A stretch of 64,000 nt of DNA from Paraburkholderia sp. Tr-20389 (lineage in GTDB: Bacteria > Pseudomonadota > Gammaproteobacteria > Burkholderiales > Burkholderiaceae), in NCBI RefSeq assembly GCF_017104565.1, contig NZ_JAAGPD010000015.1:1-64000 (forward strand), in the 5' to 3' direction. Below are positions 1 through 64,000 of this stretch, in pieces. Each line of letters starts with the position of its first letter. Position 1 is the stretch's first letter. The position numbers and the translations under genes are program-made. The notes beneath the pieces were generated by a model that saw nothing but the letters and a program-made list of their open reading frames with translations, made no database searches and was not told where the DNA came from.

Positions 1-318
1 TCTGTCCCTGCGCGCCGCTCTTCCGGTCCCAGGCGCGACGACGTCGCCGTCGGGCGGCGCTTCCGTCACGGCGGGAGCCGGTTGCGTAGCGTCGGCATCG
101 GCCGTCTTCGCCTTCGCCCCCGCGCGGCGACGCGCGATCAGGCTACGCGGACCACGGCGCAAGCCGCGGCGCGGGCGCTCGTCGCCCTCGGCGTCCGGTC
201 CTTGCCCGGATCGTTCGGTATCGCCCGCCGACGCTTTCGCGTTGCGCGTTTCGTCGGGGCGCGCAGCAGCGACGGCGCGCTCGGATTCGGACGAATCGGT
301 GTCGTGGATGTCTGTCAA
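1..318 (-). CDS. rluB: 23S rRNA pseudouridine synthase RluB, N-terminal part (cut by window edge)
   Basis: An open minus-strand frame starts at a TTG codon (316-318) a few bases after a GAGG ribosome-binding site and runs uninterrupted for 106 codons to base 1. It encodes an acidic start (TDIHDTDSSESE) followed by a basic stretch with RRGLRRGPRSLIARRRA. Burkholderiaceae RluB proteins carry this kind of low-complexity charged N-terminal extension before the S4 and pseudouridine-synthase domains, and rluB normally follows scpB, as here, with about 60 bp between them. The catalytic domain lies outside the window, so the assignment rests on the extension and on synteny. RluB modifies U2605 of 23S rRNA. 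The TTG start is the only one seen close to a ribosome-binding site. Confidence 0.72.
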   Translation of the reverse strand, partial: MTDIHDTDSSESERAVAAARPDETRNAKASAGDTERSGQGPDAEGDERPRRGLRRGPRSLIARRRAGAKAKTADADATQPAPAVTEAPPDGDVVAPGTGRAARRDR

Positions 319-378
319 AACAACCTCAAAATGTCAGGTCGCGCGCCCATTGCGGGCGCGTCAAAAAATACGGTTACG

Positions 379-1428
379 TCAGGCGCTGCGCGACTCGGCT
401 TCGTCGTCGGAGAATTCGCCCGCGTCCTGAGCGGTGTCGCGGCGATCGTGATGATCGTCGTGCACCGCTTGACTCTCGTCTGTTCCGGCCGGGTTGGCGT
501 GAGCCGCGTGCCCGGTCTCGTTATGCGATTTGCGCGTGTCTTCGTGTTCGTCTTCGGACTGCGCGCCGGAACCGGCTTCTTGAGCCGTTTCCGTTTCATG
601 CGTCGCCTCATCGGCGATGCGGTGTTCGGTTTGGGCCAACGTTTCCTCGCGCTCGATGCCGGCTTCGGCATGCTCGGGCGCGGGCGCCGGCGCTTCGTCT
701 GCGTGCTCATCCGCCTGCGAAGGCAACTGCGTTTCGCCGCGCGTCTGGACCTCGTCTGCCGCCGCGTCGGGCGATGCCTCACTATCCGATGCAGCATGAG
801 CCATGCCTTCGTCGGCACCCTCGCCCGCTTCGGCAACGAGGCCTTCGACTTCCGTCGCCGCCGCGTCCGAAAACTCGATCGCGTGCTGTGCGAGCAGATC
901 CATGTTCGACTGCGCCGACGGATCGTCGAGCGGCGGCAGGTCTTCGAGCGACTTCAGGCCGAGGTCGTCGAGGAACGAACGCGTGGTCGCGTACAGCGCC
1001 GGACGGCCCGGCACGTCGCGATGTCCGATTACTTCGATCCAGCCACGGTCTTCGAGCTGTTTCACGACCTGCGTATTCACGGTCACCCCGCGAATTTCTT
1101 CGATGTCGCCGCGCGTGACAGGTTGCCGGTACGCGATGATCGCGAGCGTCTCGAGCACCGCGCGCGAATACTTCGGCGGCTTCTCGGGATGCAGACGATC
1201 GAGATACGTGCGCATCGCGGGCTTGCTCTGGAAACGCCAGCCGGACGCCAGTCCGACGAGTTCGACACCGCGTCCGGACCAATCCTGCTTCAGGTCTTCA
1301 AGCAACGTGCGGACGGTATCCGCCGATACGCCGTCGGCAAAGAGCTTACGCAAATCACCGATCTTCAACGGCTCCTGCGCGCAGATCAAGGCAGTCTCGA
1401 GGACGATCTTCGCCTCTTGGGTATTCAT
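379..1428 (-). CDS. scpB: Segregation and condensation protein ScpB with long acidic tail
   Basis: The 349-residue product opens with the ScpB winged-helix pair (about residues 1-185), including [23 protein letters not shown] and [21 protein letters not shown], which are typical of the family. ScpB is the kleisin-associated subunit of the bacterial SMC-ScpAB condensin and acts in chromosome compaction and segregation. Usual ScpB proteins are about 180-220 residues. Here about 160 extra C-terminal residues are rich in Glu, Asp, Ala and His and look disordered. The gene lies just upstream of rluB on the same strand, so co-transcription is likely. No scpA is visible nearby. The ATG at 1428 gives a normal ScpB N-terminus ([14 protein letters not shown]). 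Confidence 0.95.
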
Positions 1429-1741
1429 GCAGCTAGGTCAGACCCTGTGGTCAAAGAACCGGATCAAACAGACGATGTGGAACTGAAGACGCGCTCGCCC
1501 GATTCTGATCGGTCATATTGATGGGAGCACGCACCGGGGGGAGGCGAAAAAGGCATCGAGCCAAACCCAGCCGGACGACGGAGCAGCGAAATTCCGCGAG
1601 GGAACCGCGTGACTGGCTGCCATATTACGCAAAAACAATCGGTGCGTAAAGACGAAAACCCGACTGCACCTTAATCGATATTTCCTGCCCTGCATAACGC
1701 ACCGGCGCGCCGCGTGTTCCGGGCGCGCCGCGGATGTCGCG
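1429..1741. other. Intergenic stretch between aminotransferase and scpB
   Basis: 313 bases between two minus-strand genes. The part near 1620-1660 is less GC-rich than its surroundings and probably holds the scpB promoter, but no convincing -35/-10 pair, terminator or small gene was found. Confidence 0.4.
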
Positions 1742-3025
1742 CTAGCCGTGCGCGGCGCCTTGCTGCTCGAGCCAGGCTCGCAGCCGTTCGACGCCGGCAT
1801 CGAGCCTCGCCGGATCGCACGCGTAGCACCAGCGCACGAAGCCCTCGCCCTCCGGCCCGAACGCGCTGCCGGGCGCCAGCCCGAGCCGTGCGTCGCGCAC
1901 CAGCGCCTTGCACAGTTCGAGACTGCGCGACGCGCCCGGCAACGAGAAGAACACATACATCGCGCCCGGCGGCGCCTTCACGTCGACACCGGGCACGGCC
2001 GACAGCGCCTGCACCAGATGATCGCGCGACGCCCGCAGATCGCCGACCAGGTCGCGCGTGAACGCCGCGCCCTGCTCGATCGCCGCGATGCCGGCCTGCT
2101 GCACGAATGCCGGCGAACAGGACGTGTTGTATTCAACGAGCTTGCCGAGATCGTCCATCAGCGCAGCCGGCGCGACGATCCAGCCTAGACGCCAGCCCGT
2201 CATCAGCCAGGCCTTCGAGAACGAATTGACGCAGATCACGCGCTCGTCGCGCGCGGCGAGATCCAGGAACGACGGCGCGGTTTCACCCGCCTCGCCCGCG
2301 TAATAGAGGCGTTCGTAGACTTCGTCCGCGACGATCCAGATGCCGTGCCGCCGGCAATGTTCGAGCACGGCGCGCTGCTCGTCGCGGGTCATCACCCAGC
2401 CGGTCGGGTTGTTCGGCGAGTTGATCATCAGCAGCTTCGTATCCGGCGTCAGCGCGGCGAGCAGCCGATCCAGATTGAGCTGCCAGCCGTTTGCACCATA
2501 AACGAGCGACACGGTATCGACGTGCGCGCCGAGAATCTTCGGAATCTCGACGAGATTCGGCCACAGCGGCGTTACCGCGATCACACGATCGCCCGCGCCG
2601 ACGACGAGCTGCGCCGCCAGCATCAACGCGTTGACGCCCGCACTCGTCACGGCGACGTGCTCGGCGGACGTCGGTCCGTGCAGCGCGCTCACGTACTTTG
2701 CCAGCGTCTCGCGCAGCGGCGCGATGCCGAGGTTATGCGTATAGAACGTCGCGCCCGAGGCAAGCGCCGCGCTCGCGGCGTCGCGGATGAACGGCGGCGT
2801 CACGCGGTCGGATTCGCCGAACCAGAACGGCAGCACATCCGGCACGCCGAAGCCGGCGTTCGCCACTTCGCGGATTTGCGAGGGCCGCAGCGAGCGCACG
2901 GCGTCGCGGGCATCCGGCTTCATATGAAATGGGGTGTCAGGCATCGGAGACTGGGGCAAGTCCGTGTCGCGCATCGAGGGTCCGGGCGGGTCTGTCGAAA
3001 AATGCGAGTGTAACGTCTCGCCCAT
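1742..3025 (-). CDS. PLP-dependent class I/II aminotransferase
   Basis: A 427-residue fold-type I aminotransferase of the aspartate-aminotransferase family. Visible landmarks are NSPNNPTG (about 202-209), ADEVYERL with the PLP-contacting Asp/Tyr (about 234-241) and SFSKAW with the Schiff-base lysine near residue 271, followed by GWRLGW with the phosphate-binding Arg. Substrate specificity cannot be read from sequence; AspC-like or branched/aromatic specificities are all possible. The first 17-34 residues (to MRDTD or MKPDARD) look non-conserved, so the true start may be internal. The gene follows the LysR regulator gene by 45 bp on the same strand, suggesting a shared transcript. Confidence 0.9.
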   Translation of the reverse strand: MGETLHSHFSTDPPGPSMRDTDLPQSPMPDTPFHMKPDARDAVRSLRPSQIREVANAGFGVPDVLPFWFGESDRVTPPFIRDAASAALASGATFYTHNLGIAPLRETLAKYVSALHGPTSAEHVAVTSAGVNALMLAAQLVVGAGDRVIAVTPLWPNLVEIPKILGAHVDTVSLVYGANGWQLNLDRLLAALTPDTKLLMINSPNNPTGWVMTRDEQRAVLEHCRRHGIWIVADEVYERLYYAGEAGETAPSFLDLAARDERVICVNSFSKAWLMTGWRLGWIVAPAALMDDLGKLVEYNTSCSPAFVQQAGIAAIEQGAAFTRDLVGDLRASRDHLVQALSAVPGVDVKAPPGAMYVFFSLPGASRSLELCKALVRDARLGLAPGSAFGPEGEGFVRWCYACDPARLDAGVERLRAWLEQQGAAHG

Positions 3026-3070
3026 TGCGCGCGGCGCGAACCGTGCACAGGCATGAACGCACCGGCGAGA

Positions 3071-3973
3071 TCAGCGCAGATCCTCGGTCCGACCCGGCAC
3101 CTGATGGATCAGGTTCCAGACGGCATCGGCGGCCGGCGACAGCGAGCGGTCACGCCGCCGCACCAGCTCGACCGTGCGCTCGGCACGCGGCACGAGCGGA
3201 CGCGCGACCAGCGACGACCCCGCCGGCAGCGGCAACGCCAGCCATGGCAGCACGCTCACGCCGACACCCGCCTGCACCAGTCCAAACACCGTCGACGGAT
3301 GACCGAGTTCCTGCACGACATGGGCGCTCACGCCGTGCTGTTCCAGCGCGGCGTCGATGATCGGCCGGCTGCCCGACGCCTGATCGAGCATCACGAGGCG
3401 CTCGCCGTCCAGCTCGCGCCACGCGATCTCCGCGCGCGCCGCGAGCGGATGGTCGTCGCGCGACACGAGGCAGAACGAGTCGGTCATCAGCGGCTCGGTG
3501 AACAGATCGTCTGCAGAGAGCGGGCCGATCACGACCCCGAAGTCGACCTCACCCGACTTCACCTTGCGTACGACATCGCTCTGCACGTCGTCGCGCAGCC
3601 CGAGCGCGATGTACGGGAATTGCTGGCCGCACGCCGCGACGATATTCGGCATCAGCCGGCACGCGATGGTCGGGCTCGCCGCCACCATCACGCGCCCGCG
3701 CCGCTGCTCGCCGATTTCGCGGATCTCGCGCAGCGCGTCGTCGAGATCGCCGAGAAGCCGCGACACGCTCGCGACCAGATTGCCGCCGACGTCCGTCAGC
3801 TGGACTTCGCGCGTCGTCCGGTCGATCAGCTTCAGGCCAATCTCCGCCTCCAGTTCACGCACGCAGCGGCTGACGGCCGACTGCGTCAGGCCGATTTCGC
3901 TGCCCGCGCGGCTGAAGCTCTGCAGCCTTGCCACTTCGATGAAAACACGCAGTTGGCGCAGCGTCACATTCAT
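3071..3973 (-). CDS. LysR-family transcriptional regulator
   Basis: The 300-residue protein has the LysR architecture: an N-terminal winged helix-turn-helix (residues about 1-60, MNVTLRQLRVFIEVARLQSF then LTQSAVSRCVRELEAEIG), a linker helix and a periplasmic-binding-protein-like effector domain (about 90-295). It probably controls neighbouring metabolic genes in response to a small ligand. The aminotransferase gene lies directly downstream on the same strand. LysR genes are usually divergent from their targets, so the co-directional arrangement leaves the target open. The upstream region (3974-4389) is shared with a plus-strand gene. Confidence 0.93.
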   Translation of the reverse strand: MNVTLRQLRVFIEVARLQSFSRAGSEIGLTQSAVSRCVRELEAEIGLKLIDRTTREVQLTDVGGNLVASVSRLLGDLDDALREIREIGEQRRGRVMVAASPTIACRLMPNIVAACGQQFPYIALGLRDDVQSDVVRKVKSGEVDFGVVIGPLSADDLFTEPLMTDSFCLVSRDDHPLAARAEIAWRELDGERLVMLDQASGSRPIIDAALEQHGVSAHVVQELGHPSTVFGLVQAGVGVSVLPWLALPLPAGSSLVARPLVPRAERTVELVRRRDRSLSPAADAVWNLIHQVPGRTEDLR

Positions 3974-4389
3974 CTTTTCCCCTCATGAATGATGTTGTTT
4001 GATGCAGATTTTATATCCCGCAACGCTTTTGCGCACCGTTTCGACAACTTCGCTGCGACGCAGCAAAAAGGCGCAAACGCACGCGGGGCGGGCCTGATTG
4101 CACAAGATTGGTGATTGTCCCGATTTGCGTGATGCGTTTTTTGGATTCTCATACGGGCCAGGCTAACGCCCGTAACGGCTTGATACGGCGGGGCTTCGAG
4201 GCGGTTAAGTGAAAGATGGCACGCTTCGTGCATTTCCCTTGGCACAAGAGTCGGCGCCAATCCGGACCAGGTGAAAACGGTTCGACACGGCATAGGCCGG
4301 CTCTCCGCCGGCGCCCGAAACGGATTCGGGCGCATGAAGAGTGCGCAGCGCGGGGCAGCGCACCGGAGTTAGCTTCGCTGAGGTGAAAC
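3974..4389. other. Divergent intergenic region, LysR gene / DUF4096 gene
   Basis: 416 bases between divergent genes. It holds a sigma-54-like -24/-12 element at 4217-4233 (listed separately) and a short GC-rich inverted repeat (GCCGGC...GCCGGC) near 4298-4313. No gene is evident. The left part next to the LysR gene is AT-richer and presumably carries its promoter. Confidence 0.4.
4217..4233 (+). promoter_or_regulatory. Candidate sigma-54 promoter (-24/-12)
   Basis: TGGCACG-CTTC-GTGCAT has the GG (4218-4219) and GC (4230-4231) dinucleotides at canonical sigma-54 spacing and matches the TGGCACG-N4-TTGCW consensus at all but one position. Transcription would start near 4243, giving a leader of about 147 nt before the gene at 4390. 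No activator site was identified. Confidence 0.4.
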
Positions 4390-4791
4390 ATGATGGTGTT
4401 CGACGATTTGAGAGACAACGAGTGGGCGCTGGTGGAAGCGTTGTTCTGTGCAGAGCCGGCACGGAGCGAACGCCGTGGTCGACCACGCGTCGAAGCTCGC
4501 GCGGTAGTCAACGCCGTGTTGTGGGTTTTGTCGACGGGCGAGGGCTGGTCCAAGCTTCCGGGCCGCTATCCGTCGCCGCCGACGTGCCGTCGTCGTTTCG
4601 ACGAATGGCAGGCCGACGGCACGCTGGCTGAAATAGTCAAGCGGCTGGGCACAAGCGGCCGCGAGATTTCGCTGCGCGGACGCATCGGCGCAACGGCGGC
4701 CAAACCGCCGGCACCGCCGAGCCGCGACCGTCTGCGCGGCGCGTTCTGGACCAATCCGGAATCGTGGCGCGCGCCCGTCAAGATGGCCTGA
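4390..4791 (+). CDS. Solo IS5-type N-terminal (DUF4096-like) protein
   Basis: The 133-residue product resembles the N-terminal domain of IS5/IS4-family transposases (DUF4096): DNEWALVEALF near the start, then VVNAVLWVLSTGEGWSKLPG and SPPTCRRRFDEWQADGTL, a helical DNA-binding region. The DDE catalytic domain is absent, and the downstream sequence does not continue it. No terminal inverted repeats or target duplication were seen. An intrinsic terminator lies 18 bp after the stop and a sigma-54-like promoter lies upstream, so this looks like an intact stand-alone gene rather than IS debris. From memory, similar short proteins occur in other Burkholderia genomes. A domesticated DNA-binding protein is one possibility; function is unknown. 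Confidence 0.75.
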   Translation: MMVFDDLRDNEWALVEALFCAEPARSERRGRPRVEARAVVNAVLWVLSTGEGWSKLPGRYPSPPTCRRRFDEWQADGTLAEIVKRLGTSGREISLRGRIGATAAKPPAPPSRDRLRGAFWTNPESWRAPVKMA

Positions 4792-5168
4792 TCATGCAAT
4801 CTACGCTTCCGGGCGCCTCAGGGCGCCCGGCGCGTTTCTAAGGCTGGCAACGCCCGACCCCGTTCTCCCTCGGCGTACATTCGCGTCGTTCCTTCTCAGG
4901 CACGATGGCGTCGACCGTGTACGCCGACTGCGCGGCAACCCTTCTGTTTTCCGTCTGTTACGGACATCGGCATCGCCGGTCCCGGCCGGCGTGAGCACGT
5001 CCGTCGCTGTGCCCTATCCTCCCGTCCACACGCCCTCATCCCTTCTGCATAGCTGCCGTGACGGGGCGAAACATCCATTTACTTTTATTTACAGCATGCT
5101 TTCGCAATGCGGCATACCGTACGAGTATGCAAACAAGCCCGTCCCGCCCGGCTTGTCGGGAACCGATC
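4792..5168. other. Intergenic stretch with terminator
   Basis: Apart from the hairpin at 4809-4830, no gene or clear motif was found. An AT-richer segment at 5076-5130 may hold the promoter of the small secreted protein gene that follows. Confidence 0.35.
4809..4830 (+). terminator. Intrinsic terminator hairpin
   Basis: A perfect 9-bp stem (CCGGGCGCC/GGCGCCCGG) with a TCAG loop is followed by CGCGTTTCT. It sits 18 bp after the stop of the gene ending at 4791. Confidence 0.65.
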
Positions 5169-5438
5169 ATGAGGCCAATGTCACTGCATGTGTGCGGCTT
5201 GGTCGTTTCATTGCTCGCCGCAACTGCAACCGCGCAACAGCGCCCGCAAGGCTGGAACTGGAGGCCGGAACAACCGGCCACACTGCAAGCCTGGCAGCAA
5301 GCTGAAACGCGCAATCAGAGTTTCACGCCGCCCACGCCGCGCGGCGATCTGCGCGGCGACATCGCGAGCAACGTGCGCGCGCGTCCCGACGGGCAGCGTG
5401 AAGACGCCTCCCCGCGACGGGGGCCGGACGCGCATTGA
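5169..5438 (+). CDS. Small secreted protein of unknown function
   Basis: An 89-residue product starting MRPMSLHVCGLVVSLLAATATAQQ, which reads as a signal peptide with likely cleavage after ATA or TAQ. The mature part is Gln/Pro/Arg-rich (GWNWRPEQPATLQAWQQAE) with no recognised domain. The open frame extends further upstream, but the ATG at 5169 (or the in-frame ATG at 5178) places the hydrophobic core correctly. No homology is recognised. A strong terminator lies 134 bp downstream at 5572. It could equally be a spurious frame with a chance signal-like start. Confidence 0.5.
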   Translation: MRPMSLHVCGLVVSLLAATATAQQRPQGWNWRPEQPATLQAWQQAETRNQSFTPPTPRGDLRGDIASNVRARPDGQREDASPRRGPDAH

Positions 5439-5756
5439 ACGCATCGAACATCGCCAGAGACAGGTGCCGCGCGACGATGTCAACGAAGATGTGCGATATC
5501 GGGAACCAGCTCGCATGTCGGCAGTCTCACCAATGCCATTAAGCACAGCGTGGCAGAAGTAATTCCGGTATGCCCGTATCCTCGCGATACGGGCTTTTTT
5601 TTCGTCCGGACTACGCAACGCCCCTAGCCTGGGCGACGGCATAAAGGAAATGTAAAACCCGGGAATTGGCGGCGAAACGCCCTCGACGCGCCTTGGGCGA
5701 CGCGTTGTCGCGCGCAACACTGTCCTCGCGTGCGCGCGTCCTGCAAGAGCCCGCGC
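5439..5756. other. Intergenic stretch with strong terminator
   Basis: Holds the intrinsic terminator at 5572-5602. The 133 bp between the preceding stop and the hairpin is long for a simple 3' untranslated region and could encode a short RNA, but no promoter was identified. Nothing is recognised between 5603 and 5756. Confidence 0.4.
5572..5602 (+). terminator. Rho-independent terminator
   Basis: A perfect 9-bp stem GCCCGTATC/GATACGGGC with a 5-nt loop is followed by eight T residues. It is one of the clearest intrinsic terminators in the window. Confidence 0.9.
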
Positions 5757-6071
5757 CTAGACGGCAGCGGCCCGCTCTCCGGCGACTGCGCCGGAGAACA
5801 CGTAGTGAAGCATGCGGCGCGCGTCCCAGTCGAGGGAGCGCTCGTCGCGCGAGAGCCGCGCGAACTCAGCGCGGCCGCGTTCGGTCAGCACCGCGATGTC
5901 CACAGGAGCATGGAAACCCGGCGCGGGAGCGACCGTCCGTTGACGAACGGTGTCCATCATGCCAAGCGAACGCAGAAATTCGAAAACGCCTGGGCGCTTC
6001 GCCCATGGCACCTGACGGTATTGCGCCCGTCGTAGCGCCTCAAGTACTGCTTCGTTGGAATAAGCGGTCAT
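5757..6071 (-). CDS. Hypothetical protein, 104 residues
   Basis: The product starts MTAYSNEAVLEALRRAQYRQVPWAKRPGVFEFLRSLGMMD and contains VDIAVLTERGRAEFARLSRDERSLDWDARRMLHYVF. It has mixed helical character, no signal peptide and no membrane segment. The VLTERGRAEFARL segment resembles the beta-wing region of small winged-helix proteins, but the similarity is weak. The ATG at 6071 is preceded by a purine-rich GAAGTGAG ribosome-binding site. It stands alone between plus-strand genes. Function unknown. Confidence 0.7.
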   Translation of the reverse strand: MTAYSNEAVLEALRRAQYRQVPWAKRPGVFEFLRSLGMMDTVRQRTVAPAPGFHAPVDIAVLTERGRAEFARLSRDERSLDWDARRMLHYVFSGAVAGERAAAV

Positions 6072-6323
6072 CTCACTTCTTTCTTAAAGTGCAGCCATGA
6101 CTTATTTGTTCGCGACACAATGGCGCGTCTGCTGACACGCGCGTGGCGGACGGCACGCAAATTTCACGCGTTTTCCGCCAATGCTGACATTGGCCGCCGT
6201 TTATTTCGGCCCCCGTGTGAACGCCGTGCTAGCGTTCTGCTTCCAGCTGGCGGCGATGCGCCCTTGGTGGCGCGATGATCCGCTCGCGGAAATGTCCGAA
6301 TACCATACGTTACCCCAATAAAA

Positions 6324-7052
6324 TTGATTCTCTTAACTTTATTGCTGCTTTTTTTTGCAGCTTTCATGCTGCTGCGCAACGCCCGCACGCTGATCGGCAC
6401 GACGACCATCGCGGTTTTCTGGGCGGTCGGCGCAGGCTGGCTCGCCCAGCCTTTACTCGATCTCGCCCAGCGCGGCGCGCCGCCCAGCGGACAAACGGTT
6501 GCTCCCGCAACCTACGCGGCCCATACGGCCATCGTGCTGCTCGGCACGGGGACGGTGCACCGCGACGGCAAGCTGGTCCCGCCGAGGGACGCGATCGCCC
6601 GCATCGCGATGAGCGCCGATCTCTACGCACGGTGCAAGCAGGTCAGCCCCGTGTGTCACGTGATCGTCAGCGGCGGCAACCCGCAGGAGCACGAGGCGAC
6701 GGAAGCCGACACCTACCTGCCCTACCTGCTGCGCGAAGAAGTACCGCGCGGCGACATCATTCTCGAGAACCGCAGCCTGACGACGTACGAAAACGCGCGC
6801 AACGTCGCTGCCATTCTGCCGGACGGATATTACGGTTCGTTGATGCTCGTCACTTCTGCCTATCAGATGCCGCGCGCGCTGCTGAACTTCCACCGCTTCG
6901 GGATGAACCCGCTGCCCGTCGTGTCGAATACGCGGCACGCGAAACGCGGCGTGCTGCCGCGCCGGGAAAATTTCTTCAATGCGGAGATCGCGCTCCACGA
7001 ACTCGTCGGTATCGCGCAGTTTCATGTCTATCGGCAGATCGGCTGGTTCTGA
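6324..7052 (+). CDS. YdcF/ElyC-like (DUF218) membrane-anchored protein
   Basis: The 242-residue protein has an N-terminal hydrophobic stretch (MILLTLLLLFFAAFMLL plus a second segment at about 25-45) followed by a DUF218 domain: AIVLLGTGTVHRDGK, HVIVSGGNPQEHEATEADTYLPYLL, IILENRSLTTYENARNVAAIL and VTSAYQMPRALLNFHRFGM. The family includes E. coli YdcF, SanA and ElyC, linked to envelope integrity; the reaction is unsettled. The start used here is a TTG at 6324; the frame is closed by a stop at 6276, so alternatives are limited to an internal ATG at 6366. It stands alone, without an obvious terminator. Confidence 0.85.
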   Translation: MILLTLLLLFFAAFMLLRNARTLIGTTTIAVFWAVGAGWLAQPLLDLAQRGAPPSGQTVAPATYAAHTAIVLLGTGTVHRDGKLVPPRDAIARIAMSADLYARCKQVSPVCHVIVSGGNPQEHEATEADTYLPYLLREEVPRGDIILENRSLTTYENARNVAAILPDGYYGSLMLVTSAYQMPRALLNFHRFGMNPLPVVSNTRHAKRGVLPRRENFFNAEIALHELVGIAQFHVYRQIGWF

Positions 7053-7410
7053 TCGCGCGGCACACTTCGCAAGTTGCTTAGCTCTCCGACGGATTCGACA
7101 TTGCCGTGTCTTCATCGGCACCTGCATCGAAGCACGCGACACGACAATTGCGGACAACTGCGCGTCATGCGAAAGCGGGAAAATATGACTTGTCGCGACA
7201 CGCGCGCCGAAGCGCAGCACAATAGGTGCGATGCGCGATGGCTTCTGCGGCGCCGCTTCGTAGCAGCCATGCACGTATGTAACCAGACGTAACTATCTGT
7301 GAATTCTGTTACAGAACGCGCGCTGGACTGAACATTGCTGGCTAGAATGCACTGTCGTTCCATTGGACAGGCCATACTCGGGTCCATAACCACTCTCTAC
7401 GGAGGCAACG
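7053..7410. other. Intergenic stretch before the small secreted protein gene
   Basis: 358 bases with no gene. It contains a perfect 13-bp palindrome TTCTGT-T-ACAGAA at 7304-7316 and a TAGAAT hexamer at 7343-7348 that could be the -10 of the gene at 7411; no good -35 was found. The palindrome could be an operator. Confidence 0.4.
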
Positions 7411-7647
7411 ATGAAGAAAGTGTCCCTGGCAATCCTGGTTTCCCTTTCGGCACTGACGGGCGCGGCATACGCGCAGCAGGATCAAGGCGTGAGAATGAGC
7501 ACCGACCCGGCCAAGGCCGCCGACGTCGAGCAACGCGCGCAAGATCTGCAGAACCGGCAGCAGGCAATGGAAAGTGCACCGCCGCCCGCACCGATGAAGC
7601 ATAACAAGGGCATGCACCACAAGAAGCCCGCCGCGCCGGCACAGTAA
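7411..7647 (+). CDS. Small periplasmic protein with signal peptide
   Basis: A 78-residue product with a textbook signal peptide (MKKVSLAILVSLSALTGAAYA, cleavage after AYA) and a hydrophilic mature chain of about 57 residues: QDQGVRMSTDPAKAADVEQR, a helix-prone middle, and a Pro/His/Lys-rich end (PPPAPMKHNKGMHHKKPAAP). A good ribosome-binding site (GGAGG, 7400-7404) precedes the ATG. An intrinsic terminator follows at 7694, so this is a monocistronic unit. No domain is recognised. The His/Met/Lys tail could bind metal, but this is conjecture. Confidence 0.8.
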   Translation: MKKVSLAILVSLSALTGAAYAQQDQGVRMSTDPAKAADVEQRAQDLQNRQQAMESAPPPAPMKHNKGMHHKKPAAPAQ

Positions 7648-7693
7648 GCAGGCTGCACGAGCACCGCACCCCCGGTGCGGACACGACGAACAA

Positions 7694-7726
7694 GCCGAAG
7701 CCGTTCAACGCGGCCTCGGCTTTTTT
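7694..7726 (+). terminator. Rho-independent terminator
   Basis: The stem GCCGAAGCCG/CGGCCTCGGC (one mismatch) with a short loop is followed by TTTTTT. It lies 47 bp after the stop of the gene ending at 7647. Confidence 0.85.
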
Positions 7727-7856
7727 GTTGGCGCCAGTGGGAAATCAATACGAAGGATGGCCGGGCGGCATCTCGCAGGATGCCCATCGACGTTATGCTA
7801 AAGTCGCGCACCGACGAATCCACCCCAACCCGTGCGCCCCTGGTGCGGAGGACAGA

Positions 7857-8114
7857 ATGAGCAACATCCAGCTGGACATCGAATGGACTGAAGCAGCATC
7901 CCGCAAGATCGAAAAACTCATGCCGCGCGGCAATCAGGATGCATTCCTTGCGCTGCCGCCCGTCGAATGCCTGCCGATGGAAGGCGACGTGCTGTTTCTC
8001 GGACCGGCCGGCAAGCAGCAGCCGTTCATCGTCGCCGAACGCCAGTATCATCACGACGGCGAGGCCGACTGGACCATCATCCTGATCCTCGACGTGCCGC
8101 AAGCGACGCACTAA
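7857..8114 (+). CDS. Conserved-looking hypothetical protein, 85 residues
   Basis: The ATG at 7857 is preceded by a strong GGAGGA ribosome-binding site, which decides this start over more upstream codons. The product begins MSNIQLDIEWTEAASRKIEK, continues ALPPVECLPMEGDVLFLGPA and GKQQPFIVAERQYHHDGEAD, and ends WTIILILDVPQATH. The pattern suggests a small soluble beta-rich fold; no signal peptide, membrane segment or recognised motif is present. A hairpin terminator follows at 8141. Function unknown. Confidence 0.78.
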   Translation: MSNIQLDIEWTEAASRKIEKLMPRGNQDAFLALPPVECLPMEGDVLFLGPAGKQQPFIVAERQYHHDGEADWTIILILDVPQATH

Positions 8115-8140
8115 CTGCTGCAGTTCACGCGCGTTATCCG

Positions 8141-8172
8141 GGCCCGGCCGCCACAGTGCCGGGCCTTTCTGT
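8141..8172 (+). terminator. Intrinsic terminator
   Basis: An 8-bp perfect stem GGCCCGGC/GCCGGGCC with a 9-nt loop is followed by a T-rich tract (TTTCTGTTTCTG). It ends the gene at 7857-8114. Confidence 0.75.
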
Positions 8173-8211
8173 TTCTGTAGCAGCGCTCCCGCGAGGCTGC
8201 TGCTCTGCGCG

Positions 8212-8502
8212 CTACGCGATCTTCGATACGACGCGTATCTCCGCGGCCTCGACCCAGTCGGCGGACGCCTTCACGTACGCCTCGAGATGCGCGGATTTCG
8301 CATGCGCCGCCAACGCCTCCTCGCTTTCCCAACGCTCGAAGAATACGAAACGGCGCGGCTCGTGCAGGTCGCGATGCAAGTCGTACTGCAACGCGCCGCG
8401 CTCCTTGCGCGTCGGCCCGATGAGCCCCTCCAGCGCCACACGCAACTGCTCTTCATGTCCCGGCTTCGCTACCGAGATTGCCACCACCGCGATTTCCGAC
8501 AC
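8212..8502 (-). CDS. Antibiotic biosynthesis monooxygenase (ABM) family protein
   Basis: A 96-residue dimeric alpha-beta barrel protein of the ABM/YgiN type: SEIAVVAISVAKPGHEEQLRVALEGL, then ALQYDLHRDL, RFVFFERWESEEALAAH and HLEAYVKA. These are the strand-helix landmarks of quinol monooxygenase-like enzymes; the substrate cannot be deduced. The GTG at 8502 is chosen because GGAG lies 6 nt upstream. An upstream ATG at 8535 would add the unconserved MLLVFEKTECD. It is a single gene convergent with the plus-strand gene ending at 8114. Confidence 0.87.
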   Translation of the reverse strand: MSEIAVVAISVAKPGHEEQLRVALEGLIGPTRKERGALQYDLHRDLHEPRRFVFFERWESEEALAAHAKSAHLEAYVKASADWVEAAEIRVVSKIA

Positions 8503-8830
8503 GTCACACTCCGTTTTTTCGAAAACCAGCAGCATAGCGCCACTGCCATCACCGCATCGCCAATCTTCGCCAACATCCAGTCATAACTGCGCAGACTCTT
8601 GGCGCGGTCTGTGATTACCCGAACATTCGAATAGCATACGAACTGCTAGACTGATTTCGATGAACTGAGCTGCAAGACGAGTTGCACCACCGAGCGGAGT
8701 CGCGCGCGAACGGCATCGATCCGATCGCCTTCGGGCCCGACCTCCATTGCGCCGATGCTGGACATGCCTGCCGCCGGCATGTCGCCGCATCCGGGCGAGC
8801 GCCGCACGCTGCATAGGACAATCTGCCGTC
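8503..8830. other. Divergent intergenic region
   Basis: 328 bases between the ABM-family gene and the EAL gene. A TAGACT hexamer near 8647 could belong to the EAL gene promoter, but no -35 partner is convincing. No small gene or RNA motif was found. Confidence 0.35.
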
Positions 8831-10105
8831 ATGCCTAACGTCGACGATACGACGCTCACCGGCCTTCTGCAGCACATGGTGCAGGACGAGGCCGGATGGG
8901 CTGCGCCGTGGCGAACCATTACGTTGCGCAGCGTTTTCCAGCCGGTCGTCTCCGTGACGCACCAGCGCGTGGTCGGCTACGAAGCGCTGCTGCGCGCTTT
9001 CGATCCTGTCGGTCATCCCATCTCGCCCGCCGTGCTGTTCTCGGGCACCCGCTCGACAGCCGATGCGCGCGCGCTCGATCGTCTCGCGCGCTGTCTGCAT
9101 GTGGCGAACTTCATGGCGCAAGGCATCGAAACGGGATGGCTGTTCCTGAACACGCGTCCGCAGGTGTTCGAAACGGGCTGGCCGCAGCGCCCGTTCATCG
9201 ACGAACTGTCGGAGCATTTCGGACTGCCGCAGGAACGCATCGTGATCGAAGTGCTCGAGCAGCCGGCCGACGACGAATCGGCCGTCGCCAGCATGCTCGC
9301 CGCATCGCAGCCGCGCGAGTTCCTGATCGCCATCGACGACTTCGGCACCGGCTTCTCGAACTTCGACCGCGTGTGGCGCTTCCGGCCGGACATCGTGAAG
9401 CTCGACCGCTCGCTGGTGGCGCGCGCGGGCCGCCAGGACAACGACAATTCGCTGATCGGTCATCTGATCAACATGCTGCATCAGTCGGGCACGCTGGTGC
9501 TGGCGGAAGGTGTCGAAACGGAAGACGAGCTGATGACGTTGATGCAGGCCGACGTCGATTTCATCCAGGGTTACTGGTTCGGCCAGCCGAAAGGTTCGAT
9601 CCAGGCGGCCAGCGCGCGCGTGCCCGAGCTGATCGAACAGATGTGGCAACGTTTCGACAGCTACGAACGCACGCATTCGCGTTATCAGCGGCCGGGCTTC
9701 GAGGGTTTCACGGAAGCCGTGCTCGCGGGCGCGTCGCTCTACCTGCAGACGGGCGATCTCGAAGAAGCTGCGAAGCCCGTCTTCATCGTGCCCGACGCGC
9801 GCCGCGTGTTCGTGCTGAACGATCGCGGCGAACAGCTGGAGCCGTCGATCACCGCACGCGGCACGCCGCCGCCGCCCGCCCGCCTCGCGCCGCTCTTTCC
9901 CGACACGCGCAACAACTGGTCGCGGCGCGCGTATTTCAAGCACGCGCTCGCCGCGCCCGGACGCGTCGCGATGATGGGACCGCACTGTTCGCTGATGGAC
10001 GGCCAGGATTGCTACACAGCCGCCGTAACCGTCGAGCGCAACGGCCAGACGCATGTGTTTTGCGTCGATTTCCTGCCTGAGGTGCGCAACGCCAGTCCCG
10101 TGTGA
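8831..10105 (+). CDS. c-di-GMP phosphodiesterase, EAL domain with YkuI_C-like sensor
   Basis: The 424-residue protein carries an EAL domain (about 34-270) with catalytic landmarks kept: YEALLRAF (signature Glu at 51), the Asn in FLNTRP, the Glu in VIEVLEQ, DDFGTGFSNF, IVKLDRS (Lys) and VLAEGVETE, then IQGYWFGQP. It should hydrolyse c-di-GMP to pGpG. The C-terminal 130 residues (NWSRRAYFKHALAAPGRVAM and YTAAVTVERNGQTHVFCVDF) look like the PAS/Cache-type YkuI C-terminal domain. No GGDEF domain or membrane segment is present, so it is cytosolic. The ATG at 8831 fits best; an upstream extension is Arg/Cys-rich and unconserved. It is convergent with arfB, 20 bp apart. Confidence 0.93.
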   Translation: MPNVDDTTLTGLLQHMVQDEAGWAAPWRTITLRSVFQPVVSVTHQRVVGYEALLRAFDPVGHPISPAVLFSGTRSTADARALDRLARCLHVANFMAQGIETGWLFLNTRPQVFETGWPQRPFIDELSEHFGLPQERIVIEVLEQPADDESAVASMLAASQPREFLIAIDDFGTGFSNFDRVWRFRPDIVKLDRSLVARAGRQDNDNSLIGHLINMLHQSGTLVLAEGVETEDELMTLMQADVDFIQGYWFGQPKGSIQAASARVPELIEQMWQRFDSYERTHSRYQRPGFEGFTEAVLAGASLYLQTGDLEEAAKPVFIVPDARRVFVLNDRGEQLEPSITARGTPPPPARLAPLFPDTRNNWSRRAYFKHALAAPGRVAMMGPHCSLMDGQDCYTAAVTVERNGQTHVFCVDFLPEVRNASPV

Positions 10106-10125
10106 CGCACCGTGGATGGGCGGCG

Positions 10126-10533
10126 CTAGTCGTGATCGACGCGCTGCCGCCCCGACTTCACGTCGCTGCGCTTCGCCTTGCTTTCGAGCCGCCGTTCTTT
10201 CGATGCGCGCGTGGGGCGTGTCGCTACGCGCGCCTTGCGGGTCACGCTGACGCTGTCGATCAGCGCATCGAGCCGCGCCAGCGCCGCCTCGCGGTTCATG
10301 TCCTGAGTCCGGTATTCCTGCGCCTTGATGATGACGATGCCGTCACGCGTGATCCGATGGTCGCTCATCGCGAGCAGTCGCATCTTGAGCACCTCGGGCA
10401 ACGACGACGCGCGCACATCGAAGCGCAGATGAATCGCACTCGACACCTTGTTGACGTTCTGTCCGCCCGCGCCCTGCGCGCGCACGGCCGTCAGTTCGAT
10501 TTCGTTCGGCGGGATCGGATAGCGTGAAGTCAT
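10126..10533 (-). CDS. arfB: Alternative ribosome-rescue factor ArfB (YaeJ)
   Basis: The 135-residue protein contains the release-factor GGQ loop ([23 protein letters not shown] at 23-25) and a long basic C-terminal tail ([20 protein letters not shown], ending [13 protein letters not shown]). The tail is the hallmark of ArfB/ICT1, which inserts it into the empty mRNA channel of stalled ribosomes and hydrolyses peptidyl-tRNA. The length matches the family (about 140). It lacks the stop-codon recognition domain of RF1/RF2. A single gene, divergent from the membrane-protein gene at 10711. Confidence 0.95.
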
Positions 10534-10710
10534 GTCGAAGGTTCATGCGAGGAACGGCAAGTGTAACCGGGTACGCCGTCTTGGATGAAAGGCATACGAG
10601 ATGCGGGCGGCCGCCGGTGCTTCAAGTGGCCGGAGCCACGCGCGGCTCATTTGCCGTTCCCCGCCGATCTCGCCGATACTGAGACTTTCAGCCCGAGGGC
10701 AACCATCGTG

Positions 10711-11370
10711 ATGAAGATGCGCGCAGCGCAGGTGCTCGAACTCGTCGTCAACCTCGCGTTGCCCTGGGTTGCCTATCGCCTCGCGCTGCCGTACTGGGGC
10801 GAAACGGGCGGACTCATTGCGTCCGCCGTGCCGCCCGTCGTGTGGAGCATCGTCGAACTGGTGCGCTTCAGGCGTGCCGACGCGCTCAGCCTGACGGTGC
10901 TGCTCGGCATCGTGCTGTCGATCGGCGCAATGGCGCTCGGCGGCGATCCGCGCATGCTGCTGTTCCGCGAGTCGCTGGTGTCGGGCGCGATCGGCATCGC
11001 GTTCCTGTTGTCGTTGCTGCGCGGGCGCCCTGCCGTCTTTTATCTGACGCGTGCATTCGTCGCCCGCGAAATGACGAACGGCGCCGCGCATATCGACATG
11101 CTGTGGCGCGAGCGTCCCGCATTCGCTCGCGGGCTGCGGGTGCTGACGGCCACCTGGGGCATCGGCCTCGCGAGCGAAACCGCACTGCGCGGCTGGATGG
11201 CGTGGCACTGGCCGATCGAACGCGTGCTGGTGGTGTCGCCTTTCGTCGGCTACGGCATCTTCGGCGGGTTGATGGTCTGGACGCTCTGGTACCGGCGCAC
11301 GCTGCGCGATCTCGCGCAGCAGCAGACCGATTCCGAAACGGAACCGCCGCGCGGCACGGCAGCCAATTAG
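10711..11370 (+). CDS. VC0807-like integral membrane protein
   Basis: The 219-residue product has about five hydrophobic segments: VLELVVNLALPWVAYRLALP, LIASAVPPVVWSIVELV, ALSLTVLLGIVLSIGAMALG, LVSGAIGIAFLLSLL and VLVVSPFVGYGIFGGLMVWT. The layout resembles the VC0807 family of uncharacterised inner-membrane proteins. The ATG at 10711 follows a GAGGG ribosome-binding site; an upstream in-frame start at 10585 would add a non-hydrophobic, unconserved 42 residues. The gene ends with a 4-bp overlap of the convergent recD stop, so the two transcripts run into each other. Function unknown. Confidence 0.82.
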   Translation: MKMRAAQVLELVVNLALPWVAYRLALPYWGETGGLIASAVPPVVWSIVELVRFRRADALSLTVLLGIVLSIGAMALGGDPRMLLFRESLVSGAIGIAFLLSLLRGRPAVFYLTRAFVAREMTNGAAHIDMLWRERPAFARGLRVLTATWGIGLASETALRGWMAWHWPIERVLVVSPFVGYGIFGGLMVWTLWYRRTLRDLAQQQTDSETEPPRGTAAN

Positions 11371-13391
11371 CACCCATCCTCCGCTTCCGCGGCCTCCGCG
11401 ATCCGCGCCGCGAGTCCCGAATCGCGCTGTGTCGGCGTCGCGATCGCGCGCATCAGCACCGCACGCGAGCCGACCACTTCGACCCGCTCGCGCGCCCGCG
11501 TGACAGCCGTATAGACCAGCTCGCGCGACAACACGCGGCTGAACGTGGACGGCAGCATCAGCACGGCATGATCGAACTCCGAGCCTTGCGACTTGTGGAC
11601 GGTGAGCGCGAACGCAGTGTCGTGCGGGGGCAGCGCGGCGGGCGACACGGCGCGCAAGCCGCCGTCGGCACCACGGAAACAGACGCGCAACGCGCCGTCC
11701 GCGCCCGGCAGCGCGATGCCGATATCGCCATTGAACAGGCCCAGCGCATAGTCGTTGCGCGTCACCATGATCGGGCGGCCGGCGAACCATTGCGCGCCGA
11801 TCGCGAGCGGCACACGCGCAGCACGGCGCACCTGCGCGGCCATCGCCGTGTTCATCTGATCGACGCCGCGTGCGCCGAGACGCGTCGCACACAGGATGCG
11901 AAAGCGATTGAGCGCGTCGAAGAGCGCGGGCGCGTGCGACACAACGTTTGCCGGACTGTCGGCGAGCGCCGCAGCCAGCGCGTCCGCATACGCGCCGAAG
12001 CCGGCGGCGAGCCGGTGAATCGTTTGATCGGAAGGCGTGGCGTCGACGTCTTCGTGAAACCCAGCCGCGCAAGGCTCGGCGGGATCGATGTCCATCACGT
12101 CGAGCGCTTCTTGCGCCGCGCCGCGCCGGATCGCGAGCGACAGACGGCCGATCGCCGATTCGAGTCCGAAGCGGTAATTGCGCTCCAGCCACACGACACA
12201 ATCCGCGAGCGGCGCGGCCCGTGCCTGCTTCGATGGCGATGGCGCGTCAGTGGACATGCTGAACAGATCGTCGAACGAAGGTTCCGCTTCGTCCGAACGC
12301 GCATCGTGATCGGTGGCGGTGGTGGGTAATCCATCGCGCAACGCGCGTTCGTGGATCCCCAACGCGGCCGCGATCGAACCGACGCCCTTTGCCGTGAACG
12401 CGGGCTGCGCGCTCAGCTCGCCGAACACCGCGCCCGCTTCGACGGCGGCGAGTTGATCCTTGTCGCCGAGCATCACGAGATGGGTGTCGCGAGCGAGCGC
12501 ATCGAACAGATGCGTCGCCAACGCGACGTCGATCATCGACGCCTCGTCGATCACGATCACGTCGTACGGCAACGGATTGTCGCGATGATGGCGGAAGCGC
12601 CCGTTCGGCCCGGTGCCCAGCAGCCGGTGCAAGGTGAACGATGTCTGCGGCAGACGCGCGGCGAGGTCGGGCGGCAACGACCCGGCGCGCGCGAGCAGCG
12701 CCTCCTGCATCCGCTGCGCCGCTTTGCCCGTCGGCGCGGCGAGCGCGACTCGCAGGTCCGCGCGCGCGTCCAGCAGGCACGCGAGCACGCCGACCACCGT
12801 GGTCGTCTTACCCGTGCCCGGCCCGCCGCTGACGATCGTCAGCCGCCCCGACAACGCCATCACGGCCGCCACGCGCTGCCAGTCGATCTGCTCGTCCTGC
12901 GGCGGGCCGAAATAGCGCAGCAGCCTTTCGCGCAGACCTTGCGACGACGACATGCCGGCCGACACGGCATCCTGATGCGCGCCGCGCGCGTGCTCGACGA
13001 GGGACTGCGCGAGCCGGCGCTCGTAGTCGTAGTAACGCGCGAGATAGAGCCGCCCTTGCCCGTCGACGACCAGCGGCCGCAGCGCGTAAGCCGGCTGCAT
13101 ACCGTCGCTGGCGATGCCGCTCGCGAGCAACGCGCGGCGCACATGCGCGACCTCGGCTTCGTAACGTTGCGCGAGATCGTCGAGCGGCACGCACACATGT
13201 CCTTCGGATGTCGCGCGGCTCGCAGCGAACGCGGCGCGCGCGGCCCAGCGCACGGCGTCTTCGGACGCACCGCCGCGCAGCGCAAGCGCACTCACCCGCC
13301 GTGCGAAACCTTCCGCGAGCGCCGTACTGAAGTCAGCGGGTGCGGGAACATTGACCTCGACGTCGGGCAACGGCTGATCGAACGTGCTCAC
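11367..13391 (-). CDS. recD: Exodeoxyribonuclease V subunit alpha RecD
   Basis: The 674-residue SF1B helicase subunit of RecBCD is the fast 5'-3' motor on the 5'-ended strand. Landmarks: Walker A GGPGTGKTTT (about 189-198), APTGKAAQRM, Walker B VIDEASMID (about 281-289), GDKDQL and the C-terminal HKSQGSEFDH and ELVYTAVTRAR motifs. The GTG start at 13391 overlaps the recB TGA by 4 bp (GTGA) and is preceded by GGAGG within the recB end, giving translational coupling. An upstream ATG at 13487 lies inside recB and would add Arg-rich junk. A hydrophilic stretch between the motor motifs (around residues 360-400) looks lineage-specific. Confidence 0.96.
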   Translation of the reverse strand: MSTFDQPLPDVEVNVPAPADFSTALAEGFARRVSALALRGGASEDAVRWAARAAFAASRATSEGHVCVPLDDLAQRYEAEVAHVRRALLASGIASDGMQPAYALRPLVVDGQGRLYLARYYDYERRLAQSLVEHARGAHQDAVSAGMSSSQGLRERLLRYFGPPQDEQIDWQRVAAVMALSGRLTIVSGGPGTGKTTTVVGVLACLLDARADLRVALAAPTGKAAQRMQEALLARAGSLPPDLAARLPQTSFTLHRLLGTGPNGRFRHHRDNPLPYDVIVIDEASMIDVALATHLFDALARDTHLVMLGDKDQLAAVEAGAVFGELSAQPAFTAKGVGSIAAALGIHERALRDGLPTTATDHDARSDEAEPSFDDLFSMSTDAPSPSKQARAAPLADCVVWLERNYRFGLESAIGRLSLAIRRGAAQEALDVMDIDPAEPCAAGFHEDVDATPSDQTIHRLAAGFGAYADALAAALADSPANVVSHAPALFDALNRFRILCATRLGARGVDQMNTAMAAQVRRAARVPLAIGAQWFAGRPIMVTRNDYALGLFNGDIGIALPGADGALRVCFRGADGGLRAVSPAALPPHDTAFALTVHKSQGSEFDHAVLMLPSTFSRVLSRELVYTAVTRARERVEVVGSRAVLMRAIATPTQRDSGLAARIAEAAEAEDGC

Positions 13392-16300
13392 GACGTGCCT
13401 CCGTTCATCAAAGCATCGAGCGCGACGACGAGCCCGTGGTCGGGCCGGCGGACATGCACGCCCGCGACATGGGTGTCGTCGCGCCACTCGGGACGCACCC
13501 CGCGCACGAACAGATACAGATAGCCGCCGATGTGCTTCTCGTACTCGTAACCAGGCAGCCGCAAACGTAGATAGCGATGCAGCGCGACGGTATAGAGCAG
13601 CGCCTGAAGGTGATACGCGTGGTTCGTCATCGCTTCGTCGAGCGGCGCGGCGGCGTAACTGCCGCGCGTATCGCCGAGATGATTCGACTTCCAGTCGACG
13701 ACCCAGAAACGTCCCTGATGCTCGACGATCATGTCGATGAACCCTTTGACGAAACCGCGCAGCGCGCCCGGCTCCAGCGCGACATCGGGGTAGCCGTGCG
13801 CGACGAGCAGCGCGCGCAACGCGGGAAAGTCGAGCGATGCCGCCGAAAACAGAAACTCCAGTTCGTTGAGCCGGCGCTTCGGGTCGAGTGCCGCGAGCGT
13901 CATGCCGGGCACGAGTTCGGTGCTCACGATATCGGCGAGCAGGCGCTGCATCATCGCGGGCAGACGTTGCGCGAGTTCGGGCTCGGCGGGCGCGGGCCTG
14001 TCACGCAGAGCCTGTCTGATCGCTTCAGGCCATGTGCCGGGATCGGAAAAATCCGCAAGTTCGAACATGCGGTGCAGACACTCGCCCGCCGCCGGGCCGC
14101 GCGGAAACGAGAGGATGTCGTCGGCGGCAAGTTCGACGGGCGCAATCGCCATATCGAACACGGGCGCATTCGGTGCCGACAATATGTTGGCCAGTTCGTC
14201 GTGATCGGGACGCGCTTCTTCATTCACCGCATTGGACGCCGACGCTTCGTCGGCCCGCGATCCCGCCGCGATCAGCGAACTGAAGCTCGTCATGCGCCAC
14301 GCGTCGCGCAGTGACCGCCGGTTCGCGCGGGCGCGCAGTCGCACACCGCTATCGGTGACGCGTTCCAGCGGCTCACGACGCACGACGGATGGCAAAGCGG
14401 CGACCGCCACCGGCCCGCCTGCGAGCGCCTGCCAATGCCCATAGATCGCGCCTTCTTCGAGCGGCTTCGCCAGCCACTCGTCGAAGTCGCGCGCACGGCC
14501 CGCGACCAGCCAGTTCAGCACGCTGCGCGCCGACTCCTTCGTCGATCGCGCCGACAGATAGGTGCCCGCCGCGACGTAGCAGCGATACACGGCGCGTGTC
14601 AGCGCGACGTAGATCAGCCGCGCGCGCTCGGCTGCCTGTTCGCGTGTGGCCTGCCTGCTTGCGAGATCCGCCTGCTCTTCGTCGCAGCCGTAGTGCAGCA
14701 CGGCCGCGCCGCCGTCGTCGTGATATTCGCGTGCATCGGGCAAGCCCGACGGATGCGGCTCGCGCATGCTGCCGTCGTTGAGAAACGGACAGAACACGAC
14801 GGCATACTCGAGTCCCTTCGACTTGTGCACGGTGACGATCTGCACGAGATTGCGGTCCGATTCGAGCCGCAACTGCGCCTCTTCGCCGCCGCCAGCGCCT
14901 TCGCGCTGCGCCGCGAGCCAGCGCAGCGTCGGCGCGATGCCAGGCTGCGACGCGGCGCGTGCCTGCACGAGTTCGGCGAGATGGTTGACATTGGTGAGCC
15001 GCCGCTCGCCCTCGGCGCCCGCGACGATCCGCTGGGCGACCTGCAGTTCGCGCATCAGCGTGCGCCACATGACGGCGAAGCCGCGCTCGTGCCACAGCAT
15101 CCTGTAACGCGAAAAACGCTCGACCCAACTCATCGCATCGACGGTCTGCGTGACCTCGCCTGCGGCAGGCGTCGACGCGTCGTCGTGTTCGAGCCGCCAC
15201 AGCGATGCCGCGTCGAGACCGAACCAGTCAGAGGCGAGCGCCGCACGCAGACGGCGCAAGTCGCCGGGTGTATCGACGGCGGCCAGCACGCGCTCGATCT
15301 GCTCGGCATCGAGCGATTCGAACACCGACGCCTGCGCAAGCTCGACGCTGCCCACGCCCCACGCGGACAACACGCGCTTGATCAGGCTGCCCTGCTTGTG
15401 CGTCTGCACGAGCACGGCGATATTGCCGGGCGCGAGCGGCTTGTCGCCGAGCATGACGCGGCCCTCGCGCGCGCCGCGCAACAGCCGCACGATCTCCGCC
15501 GCGCAAGCCTCGCTGGCCGCGCGCTGTGCGTCGCGTTTGATCAGCGCCGCGTCGCCGTGCGGCAGCATCCATGCGCGGAAATCGCCGCCGGCCGCGCCAT
15601 CCCTGTCGATGAGCGGCGGCCGTTGCCGCTCGCCTGCCCGCACCGGCTGATAGTCGAGCCCTTCAAGCACGAACGCCTTCTGATTCGCTTCGAAAAAGCG
15701 GTTGCATGCTTCGACGATGGGCGCCGTCGAACGCTGATTGACCGCGAGCGTGTAGCGCGCCGAGGCCTTCGCACGCGCGGCGAGATAGGTATGCAGATCC
15801 GCCGCGCGAAAACTGTAGATCGCCTGTTTGGGATCGCCGACCAGAAAGAGCGGTCCCTTCGGCGCAAAGATGCGGTTGAAGATCGCGAACTGCAGCGGGT
15901 CGGTGTCCTGGAACTCGTCGATCAGCGCAGCGGGATAGCGCGCGCGCAGCGCATCCGCGAGCCACACATGCGTCGCGAGCGCATGATGCAGGTTCGACAG
16001 CAGATCGTCGAACGACACGACGCGGCGCGTGCGCTTTCTTGCCGTCAATTCATACGGCGCATAGTCGAGCCAGGCCTGGACGAGGCCGAGCCAGCGCGCG
16101 CGCTGCGCTGCCTCAGCCGCGAGCGAGGCTGCGGCGAGTTCGTCCGCGATGATGAAGAACGGATGCGCGGGCGGCTCGAAATTCTTCTTCGTGCCCTTCG
16201 TCAACGCGGCTGCCGTCAGCTTCAGCGCGGCCTTCGGCGGCGGCGCATGGCAGTCGTCCTGGGCGAAATAATCGCTCCACGCTTCGATCGCGGCGCTCAC

Positions 16301-17113
16301 CAGTTCGGGCTTGTGCGACAGTTTGCTCAAGCCCTCCTGCGCCGCTTCGAGCAGGCGCACGATGTCGTCGCGTTCGGCGCGCCACATCTCGCACGCCGCG
16401 TCGAAGCGCGTCTGCATGTCGGTCCCCGCAGCGCCTTCTATTTCACCGACCTCGCCCCAGCGCAACTGCGCGAGCGGCTTTTTCAGGCGCCGTGCAAGCT
16501 GTGCGTCCAGCGACGCCGGCCCCGCGCGCTTTTCGACCAGCCACGCCGCGAACGACGGATGCCGTGCGGCAACGGGTTCGACCTGTTCGCGCCAGAAATC
16601 GGCGGCCAGTTCGAAGCGCAACGCGGCATCGTCCGCTTCCATCTCGAACGCGAACGGCATCGCGGCCGCGAACGGCGCCTCCTGCAACGCGCGCTGACAG
16701 AACGCGTGGATCGTGTGAATCGCCGCCTGATCGAAGGTCCGCAATGCGCGCCGCACGGTTTTCGCGGCCGCTTCGAGATCGACGCCGCGCTTCTCGGAAA
16801 GCGTCGTCTCGAACAGCCGGATGATGAACGGATCGTTGCCGTCGTCGCCCGTTTCGATCGCGCGCTGCACTTCGGCGAGACGCCCGCGAATGCGTTCATG
16901 CAACTCGGCCGTCGCGGCTTTCGTAAACGTCACGACGAGAATCTGATCGGCGCTCAGATTCTTCTCCAGCAACAGCCGCACATAGAGCGCGCAAATGTTC
17001 CAGGTCTTACCGGTTCCCGCCGACGCTTCGATCTGGTTGACGCCGTCGAGATCGCACGCGAACACATCGAGTTCCTGCGCGGCGGGAGCCTGCATCCATC
17101 GTGCGCCGCTCAT
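13388..17113 (-). CDS. recB: Exodeoxyribonuclease V subunit beta RecB
   Basis: The 1241-residue helicase-nuclease of RecBCD. The N-terminal SF1A motor has Walker A ASAGTGKTWN (about 30-39), VVTFTKAATAELHERIRGRL, LIDEFQDTDPLQFAIF, FLVGDPKQAIYSFRAADLHT and VTVHKSKGLEYAVVF. The C-terminal RecB-family nuclease has WVVDWKSNHLG (Asp about 1140, Lys about 1142), then HLQALLYTVALHRYLR. The start ATG (17113) overlaps the recC stop as ATGA. The open frame continues far upstream, but that part is the antisense of recC coding sense and Arg-rich. RecBCD resects double-strand breaks and loads RecA at Chi. Confidence 0.97.
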   Translation of the reverse strand: MSGARWMQAPAAQELDVFACDLDGVNQIEASAGTGKTWNICALYVRLLLEKNLSADQILVVTFTKAATAELHERIRGRLAEVQRAIETGDDGNDPFIIRLFETTLSEKRGVDLEAAAKTVRRALRTFDQAAIHTIHAFCQRALQEAPFAAAMPFAFEMEADDAALRFELAADFWREQVEPVAARHPSFAAWLVEKRAGPASLDAQLARRLKKPLAQLRWGEVGEIEGAAGTDMQTRFDAACEMWRAERDDIVRLLEAAQEGLSKLSHKPELVSAAIEAWSDYFAQDDCHAPPPKAALKLTAAALTKGTKKNFEPPAHPFFIIADELAAASLAAEAAQRARWLGLVQAWLDYAPYELTARKRTRRVVSFDDLLSNLHHALATHVWLADALRARYPAALIDEFQDTDPLQFAIFNRIFAPKGPLFLVGDPKQAIYSFRAADLHTYLAARAKASARYTLAVNQRSTAPIVEACNRFFEANQKAFVLEGLDYQPVRAGERQRPPLIDRDGAAGGDFRAWMLPHGDAALIKRDAQRAASEACAAEIVRLLRGAREGRVMLGDKPLAPGNIAVLVQTHKQGSLIKRVLSAWGVGSVELAQASVFESLDAEQIERVLAAVDTPGDLRRLRAALASDWFGLDAASLWRLEHDDASTPAAGEVTQTVDAMSWVERFSRYRMLWHERGFAVMWRTLMRELQVAQRIVAGAEGERRLTNVNHLAELVQARAASQPGIAPTLRWLAAQREGAGGGEEAQLRLESDRNLVQIVTVHKSKGLEYAVVFCPFLNDGSMREPHPSGLPDAREYHDDGGAAVLHYGCDEEQADLASRQATREQAAERARLIYVALTRAVYRCYVAAGTYLSARSTKESARSVLNWLVAGRARDFDEWLAKPLEEGAIYGHWQALAGGPVAVAALPSVVRREPLERVTDSGVRLRARANRRSLRDAWRMTSFSSLIAAGSRADEASASNAVNEEARPDHDELANILSAPNAPVFDMAIAPVELAADDILSFPRGPAAGECLHRMFELADFSDPGTWPEAIRQALRDRPAPAEPELAQRLPAMMQRLLADIVSTELVPGMTLAALDPKRRLNELEFLFSAASLDFPALRALLVAHGYPDVALEPGALRGFVKGFIDMIVEHQGRFWVVDWKSNHLGDTRGSYAAAPLDEAMTNHAYHLQALLYTVALHRYLRLRLPGYEYEKHIGGYLYLFVRGVRPEWRDDTHVAGVHVRRPDHGLVVALDALMNGGTS

Positions 17114-20100
17114 GACGCGCTCCTCAGATGCGCGACGAGCGGCTTGAAGACCACCACCGCCAACGTGCCGAACGGTTCGTCGAGCGTCAGCGACGCACCG
17201 CGATACGCGATGCGCAGCGCCGCGTCGTCGGATTCGCCGCGCACGCGGTCGCTCATCCATGCGCCCTGCGCAGCGGAGTCGCTGTCGCTGATCTTCGTCC
17301 ATGCGCTCTTCGGGAAGAAGCGCAGCGGCAATGCGCGCCCGGCGCGGAACAGCGCGGCAAGCGTGGCGAGTTGCTCGAACGGACGCTCGACGGCCGTGAG
17401 TTCGAACGACTCTCCGCTTGCGTGCCATACGGTGCGGCGCGGGCCGTCCGGCAGCGCCGCGCAATAGACGAGATGCGACAGCCATGCGGACAGATAGTCG
17501 CGTGCGGTCGGCTTCGCGTAACGGAACACCACCTGCCCTGTCGGCGTCAACAGATTGAGCGTGCCCTGCAATTGCAATGGACCTTCCGACCTCTCGCGCA
17601 GTACGTCGTCGTAGCGGCCGAACAGCGCGACATCGCCCGTGTCGGGCCAGCGTGCATCGATATCGAGCGTGAACGGCAGGCGCGTGACGCCCGACGCCAC
17701 TTCGCGCCGCACGCGATCCGCAAGCCCGCGCAGCGCCGAGAGTTCGCGTGTGCGCCACACCGCGCCCGTCGCGCCGCCCGGCATCTCGGGGCTGGCTTCG
17801 GCGACGCGGCGCACGCGTTCGAGCGCTTCGCTGTCGAAACCGGTGTCGAGCAGCGCGGGGAGCAGTCGCTCGGCCAGCGCATCGCGGCTCGCGTAGTCGA
17901 GTTCGAACGGCTCCATGTCGAGCAGTTCGCCCTGCGCATCGGACAGTACGATACCGAGCCGGTCACGCAGCAACGCGCGCGCGGGATGCCGCCAGAAGCG
18001 CTGGAAGTCGTCGAAGGCGACGGGTTCGTCCGGCTCGGCGGGCAGCGGCGCGGCGAAGAACGGCGCGACCGGCGCACTCGACGGTTCGGCAAGCAACGCG
18101 GCAAGCTCGGCACGGTCGGCGTCGTAACTGAACAATGCGCTTTTCGGGTTGAAGTAGTCGGACGCGAACGGCTGCAACGGATGCTCGACGATGAATGCGC
18201 GTCGCGCGGCGTCGAGTTCGGCAGGCGACGCGTCTTCCGCCGACGACACGCGCGCCAGATGATCGAGCAGTTCGTCGACGAGCGCGGCGGGCGGCAACGG
18301 CGCGTTGTCGCGAATGCTGCGCCCCGTGTAAGCGATCAACAGCCGATCTTGCGCGGCCAGCAGCAGGTCCAGAAACAGATTGCGTTCGTCGTCGCGCCGC
18401 TGACGATCGCCCGCCTTGCCAAAGCCGGCCATCAGATCGAACTCGTCGGCACGCGCGAGGCTCGGCAACACACCGTCGTCCATGCCGAGCATGCACACCA
18501 CTCTAAACGGCAAACCGCGCAAGCTGGTCAGCGACGAGAACGTGACGCTGCCCCACGGCACGCCGCCGCGCGCGGGATCGTCGAGTGCTTCGGCGAGCGC
18601 CGTACGCACCACGGCCGCCGGCATCGGCAGGTGCTCAGCGCCCGCGCGCATCGCTTCGCTCATCGTGTCGACGGCATCGCGCACGGTGGCAAGGCTGTCC
18701 GCGAAGTCGACGCCGCCGTCGAAACAGCGGCCCAGCACTTCGAGCAACAGCTGTGTCCACTCGACGGGCGACAAGTCGTCCGCGCAGCGCCGCGCGAACG
18801 CATCGACGTCGTCGACGAAACTCGCGAGCCGGCCGAGCAGTTCCGCATCCGATCCATCCGCGCCCTCGACGGGCAGCCACGCATCCACGGGCGCGCCGCC
18901 TTCGGGCATCGCGTAGCCGAGAAAGAGCCGCGTGAGCGCGTCGGCGAATGTGTGGCGCGCGACGGGAACCGCGCTGTCGGCGGCGGGCGCCGGTGTGAGA
19001 CCACGTCGCGCGCCCGCTGCCGCGAGCCATGCCTGCACGTCTTCGAGCGCCGCTGCGTCGATGCCATAGCGGGCGGCGATGGCATCGACTCGCAGCCATT
19101 CGATCAGCTCCGGCGCGCCGACATTGCGCTCGGGCAGCGCGAGCCAGTCGAGCAGCACGCGCGCCACGGGGTTCGCCTGCGAAGGCGGCAAGCCCGTGAT
19201 CCGGTATGGAATGCGGCGCGTGTCGCCCGCCGGCGACGTGCCGAACACGGCATCGATCAGCGGGCCGGCCGCGCCGAGATCGGGTAGCGTGACGAGCACA
19301 TCGGCGGGCTGCAGATCGTCGAACTCGTCGAACCAGCCGAGCAGGCGATCGTGCAGCACTTCGAGCTGACGCGCGAGGCTATGGCAGACATGCACTTCGA
19401 TGCCGCGTTCGTCGGGCGGCGTGCCGAGATCGCGCTCGTCGCGCAGATCGAGCATCGCGTTCTGCACGGCCGCGAGCCAGCTCGGCGCGGCGTTCCCGGC
19501 GAAATACGAGGCCTCGGCCGACGCCGCGCTTTCCGTCAGTTCGTGCAGCATGTGCAGCTGCGCCTGCGTCTGCCGGCCCCATTCGGCGAGCAGCGGATGA
19601 CCGACTTCCTGATAGTCGAGCTGGCCCGCCGCATCGAGCGCTTCGACGCGCCCTGCGCTGACGATATCGAACCAGAATTCGCGGCACGGATTCATCGCGT
19701 ACAGACGCACGTCGATCCAGCGCGACAGCTCGCGCAGCAACGCGATGTGCAAAGGCGGCATGGTCGGCAGCGCGAACACGCTCACCGACTCGGGCCATTC
19801 GGCGCGCGCGATCGTGTCGAGATCGAACGATCGCACTTCGTCGAGAAAGCGATAGGCGGGCGGCGTGGCCGCGTCCGACGCATGCGCGCTACCCGCGACT
19901 TCGCCGAGCAGCGTGCGCCACAGCGCGCCCTGCCAGCGCTCGTCTTCGCGCTCGGCGGCGCTCGCGCCCGTCAGACGCGGGCCCGTGTCGCCGACCGCGC
20001 CGCTCGCGAAGATCGAACCGCCCTTCTGCCATTGCAACAGCCATTCGGGACGATAGGTCAGATAGTGGTCGAGTACCGTCGCGACGCGACGCGCGAGTTC

Positions 20101-20475
20101 GTAGCGCATCGGCGGATCGGCGGCGTCGAGGTAGCTGCGCAGACGCGGCGAAGCGTTCCACGGACGCGCTTCGTCCGCGTCGCCGAGCAGACGGTAGCAG
20201 CGCCACACCAGCCGGTCCGGCGCGAACGGCGAACGCGGCGGCACGTCGATCACGCCGCCGATCTGCGCCCACAGCCATTGCGCGAGATAGCCGAAGTGGA
20301 TGTTCGCGCACACGCCCTGGCGCGCGGCGATATCGAGTTCGAGGCGCCGCCGCACGGCCGCGCTCGGCACGATCACAGGTTGCGCCGTCCACGGACTGGA
20401 AGGCGTCTGCCCGAGCCCGTCGAGCAGCGCGCCGACGAGCACGTCGTACCGGTTCGAATAGACAATCTGGAGCAT
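17110..20475 (-). CDS. recC: Exodeoxyribonuclease V subunit gamma RecC
   Basis: The 1121-residue RecC subunit, first gene of a recC-recB-recD operon. It starts MLQIVYSNRYDVLVGALLDG, matching the usual RecC opening, and contains VIVPSAAVRRRLELDIA, ICANIHFGYL-type sequence and VTFSSLTSLRGLPFRVVCML plus GMDDGVLP. RecC has inactivated helicase and nuclease folds and reads Chi. The ATG at 20475 is chosen on family N-terminus; an upstream extension to 20592 is not conserved. The 208-bp region to the divergent FUSC gene should carry both promoters. Confidence 0.95.
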   Translation of the reverse strand: MLQIVYSNRYDVLVGALLDGLGQTPSSPWTAQPVIVPSAAVRRRLELDIAARQGVCANIHFGYLAQWLWAQIGGVIDVPPRSPFAPDRLVWRCYRLLGDADEARPWNASPRLRSYLDAADPPMRYELARRVATVLDHYLTYRPEWLLQWQKGGSIFASGAVGDTGPRLTGASAAEREDERWQGALWRTLLGEVAGSAHASDAATPPAYRFLDEVRSFDLDTIARAEWPESVSVFALPTMPPLHIALLRELSRWIDVRLYAMNPCREFWFDIVSAGRVEALDAAGQLDYQEVGHPLLAEWGRQTQAQLHMLHELTESAASAEASYFAGNAAPSWLAAVQNAMLDLRDERDLGTPPDERGIEVHVCHSLARQLEVLHDRLLGWFDEFDDLQPADVLVTLPDLGAAGPLIDAVFGTSPAGDTRRIPYRITGLPPSQANPVARVLLDWLALPERNVGAPELIEWLRVDAIAARYGIDAAALEDVQAWLAAAGARRGLTPAPAADSAVPVARHTFADALTRLFLGYAMPEGGAPVDAWLPVEGADGSDAELLGRLASFVDDVDAFARRCADDLSPVEWTQLLLEVLGRCFDGGVDFADSLATVRDAVDTMSEAMRAGAEHLPMPAAVVRTALAEALDDPARGGVPWGSVTFSSLTSLRGLPFRVVCMLGMDDGVLPSLARADEFDLMAGFGKAGDRQRRDDERNLFLDLLLAAQDRLLIAYTGRSIRDNAPLPPAALVDELLDHLARVSSAEDASPAELDAARRAFIVEHPLQPFASDYFNPKSALFSYDADRAELAALLAEPSSAPVAPFFAAPLPAEPDEPVAFDDFQRFWRHPARALLRDRLGIVLSDAQGELLDMEPFELDYASRDALAERLLPALLDTGFDSEALERVRRVAEASPEMPGGATGAVWRTRELSALRGLADRVRREVASGVTRLPFTLDIDARWPDTGDVALFGRYDDVLRERSEGPLQLQGTLNLLTPTGQVVFRYAKPTARDYLSAWLSHLVYCAALPDGPRRTVWHASGESFELTAVERPFEQLATLAALFRAGRALPLRFFPKSAWTKISDSDSAAQGAWMSDRVRGESDDAALRIAYRGASLTLDEPFGTLAVVVFKPLVAHLRSAS

Positions 20476-20683
20476 GGATCGCGCGTTCAGGCGGCGCCGC
20501 GCTTGCGCGCGGGCCGTGCGGAAATTCGATGCGACAGCATAGCAAACGCGTTCGCCGTCACGCACCCTGGCCATCCGGCAGATGGTCCGCATAGGGGCAA
20601 ATCAGTTAGACTCGACGGCAGTTCGAGGCATGAACAGGCCCGGCTGCTTCATCAACATATGGACACGAGACACCAGGCGGTCG

Positions 20684-23104
20684 ATGCGCTATTCAGTCGA
20701 AATCAAAAAGTTTCTGTATAGCCAGTACTTCTACGGCGGCTTGCGCATTGCAGTGGGCGTGTCGCTGCCCGCCATCCTTTGCCTGATCGTCTTTCACAAC
20801 CGGGAACTCGGCTTCACGATCGCGACGGGCGCGCTCGGCGCGTGCGCCGTCGACATGCCCGGCCCGCTCAAATACAAACACAACGAAATGCTCGCGTGCA
20901 GCGTGATCGGCTTTCTCGCCGCGCTCGCTACGGGCCTCGCGACGGTCAACCCGGTCGCGCTGTGGTGCACCGTCGTGCCGCTCACGTTCGTGCTGTCGCT
21001 GATCGTCGTCTACGGCAACCGCTGGCCGCAGATCAGCTTCGCGACGCTGTTCATGATGATCATGACGCTCGAAGAGCATTTCACGCCGCTGCAGGCGCTC
21101 GTCAACGCGTCGTGGATGCTCGTGGGCGGCCTGTGGTTCACGTACTGGTCGACCTTCGTGAGCCACTGGATGATGTACCGGATCGAGCAGCAGGCGCTTG
21201 CCGAAAGCGTGTTCGCGCTGGCCGACTACCTGCTCGCGCGCGCCGACTTCTTCGATCTCGACAACGATCTCGACGAGTGCTATCGCAACCTCGTCGCAAA
21301 ACAGATCGCGGCCGTGGCCATGCAGGACGCCGCGCGCGACATCGTGCTGCGCAACCTGCCGAAGCTGAAGAGCGGACGGCTCCAGCCGCGCCGGGCGACG
21401 CTATTCAACCTGTTCATCCATATCGTCGATCTGCATGAGCAGTTCGTCGGCGCGCATACCGACTACCCGCTCGTGCGCAATACCTTCGGCGGCTCGGATC
21501 TGCTGATCTTCTATCGCGACCTGATCCGCAAGGCGGCGGCCGATCTCGAAGACATCGGTCTCGCGGTGCTGCAGAACGAGCCGCCGCGTGCACGCATCAA
21601 CGTGAAGGCGGAACTGCGCGCAATCGAATATGAAATCGAGCAGATGCGCAAGCAGGAGTTGCCGAAGAAGCACCCCGAAGCCTACTCGACCATTTCCGCT
21701 TCGTTCCGGCGCGTGTGGAGCGCGACGCGGCTCATCGAGCGGATGCGCAAGAACCTCGCGAACGAGGAAAGCACGAAGGAAACCGATCTGCGCATCGATC
21801 AGGCGCTGACGCGTTTCGTGTCCAGCCGCCGTGTGCCGTTCGGCTCGATCTTCTCGAACCTGACGATGGCCTCGCCGAGCTTCCGGCATGCGCTGCGCGT
21901 GACGATCGCCGTCGCGGTCGGCTTCTGGCTCGGGCGTCTGCTGCCGCTCACCAACGCCTACTGGATCGTGATGACGACCGTCATCATTCTGAAACCCGGC
22001 TACTCGCTGACCAAGCAGCGCAACGGGCAGCGTATCGTCGGCACGCTGATCGGCTGCGCGGCGAGCATCGCGCTGATCATGAGCGTGAAGTCGCCGCATC
22101 TGCTCATCGTCGTGATGTTCGCGTCGATGGTGATGAGCTACAGCCTGCTGCTCTTCAACTACACCGCGAGCGTCGTGTTCACGTCGTCCTATGTGCTGCT
22201 GATGTTCCATCTGCTCGCGCCGGGCAGCCTGCATATCATCGGCGAGCGCGCGATCGACACCGTCGTCGGCTGCGCGATCGCGATCGCCGCGAGCCACCTG
22301 TTCCCGTACTGGGAATATCGGCTGATGGGCAAGCTCGTCGACGACATGATCGCGGCGATGCGCAGCTATCTGGAAGCGAGCTGGTGGTGGGGAGGCAAGC
22401 CGGCCGCAGCAGCAGCGGTGATCACACCGTCCGCGCTGACGGAAGCGGCCGCGCTCGCGCCTGCCGTGGCCGTCGCGGAGGTAATGGCGAGCGGTGCGAA
22501 CGGGGTGGCGGAAGCAGCCGTGGCGGCGTCGGCAGCGGGTATCTCGATCAGCGCGACAGCCGCTGCGAAACCATCGGCGCCGACGCCCGCCGCCGCTGCC
22601 GCCGCGAGCGCGCTCGATCGCGACTACCGCTATCGGCTCGCGCGCAAGAACGTGCACGTCGCGTTCGCCAATCTCGGTCAGGCATTTCAACGGATGATGC
22701 TCGAGCCCAAGTCGGCGCAGAAGTTCGTGCCGGAACTGAACGACCTGCTGGTGCGCTCGCATGTGCTCGCGTCGCAGATCACGGCGGCGGCGCCGTTGCT
22801 GCGCACCTCGTCCCAGCAGATGGGCGGACCGTCGCATCAACCGCTGCAACGCGCGCTGACGCTGATCCGCGACAACCTCACGCACGCGGAGGAAGGCAAT
22901 CCGCCGCCTGCCGATCAGGTGGAGATTTCAAAACAGTTGACGCGCGAACTCGACACAATGGTCGTCGAGGCGGAACGCTCGCCCGACTATGCGCCCGATG
23001 CCGTGCATGAACTGAAGCTGCTTGCGCATCAGTGCAAGCAGATGCTGGCGGCGTCGTTCCAGATTCGCAAGGACGCGAGTGTGATCCGCCTGCCGGAGAA
23101 CTGA
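20684..23104 (+). CDS. FUSC/YccS-family inner-membrane protein
   Basis: The 806-residue protein has two clusters of transmembrane helices separated by a cytosolic region, the FUSC (fusaric-acid-resistance-like) and YccS/YhfK plan. The first cluster starts IAVGVSLPAILCLIVFHN; the second includes HALRVTIAVAVGFWLGRLL, YWIVMTTVIILKPGYSLTKQ and RIVGTLIGCAASIALIM. Members are putative aromatic-acid or drug exporters. An Ala-rich low-complexity insert of about 70 residues (about 571-642) separates the last helix from a final helical domain. The ATG at 20684 gives MRYSVEIKKFLYSQYFYGGL. Divergent from recC and convergent with the small gene ending at 23116. Confidence 0.9.
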   Translation: MRYSVEIKKFLYSQYFYGGLRIAVGVSLPAILCLIVFHNRELGFTIATGALGACAVDMPGPLKYKHNEMLACSVIGFLAALATGLATVNPVALWCTVVPLTFVLSLIVVYGNRWPQISFATLFMMIMTLEEHFTPLQALVNASWMLVGGLWFTYWSTFVSHWMMYRIEQQALAESVFALADYLLARADFFDLDNDLDECYRNLVAKQIAAVAMQDAARDIVLRNLPKLKSGRLQPRRATLFNLFIHIVDLHEQFVGAHTDYPLVRNTFGGSDLLIFYRDLIRKAAADLEDIGLAVLQNEPPRARINVKAELRAIEYEIEQMRKQELPKKHPEAYSTISASFRRVWSATRLIERMRKNLANEESTKETDLRIDQALTRFVSSRRVPFGSIFSNLTMASPSFRHALRVTIAVAVGFWLGRLLPLTNAYWIVMTTVIILKPGYSLTKQRNGQRIVGTLIGCAASIALIMSVKSPHLLIVVMFASMVMSYSLLLFNYTASVVFTSSYVLLMFHLLAPGSLHIIGERAIDTVVGCAIAIAASHLFPYWEYRLMGKLVDDMIAAMRSYLEASWWWGGKPAAAAAVITPSALTEAAALAPAVAVAEVMASGANGVAEAAVAASAAGISISATAAAKPSAPTPAAAAAASALDRDYRYRLARKNVHVAFANLGQAFQRMMLEPKSAQKFVPELNDLLVRSHVLASQITAAAPLLRTSSQQMGGPSHQPLQRALTLIRDNLTHAEEGNPPPADQVEISKQLTRELDTMVVEAERSPDYAPDAVHELKLLAHQCKQMLAASFQIRKDASVIRLPEN

Positions 23105-23115
23105 GACAGCCTCGC

Positions 23116-23322
23116 TTACTGCGACGCGCCCTTTGCAGCGTTGACGGCAGCCGCCGCTGAAGACGCCGCGGAAGCCACTGAATCGACGGCATTCTCGCGA
23201 TCGTATTCGCGCTTTTCCGTGATCGCGTTGTAGAGAATCGTTGCGATCACCAGCAACACGACAACGACGATAAACACGGCGACACCAAGCGTCGGGTTCT
23301 TTTTCTTGCGCGGATCATTCAT
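23116..23322 (-). CDS. Small single-pass membrane protein
   Basis: A 68-residue product: basic start MNDPRKKKNPTLG, one strong transmembrane helix (VAVFIVVVVLLVIATILYNA) and an acidic then Ala/Ser-rich tail (TEKREYDRENAVDSVASAAS). The ATG at 23322 is chosen because upstream residues are Arg/Pro-rich and overlap the preceding Lrp gene region. The basic side suggests the N-terminus stays in the cytoplasm. No family is recognised. It lies 124 bp downstream of the lrp-type gene on the same strand and may share its transcript. Confidence 0.68.
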   Translation of the reverse strand: MNDPRKKKNPTLGVAVFIVVVVLLVIATILYNAITEKREYDRENAVDSVASAASSAAAAVNAAKGASQ

Positions 23323-23446
23323 GAGTCGGGCTCTGCTCGCGGGTTGATTCGGCGGAGCGGGCATTCTACGCCGAAGCACCTTGCGCGCGGCTTGCAGTCC
23401 GCCACGCGCACGCGCGGTCCGACCGCGCAACGCCGCGTGAACGCCA

Positions 23447-23929
23447 TCAGCGGCTTTCCGCGACCACGGCCGCACGCACCGGCAATGCCGTCGAATACTT
23501 GATCTGCTCCATCGCGAAACTGGAACTGACGTCGTACAGCGGCACCGAACGAATCAGTTGCTTGTAGACGCGGTCGTAGTCGTCGATATCGGACACGACG
23601 ACGCGCAGCAGATAGTCGGTCTCGCCGCTCATCCGGTACACCTCGACTACTTCGGGAATGTCCTGCACCGCGCGCGTGAACGTCTGCGCCCAGGCTTCCG
23701 TGTGCTGGTTCGTGCGCACGGCGACGAACACGGTCGTGCCGACGCCCAGTTTGCGCGGATCGCACAGCGCGACCTGCGCGCGGATCACGCCCGCTTCCTT
23801 GAGCCGCTGAACCCGCTTCCAGCAGGGCGTCTGCGACAGGTTCACGCGCGCCGCGAGTTCCGCGATCGGCATCGTGGCGTCTTCCTGAAGCAGTTCGAGC
23901 AGCCGCCGATCAATGATGTCCATTCCCAT
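23447..23929 (-). CDS. Lrp/AsnC-family transcriptional regulator
   Basis: The 160-residue protein has an N-terminal helix-turn-helix (MDIIDRRLLELLQEDATMPI, then AELAARVNLSQTPCWKRVQR) and a C-terminal RAM ligand-binding domain (VFVAVRTNQHTEAW, VVEVYRMSGETDYLLRVVV). It likely binds an amino acid. The start at 23929 (or ATG 23923) is chosen on family N-terminus; an ATG at 24025 would add a Ser/Asn-rich segment overlapping the operator. A perfect match to the E. coli Lrp consensus lies 14 bp upstream, implying autoregulation. The gene is divergent from the cysteine-dioxygenase-like gene, its probable target. Confidence 0.94.
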   Translation of the reverse strand: MGMDIIDRRLLELLQEDATMPIAELAARVNLSQTPCWKRVQRLKEAGVIRAQVALCDPRKLGVGTTVFVAVRTNQHTEAWAQTFTRAVQDIPEVVEVYRMSGETDYLLRVVVSDIDDYDRVYKQLIRSVPLYDVSSSFAMEQIKYSTALPVRAAVVAESR

Positions 23930-23942
23930 CTTCCCACCCAGA

Positions 23943-23957
23943 TAGAAAATTATTCTA
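23943..23957. promoter_or_regulatory. Lrp-type operator
   Basis: TAGAAAATTATTCTA fits every position of the published E. coli Lrp consensus YAGHAWATTWTDCTR and is almost palindromic. It sits between the divergent Lrp-family gene (14 bp from its start) and the cysteine-dioxygenase-like gene. Confidence 0.65.
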
Positions 23958-23982
23958 TTTCTCGTCAAGACGGAGGAATTAT

Positions 23983-24015
23983 ATGAAAACTCTTTCTCCG
24001 CGCAAATCGGTATAA
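23983..24015 (+). CDS. Possible 10-residue leader peptide MKTLSPRKSV
   Basis: An ATG at 23983 follows GGAGG by 6 nt, one of the best ribosome-binding sites in the window, yet the frame closes after 10 codons (TAA 24013-24015). It lies 46 bp before the cysteine-dioxygenase-like start. It may be a leader peptide or a chance purine run. No attenuator hairpin was recognised between it and the gene. Confidence 0.3.
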   Translation: MKTLSPRKSV

Positions 24016-24061
24016 ATGAGGGCAATCCCGTTCTCGAAGAACAACATCAGCGGAGCCTTCC

Positions 24062-24694
24062 ATGAACCCTTCTACCGGCTTGAATACACGCGAATTCCCG
24101 ATGGCCGAATCGCTCGCTTTTCACTGCGCGATGCCCGCGCCGGGCGCGCTCGCGAGGCTGTGCAACGCCCTCGATGCCGCCTTCGACGCCTGCGCCGATG
24201 CGCTCGATCCGTCGCAGCATGCGTCGTTCGCCCGTGCGGTGCGCGCCGCGCTCGCCGAAGCGGCCGCCGATCCCGCGCTGCTCACGGATGCCCAGCGCGA
24301 AGCGTCTACCGCCTGCTACCGGCGCCATTTGCTTGCCGCCGATCCGGACGGCCGCTATGCGATCGCCGCGCTCGTCTGGATGCCCGGTCAGGCCAGTCCG
24401 ATTCACGCGCATCATACGTGGTGCGGCTATGCGGTCATCGACGGCACGTTGACGGAAACCCTGTACGACTGGCAAGCGGACGACGATTGTGCGACGCCCG
24501 TGCGCGAGCAGTCGCGCGAACCGGGCGCGGTGTCGTTCACGCGATCGGGCCGCACCTGCATCCACCGGCTCGGCAATGGCAGCGACTCCGCCGCTGTCTC
24601 GCTGCATATCTATGGCGTATCGGGCGAGCAGATCAGCACGCATGTGAACGACGTCGTGCGCCTCGCCGAGAACGTACAAGCCGTTCCTGCCTGA
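24062..24694 (+). CDS. Cysteine dioxygenase-family cupin (thiol dioxygenase)
   Basis: The 210-residue protein has the iron-binding triad of bacterial thiol dioxygenases: SPIHAHHTWCGYAVIDGTLT gives His 115 and His 117, and RTCIHRLGN gives His 168, with spacing as in cysteine dioxygenase and 3-mercaptopropionate dioxygenase. SLHIYG follows. It should oxidise a small thiol (cysteine or 3-mercaptopropionate) to the sulfinate. The start has GGAG 6 nt upstream. The divergent Lrp-family gene and its operator suggest control by cysteine or another amino acid. A shared terminator separates it from the convergent MscS gene. Confidence 0.88.
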   Translation: MNPSTGLNTREFPMAESLAFHCAMPAPGALARLCNALDAAFDACADALDPSQHASFARAVRAALAEAAADPALLTDAQREASTACYRRHLLAADPDGRYAIAALVWMPGQASPIHAHHTWCGYAVIDGTLTETLYDWQADDDCATPVREQSREPGAVSFTRSGRTCIHRLGNGSDSAAVSLHIYGVSGEQISTHVNDVVRLAENVQAVPA

Positions 24695-24723
24695 TTGCGC
24701 ATCCTTCCCGGCTGCATCAAACG

Positions 24724-24761
24724 AAAAGGCGTCACGCAGCATGACCGCGTGACGCCTTTTT
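24724..24761. terminator. Bidirectional intrinsic terminator
   Basis: A perfect 14-bp stem AAAAGGCGTCACGC/GCGTGACGCCTTTT with a 9-nt loop lies between convergent genes, with A and T runs suited to both directions. Confidence 0.9.
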
Positions 24762-24782
24762 CAATCTCGAAGCCTCATCTTT

Positions 24783-27434
24783 TCACGTCTTGCCGCCATC
24801 GCCCGCCGTCGGAATCTGCGGCGGCACGGAAGCCGTTTGTCCTGTCGACGGCGGCGCCGGACGCGGCTCATGCGACACGTCGCGCGCCGGCGGCATCGCG
24901 CCGCCCGTCTTGGGCCTGAACGGCGTGGTCGTGCCCGTCGCGGATTCGCGCGCATGCGCCTCGCGATGCGCGATGTCTTCTTCGTCCATCAGCGCTTCCC
25001 CCACTTCGTCGCCCCGCGACGTATGCACGCGCATCTGCGGCACGGGAATCTCGATGCCCGCTTCGTCCATCTTGCGCTTCAGTCGCAGATTGAACGCACG
25101 CGCCACGCTCCATTGCTGCAGCGGCCGCGTCTTGATCTGGCCTTTGACGACCATCCAGTTCGGATCGAAGCGATCGAGTCCCCACACTTCGACCGGCCCG
25201 AGCATTTCGCGCCGGTAACGGAAGTCCGCCATCAGGTCCGCGCCGACGGCGCGAATCAACTGCGTCACCTCGTCGACGTCGGCGGAGAACGGCACGCGCA
25301 CTTCGAACACCGCATACGCAAAATCGCGCGACAGGTTCTTCACGATCTTGATCTGCGAGAACGGAATGGCGTGAATCGCCCCCTGGCCGTCGCGCAGACG
25401 CACCGTGCGGATCGACAGATATTCGACGGTGCCCGCGTGGCCGCCGTCGATATCGATCCAGTCGCCGACCGAAATGGTGTCCTCGATGATGATGAACAGG
25501 CCCGTGATCAGATCGCTCACCAGCGACTGCGCGCCGAAACCGATCGCGAGACCGATCACACCGGCGCCCGCCAGCAGCGGCGTCACGTTGATGCCGAGGT
25601 TCGCCGCCGTGACGATGCCCGCGATCGTCAGGATCGTCACTAACAGCACGTTGCGCACGAGCGGCAGCATCGTGCGGGCGCGCATGCTCGGGTTCTTCGA
25701 CCTGTTGCGCGGACTGCTCGGATTGACGGCTTCCTGAATGGCCGTGTCGATCAGGATCCACACAAGCCACGACAGGAACAACGTGATCAGGATCGCCGTC
25801 AGCGCGTGCGCGATGCCGCGCGCCGTCACGCTTTCCTCGATGATCTGCGCGAGCGACACATCCCACAGCCGCGCGGCGAACTCGAAGTACGCGAGCCAGA
25901 CGAACAGCGTGATCAGTGTGCCGACGAAACGCAGCAGCCGCGTCAGATACGGCGAGCGGCGCCGGCGGCGTGCACTGCGCGGACGCGTCACGCGCAGCAC
26001 GATAGCCGACAGAAAGAATGCCAGCACCAGCAGCAACGCCGTCACGACGGAAATCTGCAACACGTTCTCGCCGCTGCCGATACCGCCGATCGTCGCGATC
26101 ACGGACGCCGTCGCGAGCACCAGCATCGGTACGTGCCACAGCGAAGCGAGCACGTCGAAGGCATCGGTCGCGGCCTTGTGATCGTGGCGCTGCTCATACG
26201 CGCGATTGCGGATCAGATGCGCCACGGGACGCCGGAACGCGAGCGCGAAGTAAGCGGTCAGCGCCGCCGCCGTCATGTTCGACACCGTCGACACGAGCGC
26301 CGCGAGGTTCGTGCCGAGTTCATGCGCGACATCGTAGTTGACGGCGGCATCGCCGAGCGCGCTGCAAATGCCGATTGCGAACAGCAGCCGCCTGCCGTGC
26401 TCGATCAGCAAGCGCACAGCCGCGCGCCGATGCCCCGAGCCGAACAGCGAGAACATGATCAGGCAGATCGCCGAGAACACCGCCCCTGCGACGATCGCAT
26501 ACGCGATCACCATCGCGATCGTGCGGCCGAGCGAATCGGGCATCGCGCGCACGAACATCAACGCGGCGACGAACGCGACGATCCACGGACCCACGCGGCG
26601 CAGTGCGAAGATCAGCAGATCGCGCGTGGTCGGATTCGCATCGAGCCGCACGACGATGCCAAAGCGCGCGTGAATCTTGCGCTGCAGATAGATGAGCCCC
26701 GCCGCGCACGCGCCCCATCCGGCGAGCACCGCGAACATGGTCAGCAGCACCTGGCCGAAATGCTCGCGTCCCTGGCTCGTGACGATCGTGTAGATCTCGT
26801 TGCCCGCCGCATTGAAGCGGCCGGACCAGTAATTGAGCGGCGAGCGGCCCTGATGCACGTCCGATTCGAACGACGCGATGCCCGCCGCGATCGCGCCGAG
26901 CAGCCCCGAACCGGGATTCGGCTGCGCGGTCGCGGGCGGCCCGACGGTCTTCGACGCATCGCGCAGCTTTTTCAGCTGGGCGACGAGCGCGGTGCGCTGA
27001 TGGTCGTTGTCGAGCGTACTGATCACGCTGTCGAGCGATTTCGTCAGTTCCGCCTGGCTCGCGGGCGATGGCGCCGACGCCGCATCGGCTGCCGATGCAC
27101 CCGACGCGGGCGCCGCCGGCGACACCGTCGCGCTATTGATCAGGCTTTGCAGCGCGGGGATCACTGGCGTGCCGCTGGCGGCCCCGGCCGCATGCGCGCT
27201 GCCGGACAGGCCAAGACCAGCGCCCGCAAGTGCGAGCGATAGCCAGAGCGACCCGCAAAACGCATACGCGAACGCGCCCGCACGCATCCGGCGCGATGAT
27301 CGGGCGTGCGAAAAGAATCCGAAAACAACACGGAAAACAGCGCGAAAAACGGCGCAAAAAACAGCGTCAATCGCCAGTAGCCCGCCGGATGACGGCGCAG
27401 CCCGCGATTCACGCCGCGCAAGGCATGACTTCAT
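24783..27434 (-). CDS. Large MscS-family mechanosensitive channel (YbiO-like)
   Basis: An 883-residue protein with about ten hydrophobic helices. The C-terminal MscS core includes the pore helix region TPLLAGAGVIGLAIGFGAQS, LVSDLITGLFIIIEDTISVG and DWIDIDGGHAGTVEYLSIRT, followed by the cytosolic vestibule domain (VEVWGLDRFDPNWMVVKGQI). The extended N-terminal membrane part resembles E. coli YbiO. The tail is Pro/Thr-rich. The first 49 residues contain a repetitive FCAVFRAVFRVVFGFF stretch; the ATG at 27287 would instead give a conventional signal peptide (MRAGAFAYAF...GSAHA), so the true start is uncertain. Channels of this type release solutes on hypo-osmotic shock. Confidence 0.92.
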   Translation of the reverse strand: MKSCLARRESRAAPSSGGLLAIDAVFCAVFRAVFRVVFGFFSHARSSRRMRAGAFAYAFCGSLWLSLALAGAGLGLSGSAHAAGAASGTPVIPALQSLINSATVSPAAPASGASAADAASAPSPASQAELTKSLDSVISTLDNDHQRTALVAQLKKLRDASKTVGPPATAQPNPGSGLLGAIAAGIASFESDVHQGRSPLNYWSGRFNAAGNEIYTIVTSQGREHFGQVLLTMFAVLAGWGACAAGLIYLQRKIHARFGIVVRLDANPTTRDLLIFALRRVGPWIVAFVAALMFVRAMPDSLGRTIAMVIAYAIVAGAVFSAICLIMFSLFGSGHRRAAVRLLIEHGRRLLFAIGICSALGDAAVNYDVAHELGTNLAALVSTVSNMTAAALTAYFALAFRRPVAHLIRNRAYEQRHDHKAATDAFDVLASLWHVPMLVLATASVIATIGGIGSGENVLQISVVTALLLVLAFFLSAIVLRVTRPRSARRRRRSPYLTRLLRFVGTLITLFVWLAYFEFAARLWDVSLAQIIEESVTARGIAHALTAILITLFLSWLVWILIDTAIQEAVNPSSPRNRSKNPSMRARTMLPLVRNVLLVTILTIAGIVTAANLGINVTPLLAGAGVIGLAIGFGAQSLVSDLITGLFIIIEDTISVGDWIDIDGGHAGTVEYLSIRTVRLRDGQGAIHAIPFSQIKIVKNLSRDFAYAVFEVRVPFSADVDEVTQLIRAVGADLMADFRYRREMLGPVEVWGLDRFDPNWMVVKGQIKTRPLQQWSVARAFNLRLKRKMDEAGIEIPVPQMRVHTSRGDEVGEALMDEEDIAHREAHARESATGTTTPFRPKTGGAMPPARDVSHEPRPAPPSTGQTASVPPQIPTAGDGGKT

Positions 27435-27621
27435 GGCAATCCGTGACGGTGCAGCAACCGGGCAGGTTGCGTGGGACGGGAGACGCCAAGTGTAGCGGGT
27501 GTCGTCGAGGGAAAACTCCCCGATGCGTAACCGAATGTTAGTGCACTTGCGCGGCAGCGTGACAGCCGCTCCGGCGCGCCGTGCGGCGCTTGTCTACGCG
27601 CCACACGGCGTTTGAACCTGC

Positions 27622-28269
27622 TCAGTACGCGACGGTCGCGAGCTGATGAACGAAACGGCCCTGCTCCAGCTCGTCGACGAAGGCGATCGCGTAGTCTTCG
27701 GCCGAAATGCTGCTGTTGCCCTGCGCATCGACGATCAGCGAGCCCGCGCCGGTGCGGAACGTGCCCTTGCGCTCGCCCGGCGCGATCAGCGCAGCGGGCG
27801 CGAAGAACGTCCAGTCGAGATCGTTCGCCGCGCGCAGGATCGGGAGCGCGTCGCGGTGCGCGAGCGCAATCGCCCTGTACGCCTGCGGGAAGCCTTCCGT
27901 ATCGACGAGCTGCTTGCCGGGCGCCACTTCCAGCGAACCCGCGCCGCCCACCACGACCAGACGTTTGACACCCGCCGAGCGCGTGCCTTCGACCAGCGCG
28001 CTTGTCGCCTTGCCGATCAGCGCGACGTCGTCCATCGGCGGCGCATACGCGCTCGCGACGACATCGTGCCCGCGCGCGCCTGCCGCGACGCTCGCGGCAT
28101 CCAGCACGTCCGCCTGCGCAGCTGTCAGGTTCGCGATACCGCCCGGCACGCGCGCGGGATTGCGCGAGAACGCCGTCACCTGATGCCCGCGGCGCGCCGC
28201 TTCCGCTGCCACGCGCGATCCGATCATGCCCGTTGCGCCGAACAGCGCGATTTTCAGTGCCTTGCTCAT
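27622..28269 (-). CDS. NAD(P)-binding oxidoreductase, YwnB/NmrA-like
   Basis: A 215-residue Rossmann-fold protein. LKIALFGATGMIGSRVAAEA carries the GxTGxxG dinucleotide motif at the N-terminus; VTAFSRNPARV, ADVLDAASV and VKRLVVVGGAGSLEV are typical of atypical SDRs such as Bacillus YwnB. The substrate is unknown; a role in redox or electrophile stress is likely from its partner. The ATG at 28269 has a good GGAAGGA ribosome-binding site. It lies just downstream of an Rrf2-family gene, paralleling the Bacillus ywnA-ywnB pair, and its own upstream region carries a dyad matching that before the Rrf2 gene. Confidence 0.9.
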   Translation of the reverse strand: MSKALKIALFGATGMIGSRVAAEAARRGHQVTAFSRNPARVPGGIANLTAAQADVLDAASVAAGARGHDVVASAYAPPMDDVALIGKATSALVEGTRSAGVKRLVVVGGAGSLEVAPGKQLVDTEGFPQAYRAIALAHRDALPILRAANDLDWTFFAPAALIAPGERKGTFRTGAGSLIVDAQGNSSISAEDYAIAFVDELEQGRFVHQLATVAY

Positions 28270-28290
28270 GACAATGTTCCTTCCGCTTAA

Positions 28291-28311
28291 ATGTAACCAC
28301 AATGATTACAT
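28291..28311. promoter_or_regulatory. Candidate Rrf2 operator, oxidoreductase side
   Basis: A dyad with perfect arms ATGTAA and TTACAT separated by 9 bp lies 22 bp upstream of the oxidoreductase start. It has the same half-site and spacing as the dyad at 28878-28898. Confidence 0.6.
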
Positions 28312-28363
28312 ATTTGATTAAAAAAATCGGGGCGTCGCCCCTTACTTCGACACGCTGCTGCGT

Positions 28364-28825
<462 letters not shown>

Positions 28826-28877
28826 AGCGCTGGATCATCCGATACGCATGAGACGCACACTACGTCCCGGCGACGAT

Positions 28878-28898
28878 GTGTAATTATCATAGTTACAC
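28878..28898. promoter_or_regulatory. Candidate Rrf2 operator, regulator side
   Basis: A dyad with perfect arms GTGTAA and TTACAC separated by 9 bp lies about 53 bp upstream of the Rrf2 start in an AT-rich pocket that probably contains its promoter. It matches the dyad at 28291-28311 in half-site and spacing. Confidence 0.6.
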
Positions 28899-28922
28899 TT
28901 AGCGCGCCGGTCAAGCGCACGC

Positions 28923-29384
28923 TTATTTGTCCATCTGCTTCTGGGCGTCGCCCGCATCGGATGGCGCGGACTGCGAGTTCGTCGATGCCTCGCTCGACCA
29001 TTGCTGCAGCTTGCGCCCCGCCGACTCGAGTCCCGCGCCCGTCGAGCCCACCGCCTTGTTGACGGCGGCGTTCGTCGCACTGGCCGCGCCTTGCAGATTG
29101 GCCTGCGCCTGGGATGCGAGATCGCTCGGGCTGAGGTTGATGGTCGGTCCGGACGCGGCCGCGCCGAGATTCTGCTGCGCGGTCGCCTTTGCGGCGTCCA
29201 CCTGGGCGCCGACGTAACTCGCGGCCTGATCGAGTTTCTGGCTGGCCTGCTGGGCGATGTCGTCGAGCTTGGGCGTCGTCTGGCCCGCCGATGCATCGTT
29301 CTTCTGACAGGCGGCGAGGCCTGCCAGCAGCGCGGCGGCGAAGATCGTCGAGCGAATCAGCGGATGACTTGAAAGAAGTTTCAT
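28923..29384 (-). CDS. Lipoprotein, Ala/Gln-rich helical
   Basis: A 153-residue protein with a type II signal peptide: STIFAAALLAGLAACQKND has a clear lipobox LAAC. The mature chain is Ala/Gln/Ser-rich with apolipoprotein-like amphipathic helices (DIAQQASQKLDQAASYVGAQ, SQAQANLQGAASATNAAVNK). No enzyme motif is present. An envelope structural or stress role is plausible, but there is no direct support. It lies upstream of the Rrf2 gene on the same strand, separated by that gene's promoter region. Confidence 0.85.
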   Translation of the reverse strand: MKLLSSHPLIRSTIFAAALLAGLAACQKNDASAGQTTPKLDDIAQQASQKLDQAASYVGAQVDAAKATAQQNLGAAASGPTINLSPSDLASQAQANLQGAASATNAAVNKAVGSTGAGLESAGRKLQQWSSEASTNSQSAPSDAGDAQKQMDK

Positions 29385-29568
29385 GCTGGTCTTTGAGCCG
29401 CATCGGGCGGCTTCGTCTTGCGAAAACGCCTCAATGATACGCTGTTGCGCGTCGCGGGCTCGCCGGTGCGCGCGCGTCGTGCGCTACGAACGCCTTCGCA
29501 ATCCTGTCAACGATGCTGGAGTAGACTCCCGAGGTTCGACGTATTCCCTCAACCAACGGAGGCATGCG

Positions 29569-30150
29569 ATGGCAGCAAAGAAGATTCTGTTCCTGACGGG
29601 CGACTTCGCCGAGGATTACGAAACGATGGTGCCGTTTCAGGCGCTGCAGGCAGTCGGCCATACGGTCGACGCCGTCTGTCCCGGCAAGCGCGCCGGCGAG
29701 CGCGTGAAGACGGCGATCCACGATTTCGAGGGCGATCAGACCTACACCGAGAAGCCCGGCCACCTCTTCGCGCTGAACGCGACGTTCGACGAGATCGATC
29801 CGTCGCAATACGATGCGCTCGCGATCGCCGGCGGCCGCGCGCCCGAGTACCTGCGTCTCAATGCGAAGGTCATCGACGTCGTGCGCCAGTTCGCCGAAAG
29901 CAACAAGCCGATCGCGGCGATCTGCCACGCCGCGCAACTGCTCGCCGCCGCCGATGTGATCCGCGGCAAACGTATTTCGGCCTATCCGGCCTGCGGTCCC
30001 GAAGTGAAACTGGCGGGCGGCGACTACGCGGACATTCCCGTCGACGCCGCCATCACCGACGCGAACTTCGTCACAGCGCCCGCATGGCCCGCCCATCCCG
30101 AATGGCTGCGCCAGTTCCTCGTGCTGCTGGGCACGCGCATCGAGTTGTGA
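29569..30150 (+). CDS. DJ-1/PfpI-family protein (YhbO-like)
   Basis: A 193-residue DJ-1/PfpI fold protein. KKILFLTGDFAEDYETMVPF opens the fold; IAGGRAPEYLR and IAAICHAAQLLAAADVIRGK supply the nucleophile elbow with Cys 119 and His 120. Family members are described as proteases, chaperones or glyoxalase/deglycases; the annotation is debated. ACGGAGG ends 6 nt before the ATG at 29569, which fixes the start. A GC-rich hairpin follows the stop. Monocistronic. Confidence 0.92.
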   Translation: MAAKKILFLTGDFAEDYETMVPFQALQAVGHTVDAVCPGKRAGERVKTAIHDFEGDQTYTEKPGHLFALNATFDEIDPSQYDALAIAGGRAPEYLRLNAKVIDVVRQFAESNKPIAAICHAAQLLAAADVIRGKRISAYPACGPEVKLAGGDYADIPVDAAITDANFVTAPAWPAHPEWLRQFLVLLGTRIEL

Positions 30151-30160
30151 CGCAGCCCAA

Positions 30161-30184
30161 CGACCGGCCGTTTCCGGCCGGTCG
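30161..30184 (+). terminator. Hairpin after the PfpI-family gene
   Basis: A perfect 10-bp stem CGACCGGCCG/CGGCCGGTCG with a TTTC loop lies 10 bp after the stop. There is no T-run, so termination would be weak or Rho-assisted. Confidence 0.5.
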
Positions 30185-30224
30185 CGTCGTGCAGTTTGAG
30201 ATTTCTCCGATTACACGCACTCAT

Positions 30225-30263
30225 AGGGCCTTCTAAAGTCGCTGGTTGACTTTGGAAGGCTCT
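30225..30263 (+). promoter_or_regulatory. Hairpin enclosing a ribosome-binding site
   Basis: AGGGCCTTCTAAAGTC (30225-30240) pairs with GACTTTGGAAGGCTCT (30248-30263), 16 positions with two G-T type mismatches and a 7-nt loop. The 3' arm contains GGAAGG, the apparent ribosome-binding site, 8 nt before the ATG at 30268. In RNA the site would be paired. Confidence 0.5.
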
Positions 30264-30267
30264 ACTA

Positions 30268-30591
30268 ATGAATCTCACTAACTGGGTGATCATTCTCGCA
30301 GTCGCGCTGATTTCCCTCACCTTCTTCTGCTCGCGCGCGCCGACCAGCTGGTCGATCGAAAATCGCGCGCGGCGCTTCACGGGCACGCGTCTGCTTGCTC
30401 AAGCCGTCTTGTCATTCTGGAGCGCGCTTCTGATTGTCGTGCGCGGCCTGTTCGCCCTGGGCGCACACACGATTCATATCGCGCCGGAAATCATTTTCGC
30501 CGGCGCTTTGGTTCTGATCGGCGCGAGCTGCTACTGGTCGATCCGCGGCCGCCAGCTGCTCAAGCCGCGCCGCCTGTTCTCCGCACCCTGA
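30268..30591 (+). CDS. Small membrane protein, 107 residues
   Basis: Three hydrophobic stretches: NWVIILAVALISLTFF at the N-terminus, LAQAVLSFWSALLIVVRGLF in the middle and IIFAGALVLIGASCYW near the end, with a basic C-terminal tail (RGRQLLKPRRLF). No family is recognised. The start codon follows GGAAGG, which lies inside a stable hairpin (see separate entry), suggesting controlled translation. It is convergent with the histidine kinase gene. Confidence 0.7.
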   Translation: MNLTNWVIILAVALISLTFFCSRAPTSWSIENRARRFTGTRLLAQAVLSFWSALLIVVRGLFALGAHTIHIAPEIIFAGALVLIGASCYWSIRGRQLLKPRRLFSAP

Positions 30592-30636
30592 ACGTTGCGC
30601 CGGCTCGATTCGGCCAGGCGCATCGGCGCAATCCCG

Positions 30637-32328
30637 CTAACGGGCGTCGGCCCGCAACGCCTGTGCGTTGCCCGTCGTTGCCATGTCGCGCGCTTCGTCA
30701 TGTGCCTTATCGTGCGCATCGTCGCGCTCCGTGTCGTGCGGCGGCGCCGTCGCATCGGGCAACGACAGATAGAACGTCGTGCCCACATCCTCCGTCGATT
30801 CGGCCCACACACGCCCGCCGTGCCGCTCGACCATGCGCCGCACGAGCGCCAGACCGATGCCCTCGCCCGCTGCTACATTGCCGTGCAGGCGCTGGAACGC
30901 GTTGAACAGGCGCGGCATCGCGACGTCCGGAATGCCGAGGCCGTTGTCCTTCACGTAGAAAATGCGCAGCGTCTGCACGCCGGGCGGCACGGGTGCGGTG
31001 CCGATTTCGACGATACCCGTGCGTTCCGGGCTCAAATAGTTGATCGCGTTGCCGATCAGGTTCGCGAACACCTGTTCGAGCGCAGTCGGGTCGCCCCACA
31101 CGGGCGGCAGCGGCTGCACGATCACACGCGCGTTGCGGTCGCGGATGGTCGCCTGCATCGCGTCGATCACGCGCTGCACGATGTCCCGTACATCCACTTG
31201 CTGCCTGCGGTACTCGACACGGCCGACGCGCGATAGCCGCAGCAGCGCGTCGATGATGTGCGACGCCCGCAGCACGGCCGTCTGCAGGAAATGCAACGCC
31301 TCGCCGATATCCTCGTCGATCAGCCGCTCGACATGCTGCCGCTGCTGCGTCGACAGCGACGACTGACGCAAGGCCGCGCGCAGGTCGTCGCAAGCGTGAA
31401 TCAGCTCCTTCGAAAAGCCTTGCAGATTGACGAGCGGCGCGCGCAGATCGTGCGACACGCTGTAGATGAAGGTTTCGTTTTCCTGCGTCTGCTGACGCAA
31501 AGTTTCGTTGGTTTGCGCGAGTTCGGCGGCGTGACGGCCCAGATCGGACTGGAAGCGCGCCTGCTGGCGCTCCGCTTCGAGCAACCGCCGGCTCGCCACA
31601 TGCAGCGTCAGATCGAGCCGCGCGATTTCATCGTTGCCGCGCGTGAGCGGCGCGAGCGGCTCGTTGCTGGCGAGCCGGCTCGCGTTGTCCGACAGCAGCG
31701 CCAGCCGGCCGCGCACACCGCGCGCGAAGATCCAGAACGCGATTGCGACGAACACGAGCGAGCCGATCACGGCCGCGACGATCAGCGACTGCTGCCGTTC
31801 ACGCGCCGCCGCGGCCTCCGCCGAACGCACGGAGTCGAGTTGTCGCTCCTGCGCCTGAAACGCGGCGATCTGCGTGCGAAAGCCGTCGAGCACGTCGGTC
31901 GCGGCGAGATCGCGGAACCGCTGCAGCACATCGCGCCGCCGTCCCGAGCGGATCAGATCCTGCACGCGGTCCGACCATTGCCGGTAAGCCTGCACGGACT
32001 GACGGATCTGCGCCGCGCGCTCGACCTGGGCCGGATTGTCGGCGACCAGTTCGGCGAGCCGGTCGATGCGCCTGTCGACGTCCATCCAGAACGTGACGGG
32101 CGTGGAGACGTCGCGTGCGCCGCTCACCGCCGCACCGCGCAGCCGCACCGATTCGAGCAGCACGGGCGCGAGAATATTCGCCGTCTGACGCAGCACGTCC
32201 TCGCTATGCATACTCCAGCGCTCGGCCTGTTCGGCATCCGCTTGCGCCTTGACCAACCCCGACAACAATGCGAGTTCGAAGACGGCGGGTATCGCAATCA
32301 GAAGCAGGCCTTTGGTCGTCAGTCTCAT
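30637..32328 (-). CDS. CHASE3 sensor histidine kinase
   Basis: The 563-residue kinase begins with a transmembrane helix (LTTKGLLLIAIPAVFELALL), followed by a periplasmic CHASE3-type helical domain (about 30-180), a second helix (LIVAAVIGSLVFVAIAFWIF), a HAMP linker, a coiled coil and the HisKA dimerisation helix IYSVSHDLRAPLVNLQGF with phospho-acceptor His near 293. The ATPase domain shows VFANLIGNAINYLS (N box) and VKDNGLGIPD (G1). The tail is Asp/His/Arg-rich. No response regulator gene adjoins, so it is an orphan kinase in this window. The ATG at 32328 fits the membrane helix; an upstream extension is not hydrophobic. Confidence 0.92.
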   Translation of the reverse strand: MRLTTKGLLLIAIPAVFELALLSGLVKAQADAEQAERWSMHSEDVLRQTANILAPVLLESVRLRGAAVSGARDVSTPVTFWMDVDRRIDRLAELVADNPAQVERAAQIRQSVQAYRQWSDRVQDLIRSGRRRDVLQRFRDLAATDVLDGFRTQIAAFQAQERQLDSVRSAEAAAARERQQSLIVAAVIGSLVFVAIAFWIFARGVRGRLALLSDNASRLASNEPLAPLTRGNDEIARLDLTLHVASRRLLEAERQQARFQSDLGRHAAELAQTNETLRQQTQENETFIYSVSHDLRAPLVNLQGFSKELIHACDDLRAALRQSSLSTQQRQHVERLIDEDIGEALHFLQTAVLRASHIIDALLRLSRVGRVEYRRQQVDVRDIVQRVIDAMQATIRDRNARVIVQPLPPVWGDPTALEQVFANLIGNAINYLSPERTGIVEIGTAPVPPGVQTLRIFYVKDNGLGIPDVAMPRLFNAFQRLHGNVAAGEGIGLALVRRMVERHGGRVWAESTEDVGTTFYLSLPDATAPPHDTERDDAHDKAHDEARDMATTGNAQALRADAR

Positions 32329-32583
32329 GCGCGCGCCGAGGTAGCCGGAAGCCGGCGGGTCGCGCCGGGGACGGCACATTATGTCGGCGATTGAGGCGGA
32401 TGACAAAGGCGATCCGGGCGCTGATCTCGCCAATCTGGTGCGATCGGGAACGCGTCACGCACCACGCCCTTTTTCTGCATCGGGCGCACCGGGCCAGCCG
32501 TTATCTATTCGTAGGAAAATATTAAGGAAATCACAGGCTTATGCCCGATTTTGGGATGGTTGAATGCCCCAATGCGGCACAAA

Positions 32584-32600
32584 TGCACATCTACAGTGCG
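32584..32600. promoter_or_regulatory. NtrC enhancer site
   Basis: TGCAC-ATCTACA-GTGCG has the GCAC-N7-GTGC dyad of NtrC binding sites. A further TGCAC half-site follows at 32604. It lies about 125 bp upstream of the sigma-54 promoter of amt, a typical enhancer distance. Confidence 0.7.
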
Positions 32601-32710
32601 CTTTGCACAGTCTGTGGCGAGCAAATCGAATCCGTAACGGTGCCACGCGAGGCTCCACAAACCCATTCCAGTGCAGCTTCGCACCGACAGAACGCGATAC
32701 CGCCTCTATT

Positions 32711-32726
32711 TGGCCCACTTCTTGCG
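32711..32726 (+). promoter_or_regulatory. Sigma-54 promoter of amt
   Basis: TGGCCC-ACTTC-TTGCG has GG (32712-32713) and GC (32724-32725) at exact -24/-12 spacing. Predicted transcription start is near 32736, 31 nt before the amt ATG. Confidence 0.7.
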
Positions 32727-32766
32727 TTCCATGCCCGCTTTTCGCGCATCGCAGGATCCTACACGG

Positions 32767-33969
32767 ATGGACAGTCTCAAAACCGGCACCGATACCCTCT
32801 TCCTTCTGCTCGGCGCAGCGATGGTGCTCGCGATGCACGCGGGCTTTGCGTTTCTCGAGCTGGGCACGGTACGCAAGAAGAATCAGGTCAATGCGCTCGT
32901 GAAGATTCTGGTCGACTTTTCGGTGTCGACCATCGCGTATTTCTTCATCGGCTACACGATCGCCTACGGCGTGCAGTTCTACGGCAGCGCCGAGACGCTC
33001 TCGCAGCACAACGGTTATGCGCTCGTGCGCTTCTTCTTCCTGCTGACCTTCGCGGCGGCGATTCCCGCGATCGTGTCGGGCGGCATCGCCGAACGCTCGA
33101 AGTTCAACCCGCAGCTCTTCGCGACCTTCGTGCTGGTGGGCTTCATCTATCCGTTCTTCGAAGGTATCGCGTGGAACGAGCGCTTCGGCATCCAGGCGTG
33201 GATCGCGCATGCGTTCGGCGCGCCGTTCCATGACTTCGCCGGTTCCGTCGTGGTGCACGCGTTCGGCGGCTGGGTCGCGCTGCCCGCCGTGATGCTGCTC
33301 GGCGCGCGCCACGGCCGCTACACGCGCGACGGACGTATTGCCGCCCATCCTCCGTCGAACATTCCGTTCCTCGCGCTCGGCGCGTGGGTGCTGGCCGTCG
33401 GCTGGTTCGGCTTCAACGTGATGAGCGCGCAGACGATCGATAAGATCAGCGGCCTCGTCGCCGTCAACTCGCTGATGGCGATGGTCGGCGGCACGCTGAC
33501 CGCGTGGCTCGCGGGCCGTAACGACCCCGGCTTCACGTACAACGGCCCGCTCGCCGGACTGGTGGCCGTGTGCGCCGGCTCGGACCTGATGCATCCGCTG
33601 GGCGCACTGGTGACGGGCGCCGTCGCGGGCGTGCTGTTCGTGTACATGTTCACGACCGTGCAGAACCGCTGGCGTATCGACGACGTGCTCGGCGTGTGGC
33701 CGCTGCACGGCCTGTGCGGCGCGTGGGGCGGCATCGCGGCGGGCATCTTCGGCCAGCACGCGCTGGGCGGCCTCGGCGGGGTCTCGTTCGCAGCGCAGCT
33801 GCTCGGCACGCTCGGCGGCGTCGTGTTCGCGACGCTCGGCGGCACGATCGTCTATGGCGCGATCCGGCTGACGGTCGGCCTGCGTATCGACCAGGAAAAC
33901 GAATACAACGGCGCCGACCTGTCGATCCACAAGATCACCTCGACGCCGGAGCGCGAAACGGTCGGCTAA
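32767..33969 (+). CDS. amt: Ammonium transporter, Amt family
   Basis: A 400-residue Amt/MEP/Rh protein with about eleven membrane helices. Family landmarks include FLELGTVRKKNQVNALVKIL, FVLVGFIYPFFEGIAWNERF, DFAGSVVVHAFGGWVALPAV, GWFGFNVMSA and WPLHGLCGAWGGIAAGIFG with the pore His residues. It conducts ammonium into the cell under nitrogen limitation. The ATG at 32767 gives MDSLKTGTDTLFLLLGAAMV. No glnK gene accompanies it. The upstream NtrC site and sigma-54 promoter place it in the Ntr regulon. Confidence 0.95.
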   Translation: MDSLKTGTDTLFLLLGAAMVLAMHAGFAFLELGTVRKKNQVNALVKILVDFSVSTIAYFFIGYTIAYGVQFYGSAETLSQHNGYALVRFFFLLTFAAAIPAIVSGGIAERSKFNPQLFATFVLVGFIYPFFEGIAWNERFGIQAWIAHAFGAPFHDFAGSVVVHAFGGWVALPAVMLLGARHGRYTRDGRIAAHPPSNIPFLALGAWVLAVGWFGFNVMSAQTIDKISGLVAVNSLMAMVGGTLTAWLAGRNDPGFTYNGPLAGLVAVCAGSDLMHPLGALVTGAVAGVLFVYMFTTVQNRWRIDDVLGVWPLHGLCGAWGGIAAGIFGQHALGGLGGVSFAAQLLGTLGGVVFATLGGTIVYGAIRLTVGLRIDQENEYNGADLSIHKITSTPERETVG

Positions 33970-34129
33970 GGGGCTTTGCGCGGTCGCGATGCGCCGCCGC
34001 TCTGCCGGGGCATCGATGCACGCCCGCGCCGGCTGGTGTAACCTCGCGTTTCAGGGATCGGCACCCGCCACTGGCGACCTGCCGATTCCTCATACGATCG
34101 CGCGCGCCGGTGTTAGACTTGCGCGCGCC

Positions 34130-34176
34130 GGAGATGGCATTCTCCTAAACCGCCCTCGTGGCTGATGATGCCTGCT
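34130..34176 (+). promoter_or_regulatory. Fluoride riboswitch (crcB motif)
   Basis: The sequence matches the crcB-motif aptamer: GGAGATGGCATTCTCC forms the first stem with its internal loop, then TAAACCGCC, and GGCTGATGATGCCTGC closes the second stem and pseudoknot region. It lies about 80 nt upstream of the crcB start. A possible expression-platform stem follows (GCTGCGG 34187-34193 with CCGCAGC 34215-34221). Confidence 0.93.
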
Positions 34177-34256
34177 TCGCCCGGAAGCTGCGGACGTTGC
34201 AGTGTCACGCCCCGCCGCAGCCCGGTTCGTCGACGTTCGGCTTTCCAGGCTTGCTC

Positions 34257-34637
34257 ATGTATCTGTCCATTCTTGCCGTCGGTATCGGCGGCGCACTCGG
34301 TTCGCTGTTCCGCTGGTTTCTCGGTCTGCGCCTCAATGCGCTCTTTCCGGCGCTGCCGCTCGGCACGCTGGCCGCCAACGTGATCGCCGGCTACATCATC
34401 GGCGTGGCGGTCGCGTACTTCGGGCGCAATCCGCAGATCGCGCCCGAATGGCGGCTCTTCATCATCACGGGGCTGATGGGCGGCCTGTCGACGTTCTCCA
34501 CTTTCTCCGCCGAAGTCGTGCAACATTTGCAGCAAGGCCGGCTCAACTGGGCGGCAGGCGAGATCGCGATTCACGTGACAGCATCCGTGATCGCGACGGT
34601 GCTCGGCATTGCGACGGTCGCCATCGCGGCACGCTGA
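34257..34637 (+). CDS. crcB: Fluoride channel CrcB/Fluc
   Basis: The 126-residue four-helix channel subunit works as an antiparallel dimer exporting fluoride. Landmarks: [30 protein letters not shown] and [20 protein letters not shown], the last carrying the Phe-box and Thr/Ser fluoride track residues. The length is standard. The ATG at 34257 starts MYLSILAVG; an upstream GTG at 34158 would lie inside the riboswitch. Control by the upstream fluoride aptamer is expected to switch expression on with fluoride. Confidence 0.96.
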
Positions 34638-34838
34638 CGAGTCACCGCCCGCGTAAGTCACGCGCAACGATGACCGACACCCGCCGTTCATCAAAAGATC
34701 ATGGCCTGAGCCTGCCGCGCGCACATCGCGTGGCTGTATCATCGTCGTCATATGCGGCGGGCAATGTGATGACCATCATGCACTCGCCGCGACAGACGGC
34801 ATGAGCCGGGCGGCGCGCGAAGCGTCCGCTTCGTGCGC

Positions 34839-35117
34839 ATGCCAGGCAAGCCAGCCGGGGACCTCTTGAAGTACAGATATCTTTCGCGTCGTGCGTTCCA
34901 TCCGCTGCAGCGCAGTGCTGAGGAACTGTCGTTCGCGTTTTCGGAGCTGCTCGCACAGCCGCTCAGCCGCCCCGAAGCGGCCGCACGTTTCGAACACCTC
35001 TGGAACGAAGTCAACGACGCCGCGCAGTCGTGCGTCGACAGCGATGCCGCCTTCTCGTACATCGCGCTGCTGCAAAGCATGGATCAGCGCTGGCGGTTCC
35101 TGCGATCGATGAACTAG
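34839..35117 (+). CDS. Small protein, first of a tandem paralogous pair
   Basis: About 92 residues. The core RFEHLWNEVNDAAQSCVDSD then FSYIALLQSMDQRWRFL aligns with the next gene (KFERLWDETNALAASMMMTS, then LPYIALLKRMH), showing the two are diverged duplicates. No signal peptide or recognised domain; helical, cytosolic. The start is uncertain: ATG 34839 is used here, while a TTG at 34866 has a better GGGGA ribosome-binding site and would give MKYRYLSRRAF. The second gene begins 15 bp after this stop, so an operon is likely. Function unknown. Confidence 0.65.
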   Translation: MPGKPAGDLLKYRYLSRRAFHPLQRSAEELSFAFSELLAQPLSRPEAAARFEHLWNEVNDAAQSCVDSDAAFSYIALLQSMDQRWRFLRSMN

Positions 35118-35131
35118 CGGGCCAGCCGACC

Positions 35132-35398
35132 GTGTCCTCCGATCAGCCCGTCGACCAGCAGGCCACCCCGCAAGCGCGGCCGCCCCGCTCCGCCGACGAG
35201 ATCGAAAAGGACTTCCTGGATTTGATGATGTCGGGCATTCCGTCCGACATCGCGCACGACAAGTTCGAACGCCTGTGGGATGAAACGAACGCGCTTGCCG
35301 CATCGATGATGATGACGTCGCAGGCGCTTCCGTATATTGCGCTGCTCAAGCGCATGCACGCGGATTTCGCCGGGCGCTACCCGCGACGCACGGGATAA
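35132..35398 (+). CDS. Small protein, second of a tandem paralogous pair
   Basis: An 88-residue product from a GTG at 35132. A Pro/Gln/Ala-rich opening (SSDQPVDQQATPQARPPRSA) leads into DEIEKDFLDLMMSGIPSDIA and a helical core that mirrors the previous gene: FERLWDETNALAAS and LPYIALLKRM. The shared pattern is F-E-x-LW-(N/D)-E-x-N-x-A-x-S and YIALL. No family is recognised. Spacing of 14 bp from the preceding stop supports co-translation. Function unknown. Confidence 0.62.
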   Translation: MSSDQPVDQQATPQARPPRSADEIEKDFLDLMMSGIPSDIAHDKFERLWDETNALAASMMMTSQALPYIALLKRMHADFAGRYPRRTG

Positions 35399-35462
35399 GC
35401 GCGGCGCGCATTCAACGCAGCGGCGGCACGCACGGCCGCCGCTTTCGAACTACGACCTCGAA

Positions 35463-36119
35463 TTACGACTTTGCGGGACGCCCCGTCTTCACGGCTTCGA
35501 GTTCCTGCACGGCCGCGACGAGCCGCTTGGCTGGCGAAACGGCAAGCAGGTTCAGACCCGCACGCAGCAACTCGCTCTTCTTGACGGAGAGACCCGCATC
35601 GAGACAACGCTGCTTGAGTTCGGCGATCTTCGCGTAGTCGGACTTCGGCATCGTGAAGCTGTCGCGCACCACTTTTTCCTTCTCTTTCTTCGCACGCGGT
35701 TTTTTGTCTTCGGCGACGGCAGGCGCCGCTGCGGGCCTGGTCGTCTTCACGGCCTTCGTGGTCTTCACCGCCTTCGCTTCCTTCGGCGGCTTGACTGCCT
35801 TGGCCGGCTTCGCGGTCGAGGCGGACGGGGCCTCGCTTGCCGGCTTGGCAGCCTTGTCAGCCTTCACGCTGCCGGCGGTCTTTGCGGCCTGAGTCGCTTT
35901 CACCGTCTTCGCCGCTTTCGGCGCCTTTGCGGATTTCGGCGTCGCGTTCGAGGTGTCGGGCGCGCTCGCCGCGGCTTCGGAGGCCGTCGATGCCTTTGTC
36001 GGCTCCGCGGCCCGCGCTGCCTTCGCGGACGGCTTCTTCGCTTCCGCGGCCGGTTCCTTCGCACTCTTCGGGAAGTGGAAAGCCTTCTTGGTCGGTTCCT
36101 TGATTCGTGGCGTGCTCAT
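35463..36119 (-). CDS. Histone-H1-like protein with C-terminal RHH-type domain
   Basis: 218 residues. The first 140 are Lys/Ala/Pro-rich with repeated short motifs (PKAAKTVKATQAAKTA, TAKPAKAVKPPKEAKAVKTT), like bacterial H1-type proteins that bind DNA without sequence preference. The last 70 residues are ordinary in composition: VRDSFTMPKSDYAKIAELKQ, AGLSVKKSELLRAGLNLLAV and KRLVAAVQELEAVKTGRPAK, resembling a ribbon-helix-helix DNA-binding fold. A nucleoid-associated or regulatory role is inferred. Monocistronic, with the ATG at 36119. Confidence 0.83.
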   Translation of the reverse strand: MSTPRIKEPTKKAFHFPKSAKEPAAEAKKPSAKAARAAEPTKASTASEAAASAPDTSNATPKSAKAPKAAKTVKATQAAKTAGSVKADKAAKPASEAPSASTAKPAKAVKPPKEAKAVKTTKAVKTTRPAAAPAVAEDKKPRAKKEKEKVVRDSFTMPKSDYAKIAELKQRCLDAGLSVKKSELLRAGLNLLAVSPAKRLVAAVQELEAVKTGRPAKS

Positions 36120-36197
36120 GTCGATCCCTCGTTAACGGTATAAACAGTATATACGGTTTTCGGGCGGACAAATCCCGCTGCATCGCGCCGCAAGCAA

Positions 36198-37073
36198 CTA
36201 CGCTTTTTTCAGCAGACGGACGGCCTCACGCTGCCGCTGCTTGCGACGCCCCTTCAGAAACGCGAGCGCTTCGCGCGCGTCCTCTTCGCTAGCGAACAGG
36301 TTCAGGTTTTCGCGCAACAGCGCGACGCTCGCGATCACGTCGTTGAGTTCGCCGAAGCACTGCTGCATATTCTTGAGACGCTTGAGCGTGCGTGCATGCG
36401 CGGCGTCGTCGAGCGCGGGGCCGAAGAACTCGATCAGATAGCGAACCCGCTTGCCGGACTTGCGCACGTCATGCAGCGAATCGTAGTCGGCGTGTTTTGC
36501 GCGCGACGCCTTGCGCATGCGCTTGCGCAACGATTTTTCAGCGACGCGCACACGCTTCGCCGCGAACTTCTGCAATGCATGCCGTTCGGGCGCCGTGTTC
36601 AGTTCCTTCGATGTGTTCGCGAGCGCGTCGTGCAGCACGTTGCGGATGTCGGCGTTGATGAGCGTTTCGCGGCTCGTGGCGAGTGCGCGTTCGCGCGCTT
36701 CGTGCAGGCTGGCAGGCACGTCGCGCACCATGCCGCTTGCGCCCGTTTCGTCGTTTGCGCTTGCCAGCAGTTCGAGCAGGATGTCCCAGTCGCGCGTGCG
36801 TCCGGCGGCGTCGGCGAGAAAACGATACAGCGCGCGCTGACGCGTGTTTTCGGCCTTGTCGAGCAGCGGCCGGTAGGCCCACCACAACGAGCGCAGGCGC
36901 CGCAGCGCGACGCGCAACTGATGCAGGGATTCGGGAGAAGCGTCGGCGTGGATCGATGCATTGTGCGCAAGCGCTTCGTCGACGAGCGGCGCCGCGAGCG
37001 CGGCGAACGTCGATTCCGCCTGCGCCCCGTCGCCCAGTGCGGCGATATCGTGCGTAGGATCGTCGTCTTTCAT
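36198..37073 (-). CDS. CHAD-domain protein
   Basis: A 291-residue all-helical CHAD protein. Conserved basic/His positions are visible in LHQLRVALRRLRSLWWAYRP, RTRDWDILLELL, SLHDVRKSGKRVRYLIEFFG and MQQCFGELNDV. CHAD domains bind inorganic polyphosphate and are often found with CYTH phosphatases or on polyphosphate granules. No CYTH or ppk gene is adjacent. The ATG at 37073 has GAGG upstream; an alternative start at 37139 would add an unrelated segment. Confidence 0.92.
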   Translation of the reverse strand: MKDDDPTHDIAALGDGAQAESTFAALAAPLVDEALAHNASIHADASPESLHQLRVALRRLRSLWWAYRPLLDKAENTRQRALYRFLADAAGRTRDWDILLELLASANDETGASGMVRDVPASLHEARERALATSRETLINADIRNVLHDALANTSKELNTAPERHALQKFAAKRVRVAEKSLRKRMRKASRAKHADYDSLHDVRKSGKRVRYLIEFFGPALDDAAHARTLKRLKNMQQCFGELNDVIASVALLRENLNLFASEEDAREALAFLKGRRKQRQREAVRLLKKA

Positions 37074-37184
37074 GGGGCCTCGTATCGGGAGCGATAACAA
37101 GATGCCATGCGATGCATCGACCGATGCAGAGGACATCATACGCTTTCCACATCGGACAAAAATCGCGAATCCCGAGGCTGCGCC

Positions 37185-38012
37185 CTATTTGTCCGGCGGC
37201 ACGGTCGCGCGTGCGAACGTCGCCAGATCCATCACGAAACAGAACGCCGGGGCCGCCGCCAGCACGCAATCGCACGGAAGCGTCGGAGCTTCATCGCGCG
37301 GCGGCTTGCGGCGCAACGCGACCACGCCCTCGACCCAGCGCCGGAAAGCGGGCAACGGCCAGCCGCAGCGCACTGCGGCCGACGCCTCGACTTCCACGTT
37401 GTCTTCAAGCAGCCAGCCGCCGACGTAGTTACGCGCGAGCAAATGAAACGGCAAGCTCTGCGAAACGCTCGCAGGGTCGACGGGCCCGTCGCCTGCCCCG
37501 CGAACGCCCGGCGCGAGATAAATGAAATAGTGCGGCGCGAGACTTTGTGCATGCGTGACGACATCGGCGACATCAGGCTCGTGCCGCGCGAGTTCGTGCG
37601 CGTCGGGCGCCGTATGCGCGCGCATCTCTGTCAGCTTGACGCGTAGTGCTTGAAGTTTTTGCCTGCACGCGTACGTCCAGCGCTGTTCCGCGTCGTCGAG
37701 GTCGAACTCGAGCGCGCCCACGTCGTTCAGATGCACGGCCTTCGCATCGGCAAGCGCGCGTCGCGCCTCGATGATCGCCTTCGGCGCGCTCAGCGAAAAG
37801 TAGCGCGACAGCTCGCGGCCGATGTCGTCGTCATCGGTCCGGAATTCGAGCAGGCACCAGCGCAACGACGGATCGAAAGCGAACGCATCGCCGTGCGCGA
37901 TGCGCATGCCGAGCGCGCTCGTCGCATACAGATATTCGACCGTCTTGCGCGTCGCCGACACGCGCTGCGTCGACACAGGGAGATCGGACTCGCGGAGGTT
38001 CAGGGTATCCAT
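37185..38012 (-). CDS. Hypothetical protein, 275 residues
   Basis: Starts MDTLNLRESDLPVSTQRVSA after a GGGAGTG ribosome-binding site at 38012. Recognisable pieces are VEYLYATSALGMRIAHGDAF, RWCLLEFRTDDDDIGRELSR, LAPHYFIYLAPGVRG and FHLLARNYVGGWLLEDNVEV. It appears to be a soluble alpha/beta protein without signal peptide or membrane helices. No family is recognised; codon use is like its neighbours. Divergent from the PRC-barrel gene. Confidence 0.72.
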   Translation of the reverse strand: MDTLNLRESDLPVSTQRVSATRKTVEYLYATSALGMRIAHGDAFAFDPSLRWCLLEFRTDDDDIGRELSRYFSLSAPKAIIEARRALADAKAVHLNDVGALEFDLDDAEQRWTYACRQKLQALRVKLTEMRAHTAPDAHELARHEPDVADVVTHAQSLAPHYFIYLAPGVRGAGDGPVDPASVSQSLPFHLLARNYVGGWLLEDNVEVEASAAVRCGWPLPAFRRWVEGVVALRRKPPRDEAPTLPCDCVLAAAPAFCFVMDLATFARATVPPDK

Positions 38013-38206
38013 GTTCACTCCCGGGAAGGGGATTCGCCTCGCCGTGCGCCGGTTGCAATCGGCGCACGATCCACCCTGCACAGCGAGAACTACGCCATCC
38101 GCACCGCACTACGTGACGGCGAGAGGCCTCACGCGACGTTCGATTGGAACGCTCACAGGCACGCCGGATGCGCTACGCATTCCGTGGACTTCCAAAGGAG
38201 GAAATC

Positions 38207-38668
38207 ATGACCACACTTGACCCGAAAATGAACCCGGCACATGCCGGCGCAGGCATCGTCGGCGGTGGCGTGGGCGAAGGTCCGGGGCCTGAAGTGATGG
38301 CCGCGGCAACGCTGGATGGCAACAAGGTCGTCTCGTCGGATGGCGAACATGTCGGCAAGATCTCGGACATCATGCTCGACGTGCGCAGCGGACGCGTCGC
38401 GTATGCGGTGTTGTCGGAGGGCGGCTTCCTCGGCATGGGCAGCAATCTGCACGCAATCCCGTGGAGTGCGCTGACGCTCGATACCGACGAGAAGGTATTC
38501 CGCGTCGATATCACCGCGCAGCGGATCAAGGACGAACCGGGCTTCGACAAGGATCACTGGCCTTCGATGGCCGACGAAACCTGGGGCACGCAGATGCACC
38601 AGTACTACAACCGCGATCCGTACTGGATGTCGACTTCCGTCGATCCGATGCGCGACCGGGGGTTGTGA
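38207..38668 (+). CDS. PRC-barrel domain protein
   Basis: A 153-residue protein with one PRC-barrel: VVSSDGEHVGKISDIMLDVR, SGRVAYAVLSEGGFLGMGSN, HAIPWSALTLDTDEKVFRVD. Flanks are Gly/Met-rich (N-terminus) and aromatic (C-terminus: WGTQMHQYYNRDPYW). Similar proteins are common and often stress-associated in Proteobacteria; the ligand is unknown. AAAGGAGG precedes the ATG at 38207 with ideal spacing, so high translation is expected. A palindromic terminator hairpin follows at 38728. Confidence 0.92.
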   Translation: MTTLDPKMNPAHAGAGIVGGGVGEGPGPEVMAAATLDGNKVVSSDGEHVGKISDIMLDVRSGRVAYAVLSEGGFLGMGSNLHAIPWSALTLDTDEKVFRVDITAQRIKDEPGFDKDHWPSMADETWGTQMHQYYNRDPYWMSTSVDPMRDRGL

Positions 38669-38727
38669 TTTCGACAGCGGCGCGCCCGCGCCGCGCTGCC
38701 GACTTTTCCTTCATCGATGCTCATGCC

Positions 38728-38755
38728 GGCGGCCGCCAGGATTCTGGCGGCCGCC
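38728..38755 (+). terminator. Terminator hairpin after the PRC-barrel gene
   Basis: Two copies of the self-complementary decamer GGCGGCCGCC flank an 8-nt loop, giving a perfect 10-bp stem. It lies 60 bp after the stop; the T-run is poor. Confidence 0.6.
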
Positions 38756-38880
38756 GCGCTTCATTTGCCGGGTGCGCGTAGCATGCGTGCTTTGACGCCG
38801 TACTCGTCAATACATATCGTCACGCCCTGCCCGCCCGCTTCCCGCCGCTGGATAAACGCTCGCAAACCGACCGGACGGAT

Positions 38881-38912
38881 AAAAAAAAGGCGCCACGTTG
38901 CCGTGGCGCCTT
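38881..38912 (-). terminator. Minus-strand intrinsic terminator
   Basis: A perfect 11-bp stem AAGGCGCCACG/CGTGGCGCCTT with loop TTGC. On the minus strand the hairpin is followed by eight T residues. No minus-strand gene precedes it. Confidence 0.8.
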
Positions 38913-38913
38913 C

Positions 38914-38949
38914 AAAAAGTTCTAGCCATTCCGAGGGCCGTGCTAGAAC
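38914..38949 (-). terminator. Second minus-strand terminator, directly upstream
   Basis: The 8-bp stem GTTCTAGC/GCTAGAAC is followed on the minus strand by TTTTT. It sits in tandem with the terminator at 38881-38912. Confidence 0.65.
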
Positions 38950-39266
38950 CTGAGAGACGGTACTGAAAAGTGGTGCAGAAATTGGGGTTTCGAAGCGCAG
39001 ACTGCTTGACGGGACGCGAACGCTGCGATTAGACGCGCGCTGCGATATGTCGTTTTTACTTACGATTACTGCGCACTTTCGAAATATAGTTCCATTTTTT
39101 ATGGTAATGCTGACTAAGTCAAGCAAAATTTAATCGCTTCCGGAGGTCCAAAAGTTACATTCCTATACAATGAATCGTAGTAGGAAAAAAGACACTTAGG
39201 CCTTGCTGAGAGAGGGTCTGAGAGCGCTTCAGACGGGTCTGTGCCGCTGAGCGCGTTCCGCAATAT

Positions 39267-39281
39267 TGAAATAGCGTTTCA
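39267..39281. promoter_or_regulatory. Candidate IclR operator
   Basis: TGAAA-TAGCG-TTTCA is a perfect 5-bp dyad with a 5-bp spacer, 10 bp before the IclR-family start and close to IclR-type operators (TGGAA-N5-TTCCA). Likely autoregulatory. Confidence 0.45.
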
Positions 39282-39291
39282 TAAAAACCAC

Positions 39292-40128
39292 ATGAACCAG
39301 TCATCGACGCGCCCCGTCGCCGGCGATGCCGCGAAGGAAAAAGACGGCTCGGGCGACGAGGTCACCGCGCTCGCCCGCGGCCTCACCGTGCTTCGGAGGA
39401 TCGCGGCCGCCGACGCCCCGCTTTCCAACCGCGAGCTGACGGAGCTGACGGGCATTCCCAAGCCGACCGTCTCCCGGATCACCGCGACGCTGGTCAGCGC
39501 GGGCTTCCTGTTCCGTTTGCCGGACAGCGAGCGTTTCGTGCTGACGTCGTCGGTGCTGGAGTTGAGCAACGGCTTTCTGCGCAACTTCGACATCCGCGCG
39601 CGCTCGCGGCCCTTCCTGATCGAACTGGCCGAACGCACGTCGCTCTCCGTGCATCTGGCCGTGCGCGACCGGCTCGACATGGTCGTCATCGACGCCATCA
39701 AACCACGCTCCGCCGTGCTGGTATCGCGCCTCGACGTCGGCTCGCGGATGGACCTGAGCCGCACGGCCGTCGGCCGCGCCTATCTGGCTGCCCTGTCCGA
39801 AACGGACCGGCAGAACCTGCTGGCCGGCCTGCAGGCCGCGGCGGGCGACGACTGGGGCAACATTAGCGCCCGGCTCGATGCCGCATTGCACGAGACGACG
39901 GCACAAGGCTTCGCGATCGCAACGGGCGAATGGTACGAAGGGCTGAACGCAATCGCCGCCGGCTTCATCGGGCCTTCGGGTGAACGCTACGCGGTCAATT
40001 GCGGCGGCTCGGCACATCAGTGTCCACGCGATTGGCTGGTAGCGCGGGCGGCCCCCGCGTTGCTCGAGACCATCGACAAAATCGTCCACGAAATCGGCGG
40101 CACGCCTGGGCGCCGGCTCGATGACTGA
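39292..40128 (+). CDS. IclR-family transcriptional regulator
   Basis: The 278-residue protein has an N-terminal winged helix-turn-helix (ALARGLTVLRRIAAADAPLS, NRELTELTGIPKPTVSRITA) and the C-terminal IclR effector domain (SVHLAVRDRLDMVVIDAIKP, RSAVLVSRLDVGSRMDLSRT, EWYEGLNAIAAGFIGPSGE). It probably senses an aromatic or small organic acid. The ATG at 39292 gives MNQSSTRPVAG. No catabolic genes flank it, so its targets lie elsewhere unless it controls mdtABC 480 bp downstream, for which there is no evidence. Confidence 0.93.
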   Translation: MNQSSTRPVAGDAAKEKDGSGDEVTALARGLTVLRRIAAADAPLSNRELTELTGIPKPTVSRITATLVSAGFLFRLPDSERFVLTSSVLELSNGFLRNFDIRARSRPFLIELAERTSLSVHLAVRDRLDMVVIDAIKPRSAVLVSRLDVGSRMDLSRTAVGRAYLAALSETDRQNLLAGLQAAAGDDWGNISARLDAALHETTAQGFAIATGEWYEGLNAIAAGFIGPSGERYAVNCGGSAHQCPRDWLVARAAPALLETIDKIVHEIGGTPGRRLDD

Positions 40129-40607
40129 GACGTCGTGCGGCGTGTCCGGGCAACGTCGGGCAGTCCTCGCATTCGTGCGACCTGTTGGTGACGCGTCACT
40201 GACGCACACCTTTCAGGCACGCCGATCTCGTGTAACCGTCGTAATCCGCCGAAAAATACGCCGCTGGACTGTAACTCCGCCCGGGACGTAGCATCATGCT
40301 TTCCCGCGCGCCCGGGAAAGCTGCGACTGCCTCCTGCGCATCCGCGCGCGTTTGCACCGGCAGCGCAAAAGACAACGGAGCGCAGCGGCACGAACATCAG
40401 TACGGCCAACAGGGAGGAGCCGTCAATCATGCCGGCAACGCGTCTGCCGCTATCGCGGCCGCCGTCACGTCACGGTCATCTCGATGAGCCATCGCATCAA
40501 TTAACATCGCGCAGGCACGCGCGATCGACAGAACCCGGCGTGCGGTATGCAGCTACGGCGCGCATCGAACGTTTGCTTCATTTCAAGCCAGCCACCTGAT
40601 CGAACCG
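40129..40607. other. Intergenic region before mdtABC
   Basis: 479 bases without a convincing gene. A 9-bp hairpin GCTTTCCCG/CGGGAAAGC (40298-40321) lacks a T-run. The mdtABC promoter should lie here, but no clear hexamers or regulator site were identified. Confidence 0.4.
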
Positions 40608-42014
40608 ATGGACGAACAAAAAAAGCAGCCTGAATCATCACGCCACGCCGAACCCGCCAGCCCGCCTCCCGGGCGCGAACCCGGGCCCGGCGCCGTCAAG
40701 CGCCATCGCGGCCGCACGATCGCGTTGATCGTCGCCGTCGTGCTGATCGCGGGCTTCGTGCTGATGCGCTGGCATCCCTGGAACAAAAGCGCAGACGGCG
40801 CGAGCGCGGCAACGGGCGCAAGCGGCGCGCAGGCTGGGCGTGCCGGTCGACGCGGCGGCGGCCCCGGCGGCGGCATGAACCAGCCGCAGCCCGTGCACGT
40901 GGCGGCCGCGACGCAAGGCGAAATGCCCGTCGTGCTGAACGCGCTCGGCACGGTCACACCGCTTGCCAACGTCACCGTGCGCACGCAGTTGTCGGGCACG
41001 TTACAGACGGTCGCGTTCCAGGAAGGCCAGATGGTCAAGCGCGGCGATCTGCTTGCGCAGGTCGACCCGCGTCCGTATCAGATCAGTCTTGCGAACGCCG
41101 AAGGCACGCTCGCCAAGGACATGGCGCTTCTGCAAACCGCCCGTCTCGACCTGAAGCGCTATCAGACGCTGCTCTCGCAAGATTCGATCGCGAGCCAGCA
41201 GGTCGACACGCAGGCATCGCTCGTCAAGCAGTACGAAGGCCAGGTCAAGGCCGACCAGGCGAACATCGACACCTTCAAACTCGATCTCACGTACGCGCGC
41301 ATCACGGCGCCCGTCTCGGGACGCGTCGGCCTGCGTCAGGTCGATGCCGGCAACTACGTCACACCGAGCGACACGAACGGTGTCGTCGTCATCACGCAAT
41401 TGCAGCCGATCAGCGTGATCTTCACCACTTTCGAAGACAACCTGCCCGCCATCCTCAAGCAACTGCACACGGGCCAGAAGATGTCGGTGACGGCCTACGA
41501 CCGCAGCAACACGACATCGCTCGAAGCGGGCTATCTGGAAACGCTCGACAACCAGATCGACACGACGACGGGCACCGTGAAGCTGCGCGCCACGTTCCAG
41601 AACAACGGCGGGCTGCTGTTCCCGAATCAGTTCGTCAATACGCGCCTGCTCGTGAACGTGGTGAAGGACGCGGTGATCGTGCCGACCTCGTCGGTGCTGA
41701 ACGGCTCGATGGGCGCATTCGTGTATGTCGTGAAACCCGACAACACGGTGACGGTGCGCACGGTCAAGGTCGGCCCTGTCGACGGCGAGCGCACCAGCAT
41801 CGCGTCGGGTCTGCAGGTCGGCGAGCGCGTCGTGATCGACGGTTCGGACCGGCTGAAGGAAGGCGCGAAGATCACGATTCCCGCCGACCGTCCGCGCGGT
41901 GCGTCGGGTGCGTCGGGTGCATCGGGTGCGCATGCGGCATCGGGCGCTTCCGGTGCAGTGGGCGCATCGGGCGCGCGTCGTCACAAGCACGCGTCGCAGA
42001 CGTCGGCGGAATAA
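40608..42014 (+). CDS. mdtA: RND efflux periplasmic adaptor, MdtA-like
   Basis: A 468-residue membrane-fusion protein: short cytosolic start, one helix (RTIALIVAVVLIAGFVLM), then the lipoyl/beta-barrel/membrane-proximal domains (VNVTVRTQLSGTLQ-like LANVTVRTQLSGTLQTVAFQ, YARITAPVSGRVGLRQVDAG, VIVPTSSVLNGSMGAFVYVV). It links the inner-membrane pumps to an outer-membrane channel. Gly/Ala/Ser-rich linkers occur after the helix and at the C-terminus (repeated GAS triplets). First gene of an mdtABC operon, 15 bp before mdtB. Confidence 0.93.
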   Translation: MDEQKKQPESSRHAEPASPPPGREPGPGAVKRHRGRTIALIVAVVLIAGFVLMRWHPWNKSADGASAATGASGAQAGRAGRRGGGPGGGMNQPQPVHVAAATQGEMPVVLNALGTVTPLANVTVRTQLSGTLQTVAFQEGQMVKRGDLLAQVDPRPYQISLANAEGTLAKDMALLQTARLDLKRYQTLLSQDSIASQQVDTQASLVKQYEGQVKADQANIDTFKLDLTYARITAPVSGRVGLRQVDAGNYVTPSDTNGVVVITQLQPISVIFTTFEDNLPAILKQLHTGQKMSVTAYDRSNTTSLEAGYLETLDNQIDTTTGTVKLRATFQNNGGLLFPNQFVNTRLLVNVVKDAVIVPTSSVLNGSMGAFVYVVKPDNTVTVRTVKVGPVDGERTSIASGLQVGERVVIDGSDRLKEGAKITIPADRPRGASGASGASGAHAASGASGAVGASGARRHKHASQTSAE

Positions 42015-42029
42015 GGCACGGCTGACCGC

Positions 42030-45000
42030 ATGAATCCATCCCGCGCCTTTATCCTGCGCCCGGTCGGCACCGCCCTTCTGATGGCGGCGATCATGCTGGT
42101 CGGGCTCGTCGCACTGCGTTTTCTGCCGCTGTCCGCGCTGCCCGAAGTCGACTACCCGACCATCCAGGTGCAGACTTTCTATCCGGGCGCGAGCCCGGAC
42201 GTGATGACCTCGTCGGTGACGGCGCCGCTCGAACGCCAGTTCGGGCAGATGCCTTCGCTGAACCAGATGTCGTCGCAAAGCTCGGCCGGTTCGTCGATCA
42301 TCACGCTGCAGTTCAGCCTCGACCTGCCGCTCGACGTCGCCGAGCAGGAAGTCCAGGCGGCCATCAACGCGGCGGGCAACCTGCTGCCGTCCGACCTGCC
42401 CGCGCCGCCCATCTACGCCAAGGTCAATCCCGCCGACGCGCCCATCCTCACGCTCGCGATCACGTCGAAAACGCTGCCCCTCACGCAGGTGCAGGACATC
42501 GCCGACACGCGTCTCGCGCAGAAGATCTCGCAGGTGGCGGGCGTGGGTCTCGTGAGCCTGTCGGGCGGTCAGCGCCCCGCCGTGCGCATTCAGGCCAATC
42601 CGCGCGCGCTCGCGTCATACGGACTGAATCTCGACGATCTGCGCACCACCATTTCGAACCTCAACGTCAACACGCCGAAGGGTAACTTCGACGGCCCGAC
42701 GCGCGCCTACACGATCAATGCGAATGACCAGTTGACGGACGCCGACGCGTACAAGTCGGCCGTGGTCGCGTACAAGAACGGCCGCCCGGTGATGCTGACG
42801 GACGTCGCGACCATCGTCGCCGGCGCGGAGAACACGAAGCTCGGCGCGTGGGTCGACAGCACGCCCGCGATCATCCTGAACGTGCAGCGTCAGCCGGGCG
42901 CGAACGTGATCCAGGTGGTCGACAGCATCAAGAAGCTGTTGCCCACGCTGCAGCAGTCGCTGCCCGCCGCGCTCGACGTGCAGGTGGTCACCGACCGCAC
43001 CACCACTATCCGCGCGTCGGTGCGCGACGTGCAGTTCGAACTGCTGATGTCGGTCGTGCTGGTCGTGCTGGTGATGTATCTGTTCCTCGCGAACATCTAC
43101 GCGACCATCATTCCGAGCCTGTCCGTGCCGCTGTCGCTGATCGGCACGCTCGCCGTGATGTACCTGTGCGGCTTCTCGCTCGACAACCTGTCGTTGATGG
43201 CGCTCACCATCGCAACCGGCTTCGTGGTCGACGACGCGATCGTGATGATCGAGAACATCGCGCGCTACGTCGAGGAAGGCGACTCGCCGCTGGAAGCCGC
43301 ATTGAAGGGCTCGAAGCAGATCGGCTTCACGATCATCTCGCTGACGGTCTCGCTGATCGCCGTGCTGATTCCCCTGCTCTTCATGGGCGACGTGGTCGGG
43401 CGCCTGTTCCACGAGTTCGCGATCACGCTCGCGGTGACCATCGTCATTTCGGCCGTGGTGTCGCTCACGCTGGTGCCGATGATGTGCGCGAAGCTGCTGC
43501 GCCACACGCCGCCGAAAGAAAGCCACCGCTTCGAGGCGCGCGCGCATGCGGCCATCGACTGGGTGATCGCGCGCTACGCGGTCGCGCTCGAATGGGTGCT
43601 GAACCGCCAGCGCTCGACGCTCGTCGTCGCGCTGCTCACGCTCGTGCTGACGGCCGTGCTGTACGTCTACATTCCGAAGGGCTTCTTCCCCGTGCAGGAC
43701 ACGGGCGTGATCCAGGCGATCACACAGGCGCCGCAGTCGGTGTCGTATGCGTCGATGGCGGAACGTCAGCAGCAGCTCGCCGCCGAAATCCTGAAGAATC
43801 CGAACGTCGACAGTCTCACGTCGTTCATCGGCGTGGACGGCAGCAACATCACGCTGAACAGCGGCCGCATGCTGATCAACCTGAAGCCGCGCGACGACCG
43901 CGACGCGACGGCGAGCCAGGTGATCCGCCAGTTGCAGCGCGACACGTCGCACATTCCGGGCGCGACGCTCTACATGCAGCCGGTGCAGGACCTGACCATC
44001 GATTCGACCGTGAGTCCGACGCAGTACCAGTTCATGCTGACCGACCCGAATATCGACGAGTTCGCGACCTGGGTGCCGAAGCTGATGGAGCGTCTCGCGC
44101 AGTCGCCCGAACTCGTCGACGTCGCAACCGATCTGCAGAACAACGGCCAGTCGGTGTATGTGGAAATCGATCGCGCGTCGGCGGCACGCTACGGCATCAC
44201 GCCCGCCACCGTCGACAACGCGCTCTACGACGCATTCGGCCAGCGCATCATTTCGACGATCTTCACGCAGTCGAACCAGTATCGCGTGATTCTCGAAGCG
44301 CAGCCGCAGATGCAGCACTACACCGAGTCGCTGAACTCGATCTATCTGCCGTCGTCGACGTCGTCGGGCGGTCAGGTGCCGCTGGCTTCCATCGCGAGCT
44401 TCCACGAAAAGCCCGCGCCGCTGCTCGTCACGCACCTGAGCCAGTTCCCGGCCACCACGGTGTCGTTCAACCTCGCACCGGGCGCGTCGCTCGGCGAGGC
44501 CGTGAAGGCAATCCAGCAGGCGGAAAAGGACGTCGGCCTGCCCGCCTCCTTCCAGACGCGCTTCCAAGGCGCGGCGCTCGCGTTCCAGGCGTCGCTCTCG
44601 AACGAGCTGTTCCTGATTCTCGCCGCCATCGTCACGATGTACATCGTGCTCGGCGTGCTGTACGAGAGCTTCGTGCATCCCATCACGATCCTCTCGACGC
44701 TGCCGTCGGCGGGCGTCGGCGCGCTGCTCGCGCTGCTGGTGACGGGTCACGACCTCGACATCATCGGCATCATCGGCATCGTGCTGCTGATCGGCATCGT
44801 GAAGAAGAACGCGATCATGATGATCGACTTCGCGCTCGAAGCGGAACGCGAGCACGGCAAGCCGCCGCGCGAAGCGATCTATCAGGCGTGTCTGCTGCGC
44901 TTCAGGCCCATTCTGATGACCACCATGGCGGCACTGCTCGGCGCATTGCCGCTGATGCTCGGCACGGGCGCGGGTTCCGAACTGCGCCGCCCGCTCGGCA

Positions 45001-45179
45001 TCGCGATCGCGGGCGGCCTGATCGTGAGCCAGTTGCTGACGCTGTTCACGACGCCCGTGATCTATCTCGGCTTCGACTCGATTGCGCGGCGCCTGCGCGC
45101 GCGCTTTCATCGTGACGAGCACGGCGACTCGTCCGGCAATGGCGCCGCGCGTCCGCCCGCCACCGACGCGGACGTCTGA
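42030..45179 (+). CDS. mdtB: RND efflux transporter, MdtB-like
   Basis: A 1049-residue inner-membrane RND pump. The N-terminus [20 protein letters not shown] and [20 protein letters not shown] are HAE1-type hallmarks; [20 protein letters not shown] carries the proton-relay Asp pair of helix 4, and [20 protein letters not shown] covers the helix-10/11 region with the conserved Lys. In E. coli MdtB and MdtC form a heterotrimer exporting bile salts and novobiocin. Here mdtC follows 17 bp downstream. Confidence 0.94.
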
Positions 45180-45196
45180 GTGAAGAGGCCGAAACG

Positions 45197-48100
45197 ATGA
45201 ACCTGTCGCGCCCCTTCATTCAGCGCCCGGTCGCCACGACGTTGCTCGCGATCGGCATTGCGCTGTCCGGCCTGTTCGCCTTCGCGCAGTTGCCCGTCGC
45301 GCCGTTACCGCAGGTCGATTTTCCGACCATCTCGATTCAGGCGAGCCTGCCCGGCGCGAGTCCGGAGACGGTCGCGACGAGCGTGGCGAGCCCGCTCGAA
45401 CGGCATCTCGGCACGATTGCCGACGTCACCGAGATGACCTCGTCGAGCTCCGTCGGCTCCGCGCGCATCACGATGCAGTTCGGCCTGAACCGCAACATCG
45501 ACGGCGCCGCGCGCGACGTGCAGGCGGCCATCAATGCGGCGCGCGCCGACCTGCCCGCGAGCCTGCGCTCGAACCCGACGTATCACAAGGTCAACCCCGC
45601 CGATGCACCGATCCTGATCCTCGCGCTCACGTCGAAGACGATGACGGCGGGCCAGTTGTACGACTCGGCGGCGACCGTGCTGCAACAGTCGCTGTCGCAG
45701 GTGGACGGGGTTGGCGAAGTCGACGTGAGCGGCTCGGCGAATCCCGCCGTGCGCGTCGAACTGGAGCCGCAAGCACTGTTCCACTACGGCATCGGCCTGG
45801 AGGACGTGCGCGCGGCGCTGGCATCGGCGAACGCGAACAGCCCGAAGGGGTCGATCGAATTCGGCCCGAACCGTGTCCAGCTCTACACCAACGACCAGGC
45901 GAAGCAAGCGTCGCAGTACAAGGATCTGGTGATCGCGTATCGCGACGGCGCCGCCGTGCATCTATCCGATGTCTCGGAAGTGGTCGATTCCGTCGAAGAT
46001 CTGCGCAACCTCGGCCTGATGAACAACCAGCGCTCGGTGCTCGTGATCCTGTACCGGCAGCCGGGCGCGAACATCATCGAAACCATCGACCGCGTGAAGG
46101 CGATGATTCCGCAATTGAAGGCGTCGTTGCCCGCCGCCGTCGAAGTCACGCCGACGGCCGACCGCTCCACTACCATTCGGGCGTCGCTGAAGGACACGCA
46201 ATACACGCTGATGATCGCCGTCGCGCTCGTCGTGATGGTCGTGTTCCTGTTCCTGCGCAACTGGCGCGCCACGCTGATTCCGAGCGTCGCCGTCCCCATC
46301 TCGATCATCGGCACGTTCGCGGCGATGTATCTGCTCGGCTTTTCGATCGACAACCTGTCGCTGATGGCGCTGACCATCGCGACGGGCTTCGTCGTCGACG
46401 ACGCGATCGTCGTGCTGGAGAACATCGAGCGGCACATCGAGAGCGGTATGCCGCGCATGAAGGCGGCCTTCGTCGGCGCGCGCGAGGTCGGCTTCACGGT
46501 GATGTCGATCAGCATTTCGCTGGTTGCCGTGTTCCTGCCCATTCTGCTGATGGGCGGCATCGTCGGGCGCCTCTTCCGCGAGTTCGCGCTGACGCTGTCG
46601 CTCGCGATCGGCGTGTCGCTGATCGTGTCGCTGACGCTCACGCCGATGATGTGCTCGCGCCTGCTGTTCGAGCCGCATGAGAAAAAGGAAGAAGGCCGCT
46701 TCGCGCGCGGGCTCGAGCGCGGCTTCAACTGGATGCAGCGCGGCTATGCACGCACGCTCGGCTGGTCGCTGCGTCATCCGCTGCTGATCCTGATGGTGCT
46801 GCTGATCACCATCGCACTGAACATCTGGCTCTACATCATCGTGCCGAAGGGCTTTTTCCCGCAGCAGGACACAGGGCGGCTCGTCGGCGGCATTCAGGCC
46901 GACCAGTCGACGTCGTTCCAGGCGATGAAAGTGAAGTTCTCCGAGATGATGAAGATCGTCCAGGCGAATCCCGCTGTCGACAGCGTGGTGGGCTTCACGG
47001 GTGGACGGCAGACCAATTCGGGCTTCATGTTCGTGTCGCTCAAGCCGAAGTCCGAGCGCAAGATTTCCGCCGATCAGGTGATCCAGCAGTTGCGCGCGCC
47101 GCTGGCCGACGTCGCGGGCGCGCGCACCTTCCTGCAGGCCGTGCAGGACATCCGCGTCGGCGGCCGGCAGTCGAACGCGCAGTATCAGTTCACGCTGCTG
47201 TCGGACACCACGTCCGACCTGTACAAATGGACGCCGCTGCTGACTGAGGCGCTGCAAAAGCGCCCCGAACTCGCCGATGTGAATTCGGACCAGCAGCAAG
47301 GCGGACTCGAAGCGATGGTGACGATCGACCGCGCGACGGCTGCGCGTCTGAACATCAAGCCCGCGCAGATCGACAACACCTTGTACGACGCGTTCGGTCA
47401 GCGGCAGGTCTCGACGATCTACAACCCGCTGAACCAGTATCACGTCGTGATGGAAGTCGCGCCGAAATACTGGCAGAGCCCCGACATCCTCAGCCAGGTC
47501 TGGATCAGCACGTCGGGCGGCAGCGCGAGCGGCGCGCAGTCGACCAACGCGACGGCGGGCACGGTGACATCGGCGGCGACGTCGAAGGCAACGACGGGCG
47601 GCACGGCGGGCACGACGGCGTCGATCGCGTCGGACGCCGCGCGGAATCTGGCGAACAACTCGATTGCGGCGAGCGGCAAGTCGAGCGCGTCGACGGGTGC
47701 GGCCGTGTCGACGTCGAAGGAAACGATGATTCCGCTGTCCGCGATCGCGAGCTTCGGGCCGGGCACGACGCCGCTTGCGGTGAATCACCAGAGCCAGTTC
47801 GTCGCGTCGACGATCTCGTTCAATCTGCCGCCGGGCAAGTCGTTATCGGACGTGACGCAGATCATCTACCAGACGATGGCCGAGATCGGCATGCCGGGGA
47901 CGATACATGGCAGCTTCCAGGGCACGGCGCAGGCGTTCCAGCAATCGATGTCCGACCAGCCGATTCTGATTCTCGCGGCGCTCGCGGCCGTGTATATCGT
48001 GCTGGGCATTTTGTACGAGAGCTACATCCATCCGCTGACGATTCTGTCGACGCTGCCGTCGGCGGGGGTGGGTGCGCTGCTGGCGCTGCTGCTGTTCAAT

Positions 48101-48490
48101 ACGGAGTTCAGCATCATCGCGTTGATTGCGGTGATATTGCTGATTGGCATCGTGAAGAAGAACGCGATCATGATGGTCGATTTTGCGATCGACGCGTCGC
48201 GCAAGGGGCTTTCTTCGCGTGATGCGATCGAGCAGGCCTGTTTGCTGCGGTTTCGGCCGATCATGATGACCACCTGCGCCGCGATGCTCGGCGCGCTGCC
48301 GTTGGCGTTCGGGCGCGGTGAAGGCGCTGAACTCCGGGCGCCGCTCGGGCTCGCGATCGTGGGTGGGTTGATCGTTAGTCAGATGCTGACGCTCTATACC
48401 ACGCCCGTCGTTTATCTTTATATGGATCGGATTCGGGTTCGGTGGGAGGCGCGGCGTGGGCGCCGCCGGGGTGCGCAGCCGACCAGTTGA
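45197..48490 (+). CDS. mdtC: RND efflux transporter, MdtC-like, with low-complexity insert
   Basis: A 1097-residue RND pump, second transporter of the mdtABC operon. [20 protein letters not shown] and [20 protein letters not shown] are family hallmarks, as is [20 protein letters not shown]. MdtC proteins are usually about 1025-1040 residues; an insert of about 70 residues at about 770-842 is Ser/Thr/Ala/Gly-rich ([35 protein letters not shown]) and lies in the periplasmic docking/porter region just before [14 protein letters not shown] precedes the ATG. No outer-membrane factor gene follows; the palindromic element begins right after the stop. Confidence 0.93.
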
Positions 48491-48579
48491 TGGTGGGTGC
48501 TGTTTTTGCCTTCTCGGCGCGGGCTTCGCCGGTTGGGTTTCGGTCTTGTCTTCGGCTTTTTGCTTTTGCTTTTGCTTTT

Positions 48580-48727
48580 GCTTTCGCTGGCATCCGCGAT
48601 TTCACGTCGATGTTCATGCGTTGCCCCTGTGCGGGGCGGCACTCACTTTCTTTGCCGCCGCAAAGAAAGTAAGCAAAGAAAGCGGGCTAACACCGCCAGC
48701 CCTTGTTCTTGCCTGCGGGCCCCCAAC
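48580..48727 (+). repeat. Left inverted-repeat arm of copy A
   Basis: Runs from GCTTTCGCTGG through TTGCCCCTGTGCGGGGCGGC to CGGGCCCCCAAC. Complementary to 49093-49240 apart from two positions. Confidence 0.85.
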
Positions 48728-49092
48728 GGGTCCCGCACTCCACACGGCAACACTTTGTTTTACGCCCGTTGCCACCGCCTTGAACAGGCGCATCACCCAC
48801 TCCAGTCACCCGTAGCGCAGCCAGCGGCAGCGAACGGTTTGCGACGCCCAGGTGGCAAACTGTGTGTAGGTTGTCGCACCGTATGCGTTGGCGATCCTAC
48901 GACACCGATCCCGCTTTTCAGTCCGGAGTGGTGCATTTGCGTCGAGACGGCCTACACACAGTTTGCCACCTGGGCGGCAGTGGACGCCTGGTAACGCGGG
49001 TCGTGACGCGGGAGTGTGAAGAGGGTGATGCGTGCCTTAGCGCGTTGGCAACGCGCGAAAACAAGTGCGTTGCCGCCTGAAGCGTAAGAACT

Positions 49093-49240
49093 GTTGGGGG
49101 CCCGCAGGCAAGAACAAAGGCTGGCGGTGTTAGCCCGCTTTCTTTGCTTACTTTCTTTGCGGCGGCAAAGAAAGTAAGTGCCGCCCCGCACAGGGGCAAC
49201 GCATGAACATCGACGTGAAATCGCGGATGCCAGCGAAAGC
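49093..49240 (-). repeat. Right inverted-repeat arm of copy A
   Basis: Reverse complement of the left arm with two mismatches; ends GCCAGCGAAAGC beside a 13-bp tandem repeat. Confidence 0.85.
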
Positions 49241-49310
49241 GAAAGCAAAAAGCGAAAGCAAAAAGCGAAAGCAAAAAGCGAAAGCAAAAAGCGAAAGCAA
49301 AAAGCGAAAG
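49239..49310 (+). repeat. 13-bp tandem repeat at the right end of copy A
   Basis: Five copies of GCGAAAGCAAAAA (49239-49303) plus a partial sixth. It extends outward from the terminal GCGAAAGC of the arm. The left end of the copy has TTTGCT hexamer repeats instead. Confidence 0.9.
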
Positions 49311-49360
49311 GCAAGAGACCAAAACCCAAACAGCGACTGCGTCGCAGACAAGAAAAAACC

Positions 49361-49825
49361 TTAAAGCTTCTGCACCATTGCCAGATCAAAAATTCTGACC
49401 CACTGCCGAGCCTCGCGCTCGGACCTCATCGGCAGACGCCACTCAGGATGCGCGGCATCTTTCACCTCGAGTTTCACCTGCCAGCGCTCGCCATCCCGCA
49501 CGGGCTGCGCCCCGCGAAGATCGGCAAAGATATACGAACCGCGCAAACCGGCGACCTGCATGTCGCACAACCGCTTGCCGGCAGCAAGCCGTACACCGCC
49601 CCACTCCCCCTTGATCTCATGGGTCCAGTCGCCGTCGCGAATGTTCGCCGAGACTTCCTTGTGGCGGCGCCACCACCACGCAAGCGCCGCGAGCACCAGC
49701 GCGGCAAAAAGAATCGCCACGCCCACGGCAACGCCAAAGCCAAAATGCGCGGACAGCACATGAAACGCCTGCACACAACCGTAAATCAAGGCGATCAGGG
49801 CAAACAGCGCGACGACAATCGGCAT
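49361..49825 (-). CDS. Membrane protein with cytosolic domain, unknown function
   Basis: 154 residues: two N-terminal hydrophobic helices (MPIVVALFALIALIYGCVQA; VAVGVAILFAALVLAALAWW) and a soluble domain of about 95 residues beginning RRHKEVSANIRDGDWTHEIK and ending EREARQWVRIFDLAMVQKL. The latter part has a strand-rich, helix-capped pattern reminiscent of a small PH-like fold, but that is a guess. No family is recognised. It is convergent with mdtC, the palindromic element lying between them. Confidence 0.72.
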   Translation of the reverse strand: MPIVVALFALIALIYGCVQAFHVLSAHFGFGVAVGVAILFAALVLAALAWWWRRHKEVSANIRDGDWTHEIKGEWGGVRLAAGKRLCDMQVAGLRGSYIFADLRGAQPVRDGERWQVKLEVKDAAHPEWRLPMRSEREARQWVRIFDLAMVQKL

Positions 49826-49959
49826 GGCTCGTGTCCGGCAAGTGCGCTACAGCAGCAGGAAATGCATCCGTTCACGCGAAGCAAACGGCACGTAGAGAAA
49901 AGCGCGGCGCGTGAGGCGCATGAAGCTGCACCACCCACCCGCCACGCGGTCAAAAGCCC

Positions 49960-50523
49960 TTATGGCTGCTTATGCGTCGCCGCCCACTGCTTCAACGCCT
50001 GCATCGTGTTCTCGACATGCTTGTCAGGCGAGAGACTCGTGTACTCGTAAATAATCTTGCCGTCAGGCGCAATCACATACGACACACGGTTCGCCATCGA
50101 CGCATGCATCGGCAGCCCCGCGTCGTACGCGTTGATGACCTTCGAGTCGGGATCGGCGGCCACCGGGAATTTGCTGCGGCATTCGCTGACCGAGAACTTC
50201 GTCAACGTGTCGATATTGTCGTGCGACACGCCGATCACCGTCGCGCCGTACTTCTTGTATTCGTCGACGGCCTCCGCGAATTCATGTGCCTCGATCGTGC
50301 AACCCTTCGTGAACGCGGCCGGATAGAAGTACAGGACGACAGGGCCTTTCTTCAACGCATCGGCAAGCGCATACGTATAAGTCTTGCCGCCCAGCGATGC
50401 CTGCGTCGTGAAGTCAGGTGCGTCGTCGCCCGGCTTCAGCGTGGCGGACGCCGTCAGCGCATGCAGCGACAAACCCGCGCACAGCAAAGCCGCCAGCGCG
50501 AACGGCACAATCTTTTGCTTCAT
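49960..50523 (-). CDS. Exported peroxiredoxin (AhpC/TSA, BCP-like)
   Basis: A 187-residue protein: signal peptide MKQKIVPFALAALLCAGLSL with cleavage around ASA, then a thioredoxin-fold peroxiredoxin. FYPAAFTKGCTIEAHEFAEA holds the peroxidatic Cys (about 75) with the conserved Thr and downstream Glu; a second Cys (about 115, SVSECRSKFPVAAD) could be resolving. It would reduce hydroperoxides in the periplasm. The ATG at 50523 follows GAGGA; an upstream extension would disrupt the signal peptide. Monocistronic. Confidence 0.9.
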   Translation of the reverse strand: MKQKIVPFALAALLCAGLSLHALTASATLKPGDDAPDFTTQASLGGKTYTYALADALKKGPVVLYFYPAAFTKGCTIEAHEFAEAVDEYKKYGATVIGVSHDNIDTLTKFSVSECRSKFPVAADPDSKVINAYDAGLPMHASMANRVSYVIAPDGKIIYEYTSLSPDKHVENTMQALKQWAATHKQP

Positions 50524-50668
50524 CTCGAGTCCTCGAATCGTGAGCGCACGGTCTCCGTGCATCGGCTTCGCGACGCCATCCATCACGCGGCATCGCGACC
50601 TTCAGCTTCCGTCCCATATTGGATCACGTTTGACGTTTGCGCGTCGGCGTGCAGCGCAGAGCCGTGAA

Positions 50669-52003
50669 TCACTCAACCAGATGCGCGCCGAACCACGCGG
50701 CCGCCGACAGATTCAACTCGGCGAGCACGATCGGCGTGAGCGCAGCGAACTCTTCCAGCGACTGCGCGCTCGCAATCGCCGCAGCATCCTGCGCCTCGCC
50801 CGCCGCTTCCGCGATGCTCAACAGCGCACCCATCGGCCCCGCGCGCTCGACGATCGCATCGCGAATCAGCGGCGACAGATCGAGCGGATCGAGCGTCGCG
50901 TCCGGCGTCGAATCGACAAGCACATGCACCAGCGAGAACACGCCCGTCATGAACGCCGCGTCGGCGAAGGCCTCGTCGTTCGGGTGAATCCAGCGCGCGG
51001 CCAGCTCCATGAAGCGCGCGCGCGTACCCGCCAGTTGCACGAGGGGATCGGAGCGCCAAGGCAGTTCGCCGATGCCCGCGTAGAGCAGCAACTGCGCCCA
51101 GCGCGCGATCTGCCGCGTGCCCGTCGCGATGATCGCCTCGCGCAGCGACGCGATATTGCGCCCCAGGCCGAATGCGCTGGAATTAACGAGCCGCAGCAAC
51201 TGCATCACCACATTCGGATTGCGCTTCAGCTCGGCTTCGAGTTCGACGATGCCCGCATCGCGCGCGAGCAGCGCCAGCAGGCGCAACAGCGACGTGCGCG
51301 ACGAACGCGTGCGGCGCGTCGACAGCACCTGCGGCCGCGCGAAGAAGTAACCCTGGAACAGGTCGAAGCCCAGCTCGCGGGCGAGCGCGAAGTCTTCGCG
51401 CGTCTCGACCTTCTCGGCGATCAGCGTCTTGCCGTGCCTGGCGAGCGCCTGCGTGAGGCCCGGCAATTGGGCGCGGTCCGTCTCCAGAAAATCGACCTTG
51501 ACGATATCCGCATACGGCAGCGCGGCATACAGATTCGGCGACAGTTCGCACACGTCGTCGAGCGCGACGCGAAAACCCGCGCGGCGCAATTCGTCGATGC
51601 GGGCAATGAGCCGCTCGTCGAACTCGACCGTCTCGAGAATTTCGAGCACGAAGCGCTCGGGCTCCATCAAATGCACGATGTCGTCGAACAGCAGATCGCG
51701 GCCGATGTTCACGAAGCCACGGTGCGAGCCGAGCACGGACGGCACGCCGATGCTGCCGATCGTGCGCACCACGACCTGGGCCGTGGCCTGCGCGTCGTCG
51801 GACACTTCCGCGTAGTTGTGCGCGCTGCCGCGAAACAGCAGCTCGTAAGCATGCAACGCGCCATCGCGGTCGAGGATCGGCTGACGCCCGACATAGACGA
51901 ACTGCGCCGAAGAGATCGCTTCGTCCGCATCTTCCTCGGCGCCTGCTTGCGCAAACGTTTGGAGGCGGCCGGCATCGTCAGTGTCTTGATACGGATCAGG
52001 CAT
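50669..52003 (-). CDS. EAL-HDOD signalling protein with degenerate EAL domain
   Basis: 444 residues in the YuxH/CdgJ layout: an N-terminal EAL-like domain (about 35-240) and a C-terminal HDOD domain (about 240-440). Catalytic positions are eroded: YELLFR replaces EAL-x-R, DDVCELSPNL replaces the DDFGTG motif and AEKVETR replaces AEGVE, so phosphodiesterase activity is unlikely. The HDOD part shows LKRNPNVVMQLLRLVNSSAF and REAIIATGTRQIARW. Such proteins act through protein contacts in motility and virulence control. Divergent from the PAS-GGDEF-EAL gene. Confidence 0.9.
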   Translation of the reverse strand: MPDPYQDTDDAGRLQTFAQAGAEEDADEAISSAQFVYVGRQPILDRDGALHAYELLFRGSAHNYAEVSDDAQATAQVVVRTIGSIGVPSVLGSHRGFVNIGRDLLFDDIVHLMEPERFVLEILETVEFDERLIARIDELRRAGFRVALDDVCELSPNLYAALPYADIVKVDFLETDRAQLPGLTQALARHGKTLIAEKVETREDFALARELGFDLFQGYFFARPQVLSTRRTRSSRTSLLRLLALLARDAGIVELEAELKRNPNVVMQLLRLVNSSAFGLGRNIASLREAIIATGTRQIARWAQLLLYAGIGELPWRSDPLVQLAGTRARFMELAARWIHPNDEAFADAAFMTGVFSLVHVLVDSTPDATLDPLDLSPLIRDAIVERAGPMGALLSIAEAAGEAQDAAAIASAQSLEEFAALTPIVLAELNLSAAAWFGAHLVE

Positions 52004-52321
52004 TTTTCACAGCTTGAATTCTGAAAACGGCTTGCATGCGGGGCTTGCATCGGGGGCTTGCCGCCCCGCCTCATCTGGCGGATTAACGGAACGCCCTGGC
52101 CGCCACTTTAGCGGAATCCCTCCGACCATGTACAGGCGCCGAGCGGCTTTCCATTCCTTACCATATGTTATGGCGCCTTTTATGTCCAACGGCTAAAGAT
52201 TCCGCTGAAAACGTCGATAACCCGTTCTGATGGACGGCCTCGCGCCTGCCCCGATTCGGCCAGCCGACGGGCACCGCAGCGACGTCCAGCCTCAAGACGA
52301 ACCGGGTAGTCAGCGATACAC
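52004..52321. other. Divergent promoter region in the signalling cluster
   Basis: 318 bases between the EAL-HDOD gene and the PAS-GGDEF-EAL gene. It holds the FliA promoter at 52194-52220. On the minus strand, TAAAG at 52106-52110 with TCCGTTAA at 52083-52090 is a weak FliA-like pair with spacing one base too long. Confidence 0.5.
52194..52220 (+). promoter_or_regulatory. Sigma-28 (FliA) promoter
   Basis: TAAAGATT-N11-GTCGATAA matches the flagellar consensus TAAAGTTT-N11-GCCGATAA at 14 of 16 positions with exact spacing, about 100 bp upstream of the PAS-GGDEF-EAL start. Confidence 0.75.
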
Positions 52322-54151
52322 ATGGAAGCGACCAGGATCACCCCAGCCCGCCGGGGCTTGCTGCGCACGGCGATCGACCGATTTCGCGCGGTCCGTCAGC
52401 CCGCACGCGCGACGGTTGCGCCAGGCCTGCCGGCCGTCTCGCATGGTCTCGAACAGGCCGCAGGCGCCGTCGACTTCCTCGCGCACGTGGCGCGCAATCT
52501 CACCTTTCTGTATGTGTCCGAGGCGAGCCTGCGCTTCATCGGCTATCACCGCGAATATCTGGAAACGGTCACGCTGCACGAACTCGTCGCACCAGGCGAC
52601 GTGGCGCGGCTGGATGCCGCACTGCGCCGCGCCGACGAAAGCGGCGCCGTCGAAAAGATCACGCTGGACCTGATCAAGTCGCTGACCTATCCCGTGCCCG
52701 TCGAGCTGCGCATCGCGCGCAACTGCCACGACGGCATCGAGGGCTTTGCGATCGCCGGCTTCGACGTGTCCAGCTGGCGCGCGACGGAAGCGAGCCTCAA
52801 ACATCAGCTGCATCACGACCATCTGACGGGTCTCGCGAACGTGCCCGCTCTCGTCGAGGAAATGCGGCACGCGCAGCAGAAGGCGGATGCGACGGGCAAG
52901 TCCGCTGCCCTGCTGCTGCTCGATATCGACGACTACCAGCGCGTGAACCGCGCGCTCGGCTACGACGCCGGCGACGAGATGCTGCGCGACACCGCACGGC
53001 GCCTGTCCAACATGACGACCCAAGGCGAAGTGATCGCGCGGATCTCCAGCGACGAATTCGCAATCCTGCTGCCGCCCGTGCACGGGCGCGCGGATACCGC
53101 GCTGGCCGCCGAAGCGCTGGCGCGCCGGCTGTTGACGGCCATCCAGCAGCCGTACACGTTCAACCGGCAGCCCGTGCATCTGTCGGCGAGCGTCGGCATC
53201 GCGCTCTATCCCGACACGCAGCACGCGGACGAGTCGCCCGACGCGCCGTCGCGGGACAGCCAGTTGCTGCGCTGGGCCGATCATGCGCTGTCGCGCGCGA
53301 AGGCCGCGGGCGGCAACACGCTCGCGTTCTACGTGCCCGACGACAGCCCCGCCGACGCCGAACGCCTAAAGCTCGAATCGGACCTGTACGACGGCGTGCG
53401 CAACGGCGAGTTCTCGCTGCACTTCCAGCCGATCACGAGCAGCCAGACGCGCGGCGTGGTCGGCGTCGAGGCACTGATCCGCTGGCAGCATCCCCTGCAC
53501 GGCCTCGTGCCGCCGTCGATGTTCATTCCCCTCGCCGAATCCGTCGGCCTCATCAACTACCTGGGCAACTGGGTGCTGAAGGCCGCGTGCATGCAGCTGA
53601 TCCGCTGGGATACGCAAGGCATCCGGCTGCAATACGTCGCCGTCAACGTATCGCCGCAGCAGTTCCGCGATCCGCGCTTCAAGGAAAGCGTGCGCGAAGC
53701 GATCGCGCTGACGGGCATCGATCCGCACCGGCTCGTGTTCGAGATCACGGAAAGCCTGCTGATGCACGACCCGCTGCATGCGACCACGCTGCTCGAAGAA
53801 CTGACGGGCCTCGGCATCCGCTTCGCCGTCGACGATTTCGGCACCGGTTATTCGAGCCTTGCGTATCTGCAACGCTTTCCGCTTGCCAAACTGAAAATCG
53901 ACCGGAGTTTCGTGGAGAATCTGCTAACCTCGCGCAACGATCAGGCGATCGTCAGCGCCGTGGTGGGCCTCGCGCAGACGCTCGACCTCGAACTCGTCGC
54001 GGAAGGCGTCGAGACGGAAGAACAACGCGACCTGCTGACGGAGATGGGCTGCGACCACATCCAGGGCTGGCTCGTCTGCAAGGCACTCCCATCGGAAGAA
54101 CTCGCACAGCGTTTCGAATCGCGCGCGCTTCATGTGCATGGTGAAGCGTGA
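52322..54151 (+). CDS. PAS-GGDEF-EAL c-di-GMP phosphodiesterase
   Basis: 609 residues: a PAS-like domain (about 45-160, LTFLYVSEASLRFIGYHREY), a GGDEF domain (about 165-335) and an EAL domain (about 345-600). The GGDEF signature is SSDEF, so cyclase activity is doubtful. The EAL site is intact: GVEALIRWQHP, VNVSPQQF, FEITESLL, DDFGTGYSSL, LKIDRSF, VAEGVETEEQ and HIQGW. No membrane helices. With a FliA promoter upstream, it resembles flagellar-regulon phosphodiesterases such as E. coli PdeH in regulation, lowering c-di-GMP to permit swimming. The HDOD gene follows 67 bp downstream. Confidence 0.93.
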   Translation: MEATRITPARRGLLRTAIDRFRAVRQPARATVAPGLPAVSHGLEQAAGAVDFLAHVARNLTFLYVSEASLRFIGYHREYLETVTLHELVAPGDVARLDAALRRADESGAVEKITLDLIKSLTYPVPVELRIARNCHDGIEGFAIAGFDVSSWRATEASLKHQLHHDHLTGLANVPALVEEMRHAQQKADATGKSAALLLLDIDDYQRVNRALGYDAGDEMLRDTARRLSNMTTQGEVIARISSDEFAILLPPVHGRADTALAAEALARRLLTAIQQPYTFNRQPVHLSASVGIALYPDTQHADESPDAPSRDSQLLRWADHALSRAKAAGGNTLAFYVPDDSPADAERLKLESDLYDGVRNGEFSLHFQPITSSQTRGVVGVEALIRWQHPLHGLVPPSMFIPLAESVGLINYLGNWVLKAACMQLIRWDTQGIRLQYVAVNVSPQQFRDPRFKESVREAIALTGIDPHRLVFEITESLLMHDPLHATTLLEELTGLGIRFAVDDFGTGYSSLAYLQRFPLAKLKIDRSFVENLLTSRNDQAIVSAVVGLAQTLDLELVAEGVETEEQRDLLTEMGCDHIQGWLVCKALPSEELAQRFESRALHVHGEA

Positions 54152-54218
54152 CCCACACGATGCGTAACGACACCGTGGCGCCACTCACTGGAAACTGTAT
54201 GCCTCTTGCGGGACTCTC

Positions 54219-55676
54219 ATGCTAAAGGCTGCGCTGCTTGACCGGCTCTGGGCTCGCATGAACGAGCGAGGCGATTTTCCGATGCTGCAGCAGTCGCTCC
54301 GCTCGACGATGGCCGCGATGAGCAACGACGACCTCGACTTCAGCGGGCTCGTGCAGATCGTGCTCTCCGACTTCGCGCTGACACAGAAGGTGCTGCGTCT
54401 CGCGAATTCGGCGATGTACATGGCGTTCGGCGGCAACATCACGACCGTCTCGCGCGCGCTGATGGTGCTGGGCATGGATGCCGTCGGGCACCTGGTGGTC
54501 GGCCTGAAGATCGTCGATCACTTTCATCACAGCGTGCCGCGCCGTATCGACGCGAAACTCGAACTCAACCGCACCATGCTGTCCGGCTGCGTCGCGCGCA
54601 AGCTCACCGAGCGCGGCGACCTGCGCGAGGGCGAGGAGGCCGTCGTCTGCACGCTGATGCGTCAGATCGGCAAGCTGCTCGTCGTGTTCTATCTCGATGC
54701 CGAATGGGACCAGATTCGCCGTCAGCGCGACACGGGCATGGGCGAGAACGAAGCGTGCGAAAGCGTGCTCGGCGTGACGTTCGAGGAAATCGGCCTCGAA
54801 GCGGCGACGCGCTGGCGTCTGCCCGATCTGATTCGCGTGGGCATGACCGAGTTCGATCCGCTGCAGAACGACGAGCCGCGCCAGGTGCAATGGCTGCGCG
54901 CGATCACGAACTACTCGACGGAAGTGGCGAACGTGCTGACGCAGCCGCATCTGCCCGAGTCGCAGCGCGACGTGCGCATCGCGGAACTCGCGCAGCGCTA
55001 CAGCCGCACGCTCAATACGGATCCCGACGTGCTCGTCGAGATGAGCCTCACGCTCGCCGAAGAAGAAACCCGCAACGGCCTGATGCGCGAGATCTTCGAA
55101 CTGCGCGCGAACGCCGATGCGATTGCGCGCGAGTCGCTCGACCCTGAATCGTGCATCCGCGCGGGCGTCAGTGAATTGCAGGCGTTGCCGAGCGACAGCG
55201 GACTCGCGCCCGCGCTCGCGATGGCTTCGGAGACGGTGCTAGCGGGACTGCAGTTCGAGCGCACGGTGGTGTTCGTGCGGCACGGCAGCGGCATCTTCAA
55301 AGCGTCGATGGGTTTCGGCGCGAAGATCGACGCGGCGCTACCCAAGCTCAGCTTCGCGACGGCGTTCGAACCCGACGTGTTTCATCTCGCGATTGCCAAC
55401 TCGGTTGGCATCTTCATCGAGAACGCGCGCGATCCGAAAATGCATGCACGACTGCCGGACTGGTATCGCCGTGCATTCGACGGCGTGCATTCGTTCGTGC
55501 TGTTGCCCGTGGTGCTCGAAAACAAGTCGACGGTCGCCCTGCTCTACGGCGACTGGGCGCACCATGATCTGCCGCGCCGCATCACGCAGCGGGAAATGGC
55601 CGCGCTCAACGAACTCGCACGCGAGCTGGGCCGGTTCTTCGCTTATGCGCCCGTGAGCGAAGTAGAAATGCTTTGA
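54219..55676 (+). CDS. HDOD-domain signalling protein
   Basis: 485 residues. An N-terminal HDOD domain (about 15-215) shows LSDFALTQKVLRLANSAMYM and SRALMVLGMDAVGHLVVGLK; HDOD folds resemble HD phosphohydrolases but lack the metal site and act as scaffolds. The C-terminal half (about 300-480) looks GAF-like (VLAGLQFERTVVFVRHGSGI, VHSFVLLPVVLENKSTVALL). Transcribed in the same direction 67 bp after the PAS-GGDEF-EAL gene, so it may share the FliA promoter. The stop codon lies inside a hairpin. Confidence 0.9.
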   Translation: MLKAALLDRLWARMNERGDFPMLQQSLRSTMAAMSNDDLDFSGLVQIVLSDFALTQKVLRLANSAMYMAFGGNITTVSRALMVLGMDAVGHLVVGLKIVDHFHHSVPRRIDAKLELNRTMLSGCVARKLTERGDLREGEEAVVCTLMRQIGKLLVVFYLDAEWDQIRRQRDTGMGENEACESVLGVTFEEIGLEAATRWRLPDLIRVGMTEFDPLQNDEPRQVQWLRAITNYSTEVANVLTQPHLPESQRDVRIAELAQRYSRTLNTDPDVLVEMSLTLAEEETRNGLMREIFELRANADAIARESLDPESCIRAGVSELQALPSDSGLAPALAMASETVLAGLQFERTVVFVRHGSGIFKASMGFGAKIDAALPKLSFATAFEPDVFHLAIANSVGIFIENARDPKMHARLPDWYRRAFDGVHSFVLLPVVLENKSTVALLYGDWAHHDLPRRITQREMAALNELARELGRFFAYAPVSEVEML

Positions 55677-55720
55677 TGCCAGGGCGCAGGCATCAAAGCC
55701 ATGCGCCCTCTTCCATCGAC

Positions 55721-55750
55721 ATGCGCGGCCGATGCTGCCCGGCCGCGCAT
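55721..55750. terminator. Hairpin between convergent genes
   Basis: A perfect 10-bp stem ATGCGCGGCC/GGCCGCGCAT separated by 10 bp. An additional 9-bp hairpin TTTGATGCC/GGCATCAAA (55672-55697) lies just before. Neither has a good T-run. Confidence 0.5.
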
Positions 55751-55759
55751 CGTCTTGCC

Positions 55760-57112
55760 TTAGTCCTCGATCCGCTCCAGCCCTGTCGCCTCCGCACTGC
55801 GATCGGCGATACCCGCCCACGCGGCGGCGACGAGACCCATCTGCGCGATGTCGCTCACCTGCACACCGTCGAGCCCGGAGCACGCGCTTTCGATGTGCGC
55901 CCACGCGCCGCGCTCCAGCGCTTCGACGAGCGTGAGCAAGGTGCCGAGCGCGCCTTCGCGCAGCAGGATCGCATCGCGGATCGGCTTGGACAGCGCGAGC
56001 ACGTTGAGCGTATGTTCGAGCGAGCCGCCGAACACCGAATCGACGAACGAGAACACGCCCGTGAGAAAGGCCGCGTCGGTTTCGTCGCGACCGGCTTCGG
56101 GCAGACGTTCGACGGCCAGTTCCATGAAACGCGCGCGCGTCGCGGCGAGTTGCAGCAGCGGATCGTCTTCGAGCGCGACCTTGCGGCCGTCCGCGTACAA
56201 CAGCAGTTGGGTCCAGCGTGCGATGCGGTTGGTGCCTGTTGCGTTGATTGCTTCGCGCAAGGTCGTGACCTTGCGGCCCATCGCGAGACCGCTCGAATTG
56301 GCGAGGCGCATCAGGTGCATCACCAGCACCGGGTTCAGCTTCAATTCGGCTTCGAGCTGTGCGACCGTGGGTTCGCCGCCGAGCAGTTGCAGCAGATTCA
56401 GCAGTGCATGACGCGGCGCGCTGACCTTGCGTGCAGCCGCACCTTGCGGATTCGCGAAGTAAAAGCCCTGAAAGCGATCGAAGCCGAGATTGAACGCCTG
56501 CTCGAACACCTCTTGCGACTCGACGCCCTGCGCGATCAGCAGCTTGCCTGCCGATTTGAGCACGCTCGCGAACTTGGGCAGCATGGCCTGCGGGATGCGG
56601 TTCATGTCGATCTTCACGGCGTCCGCATACGGCAGCAGACGGGCAAAGGTTTCGTCGGCTTGCGCGACGTTGTCGATCACGAAGCGATAGCGGCGGCCGT
56701 GCAGCTCGACGATGCGCGCGATCAGCGTGTCGTCGGCGAGGATGTCGGCCGGCAACTCGAACATGAAGCGCTCGGCGGGCAGGCTGCGGATCGCGTGGTC
56801 GAACAGCAGTTCGCGCGTGACGGGCAGATAGCCCGGATGATTGCCGAGCGCGGCGCGCACGTCGTGCTGCAACACGGCCTGGATGAAGCGTTCGGCGGCG
56901 CTCGGGCCGGCCTTCGGCTGCTCGCTGTCCGCGTCCTCTTCGGCTTCGGCGGATTCAGCGGCTGGCGGTTGATACAGCTTGAGTTCGAACGCGCACAGCA
57001 TGTTGTCGCGGTTCAGGATGGGTTGGCGAGCAAACGAAACGTTTGCGCGCGCATCCTGCGTGATGCCCGGAACGCCTTCTGCCTGGCGTTCAGCGACTGC
57101 GGTGGTGGTCAT
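55760..57112 (-). CDS. EAL-HDOD signalling protein, second and more degenerate
   Basis: 450 residues, same EAL-HDOD plan as the gene at 50669 but further eroded: FELKLYQP in place of EAL-x-R, IDNVAQADET in place of DDFGTG and AQGVES in place of AEGVE, with an acidic insert (AAESAEAEEDADSEQ) after the first strand. The HDOD domain is well kept (LKLNPVLVMHLMRLANSSGL, REAINATGTNRIARW). A catalytic role is improbable. The ATG at 57112 gives MTTTAVAERQ; an upstream Arg-rich extension is not credible. A TAAAAT hexamer about 140 bp upstream could be its -10. Confidence 0.88.
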   Translation of the reverse strand: MTTTAVAERQAEGVPGITQDARANVSFARQPILNRDNMLCAFELKLYQPPAAESAEAEEDADSEQPKAGPSAAERFIQAVLQHDVRAALGNHPGYLPVTRELLFDHAIRSLPAERFMFELPADILADDTLIARIVELHGRRYRFVIDNVAQADETFARLLPYADAVKIDMNRIPQAMLPKFASVLKSAGKLLIAQGVESQEVFEQAFNLGFDRFQGFYFANPQGAAARKVSAPRHALLNLLQLLGGEPTVAQLEAELKLNPVLVMHLMRLANSSGLAMGRKVTTLREAINATGTNRIARWTQLLLYADGRKVALEDDPLLQLAATRARFMELAVERLPEAGRDETDAAFLTGVFSFVDSVFGGSLEHTLNVLALSKPIRDAILLREGALGTLLTLVEALERGAWAHIESACSGLDGVQVSDIAQMGLVAAAWAGIADRSAEATGLERIED

Positions 57113-57324
57113 TCCCGGTCCCCTGTCGACCCGGGTTCGCGTTTGCGCGCCGAACCGGATCCCGTGCAAGTAGTTGTGGCGAAGCGTTGCGCTTCGTGCT
57201 CTCAGCATCGTTCTGGCGACGACTCTGTGCGACCTGTCGAGCCGTCTTCCCCGTGCGCCGATTTTAGCGCACGCAGACTGGCGCAGGGGCACGCCGAAGC
57301 GAAAAAAAGACTATAAAACAAGGG

Positions 57325-57358
57325 CAAAAAACGCCACCGGCCGCACGAGGCGGCCGGT
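57325..57358 (-). terminator. Terminator of the amino-acid-binding protein gene
   Basis: The 9-bp stem ACCGGCCGC/GCGGCCGGT is followed on the minus strand by GGCG and then six T residues. Confidence 0.8.
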
Positions 57359-57403
57359 TTGTCACTCTGTTGCTGCGATGTTCCGCAACGGCTGGCGCGT
57401 GCC

Positions 57404-58195
57404 TTACTTGAGCACGACCTTCACGTCGAAGTACTTCGCGGCGAGCTTGTCGATGGTGCCGTCGGCTTTCAGTTCCTTGAGCGCCTGGTTGACGGCGTCC
57501 TTCAACTGGGCGTCGCCCTTGCGCAGACCGAAGCCGACGCCCGAGCCGAGCAGTTTCTCGTCGGACACGGCCGGACCGGCGAATTCGAAGCCGGCGCCTT
57601 GCGGCTTCTTGAGGAAGCCCTTCGATGCCGCTTCAGCGTCCTGGAACGATGCATCGAGGCGACCTGCGACGAGGTCCGCGTAGACCTGATCCTGCGTCTG
57701 ATAGGGAATCACGTCGACGCCGGCGGGCGCCCACTTCGCCTTCGCGTAGGTTTCCTGGATCGTGCCTTGCAGCACGCCGACGTGTTTACCCTTGAGCGAA
57801 GCGGGCGTCGGCTGCAGGCCGCTGCCTTTCTTCGCGATCATCTGGTTGGGGATCACGTAGATGGGATCGGTGAAGTCGATGACGGCGCGACGCTGGTCGG
57901 TGATCGACATATCCGAGTTGATCGCGCTGAACTTGCGGGCCTGGAGCGCGGGGATAAGGCCGTCGAACGAATTCTCGACCCACACGCACTTCGTCTTGAG
58001 CTTGGCGCAGACGGCGTTGCCGATATCGATATCGAAGCCTTGCAGGTCGCCGGCGGGCGACTTCGATTCGAACGGAGCGTAGGACGCTTCGACGCCGAAG
58101 CGGATTTCCTTGATTTCGGCGGCCGATGCTTGTGCCGTTGCCGTCACGGCGATGAATGCGGCGAGCGCAGCCGTTTTATGCCAACTCAATTTCAT
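57404..58195 (-). CDS. ABC transporter substrate-binding protein for cationic amino acids
   Basis: A 263-residue periplasmic protein with a signal peptide (HKTAALAAFIAVTATAQASA) and the SBP family 3 fold. EIRFGVEASYAPFESKSPAG, GFDIDIGNAVCAKLKTKCVW, FDGLIPALQARKFSAINSDM and SITDQRRAVIDFTDPIY are the ArgT/HisJ/AotJ hallmarks, pointing to lysine, arginine, ornithine or histidine. Only the binding protein is here; permease and ATPase genes are not in the window. GAGGAAAG precedes the ATG. It lies beyond the palindromic element from the ast genes, which fits arginine/ornithine uptake feeding that pathway. Confidence 0.92.
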   Translation of the reverse strand: MKLSWHKTAALAAFIAVTATAQASAAEIKEIRFGVEASYAPFESKSPAGDLQGFDIDIGNAVCAKLKTKCVWVENSFDGLIPALQARKFSAINSDMSITDQRRAVIDFTDPIYVIPNQMIAKKGSGLQPTPASLKGKHVGVLQGTIQETYAKAKWAPAGVDVIPYQTQDQVYADLVAGRLDASFQDAEAASKGFLKKPQGAGFEFAGPAVSDEKLLGSGVGFGLRKGDAQLKDAVNQALKELKADGTIDKLAAKYFDVKVVLK

Positions 58196-58465
58196 TTGTT
58201 GCTTTCCTCAGGAAGTGCAGGCGGCGGTATGCCCCGCCTTGGGCGTGCGGATGATCATTGCAGCGCTGGATTGGCGATTCAAACGACCTCGCCAGGATTG
58301 GTGCGGCGCACCAGGCGTTCCGCGAGGCGGGGATTTTACAGGGTCTTCGGTTTGCGCTACGTGGCGCGGGTTGTTGTTTCTCTCGCGGAGCGGTGTGCGG
58401 TTTCTGGTTTTTCGGTTTTCACCGCGGTGGGGAAGTTGCAAATTCTTGTCGGTGGCGTGCAAGCC

Positions 58466-59263
58466 TTCGTGGCGCGGGCGTTGCCGGTTTGGTTTTTTGC
58501 TTCTGCGCTGGCGTCCGTGATTCGCTGGCGTCTGGGATTCGCTGGCGTCCGCGATTCGCTGGCGTCCGCGATTTCATGTCGGTGTTCAGGCGTTGCCCCT
58601 GTGCGGGGCGGCACTTACTTTCTTTGCCGCCGCAAAGAAAGTAAGCAAAGAAAGCGGGCTCACCCCGCTAGCCCTTGTTCTTGCCTGCGGGCCCCCAACG
58701 GGTCCCGCACTCCACACGGCAACACATCGTTTTGCGCCCGTTGCCAGCGCCTCGAACAGGCGCATCACCCACTCCACTCACCCGCAGAGCAGCCAGCGCC
58801 AGCGACTCGTCTGCGCCGCCCAGGTGGCAAACTGTGTGTAGCTTGTCGCACCGTACGTGTTCGCGATCCTACGACACCGATCCCGCTTTTTAGTCCGGAG
58901 TGGTGCACTTCCATTGCGACGGCCTACACACAGTTTGCCACCTGGGCGGCGGTCGACGTCTGGTAACGCAGTTTGTGACGCGGGAGTGTGGAGTGGGTGA
59001 TGCGTGCCTTAGCGAGTTGGCAACGCGCGAAAACAAGTGCGTTGCCGCCTGAAGCGTAAGAACTGTTGGGGGCCCGCAGGCAAGAACACGGGCTGGCGGT
59101 GTGAGCCCGCTTTCTTTGCTTACTTTCTTTGCGGCGGCAAAGAAAGTAAGTGCCGCCCCGCACAGGGGCAACGCATGAACACCGACATGAAATCGCGGAC
59201 GCCAGCGAAAGAAAGACCGCCAGCCAGCAAAAAAACCAGAATGGCGACTGCGTCGCAGACAAG
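58466..59263. repeat. Palindromic dispersed element, copy B
   Basis: Second copy of the element at 48507-49352, same orientation, offset by exactly 9972 bp across the core. Arms correspond to about 58552-58699 and 59065-59212; the inner inverted repeat starts at 58817. The copies differ at several arm positions, and four of these differ on both arms so that pairing is kept (see findings). It fills the space between astE and the binding-protein gene. The left end has 17-bp tandem repeats. No convincing protein is encoded. Confidence 0.85.
58506..58573 (+). repeat. 17-bp tandem repeat at the left end of copy B
   Basis: Four copies of CGCTGGCGTCCGCGATT (variants at two or three positions), the last forming the element's own terminus. 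Confidence 0.88.
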
Positions 59264-59266
59264 AAC

Positions 59267-60310
59267 CTACTTCAACCCGGCATGAACCTCACCAGTAGTC
59301 TCAACCACCAGCAACCCAGCCCGCAAGCCGGGCTTAACACCGGCATTAGGAAACACGATGCGCTCTTCGTCATGTCGCACGACATACCGATACTCACCAT
59401 CCCGCGCGAGAACCGTATCGCGCTCAAACGCGGTGAAATTGGCAACGTCATTAGCAAACAGGAGCTCGAACGAATCACTCTGCTTGGTGATCTGATCGAT
59501 CACGGTAAACACTCGCGGCAGAGCCAGAGAACCATCACCCGGCTCATCGGCGAGCATCTGCCGTAACGCAGAATCGGCAAAAGCAAAACGAGCCAGGTCG
59601 TTCTGACCAAACGCCCGCACCTTCCCAAGTTCCAGCGTGCACGCTTCTGCACCACACTCGGACGCAGTGAAATGCGAATACGTGTTGCCCTTCGTCGTGT
59701 GCAACAACACCGCCGCGATCCGCGCATCCCGCAACCACTCGAACATCGCGCGCGACAACGGCGCACCCGTATGCGGCAGCAACGCAAACTGCTCGAACAC
59801 GGAAGCGCGTATCGCCGTATGCATGTCGACATGCCAACGCGCACCCGGCGCATCCGATGCGCCAGCAAAGAACCGCAACGCGATACGTTCGAGCGCCTCC
59901 GCACGCGGCGCCTCGTGACTGTCCGGCACCTGGACATGGCGCCCACTGAATAGCCGGTTCAGATCATCATCGATATAGCGACACGACTCGCGCATCGCGT
60001 GCACATTGCCGAGTATCACGAGCAATCGGCAAACCAGCGCGGCGCGCCCACTGCCGATATCGCGCACGAGAAACGACAGCAGTTCGATCGGCGCAGTCTC
60101 GTCGCCATGAATACCCGCCGATGCCAGCACACTGCGTACGTCGCCCTGTGCCGATGCGGCGGGCTCGAACTGCAACACGCCATCGTCGATCCACGTCCAT
60201 CGCACGCCGTTCGCGCACACGCCCTCGCGCGCATCGTCGGCAGGCCGATGACCGGCCAGCGTGAACGCAAGAAAATCGTCCAGCATCGACGGCTTAACGC
60301 TGGAAGTCAT
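59267..60310 (-). CDS. astE: Succinylglutamate desuccinylase AstE
   Basis: A 347-residue M14-like metallo-amidase, last enzyme of the arginine succinyltransferase pathway, releasing glutamate and succinate. [16 protein letters not shown] supplies zinc ligands His 68 and Glu 71, and [10 protein letters not shown] the third ligand near His 164; [13 protein letters not shown] holds the general-base Glu. The ATG at 60310 overlaps the astB end by 17 bp; ATG 60286 is a non-overlapping alternative. Last gene of the astA-D-B-E run, followed by element copy B. Confidence 0.93.
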
Positions 60311-61634
60311 ACAGCGAACCCAGGCCAAGAATCTGCGTCAGTTCATCGAGCGCCGTGCGCGACTCGTTCAGCAACTTCGGGTCGGCGAGATCGGCAGGCG
60401 CCAGGCGATCGCGATAGTGCGTCTCGATCCACCCGTCCAGCCGCGTGAAGAGCGTGTCGTCGATCCACACGCCCGGCGCCACCGCGGCACGCTCCGCCTC
60501 GTTCAGCACGACACGCAGACGCAGGCATGCAGGGCCGCCGCCGTTCTTCATGCTCTCGCGCAGATCGAAGACCAGCACGTCGTCGATAGGCGCCTTGCTT
60601 GCAGCGAGTTCATCGAGGTAAGCCGCCACACGCGGATTCTCACGACACTCCTGCGGCACGACCAGCACCTGCCTGTTATCCCCAGTCAGGAGCAACTGGC
60701 TGTTGAACAGATACGACGACACGGCATCGGCAACGCTCACCTGCGCGTCGGGCACTTCGATCACGCTGAACTCGCCATTGAGCTTCGCCAGCTTCGCGCG
60801 CAGTTCGTCATACACGGCCTTCTGATCGACGAACGCAAGCTGATGGCAGAACAGCGTGCGCGCATTGCCGACGGCGATCACGTCGTTATGAAACACGCCC
60901 GCGTCGATCACTTCCGGCGTCTGCTGCGCGTACACGGTCGCGTCGTCGGCAAGGCCATGACGATGCGCGACGGCGCGGCTCGCCTCGAATGTCTGACGCG
61001 CCGGGAAACGCTTCGGCTCCGGCCCGCGACGATATTCGCTGCGGCCATATACGAAGAACTCGACGCCCTTCGCGCCATATTCCGCGCAAAAGCGCGTGTG
61101 ATTCGCCGCGCCTTCGTCGCCGAGCGCAGGCGTGCCGGGCAGCGCCTCATGCACGACGAAGCGCGACGGGTCCGCGAACATCGCGCGCAGCGTGCGTCGC
61201 GTCGACTCGTGCTCGATCGCGCGATGCAGCTTGCTCGTCAGGTTCGCGGGCGTGAAGTGCACGCGGCCGTCCTGCGTATCCGCCGACGGGCTCACCGTCG
61301 CCGCATTCGCCGTCCACATCGCCGACGCGGAACTCGCCGCCGCAAGCAGTTCGGGCGCATTCTTCGCCACGCGCTCGATCACGCCCGCTTCGTCACCGGC
61401 AAAGCCGAGTTCGCGCAACAGGCGCATCGACGGACGCTCCTGCGGCGGCAGCACGCCCTGTTTGAAACCGAGGTCCGCGAGCTGCTTCATCTTGCGCAGA
61501 CCCTGCTTCGCAGCCATCTTCGGGTTCGCGATGGACTTGTCGTTGTTCTGCGACGCGACGTTACCGAACGACAGCCCCGCGTAGTTGTGGGTCGGTCCGA
61601 CGAGTCCGTCGAAATTAGCTTCAGTGGCTTGCAT
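60294..61634 (-). CDS. astB: N-succinylarginine dihydrolase AstB
   Basis: A 446-residue enzyme of the guanidine-modifying fold. [20 protein letters not shown] at the N-terminus is diagnostic; [10 protein letters not shown] carries a catalytic His and [14 protein letters not shown] the catalytic Cys. It converts succinylarginine to succinylornithine with release of ammonia and CO2. It begins 9 bp after astD and overlaps astE, as expected for a translationally coupled operon. Confidence 0.97.
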
Positions 61635-61643
61635 CGTCGATCC

Positions 61644-64000
<2,357 letters not shown>

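What the first reader, a model, noticed from the sequence alone, without database searches (positions are those of the whole stretch)
48507..59263. Two copies of a large non-coding palindromic element 10 kb apart
About 0.8 kb each, same orientation, core offset exactly 9972 bp with no net gap. Arms of 148 bp form a near-perfect inverted repeat, with a nested 26-bp inverted repeat and small hairpins inside each arm. No transposase is encoded. From memory, stretches like TTTGCCGCCGCAAAGAAAG occur widely in Paraburkholderia and are often mis-annotated as short proteins. It could be a MITE mobilised in trans, a REP-like element, or a structured RNA locus.
Basis: partly seen in the sequence, partly recalled or inferred. 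Interest (0 to 1): 0.8.

Follow-up and report, generated by a model that had tools for sequence, protein, structure and literature searches.

The report
Self-recombining giant palindromes between genes
This soil bacterium carries over a hundred copies of a large non-coding DNA palindrome parked just behind genes; in relatives the copies keep their places but overwrite one another's sequence, which makes this an unusual kind of bacterial repeat.

Summary
The two copies belong to a genome-wide family: about 120 copies in this Paraburkholderia genome. Its arms occur in 133 of 398 genomes drawn from the bacterial family, 10 of 25 genera. The element encodes no recognisable protein, folds as one giant hairpin, and sits at gene 3' ends: 53 convergent, 42 co-directional and 3 divergent gene pairs of 98.

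A trans-mobilised MITE is not supported as the current mode. Between two Paraburkholderia caribensis strains all 22 full copies examined have an occupied counterpart. Flanks are 99.2% identical but elements only 93.4% (17 with both flanks matched). Where orthologues differ, another copy is closer in 113 of 119 windows, so copies overwrite each other by ectopic gene conversion. At fixed sites, species can carry essentially unrelated interiors inside conserved arms. Interiors and the segment between two copies invert.

It resembles REP/BIME repeats in location but differs in size and in having no linked RAYT. Rfam sRNA RF02421 appears to be a fragment of its arm. How it first spread and its cellular role remain inferred.

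The parts
48491..48582 (.). copy 1, outer left arm: T/G-rich stretch from the stop codon of the RND-transporter-like gene to the core; variable modules
   Evidence: begins right after the stop at 48490
48583..49240 (.). copy 1, palindromic core (658 bp)
   Evidence: unit conserved in 99 fetched full-length copies
48623..48637 (.). arm hairpin 1, left (GCCCCTGTGCGGGGC)
   Evidence: four of its five pairs unchanged in all 166 aligned rows (165 distinct arms found by similarity, plus the query)
48642..48673 (.). arm hairpin 2, left; its family shows paired changes (T-A to C-G; T and A runs 3/3 or 4/4)
48845..48875 (.). inner inverted repeat, left
   Evidence: I13, 94% complementary
48876..48945 (.). 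loop; its motif (up to 2 mismatches) has 121 hits in the genome
48946..48976 (.). inner inverted repeat, right
   Evidence: I13
49147..49178 (.). arm hairpin 2, right
   Evidence: D3, I11
49168..49251 (+). match to Rfam RF02421 (Bp1_684), 23.7 bits, below gathering 44; mirrored at 48563-48652 on the - strand, 25.6 bits
49183..49197 (.). arm hairpin 1, right
49241..49360 (.). copy 1, outer right arm: 13-bp tandem repeats and outer terminus GCGACTGCGTCGCAGAC (49333-49349), reaching the stop codon of the convergent gene at 49361
58506..58554 (.). copy 2, outer left arm with 17-bp tandem repeats
   Evidence: D4
58555..59211 (.). copy 2, palindromic core
   Evidence: 93% to copy 1
59212..59266 (.). 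copy 2, outer right arm with terminus GCGACTGCGTCGCAGAC (59244-59260), next to the stop of the astE-like gene (59267)

Best explanation
The element is a non-autonomous, non-coding, REP/BIME-like repeat, about 0.65 kb of core plus variable ends. It is a giant interrupted palindrome that lives at gene 3' ends, mostly between convergent genes, where its outer ends often abut the stop codons. SHOWN: about 120 copies in this genome; arms found across the family; lineage-specific but mirrored interiors; sites stable between strains; tracts of a copy replaced by sequence like that of other copies; inversion of interiors and of one gene segment between two copies. INFERRED: the replacement is RecA-type ectopic gene conversion, anchored in the near-invariant arm hairpins and inner repeat, and is made frequent because the palindrome forms hairpins during replication and is broken there. 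The copies thus act as one recombining pool: a new interior can sweep through existing sites without transposition. INFERRED and weaker: at its sites the element serves as, or replaces, a two-way 3'-end RNA hairpin, which makes it tolerated or useful. Original spread to new sites was by an unknown route. The strain-level evidence comes from P. caribensis megaplasmids, not from the window's own genome.
For: Copy number: loop motif 121 hits, reversed-pattern control 1; inner repeat 115+117, control 0. Context: 53/98 convergent against 27/305 background gene pairs, 3/98 divergent against 83/305. Conversion: 22 of 22 full copies of one strain have an occupied counterpart in the other (17 matched by both flanks, 5 by one); for the 17, flanks 99.20% and elements 93.43%, and the orthologue is not the best match in 9 (13 of all 22). 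In 119 windows where orthologues fall below 95%, a paralogue is closer in 113 (mean 94.9 against 86.8). Differences form tracts, in one of three loci confined almost wholly to one half-arm. Across species: at two orthologous sites G000 and G096 interiors are 48.4% and 46.4% alike (shuffles average 45.2 and 45.0, highest 47.9 and 47.7 of 50), while the two sites within each genome are 91% and 89% alike. Inversion: 1 of 21 elements between strains, 5 of 18 against a third strain; a 1.9-kb segment between two copies is inverted in MBA4. Mirrored interiors: 59-76% against 53-56% shuffled, 32 of 32 elements tested.
Against: No experiment. A break at the hairpin was not shown. SbcC: a strong match (best stretch over 230 bits) in 11 of 118 genomes (2 over the curated cut-off), only a 26.7-bit fragment in this one; but 9 of those 11 carry the element too, so absence of SbcC is not required. 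Arms inside one copy are not more alike than arms of different copies, 0.767 against 0.764, nor across species, 70.6 against 69.6, so arm-to-arm correction is not what keeps interiors palindromic. Donors could in part be allelic DNA from other strains. Among 131 windows where orthologues are at least 95% alike, a paralogue is closer in 46, so the effect has a background. T-runs precede the hairpins at the ends, which is not intrinsic-terminator geometry. The location bias is weaker in P. caribensis: 3 of 22 and 3 of 23 copies at divergent pairs.
Confidence: 0.62

Rival explanations
1. A MITE: a non-autonomous transposon whose ends are recognised in trans by a transposase encoded elsewhere, still moving.
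For: Inverted ends, high copy number, empty sites in other species: 12 mapped empty sites among 30 loci at the copy-2 locus, and no element at 3 of 3 loci in P. phymatum. Copies are 80-100% (median 87%) like copy 1 in this genome.
Against: 22 of 22 full copies have an occupied counterpart between strains; the 23rd site of the other strain holds a truncated copy. The two 852011 sites first without an MBA4 partner overlap split elements in MBA4; of four MBA4 copies first unpaired, two are those sites, one lies at a rearrangement junction, one has flanks without a match in the other records. Ends are ragged and modular. The one PF01797 hit is not flanked by the element. Other transposase families were not searched.
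Confidence: 0.2
2. A selected structured RNA or two-way 3'-end element: read-through from either gene makes a giant hairpin that ends or stabilises the transcript; repeat dynamics are secondary.
For: Location at 3' ends; core a median 82.5 nt from a gene 3' end (148 sides) against 189.5 nt from 5' ends (48 sides). MFE z = -32. Terminator-like sites within 120 nt of 61/129 element-facing 3' ends (37 before the core) against 25/181 controls. Paired changes in arm hairpin 2. Rfam RF02421 matches the arm; the paper behind it places that candidate under 'verified sRNAs' in a figure legend (PMC3521395, sections 16 and 17 read).
Against: Shuffled sequence also scores: 17/129 element ends and 4/181 controls; T-runs precede hairpins. 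Interiors are swapped for unrelated sequence, so no particular RNA sequence is kept. Empty orthologous sites have a short hairpin or nothing obvious.
Confidence: 0.35
3. Hypermutation inside a fragile palindrome, not copying between copies.
For: Elements diverge about 8 times more than flanks.
Against: The changed tracts match other copies: a paralogue is closer in 113 of 119 windows, at least 97% identical in 57 and identical in 10.
Confidence: 0.03
4. Allelic import: converted tracts come from the same locus of other strains by horizontal recombination.
For: Not excluded; strains other than those held were not compared.
Against: Tract edges lie inside the element while flanks stay 99% identical, and good matches are paralogues on the same replicon, e.g. 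97% against 88% for the orthologue.
Confidence: 0.12

Closest known systems
REP / BIME repeats (GTAG- and CGTC-tagged families; PMC3733652, abstract and section 15 read)
   Same: High-copy palindromic intergenic repeats, mostly between convergent and unidirectional genes, close to 3' ends; targets of IS insertion (PMC1525189, abstract read)
   Different: 20-40 bp units there, 650-800 bp here; a GTAG/CGTC-tagged unit was not established here; interiors replaced wholesale under conserved arms; turnover by conversion seen at strain level
REPIN-RAYT system (PMC3116915, abstract read)
   Same: Two inverted units forming one hairpin, dispersed, non-autonomous
   Different: No RAYT linked to the element: the single PF01797 hit (26.6 bits) has no element in its 3.3-kb locus; unit far larger
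Rfam RF02421, Bp1_684 Burkholderia sRNA
   Same: Its model aligns to the outer arm (hairpin 1 and the outer tail) of both arms of copy 1 and, over the gathering score, to an element in Caballeronia zhejiangensis
   Different: Described as an sRNA with a possible trans-acting role; here it is the end of a much larger repeat
Neisseria intergenic mosaic repeats and Correia elements (recalled, not looked up)
   Same: Non-coding mosaic repeats between genes
   Different: Recalled as shorter; not compared by any search

Membership tests
REP/BIME | Short (20-40 bp) palindromic unit with tagged end | tested here: not met
   Unit is a 656-bp consensus, 528 of 656 self-complementary; the tag itself was not tested
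REP/BIME | High copy, extragenic, near gene 3' ends, rare at divergent promoters | tested here: met
   53/42/3 of 98; weaker in two P. caribensis megaplasmids, 11/8/3 and 12/8/3
REP/BIME | Target for insertion sequences | tested here: met
   7 of 8 copies of one IS256-family element in two records (6 full, 1 fragment) lie in elements
REPIN-RAYT | Cognate Y1 transposase flanked by the repeat | tested here: not met
MITE | Defined terminal inverted repeats | tested here: inconclusive
   Outer motif GTCTGCGACGC (2 mismatches) at both ends in 37, one end in 37, neither in 24 of 98; shuffled 8 of 196 sides
MITE | Target-site duplication at insertion | tested here: inconclusive
   Empty sites only in species too diverged to align the intergenic DNA
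MITE | Autonomous partner with matching ends | tested here: inconclusive
   Only Y1 transposases searched; none linked
MITE | Insertion polymorphism between close strains | tested here: not met
   22 of 22 full copies matched by an occupied site at 99% flank identity
Rfam RF02421 sRNA | Match at or above gathering score | tested here: not met
   Window copy 1: 25.6 and 23.7 bits against 44; one match of 45.3 bits in ten relative loci scanned
Intrinsic terminator | GC hairpin followed by T-run | tested here: inconclusive
   61 of 129 element-facing ends but 17 of 129 after shuffling; T-runs lie before the hairpins
Segmental duplication | Flanking genes duplicated with the element | tested here: not met
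   matches at spacing 9972 end with the element

The most novel reading that the evidence does not exclude
A repeat family that persists by structure-driven conversion instead of transposition: the palindrome causes breaks in itself, each break is repaired from another copy, and any interior that breaks or repairs better sweeps through all fixed sites. That would be a non-coding, DNA-structure-based homing drive with exchangeable cassettes.
Probability: 0.25. Interest if true: 0.85.

Novelty: new variant of a known kind. Interest (0 to 1): 0.64.

Why it matters
Bacterial palindromic repeats are usually explained by transposition (REPINs) or by RNA function. Here sites stay put while sequence is rewritten among copies within the time in which flanks change by about 1%, so concerted evolution of dispersed non-coding DNA can be measured directly in culturable soil bacteria. 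It bears on how cells tolerate more than a hundred long palindromes, on genome rearrangement in Paraburkholderia, and on annotation: an Rfam sRNA family appears to be a piece of it.

Tried and rejected
RAYT-driven spread: one weak PF01797 hit, no element beside it. Loss of SbcC as the permissive cause: strong matches in 11 of 118 genomes only, but 9 of those 11 have the element, so not a sufficient account; SbcD and other hairpin nucleases not searched. Arm-to-arm correction keeping interiors mirrored: rejected for interiors; only the outermost 30 nt show it clearly (0.80 against 0.75). Segmental duplication: rejected. Clean insertion with target duplication: sought, none found; one MBA4-only copy sits at a rearrangement junction, another (L366) has flanks with no match in the other records listed. 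Phage carriage: none in the phage collection; two viral contigs hold an exact arm motif, one with a pair of inverted arms, possibly host DNA. Coding content: none over a cut-off in four ORFs. Covariation of arm hairpin 2 by plain alignment was confounded by a one-base length variant and redone by pattern (all 43 distinct hairpins have equal T- and A-run lengths; 39 of 43 have a Watson-Crick second pair; the pattern itself requires the rest of the stem, so it cannot miss there). The first window comparison ignored inverted orthologues and was redone. Annotation of the plasmid records could not be used for gene context, as all but one (AP028202.1) show no features in the stretches fetched. Papers: nine searches listed no description of this family as a whole; the held library lacks most subscription journals. 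PMC2267715 and PMC5719362 were seen as passages only and gave nothing for this family.
Full report
OBSERVATION. The core runs 48583-49240 and 58555-59211, with arm features exactly 9972 bp apart; the outer 148 nt of the arms are 97% and 96% alike as inverted repeats. Copy 1 with its outer arms fills the space between two convergent genes (stops at 48490 and 49361); the core of copy 2 lies 55 bp from the stop of the astE-like gene (59267) and 359 bp from the start of the next gene (58195). Gene names here are my reading of the ORFs. The strand folds as one hairpin, -506 kcal/mol against -260 +/- 7.6 in 20 shuffles. Four ORFs through the elements match no protein family over a cut-off.

A FAMILY. 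The window lies in a 9.0-Mb genome in 129 contigs, in the group I take to be Paraburkholderia from named hits. The loop motif occurs 121 times (control 1) and the inner repeat 115+117 times (control 0). In the fetched stretches I recovered 99 full-length copies, 80-100% identical to copy 1, median 87%. Ten further places were partial and left out. In the genus 103 of 118 genomes match the core query; in most of those listed only the outer arms, about 83 bp, match. With an arm consensus, 133 of 398 genomes in 10 of 25 genera of the family match.

ANATOMY. From outside in: stop codon; T-run (T5 within 40 nt of the stop in 92 of 129 element-facing ends, 13 of 181 controls); outer motif GTCTGCGACGCAGTCGC (first 11 bases with up to 2 mismatches: both ends 37, one 37, none 24 of 98; shuffled 8 of 196 sides); variable modules and tandem repeats; core start; hairpin 1; hairpin 2; interior half-arm; inner repeat; loop. 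The consensus is 528 of 656 self-complementary. Hairpin 2 shows paired change: over 43 distinct forms, T- and A-runs are always equal (3/3 or 4/4) and the second pair is C-G in 31, T-A in 8, T-G in 2, C-A in 2.

LOCATION. With a simple codon-usage gene caller of my own, 53 of 98 copies lie between convergent genes, 42 between co-directional and 3 between divergent ones (one more copy had no gene on one side). Background gaps over 50 bp: 27, 195 and 83 of 305 (Fisher p 8e-20 for convergent, 1.4e-8 for divergent). Two P. caribensis megaplasmids give 11/8/3 and 12/8/3, background 11/55/29 and 13/49/36: the same excess at convergent pairs, a weaker lack at divergent ones. Published REPs favour convergent and unidirectional pairs too (PMC3733652 section 15).

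INTERIORS ARE REPLACED UNDER FIXED ARMS. At the orthologous copy-1 site, of 30 loci fetched, 16 have both arms, 4 one arm (contig edge or partial) and 10 none. At the copy-2 site 5 of 30 have both arms; of the other 25, 12 could be mapped and are empty (155-485 bp). Interiors at the same site can be essentially unrelated: G000 against G096 is 48.4% and 46.4% at the two sites (shuffles: mean 45.2 and 45.0, highest 47.9 and 47.7), while the two sites within G000 are 91% alike and within G096 89%. G096 also holds a copy of the G000 type (85%). All 32 interiors tested are mirrored. Arms within a copy are not more alike than between copies, so mirroring of interiors is a family-wide property, not kept up copy by copy.

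STRAIN-LEVEL CONVERSION. I compared P. caribensis MWAP64 (NZ_CP013104.1) and 852011 (NZ_CP015960.1), taking sites from the half-arm search, so copies with other interiors would be missed. All 22 full elements of the former have an occupied counterpart in the latter (17 by both flanks, 5 by one); the 23rd site of 852011 holds a truncated copy in MWAP64. For the 17, flanks average 99.20% and elements 93.43%; in 9 of the 17 (13 of all 22) another copy is closer than the orthologue. In 250 windows of 21 pairs (one short pair left out), 119 fall below 95% to the orthologue, and in 113 of them a paralogue is closer; of the 131 others, 46 also have a closer paralogue. Alignments of three loci show tracts of change, in one confined almost wholly to one half-arm. 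For one half-arm the orthologue (88%) ranks below some 40 other matches. One of 21 elements is inverted between these strains and 5 of 18 against MBA4 (5 of the 23 left out: two at the rearranged pair, three without a comparable partner). In MBA4 the 1.9-kb segment between two elements is inverted. Against MBA4, 21 of 23 sites matched at once and the other 2 overlap split elements there; of four MBA4 copies first without a partner, two are those sites, one lies at a rearrangement junction and one has flanks unmatched in the other records.

MECHANISM. Shown: fixed sites, sequence shared between copies by tracts, inversion. Inferred: homologous recombination anchored in the conserved arm hairpins and inner repeat, stimulated by breaks at hairpins. 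SbcC, the hairpin nuclease partner known from E. coli (recalled), has a strong match (best stretch over 230 bits; 2 over the curated cut-off) in 11 of 118 genomes and only a 26.7-bit fragment in this one, but element and SbcC coexist in 9, including G043 with 305 first-look candidates. The 3'-end role rests on location, fold and terminator-like sites (61 of 129 ends, 25 of 181 controls; shuffled 17 and 4), against which T-runs stand before, not after, the hairpins.

KNOWN RELATIVES. Closest in kind are REP/BIME repeats and REPINs; size, lack of a linked RAYT and the conversion seen here set this apart. Rfam RF02421, from a B. pseudomallei sRNA screen (PMC3521395; passages and sections 16 and 17 read), aligns to both outer arms here below its threshold and above it in a Caballeronia element; the paper's Figure 6 legend places that candidate among verified sRNAs, so arm-like sequence is probably transcribed there.

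VERDICT. A real, widespread repeat family of REP-like habit and unusual dynamics, not described as a whole in the nine paper searches made. Original mobility and cellular role are open.

Noticed in passing
L203:10322-11691; L197:8544-9913; L201:10425-11794; L329:2306-3675; L327:10585-10838; NZ_CP012748.1 428463-429832 and 2357480-2358849: An IS256-family element (PF00872) sits inside the palindromic elements in 7 of 8 copies found in two P. caribensis megaplasmids (one of the 7 a fragment; the eighth, W01 831891, is not beside an element); none in the third record. About 8-bp duplications read at three sites.
   Followed up: partly
L183:43049-44527: A second, different insertion (inverted ends GTAACTATTCAGCG, 8-bp duplication GCGGCGGC) lies inside another element in strain MWAP64 and is absent from 852011.
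   Followed up: partly
L239:1455-1571: Rfam RF02421 'Burkholderia sRNA Bp1_684' coincides with the right arm of an element in Caballeronia zhejiangensis; the family may be a repeat fragment rather than a single sRNA gene.
   Followed up: partly
G000:C128:140190-140469: Four tandem copies (72-bp step) of the outermost arm segment beside a full element: arm ends appear to multiply locally.
   Followed up: no
L063 (G108), copy-1 site: An element without its interior: outer arms joined through a single hairpin 1, either a deletion product or an early form.
   Followed up: no
window 34121-34181 + and 38882-38960 -: Fluoride riboswitch aptamer and the Burkholderia sRNA ncS54, both over Rfam gathering scores.
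   Followed up: no
window 50669-52003 and 55760-57292: Two apparently paralogous genes about 5.1 kb apart on the - strand between the two elements, seen as direct repeats at spacing 5115.
   Followed up: no
L401 (IMGVR_UViG_3300030520_000902): A contig listed as viral carries a pair of inverted arms of this family 576 bp apart; may be host DNA.
   Followed up: no
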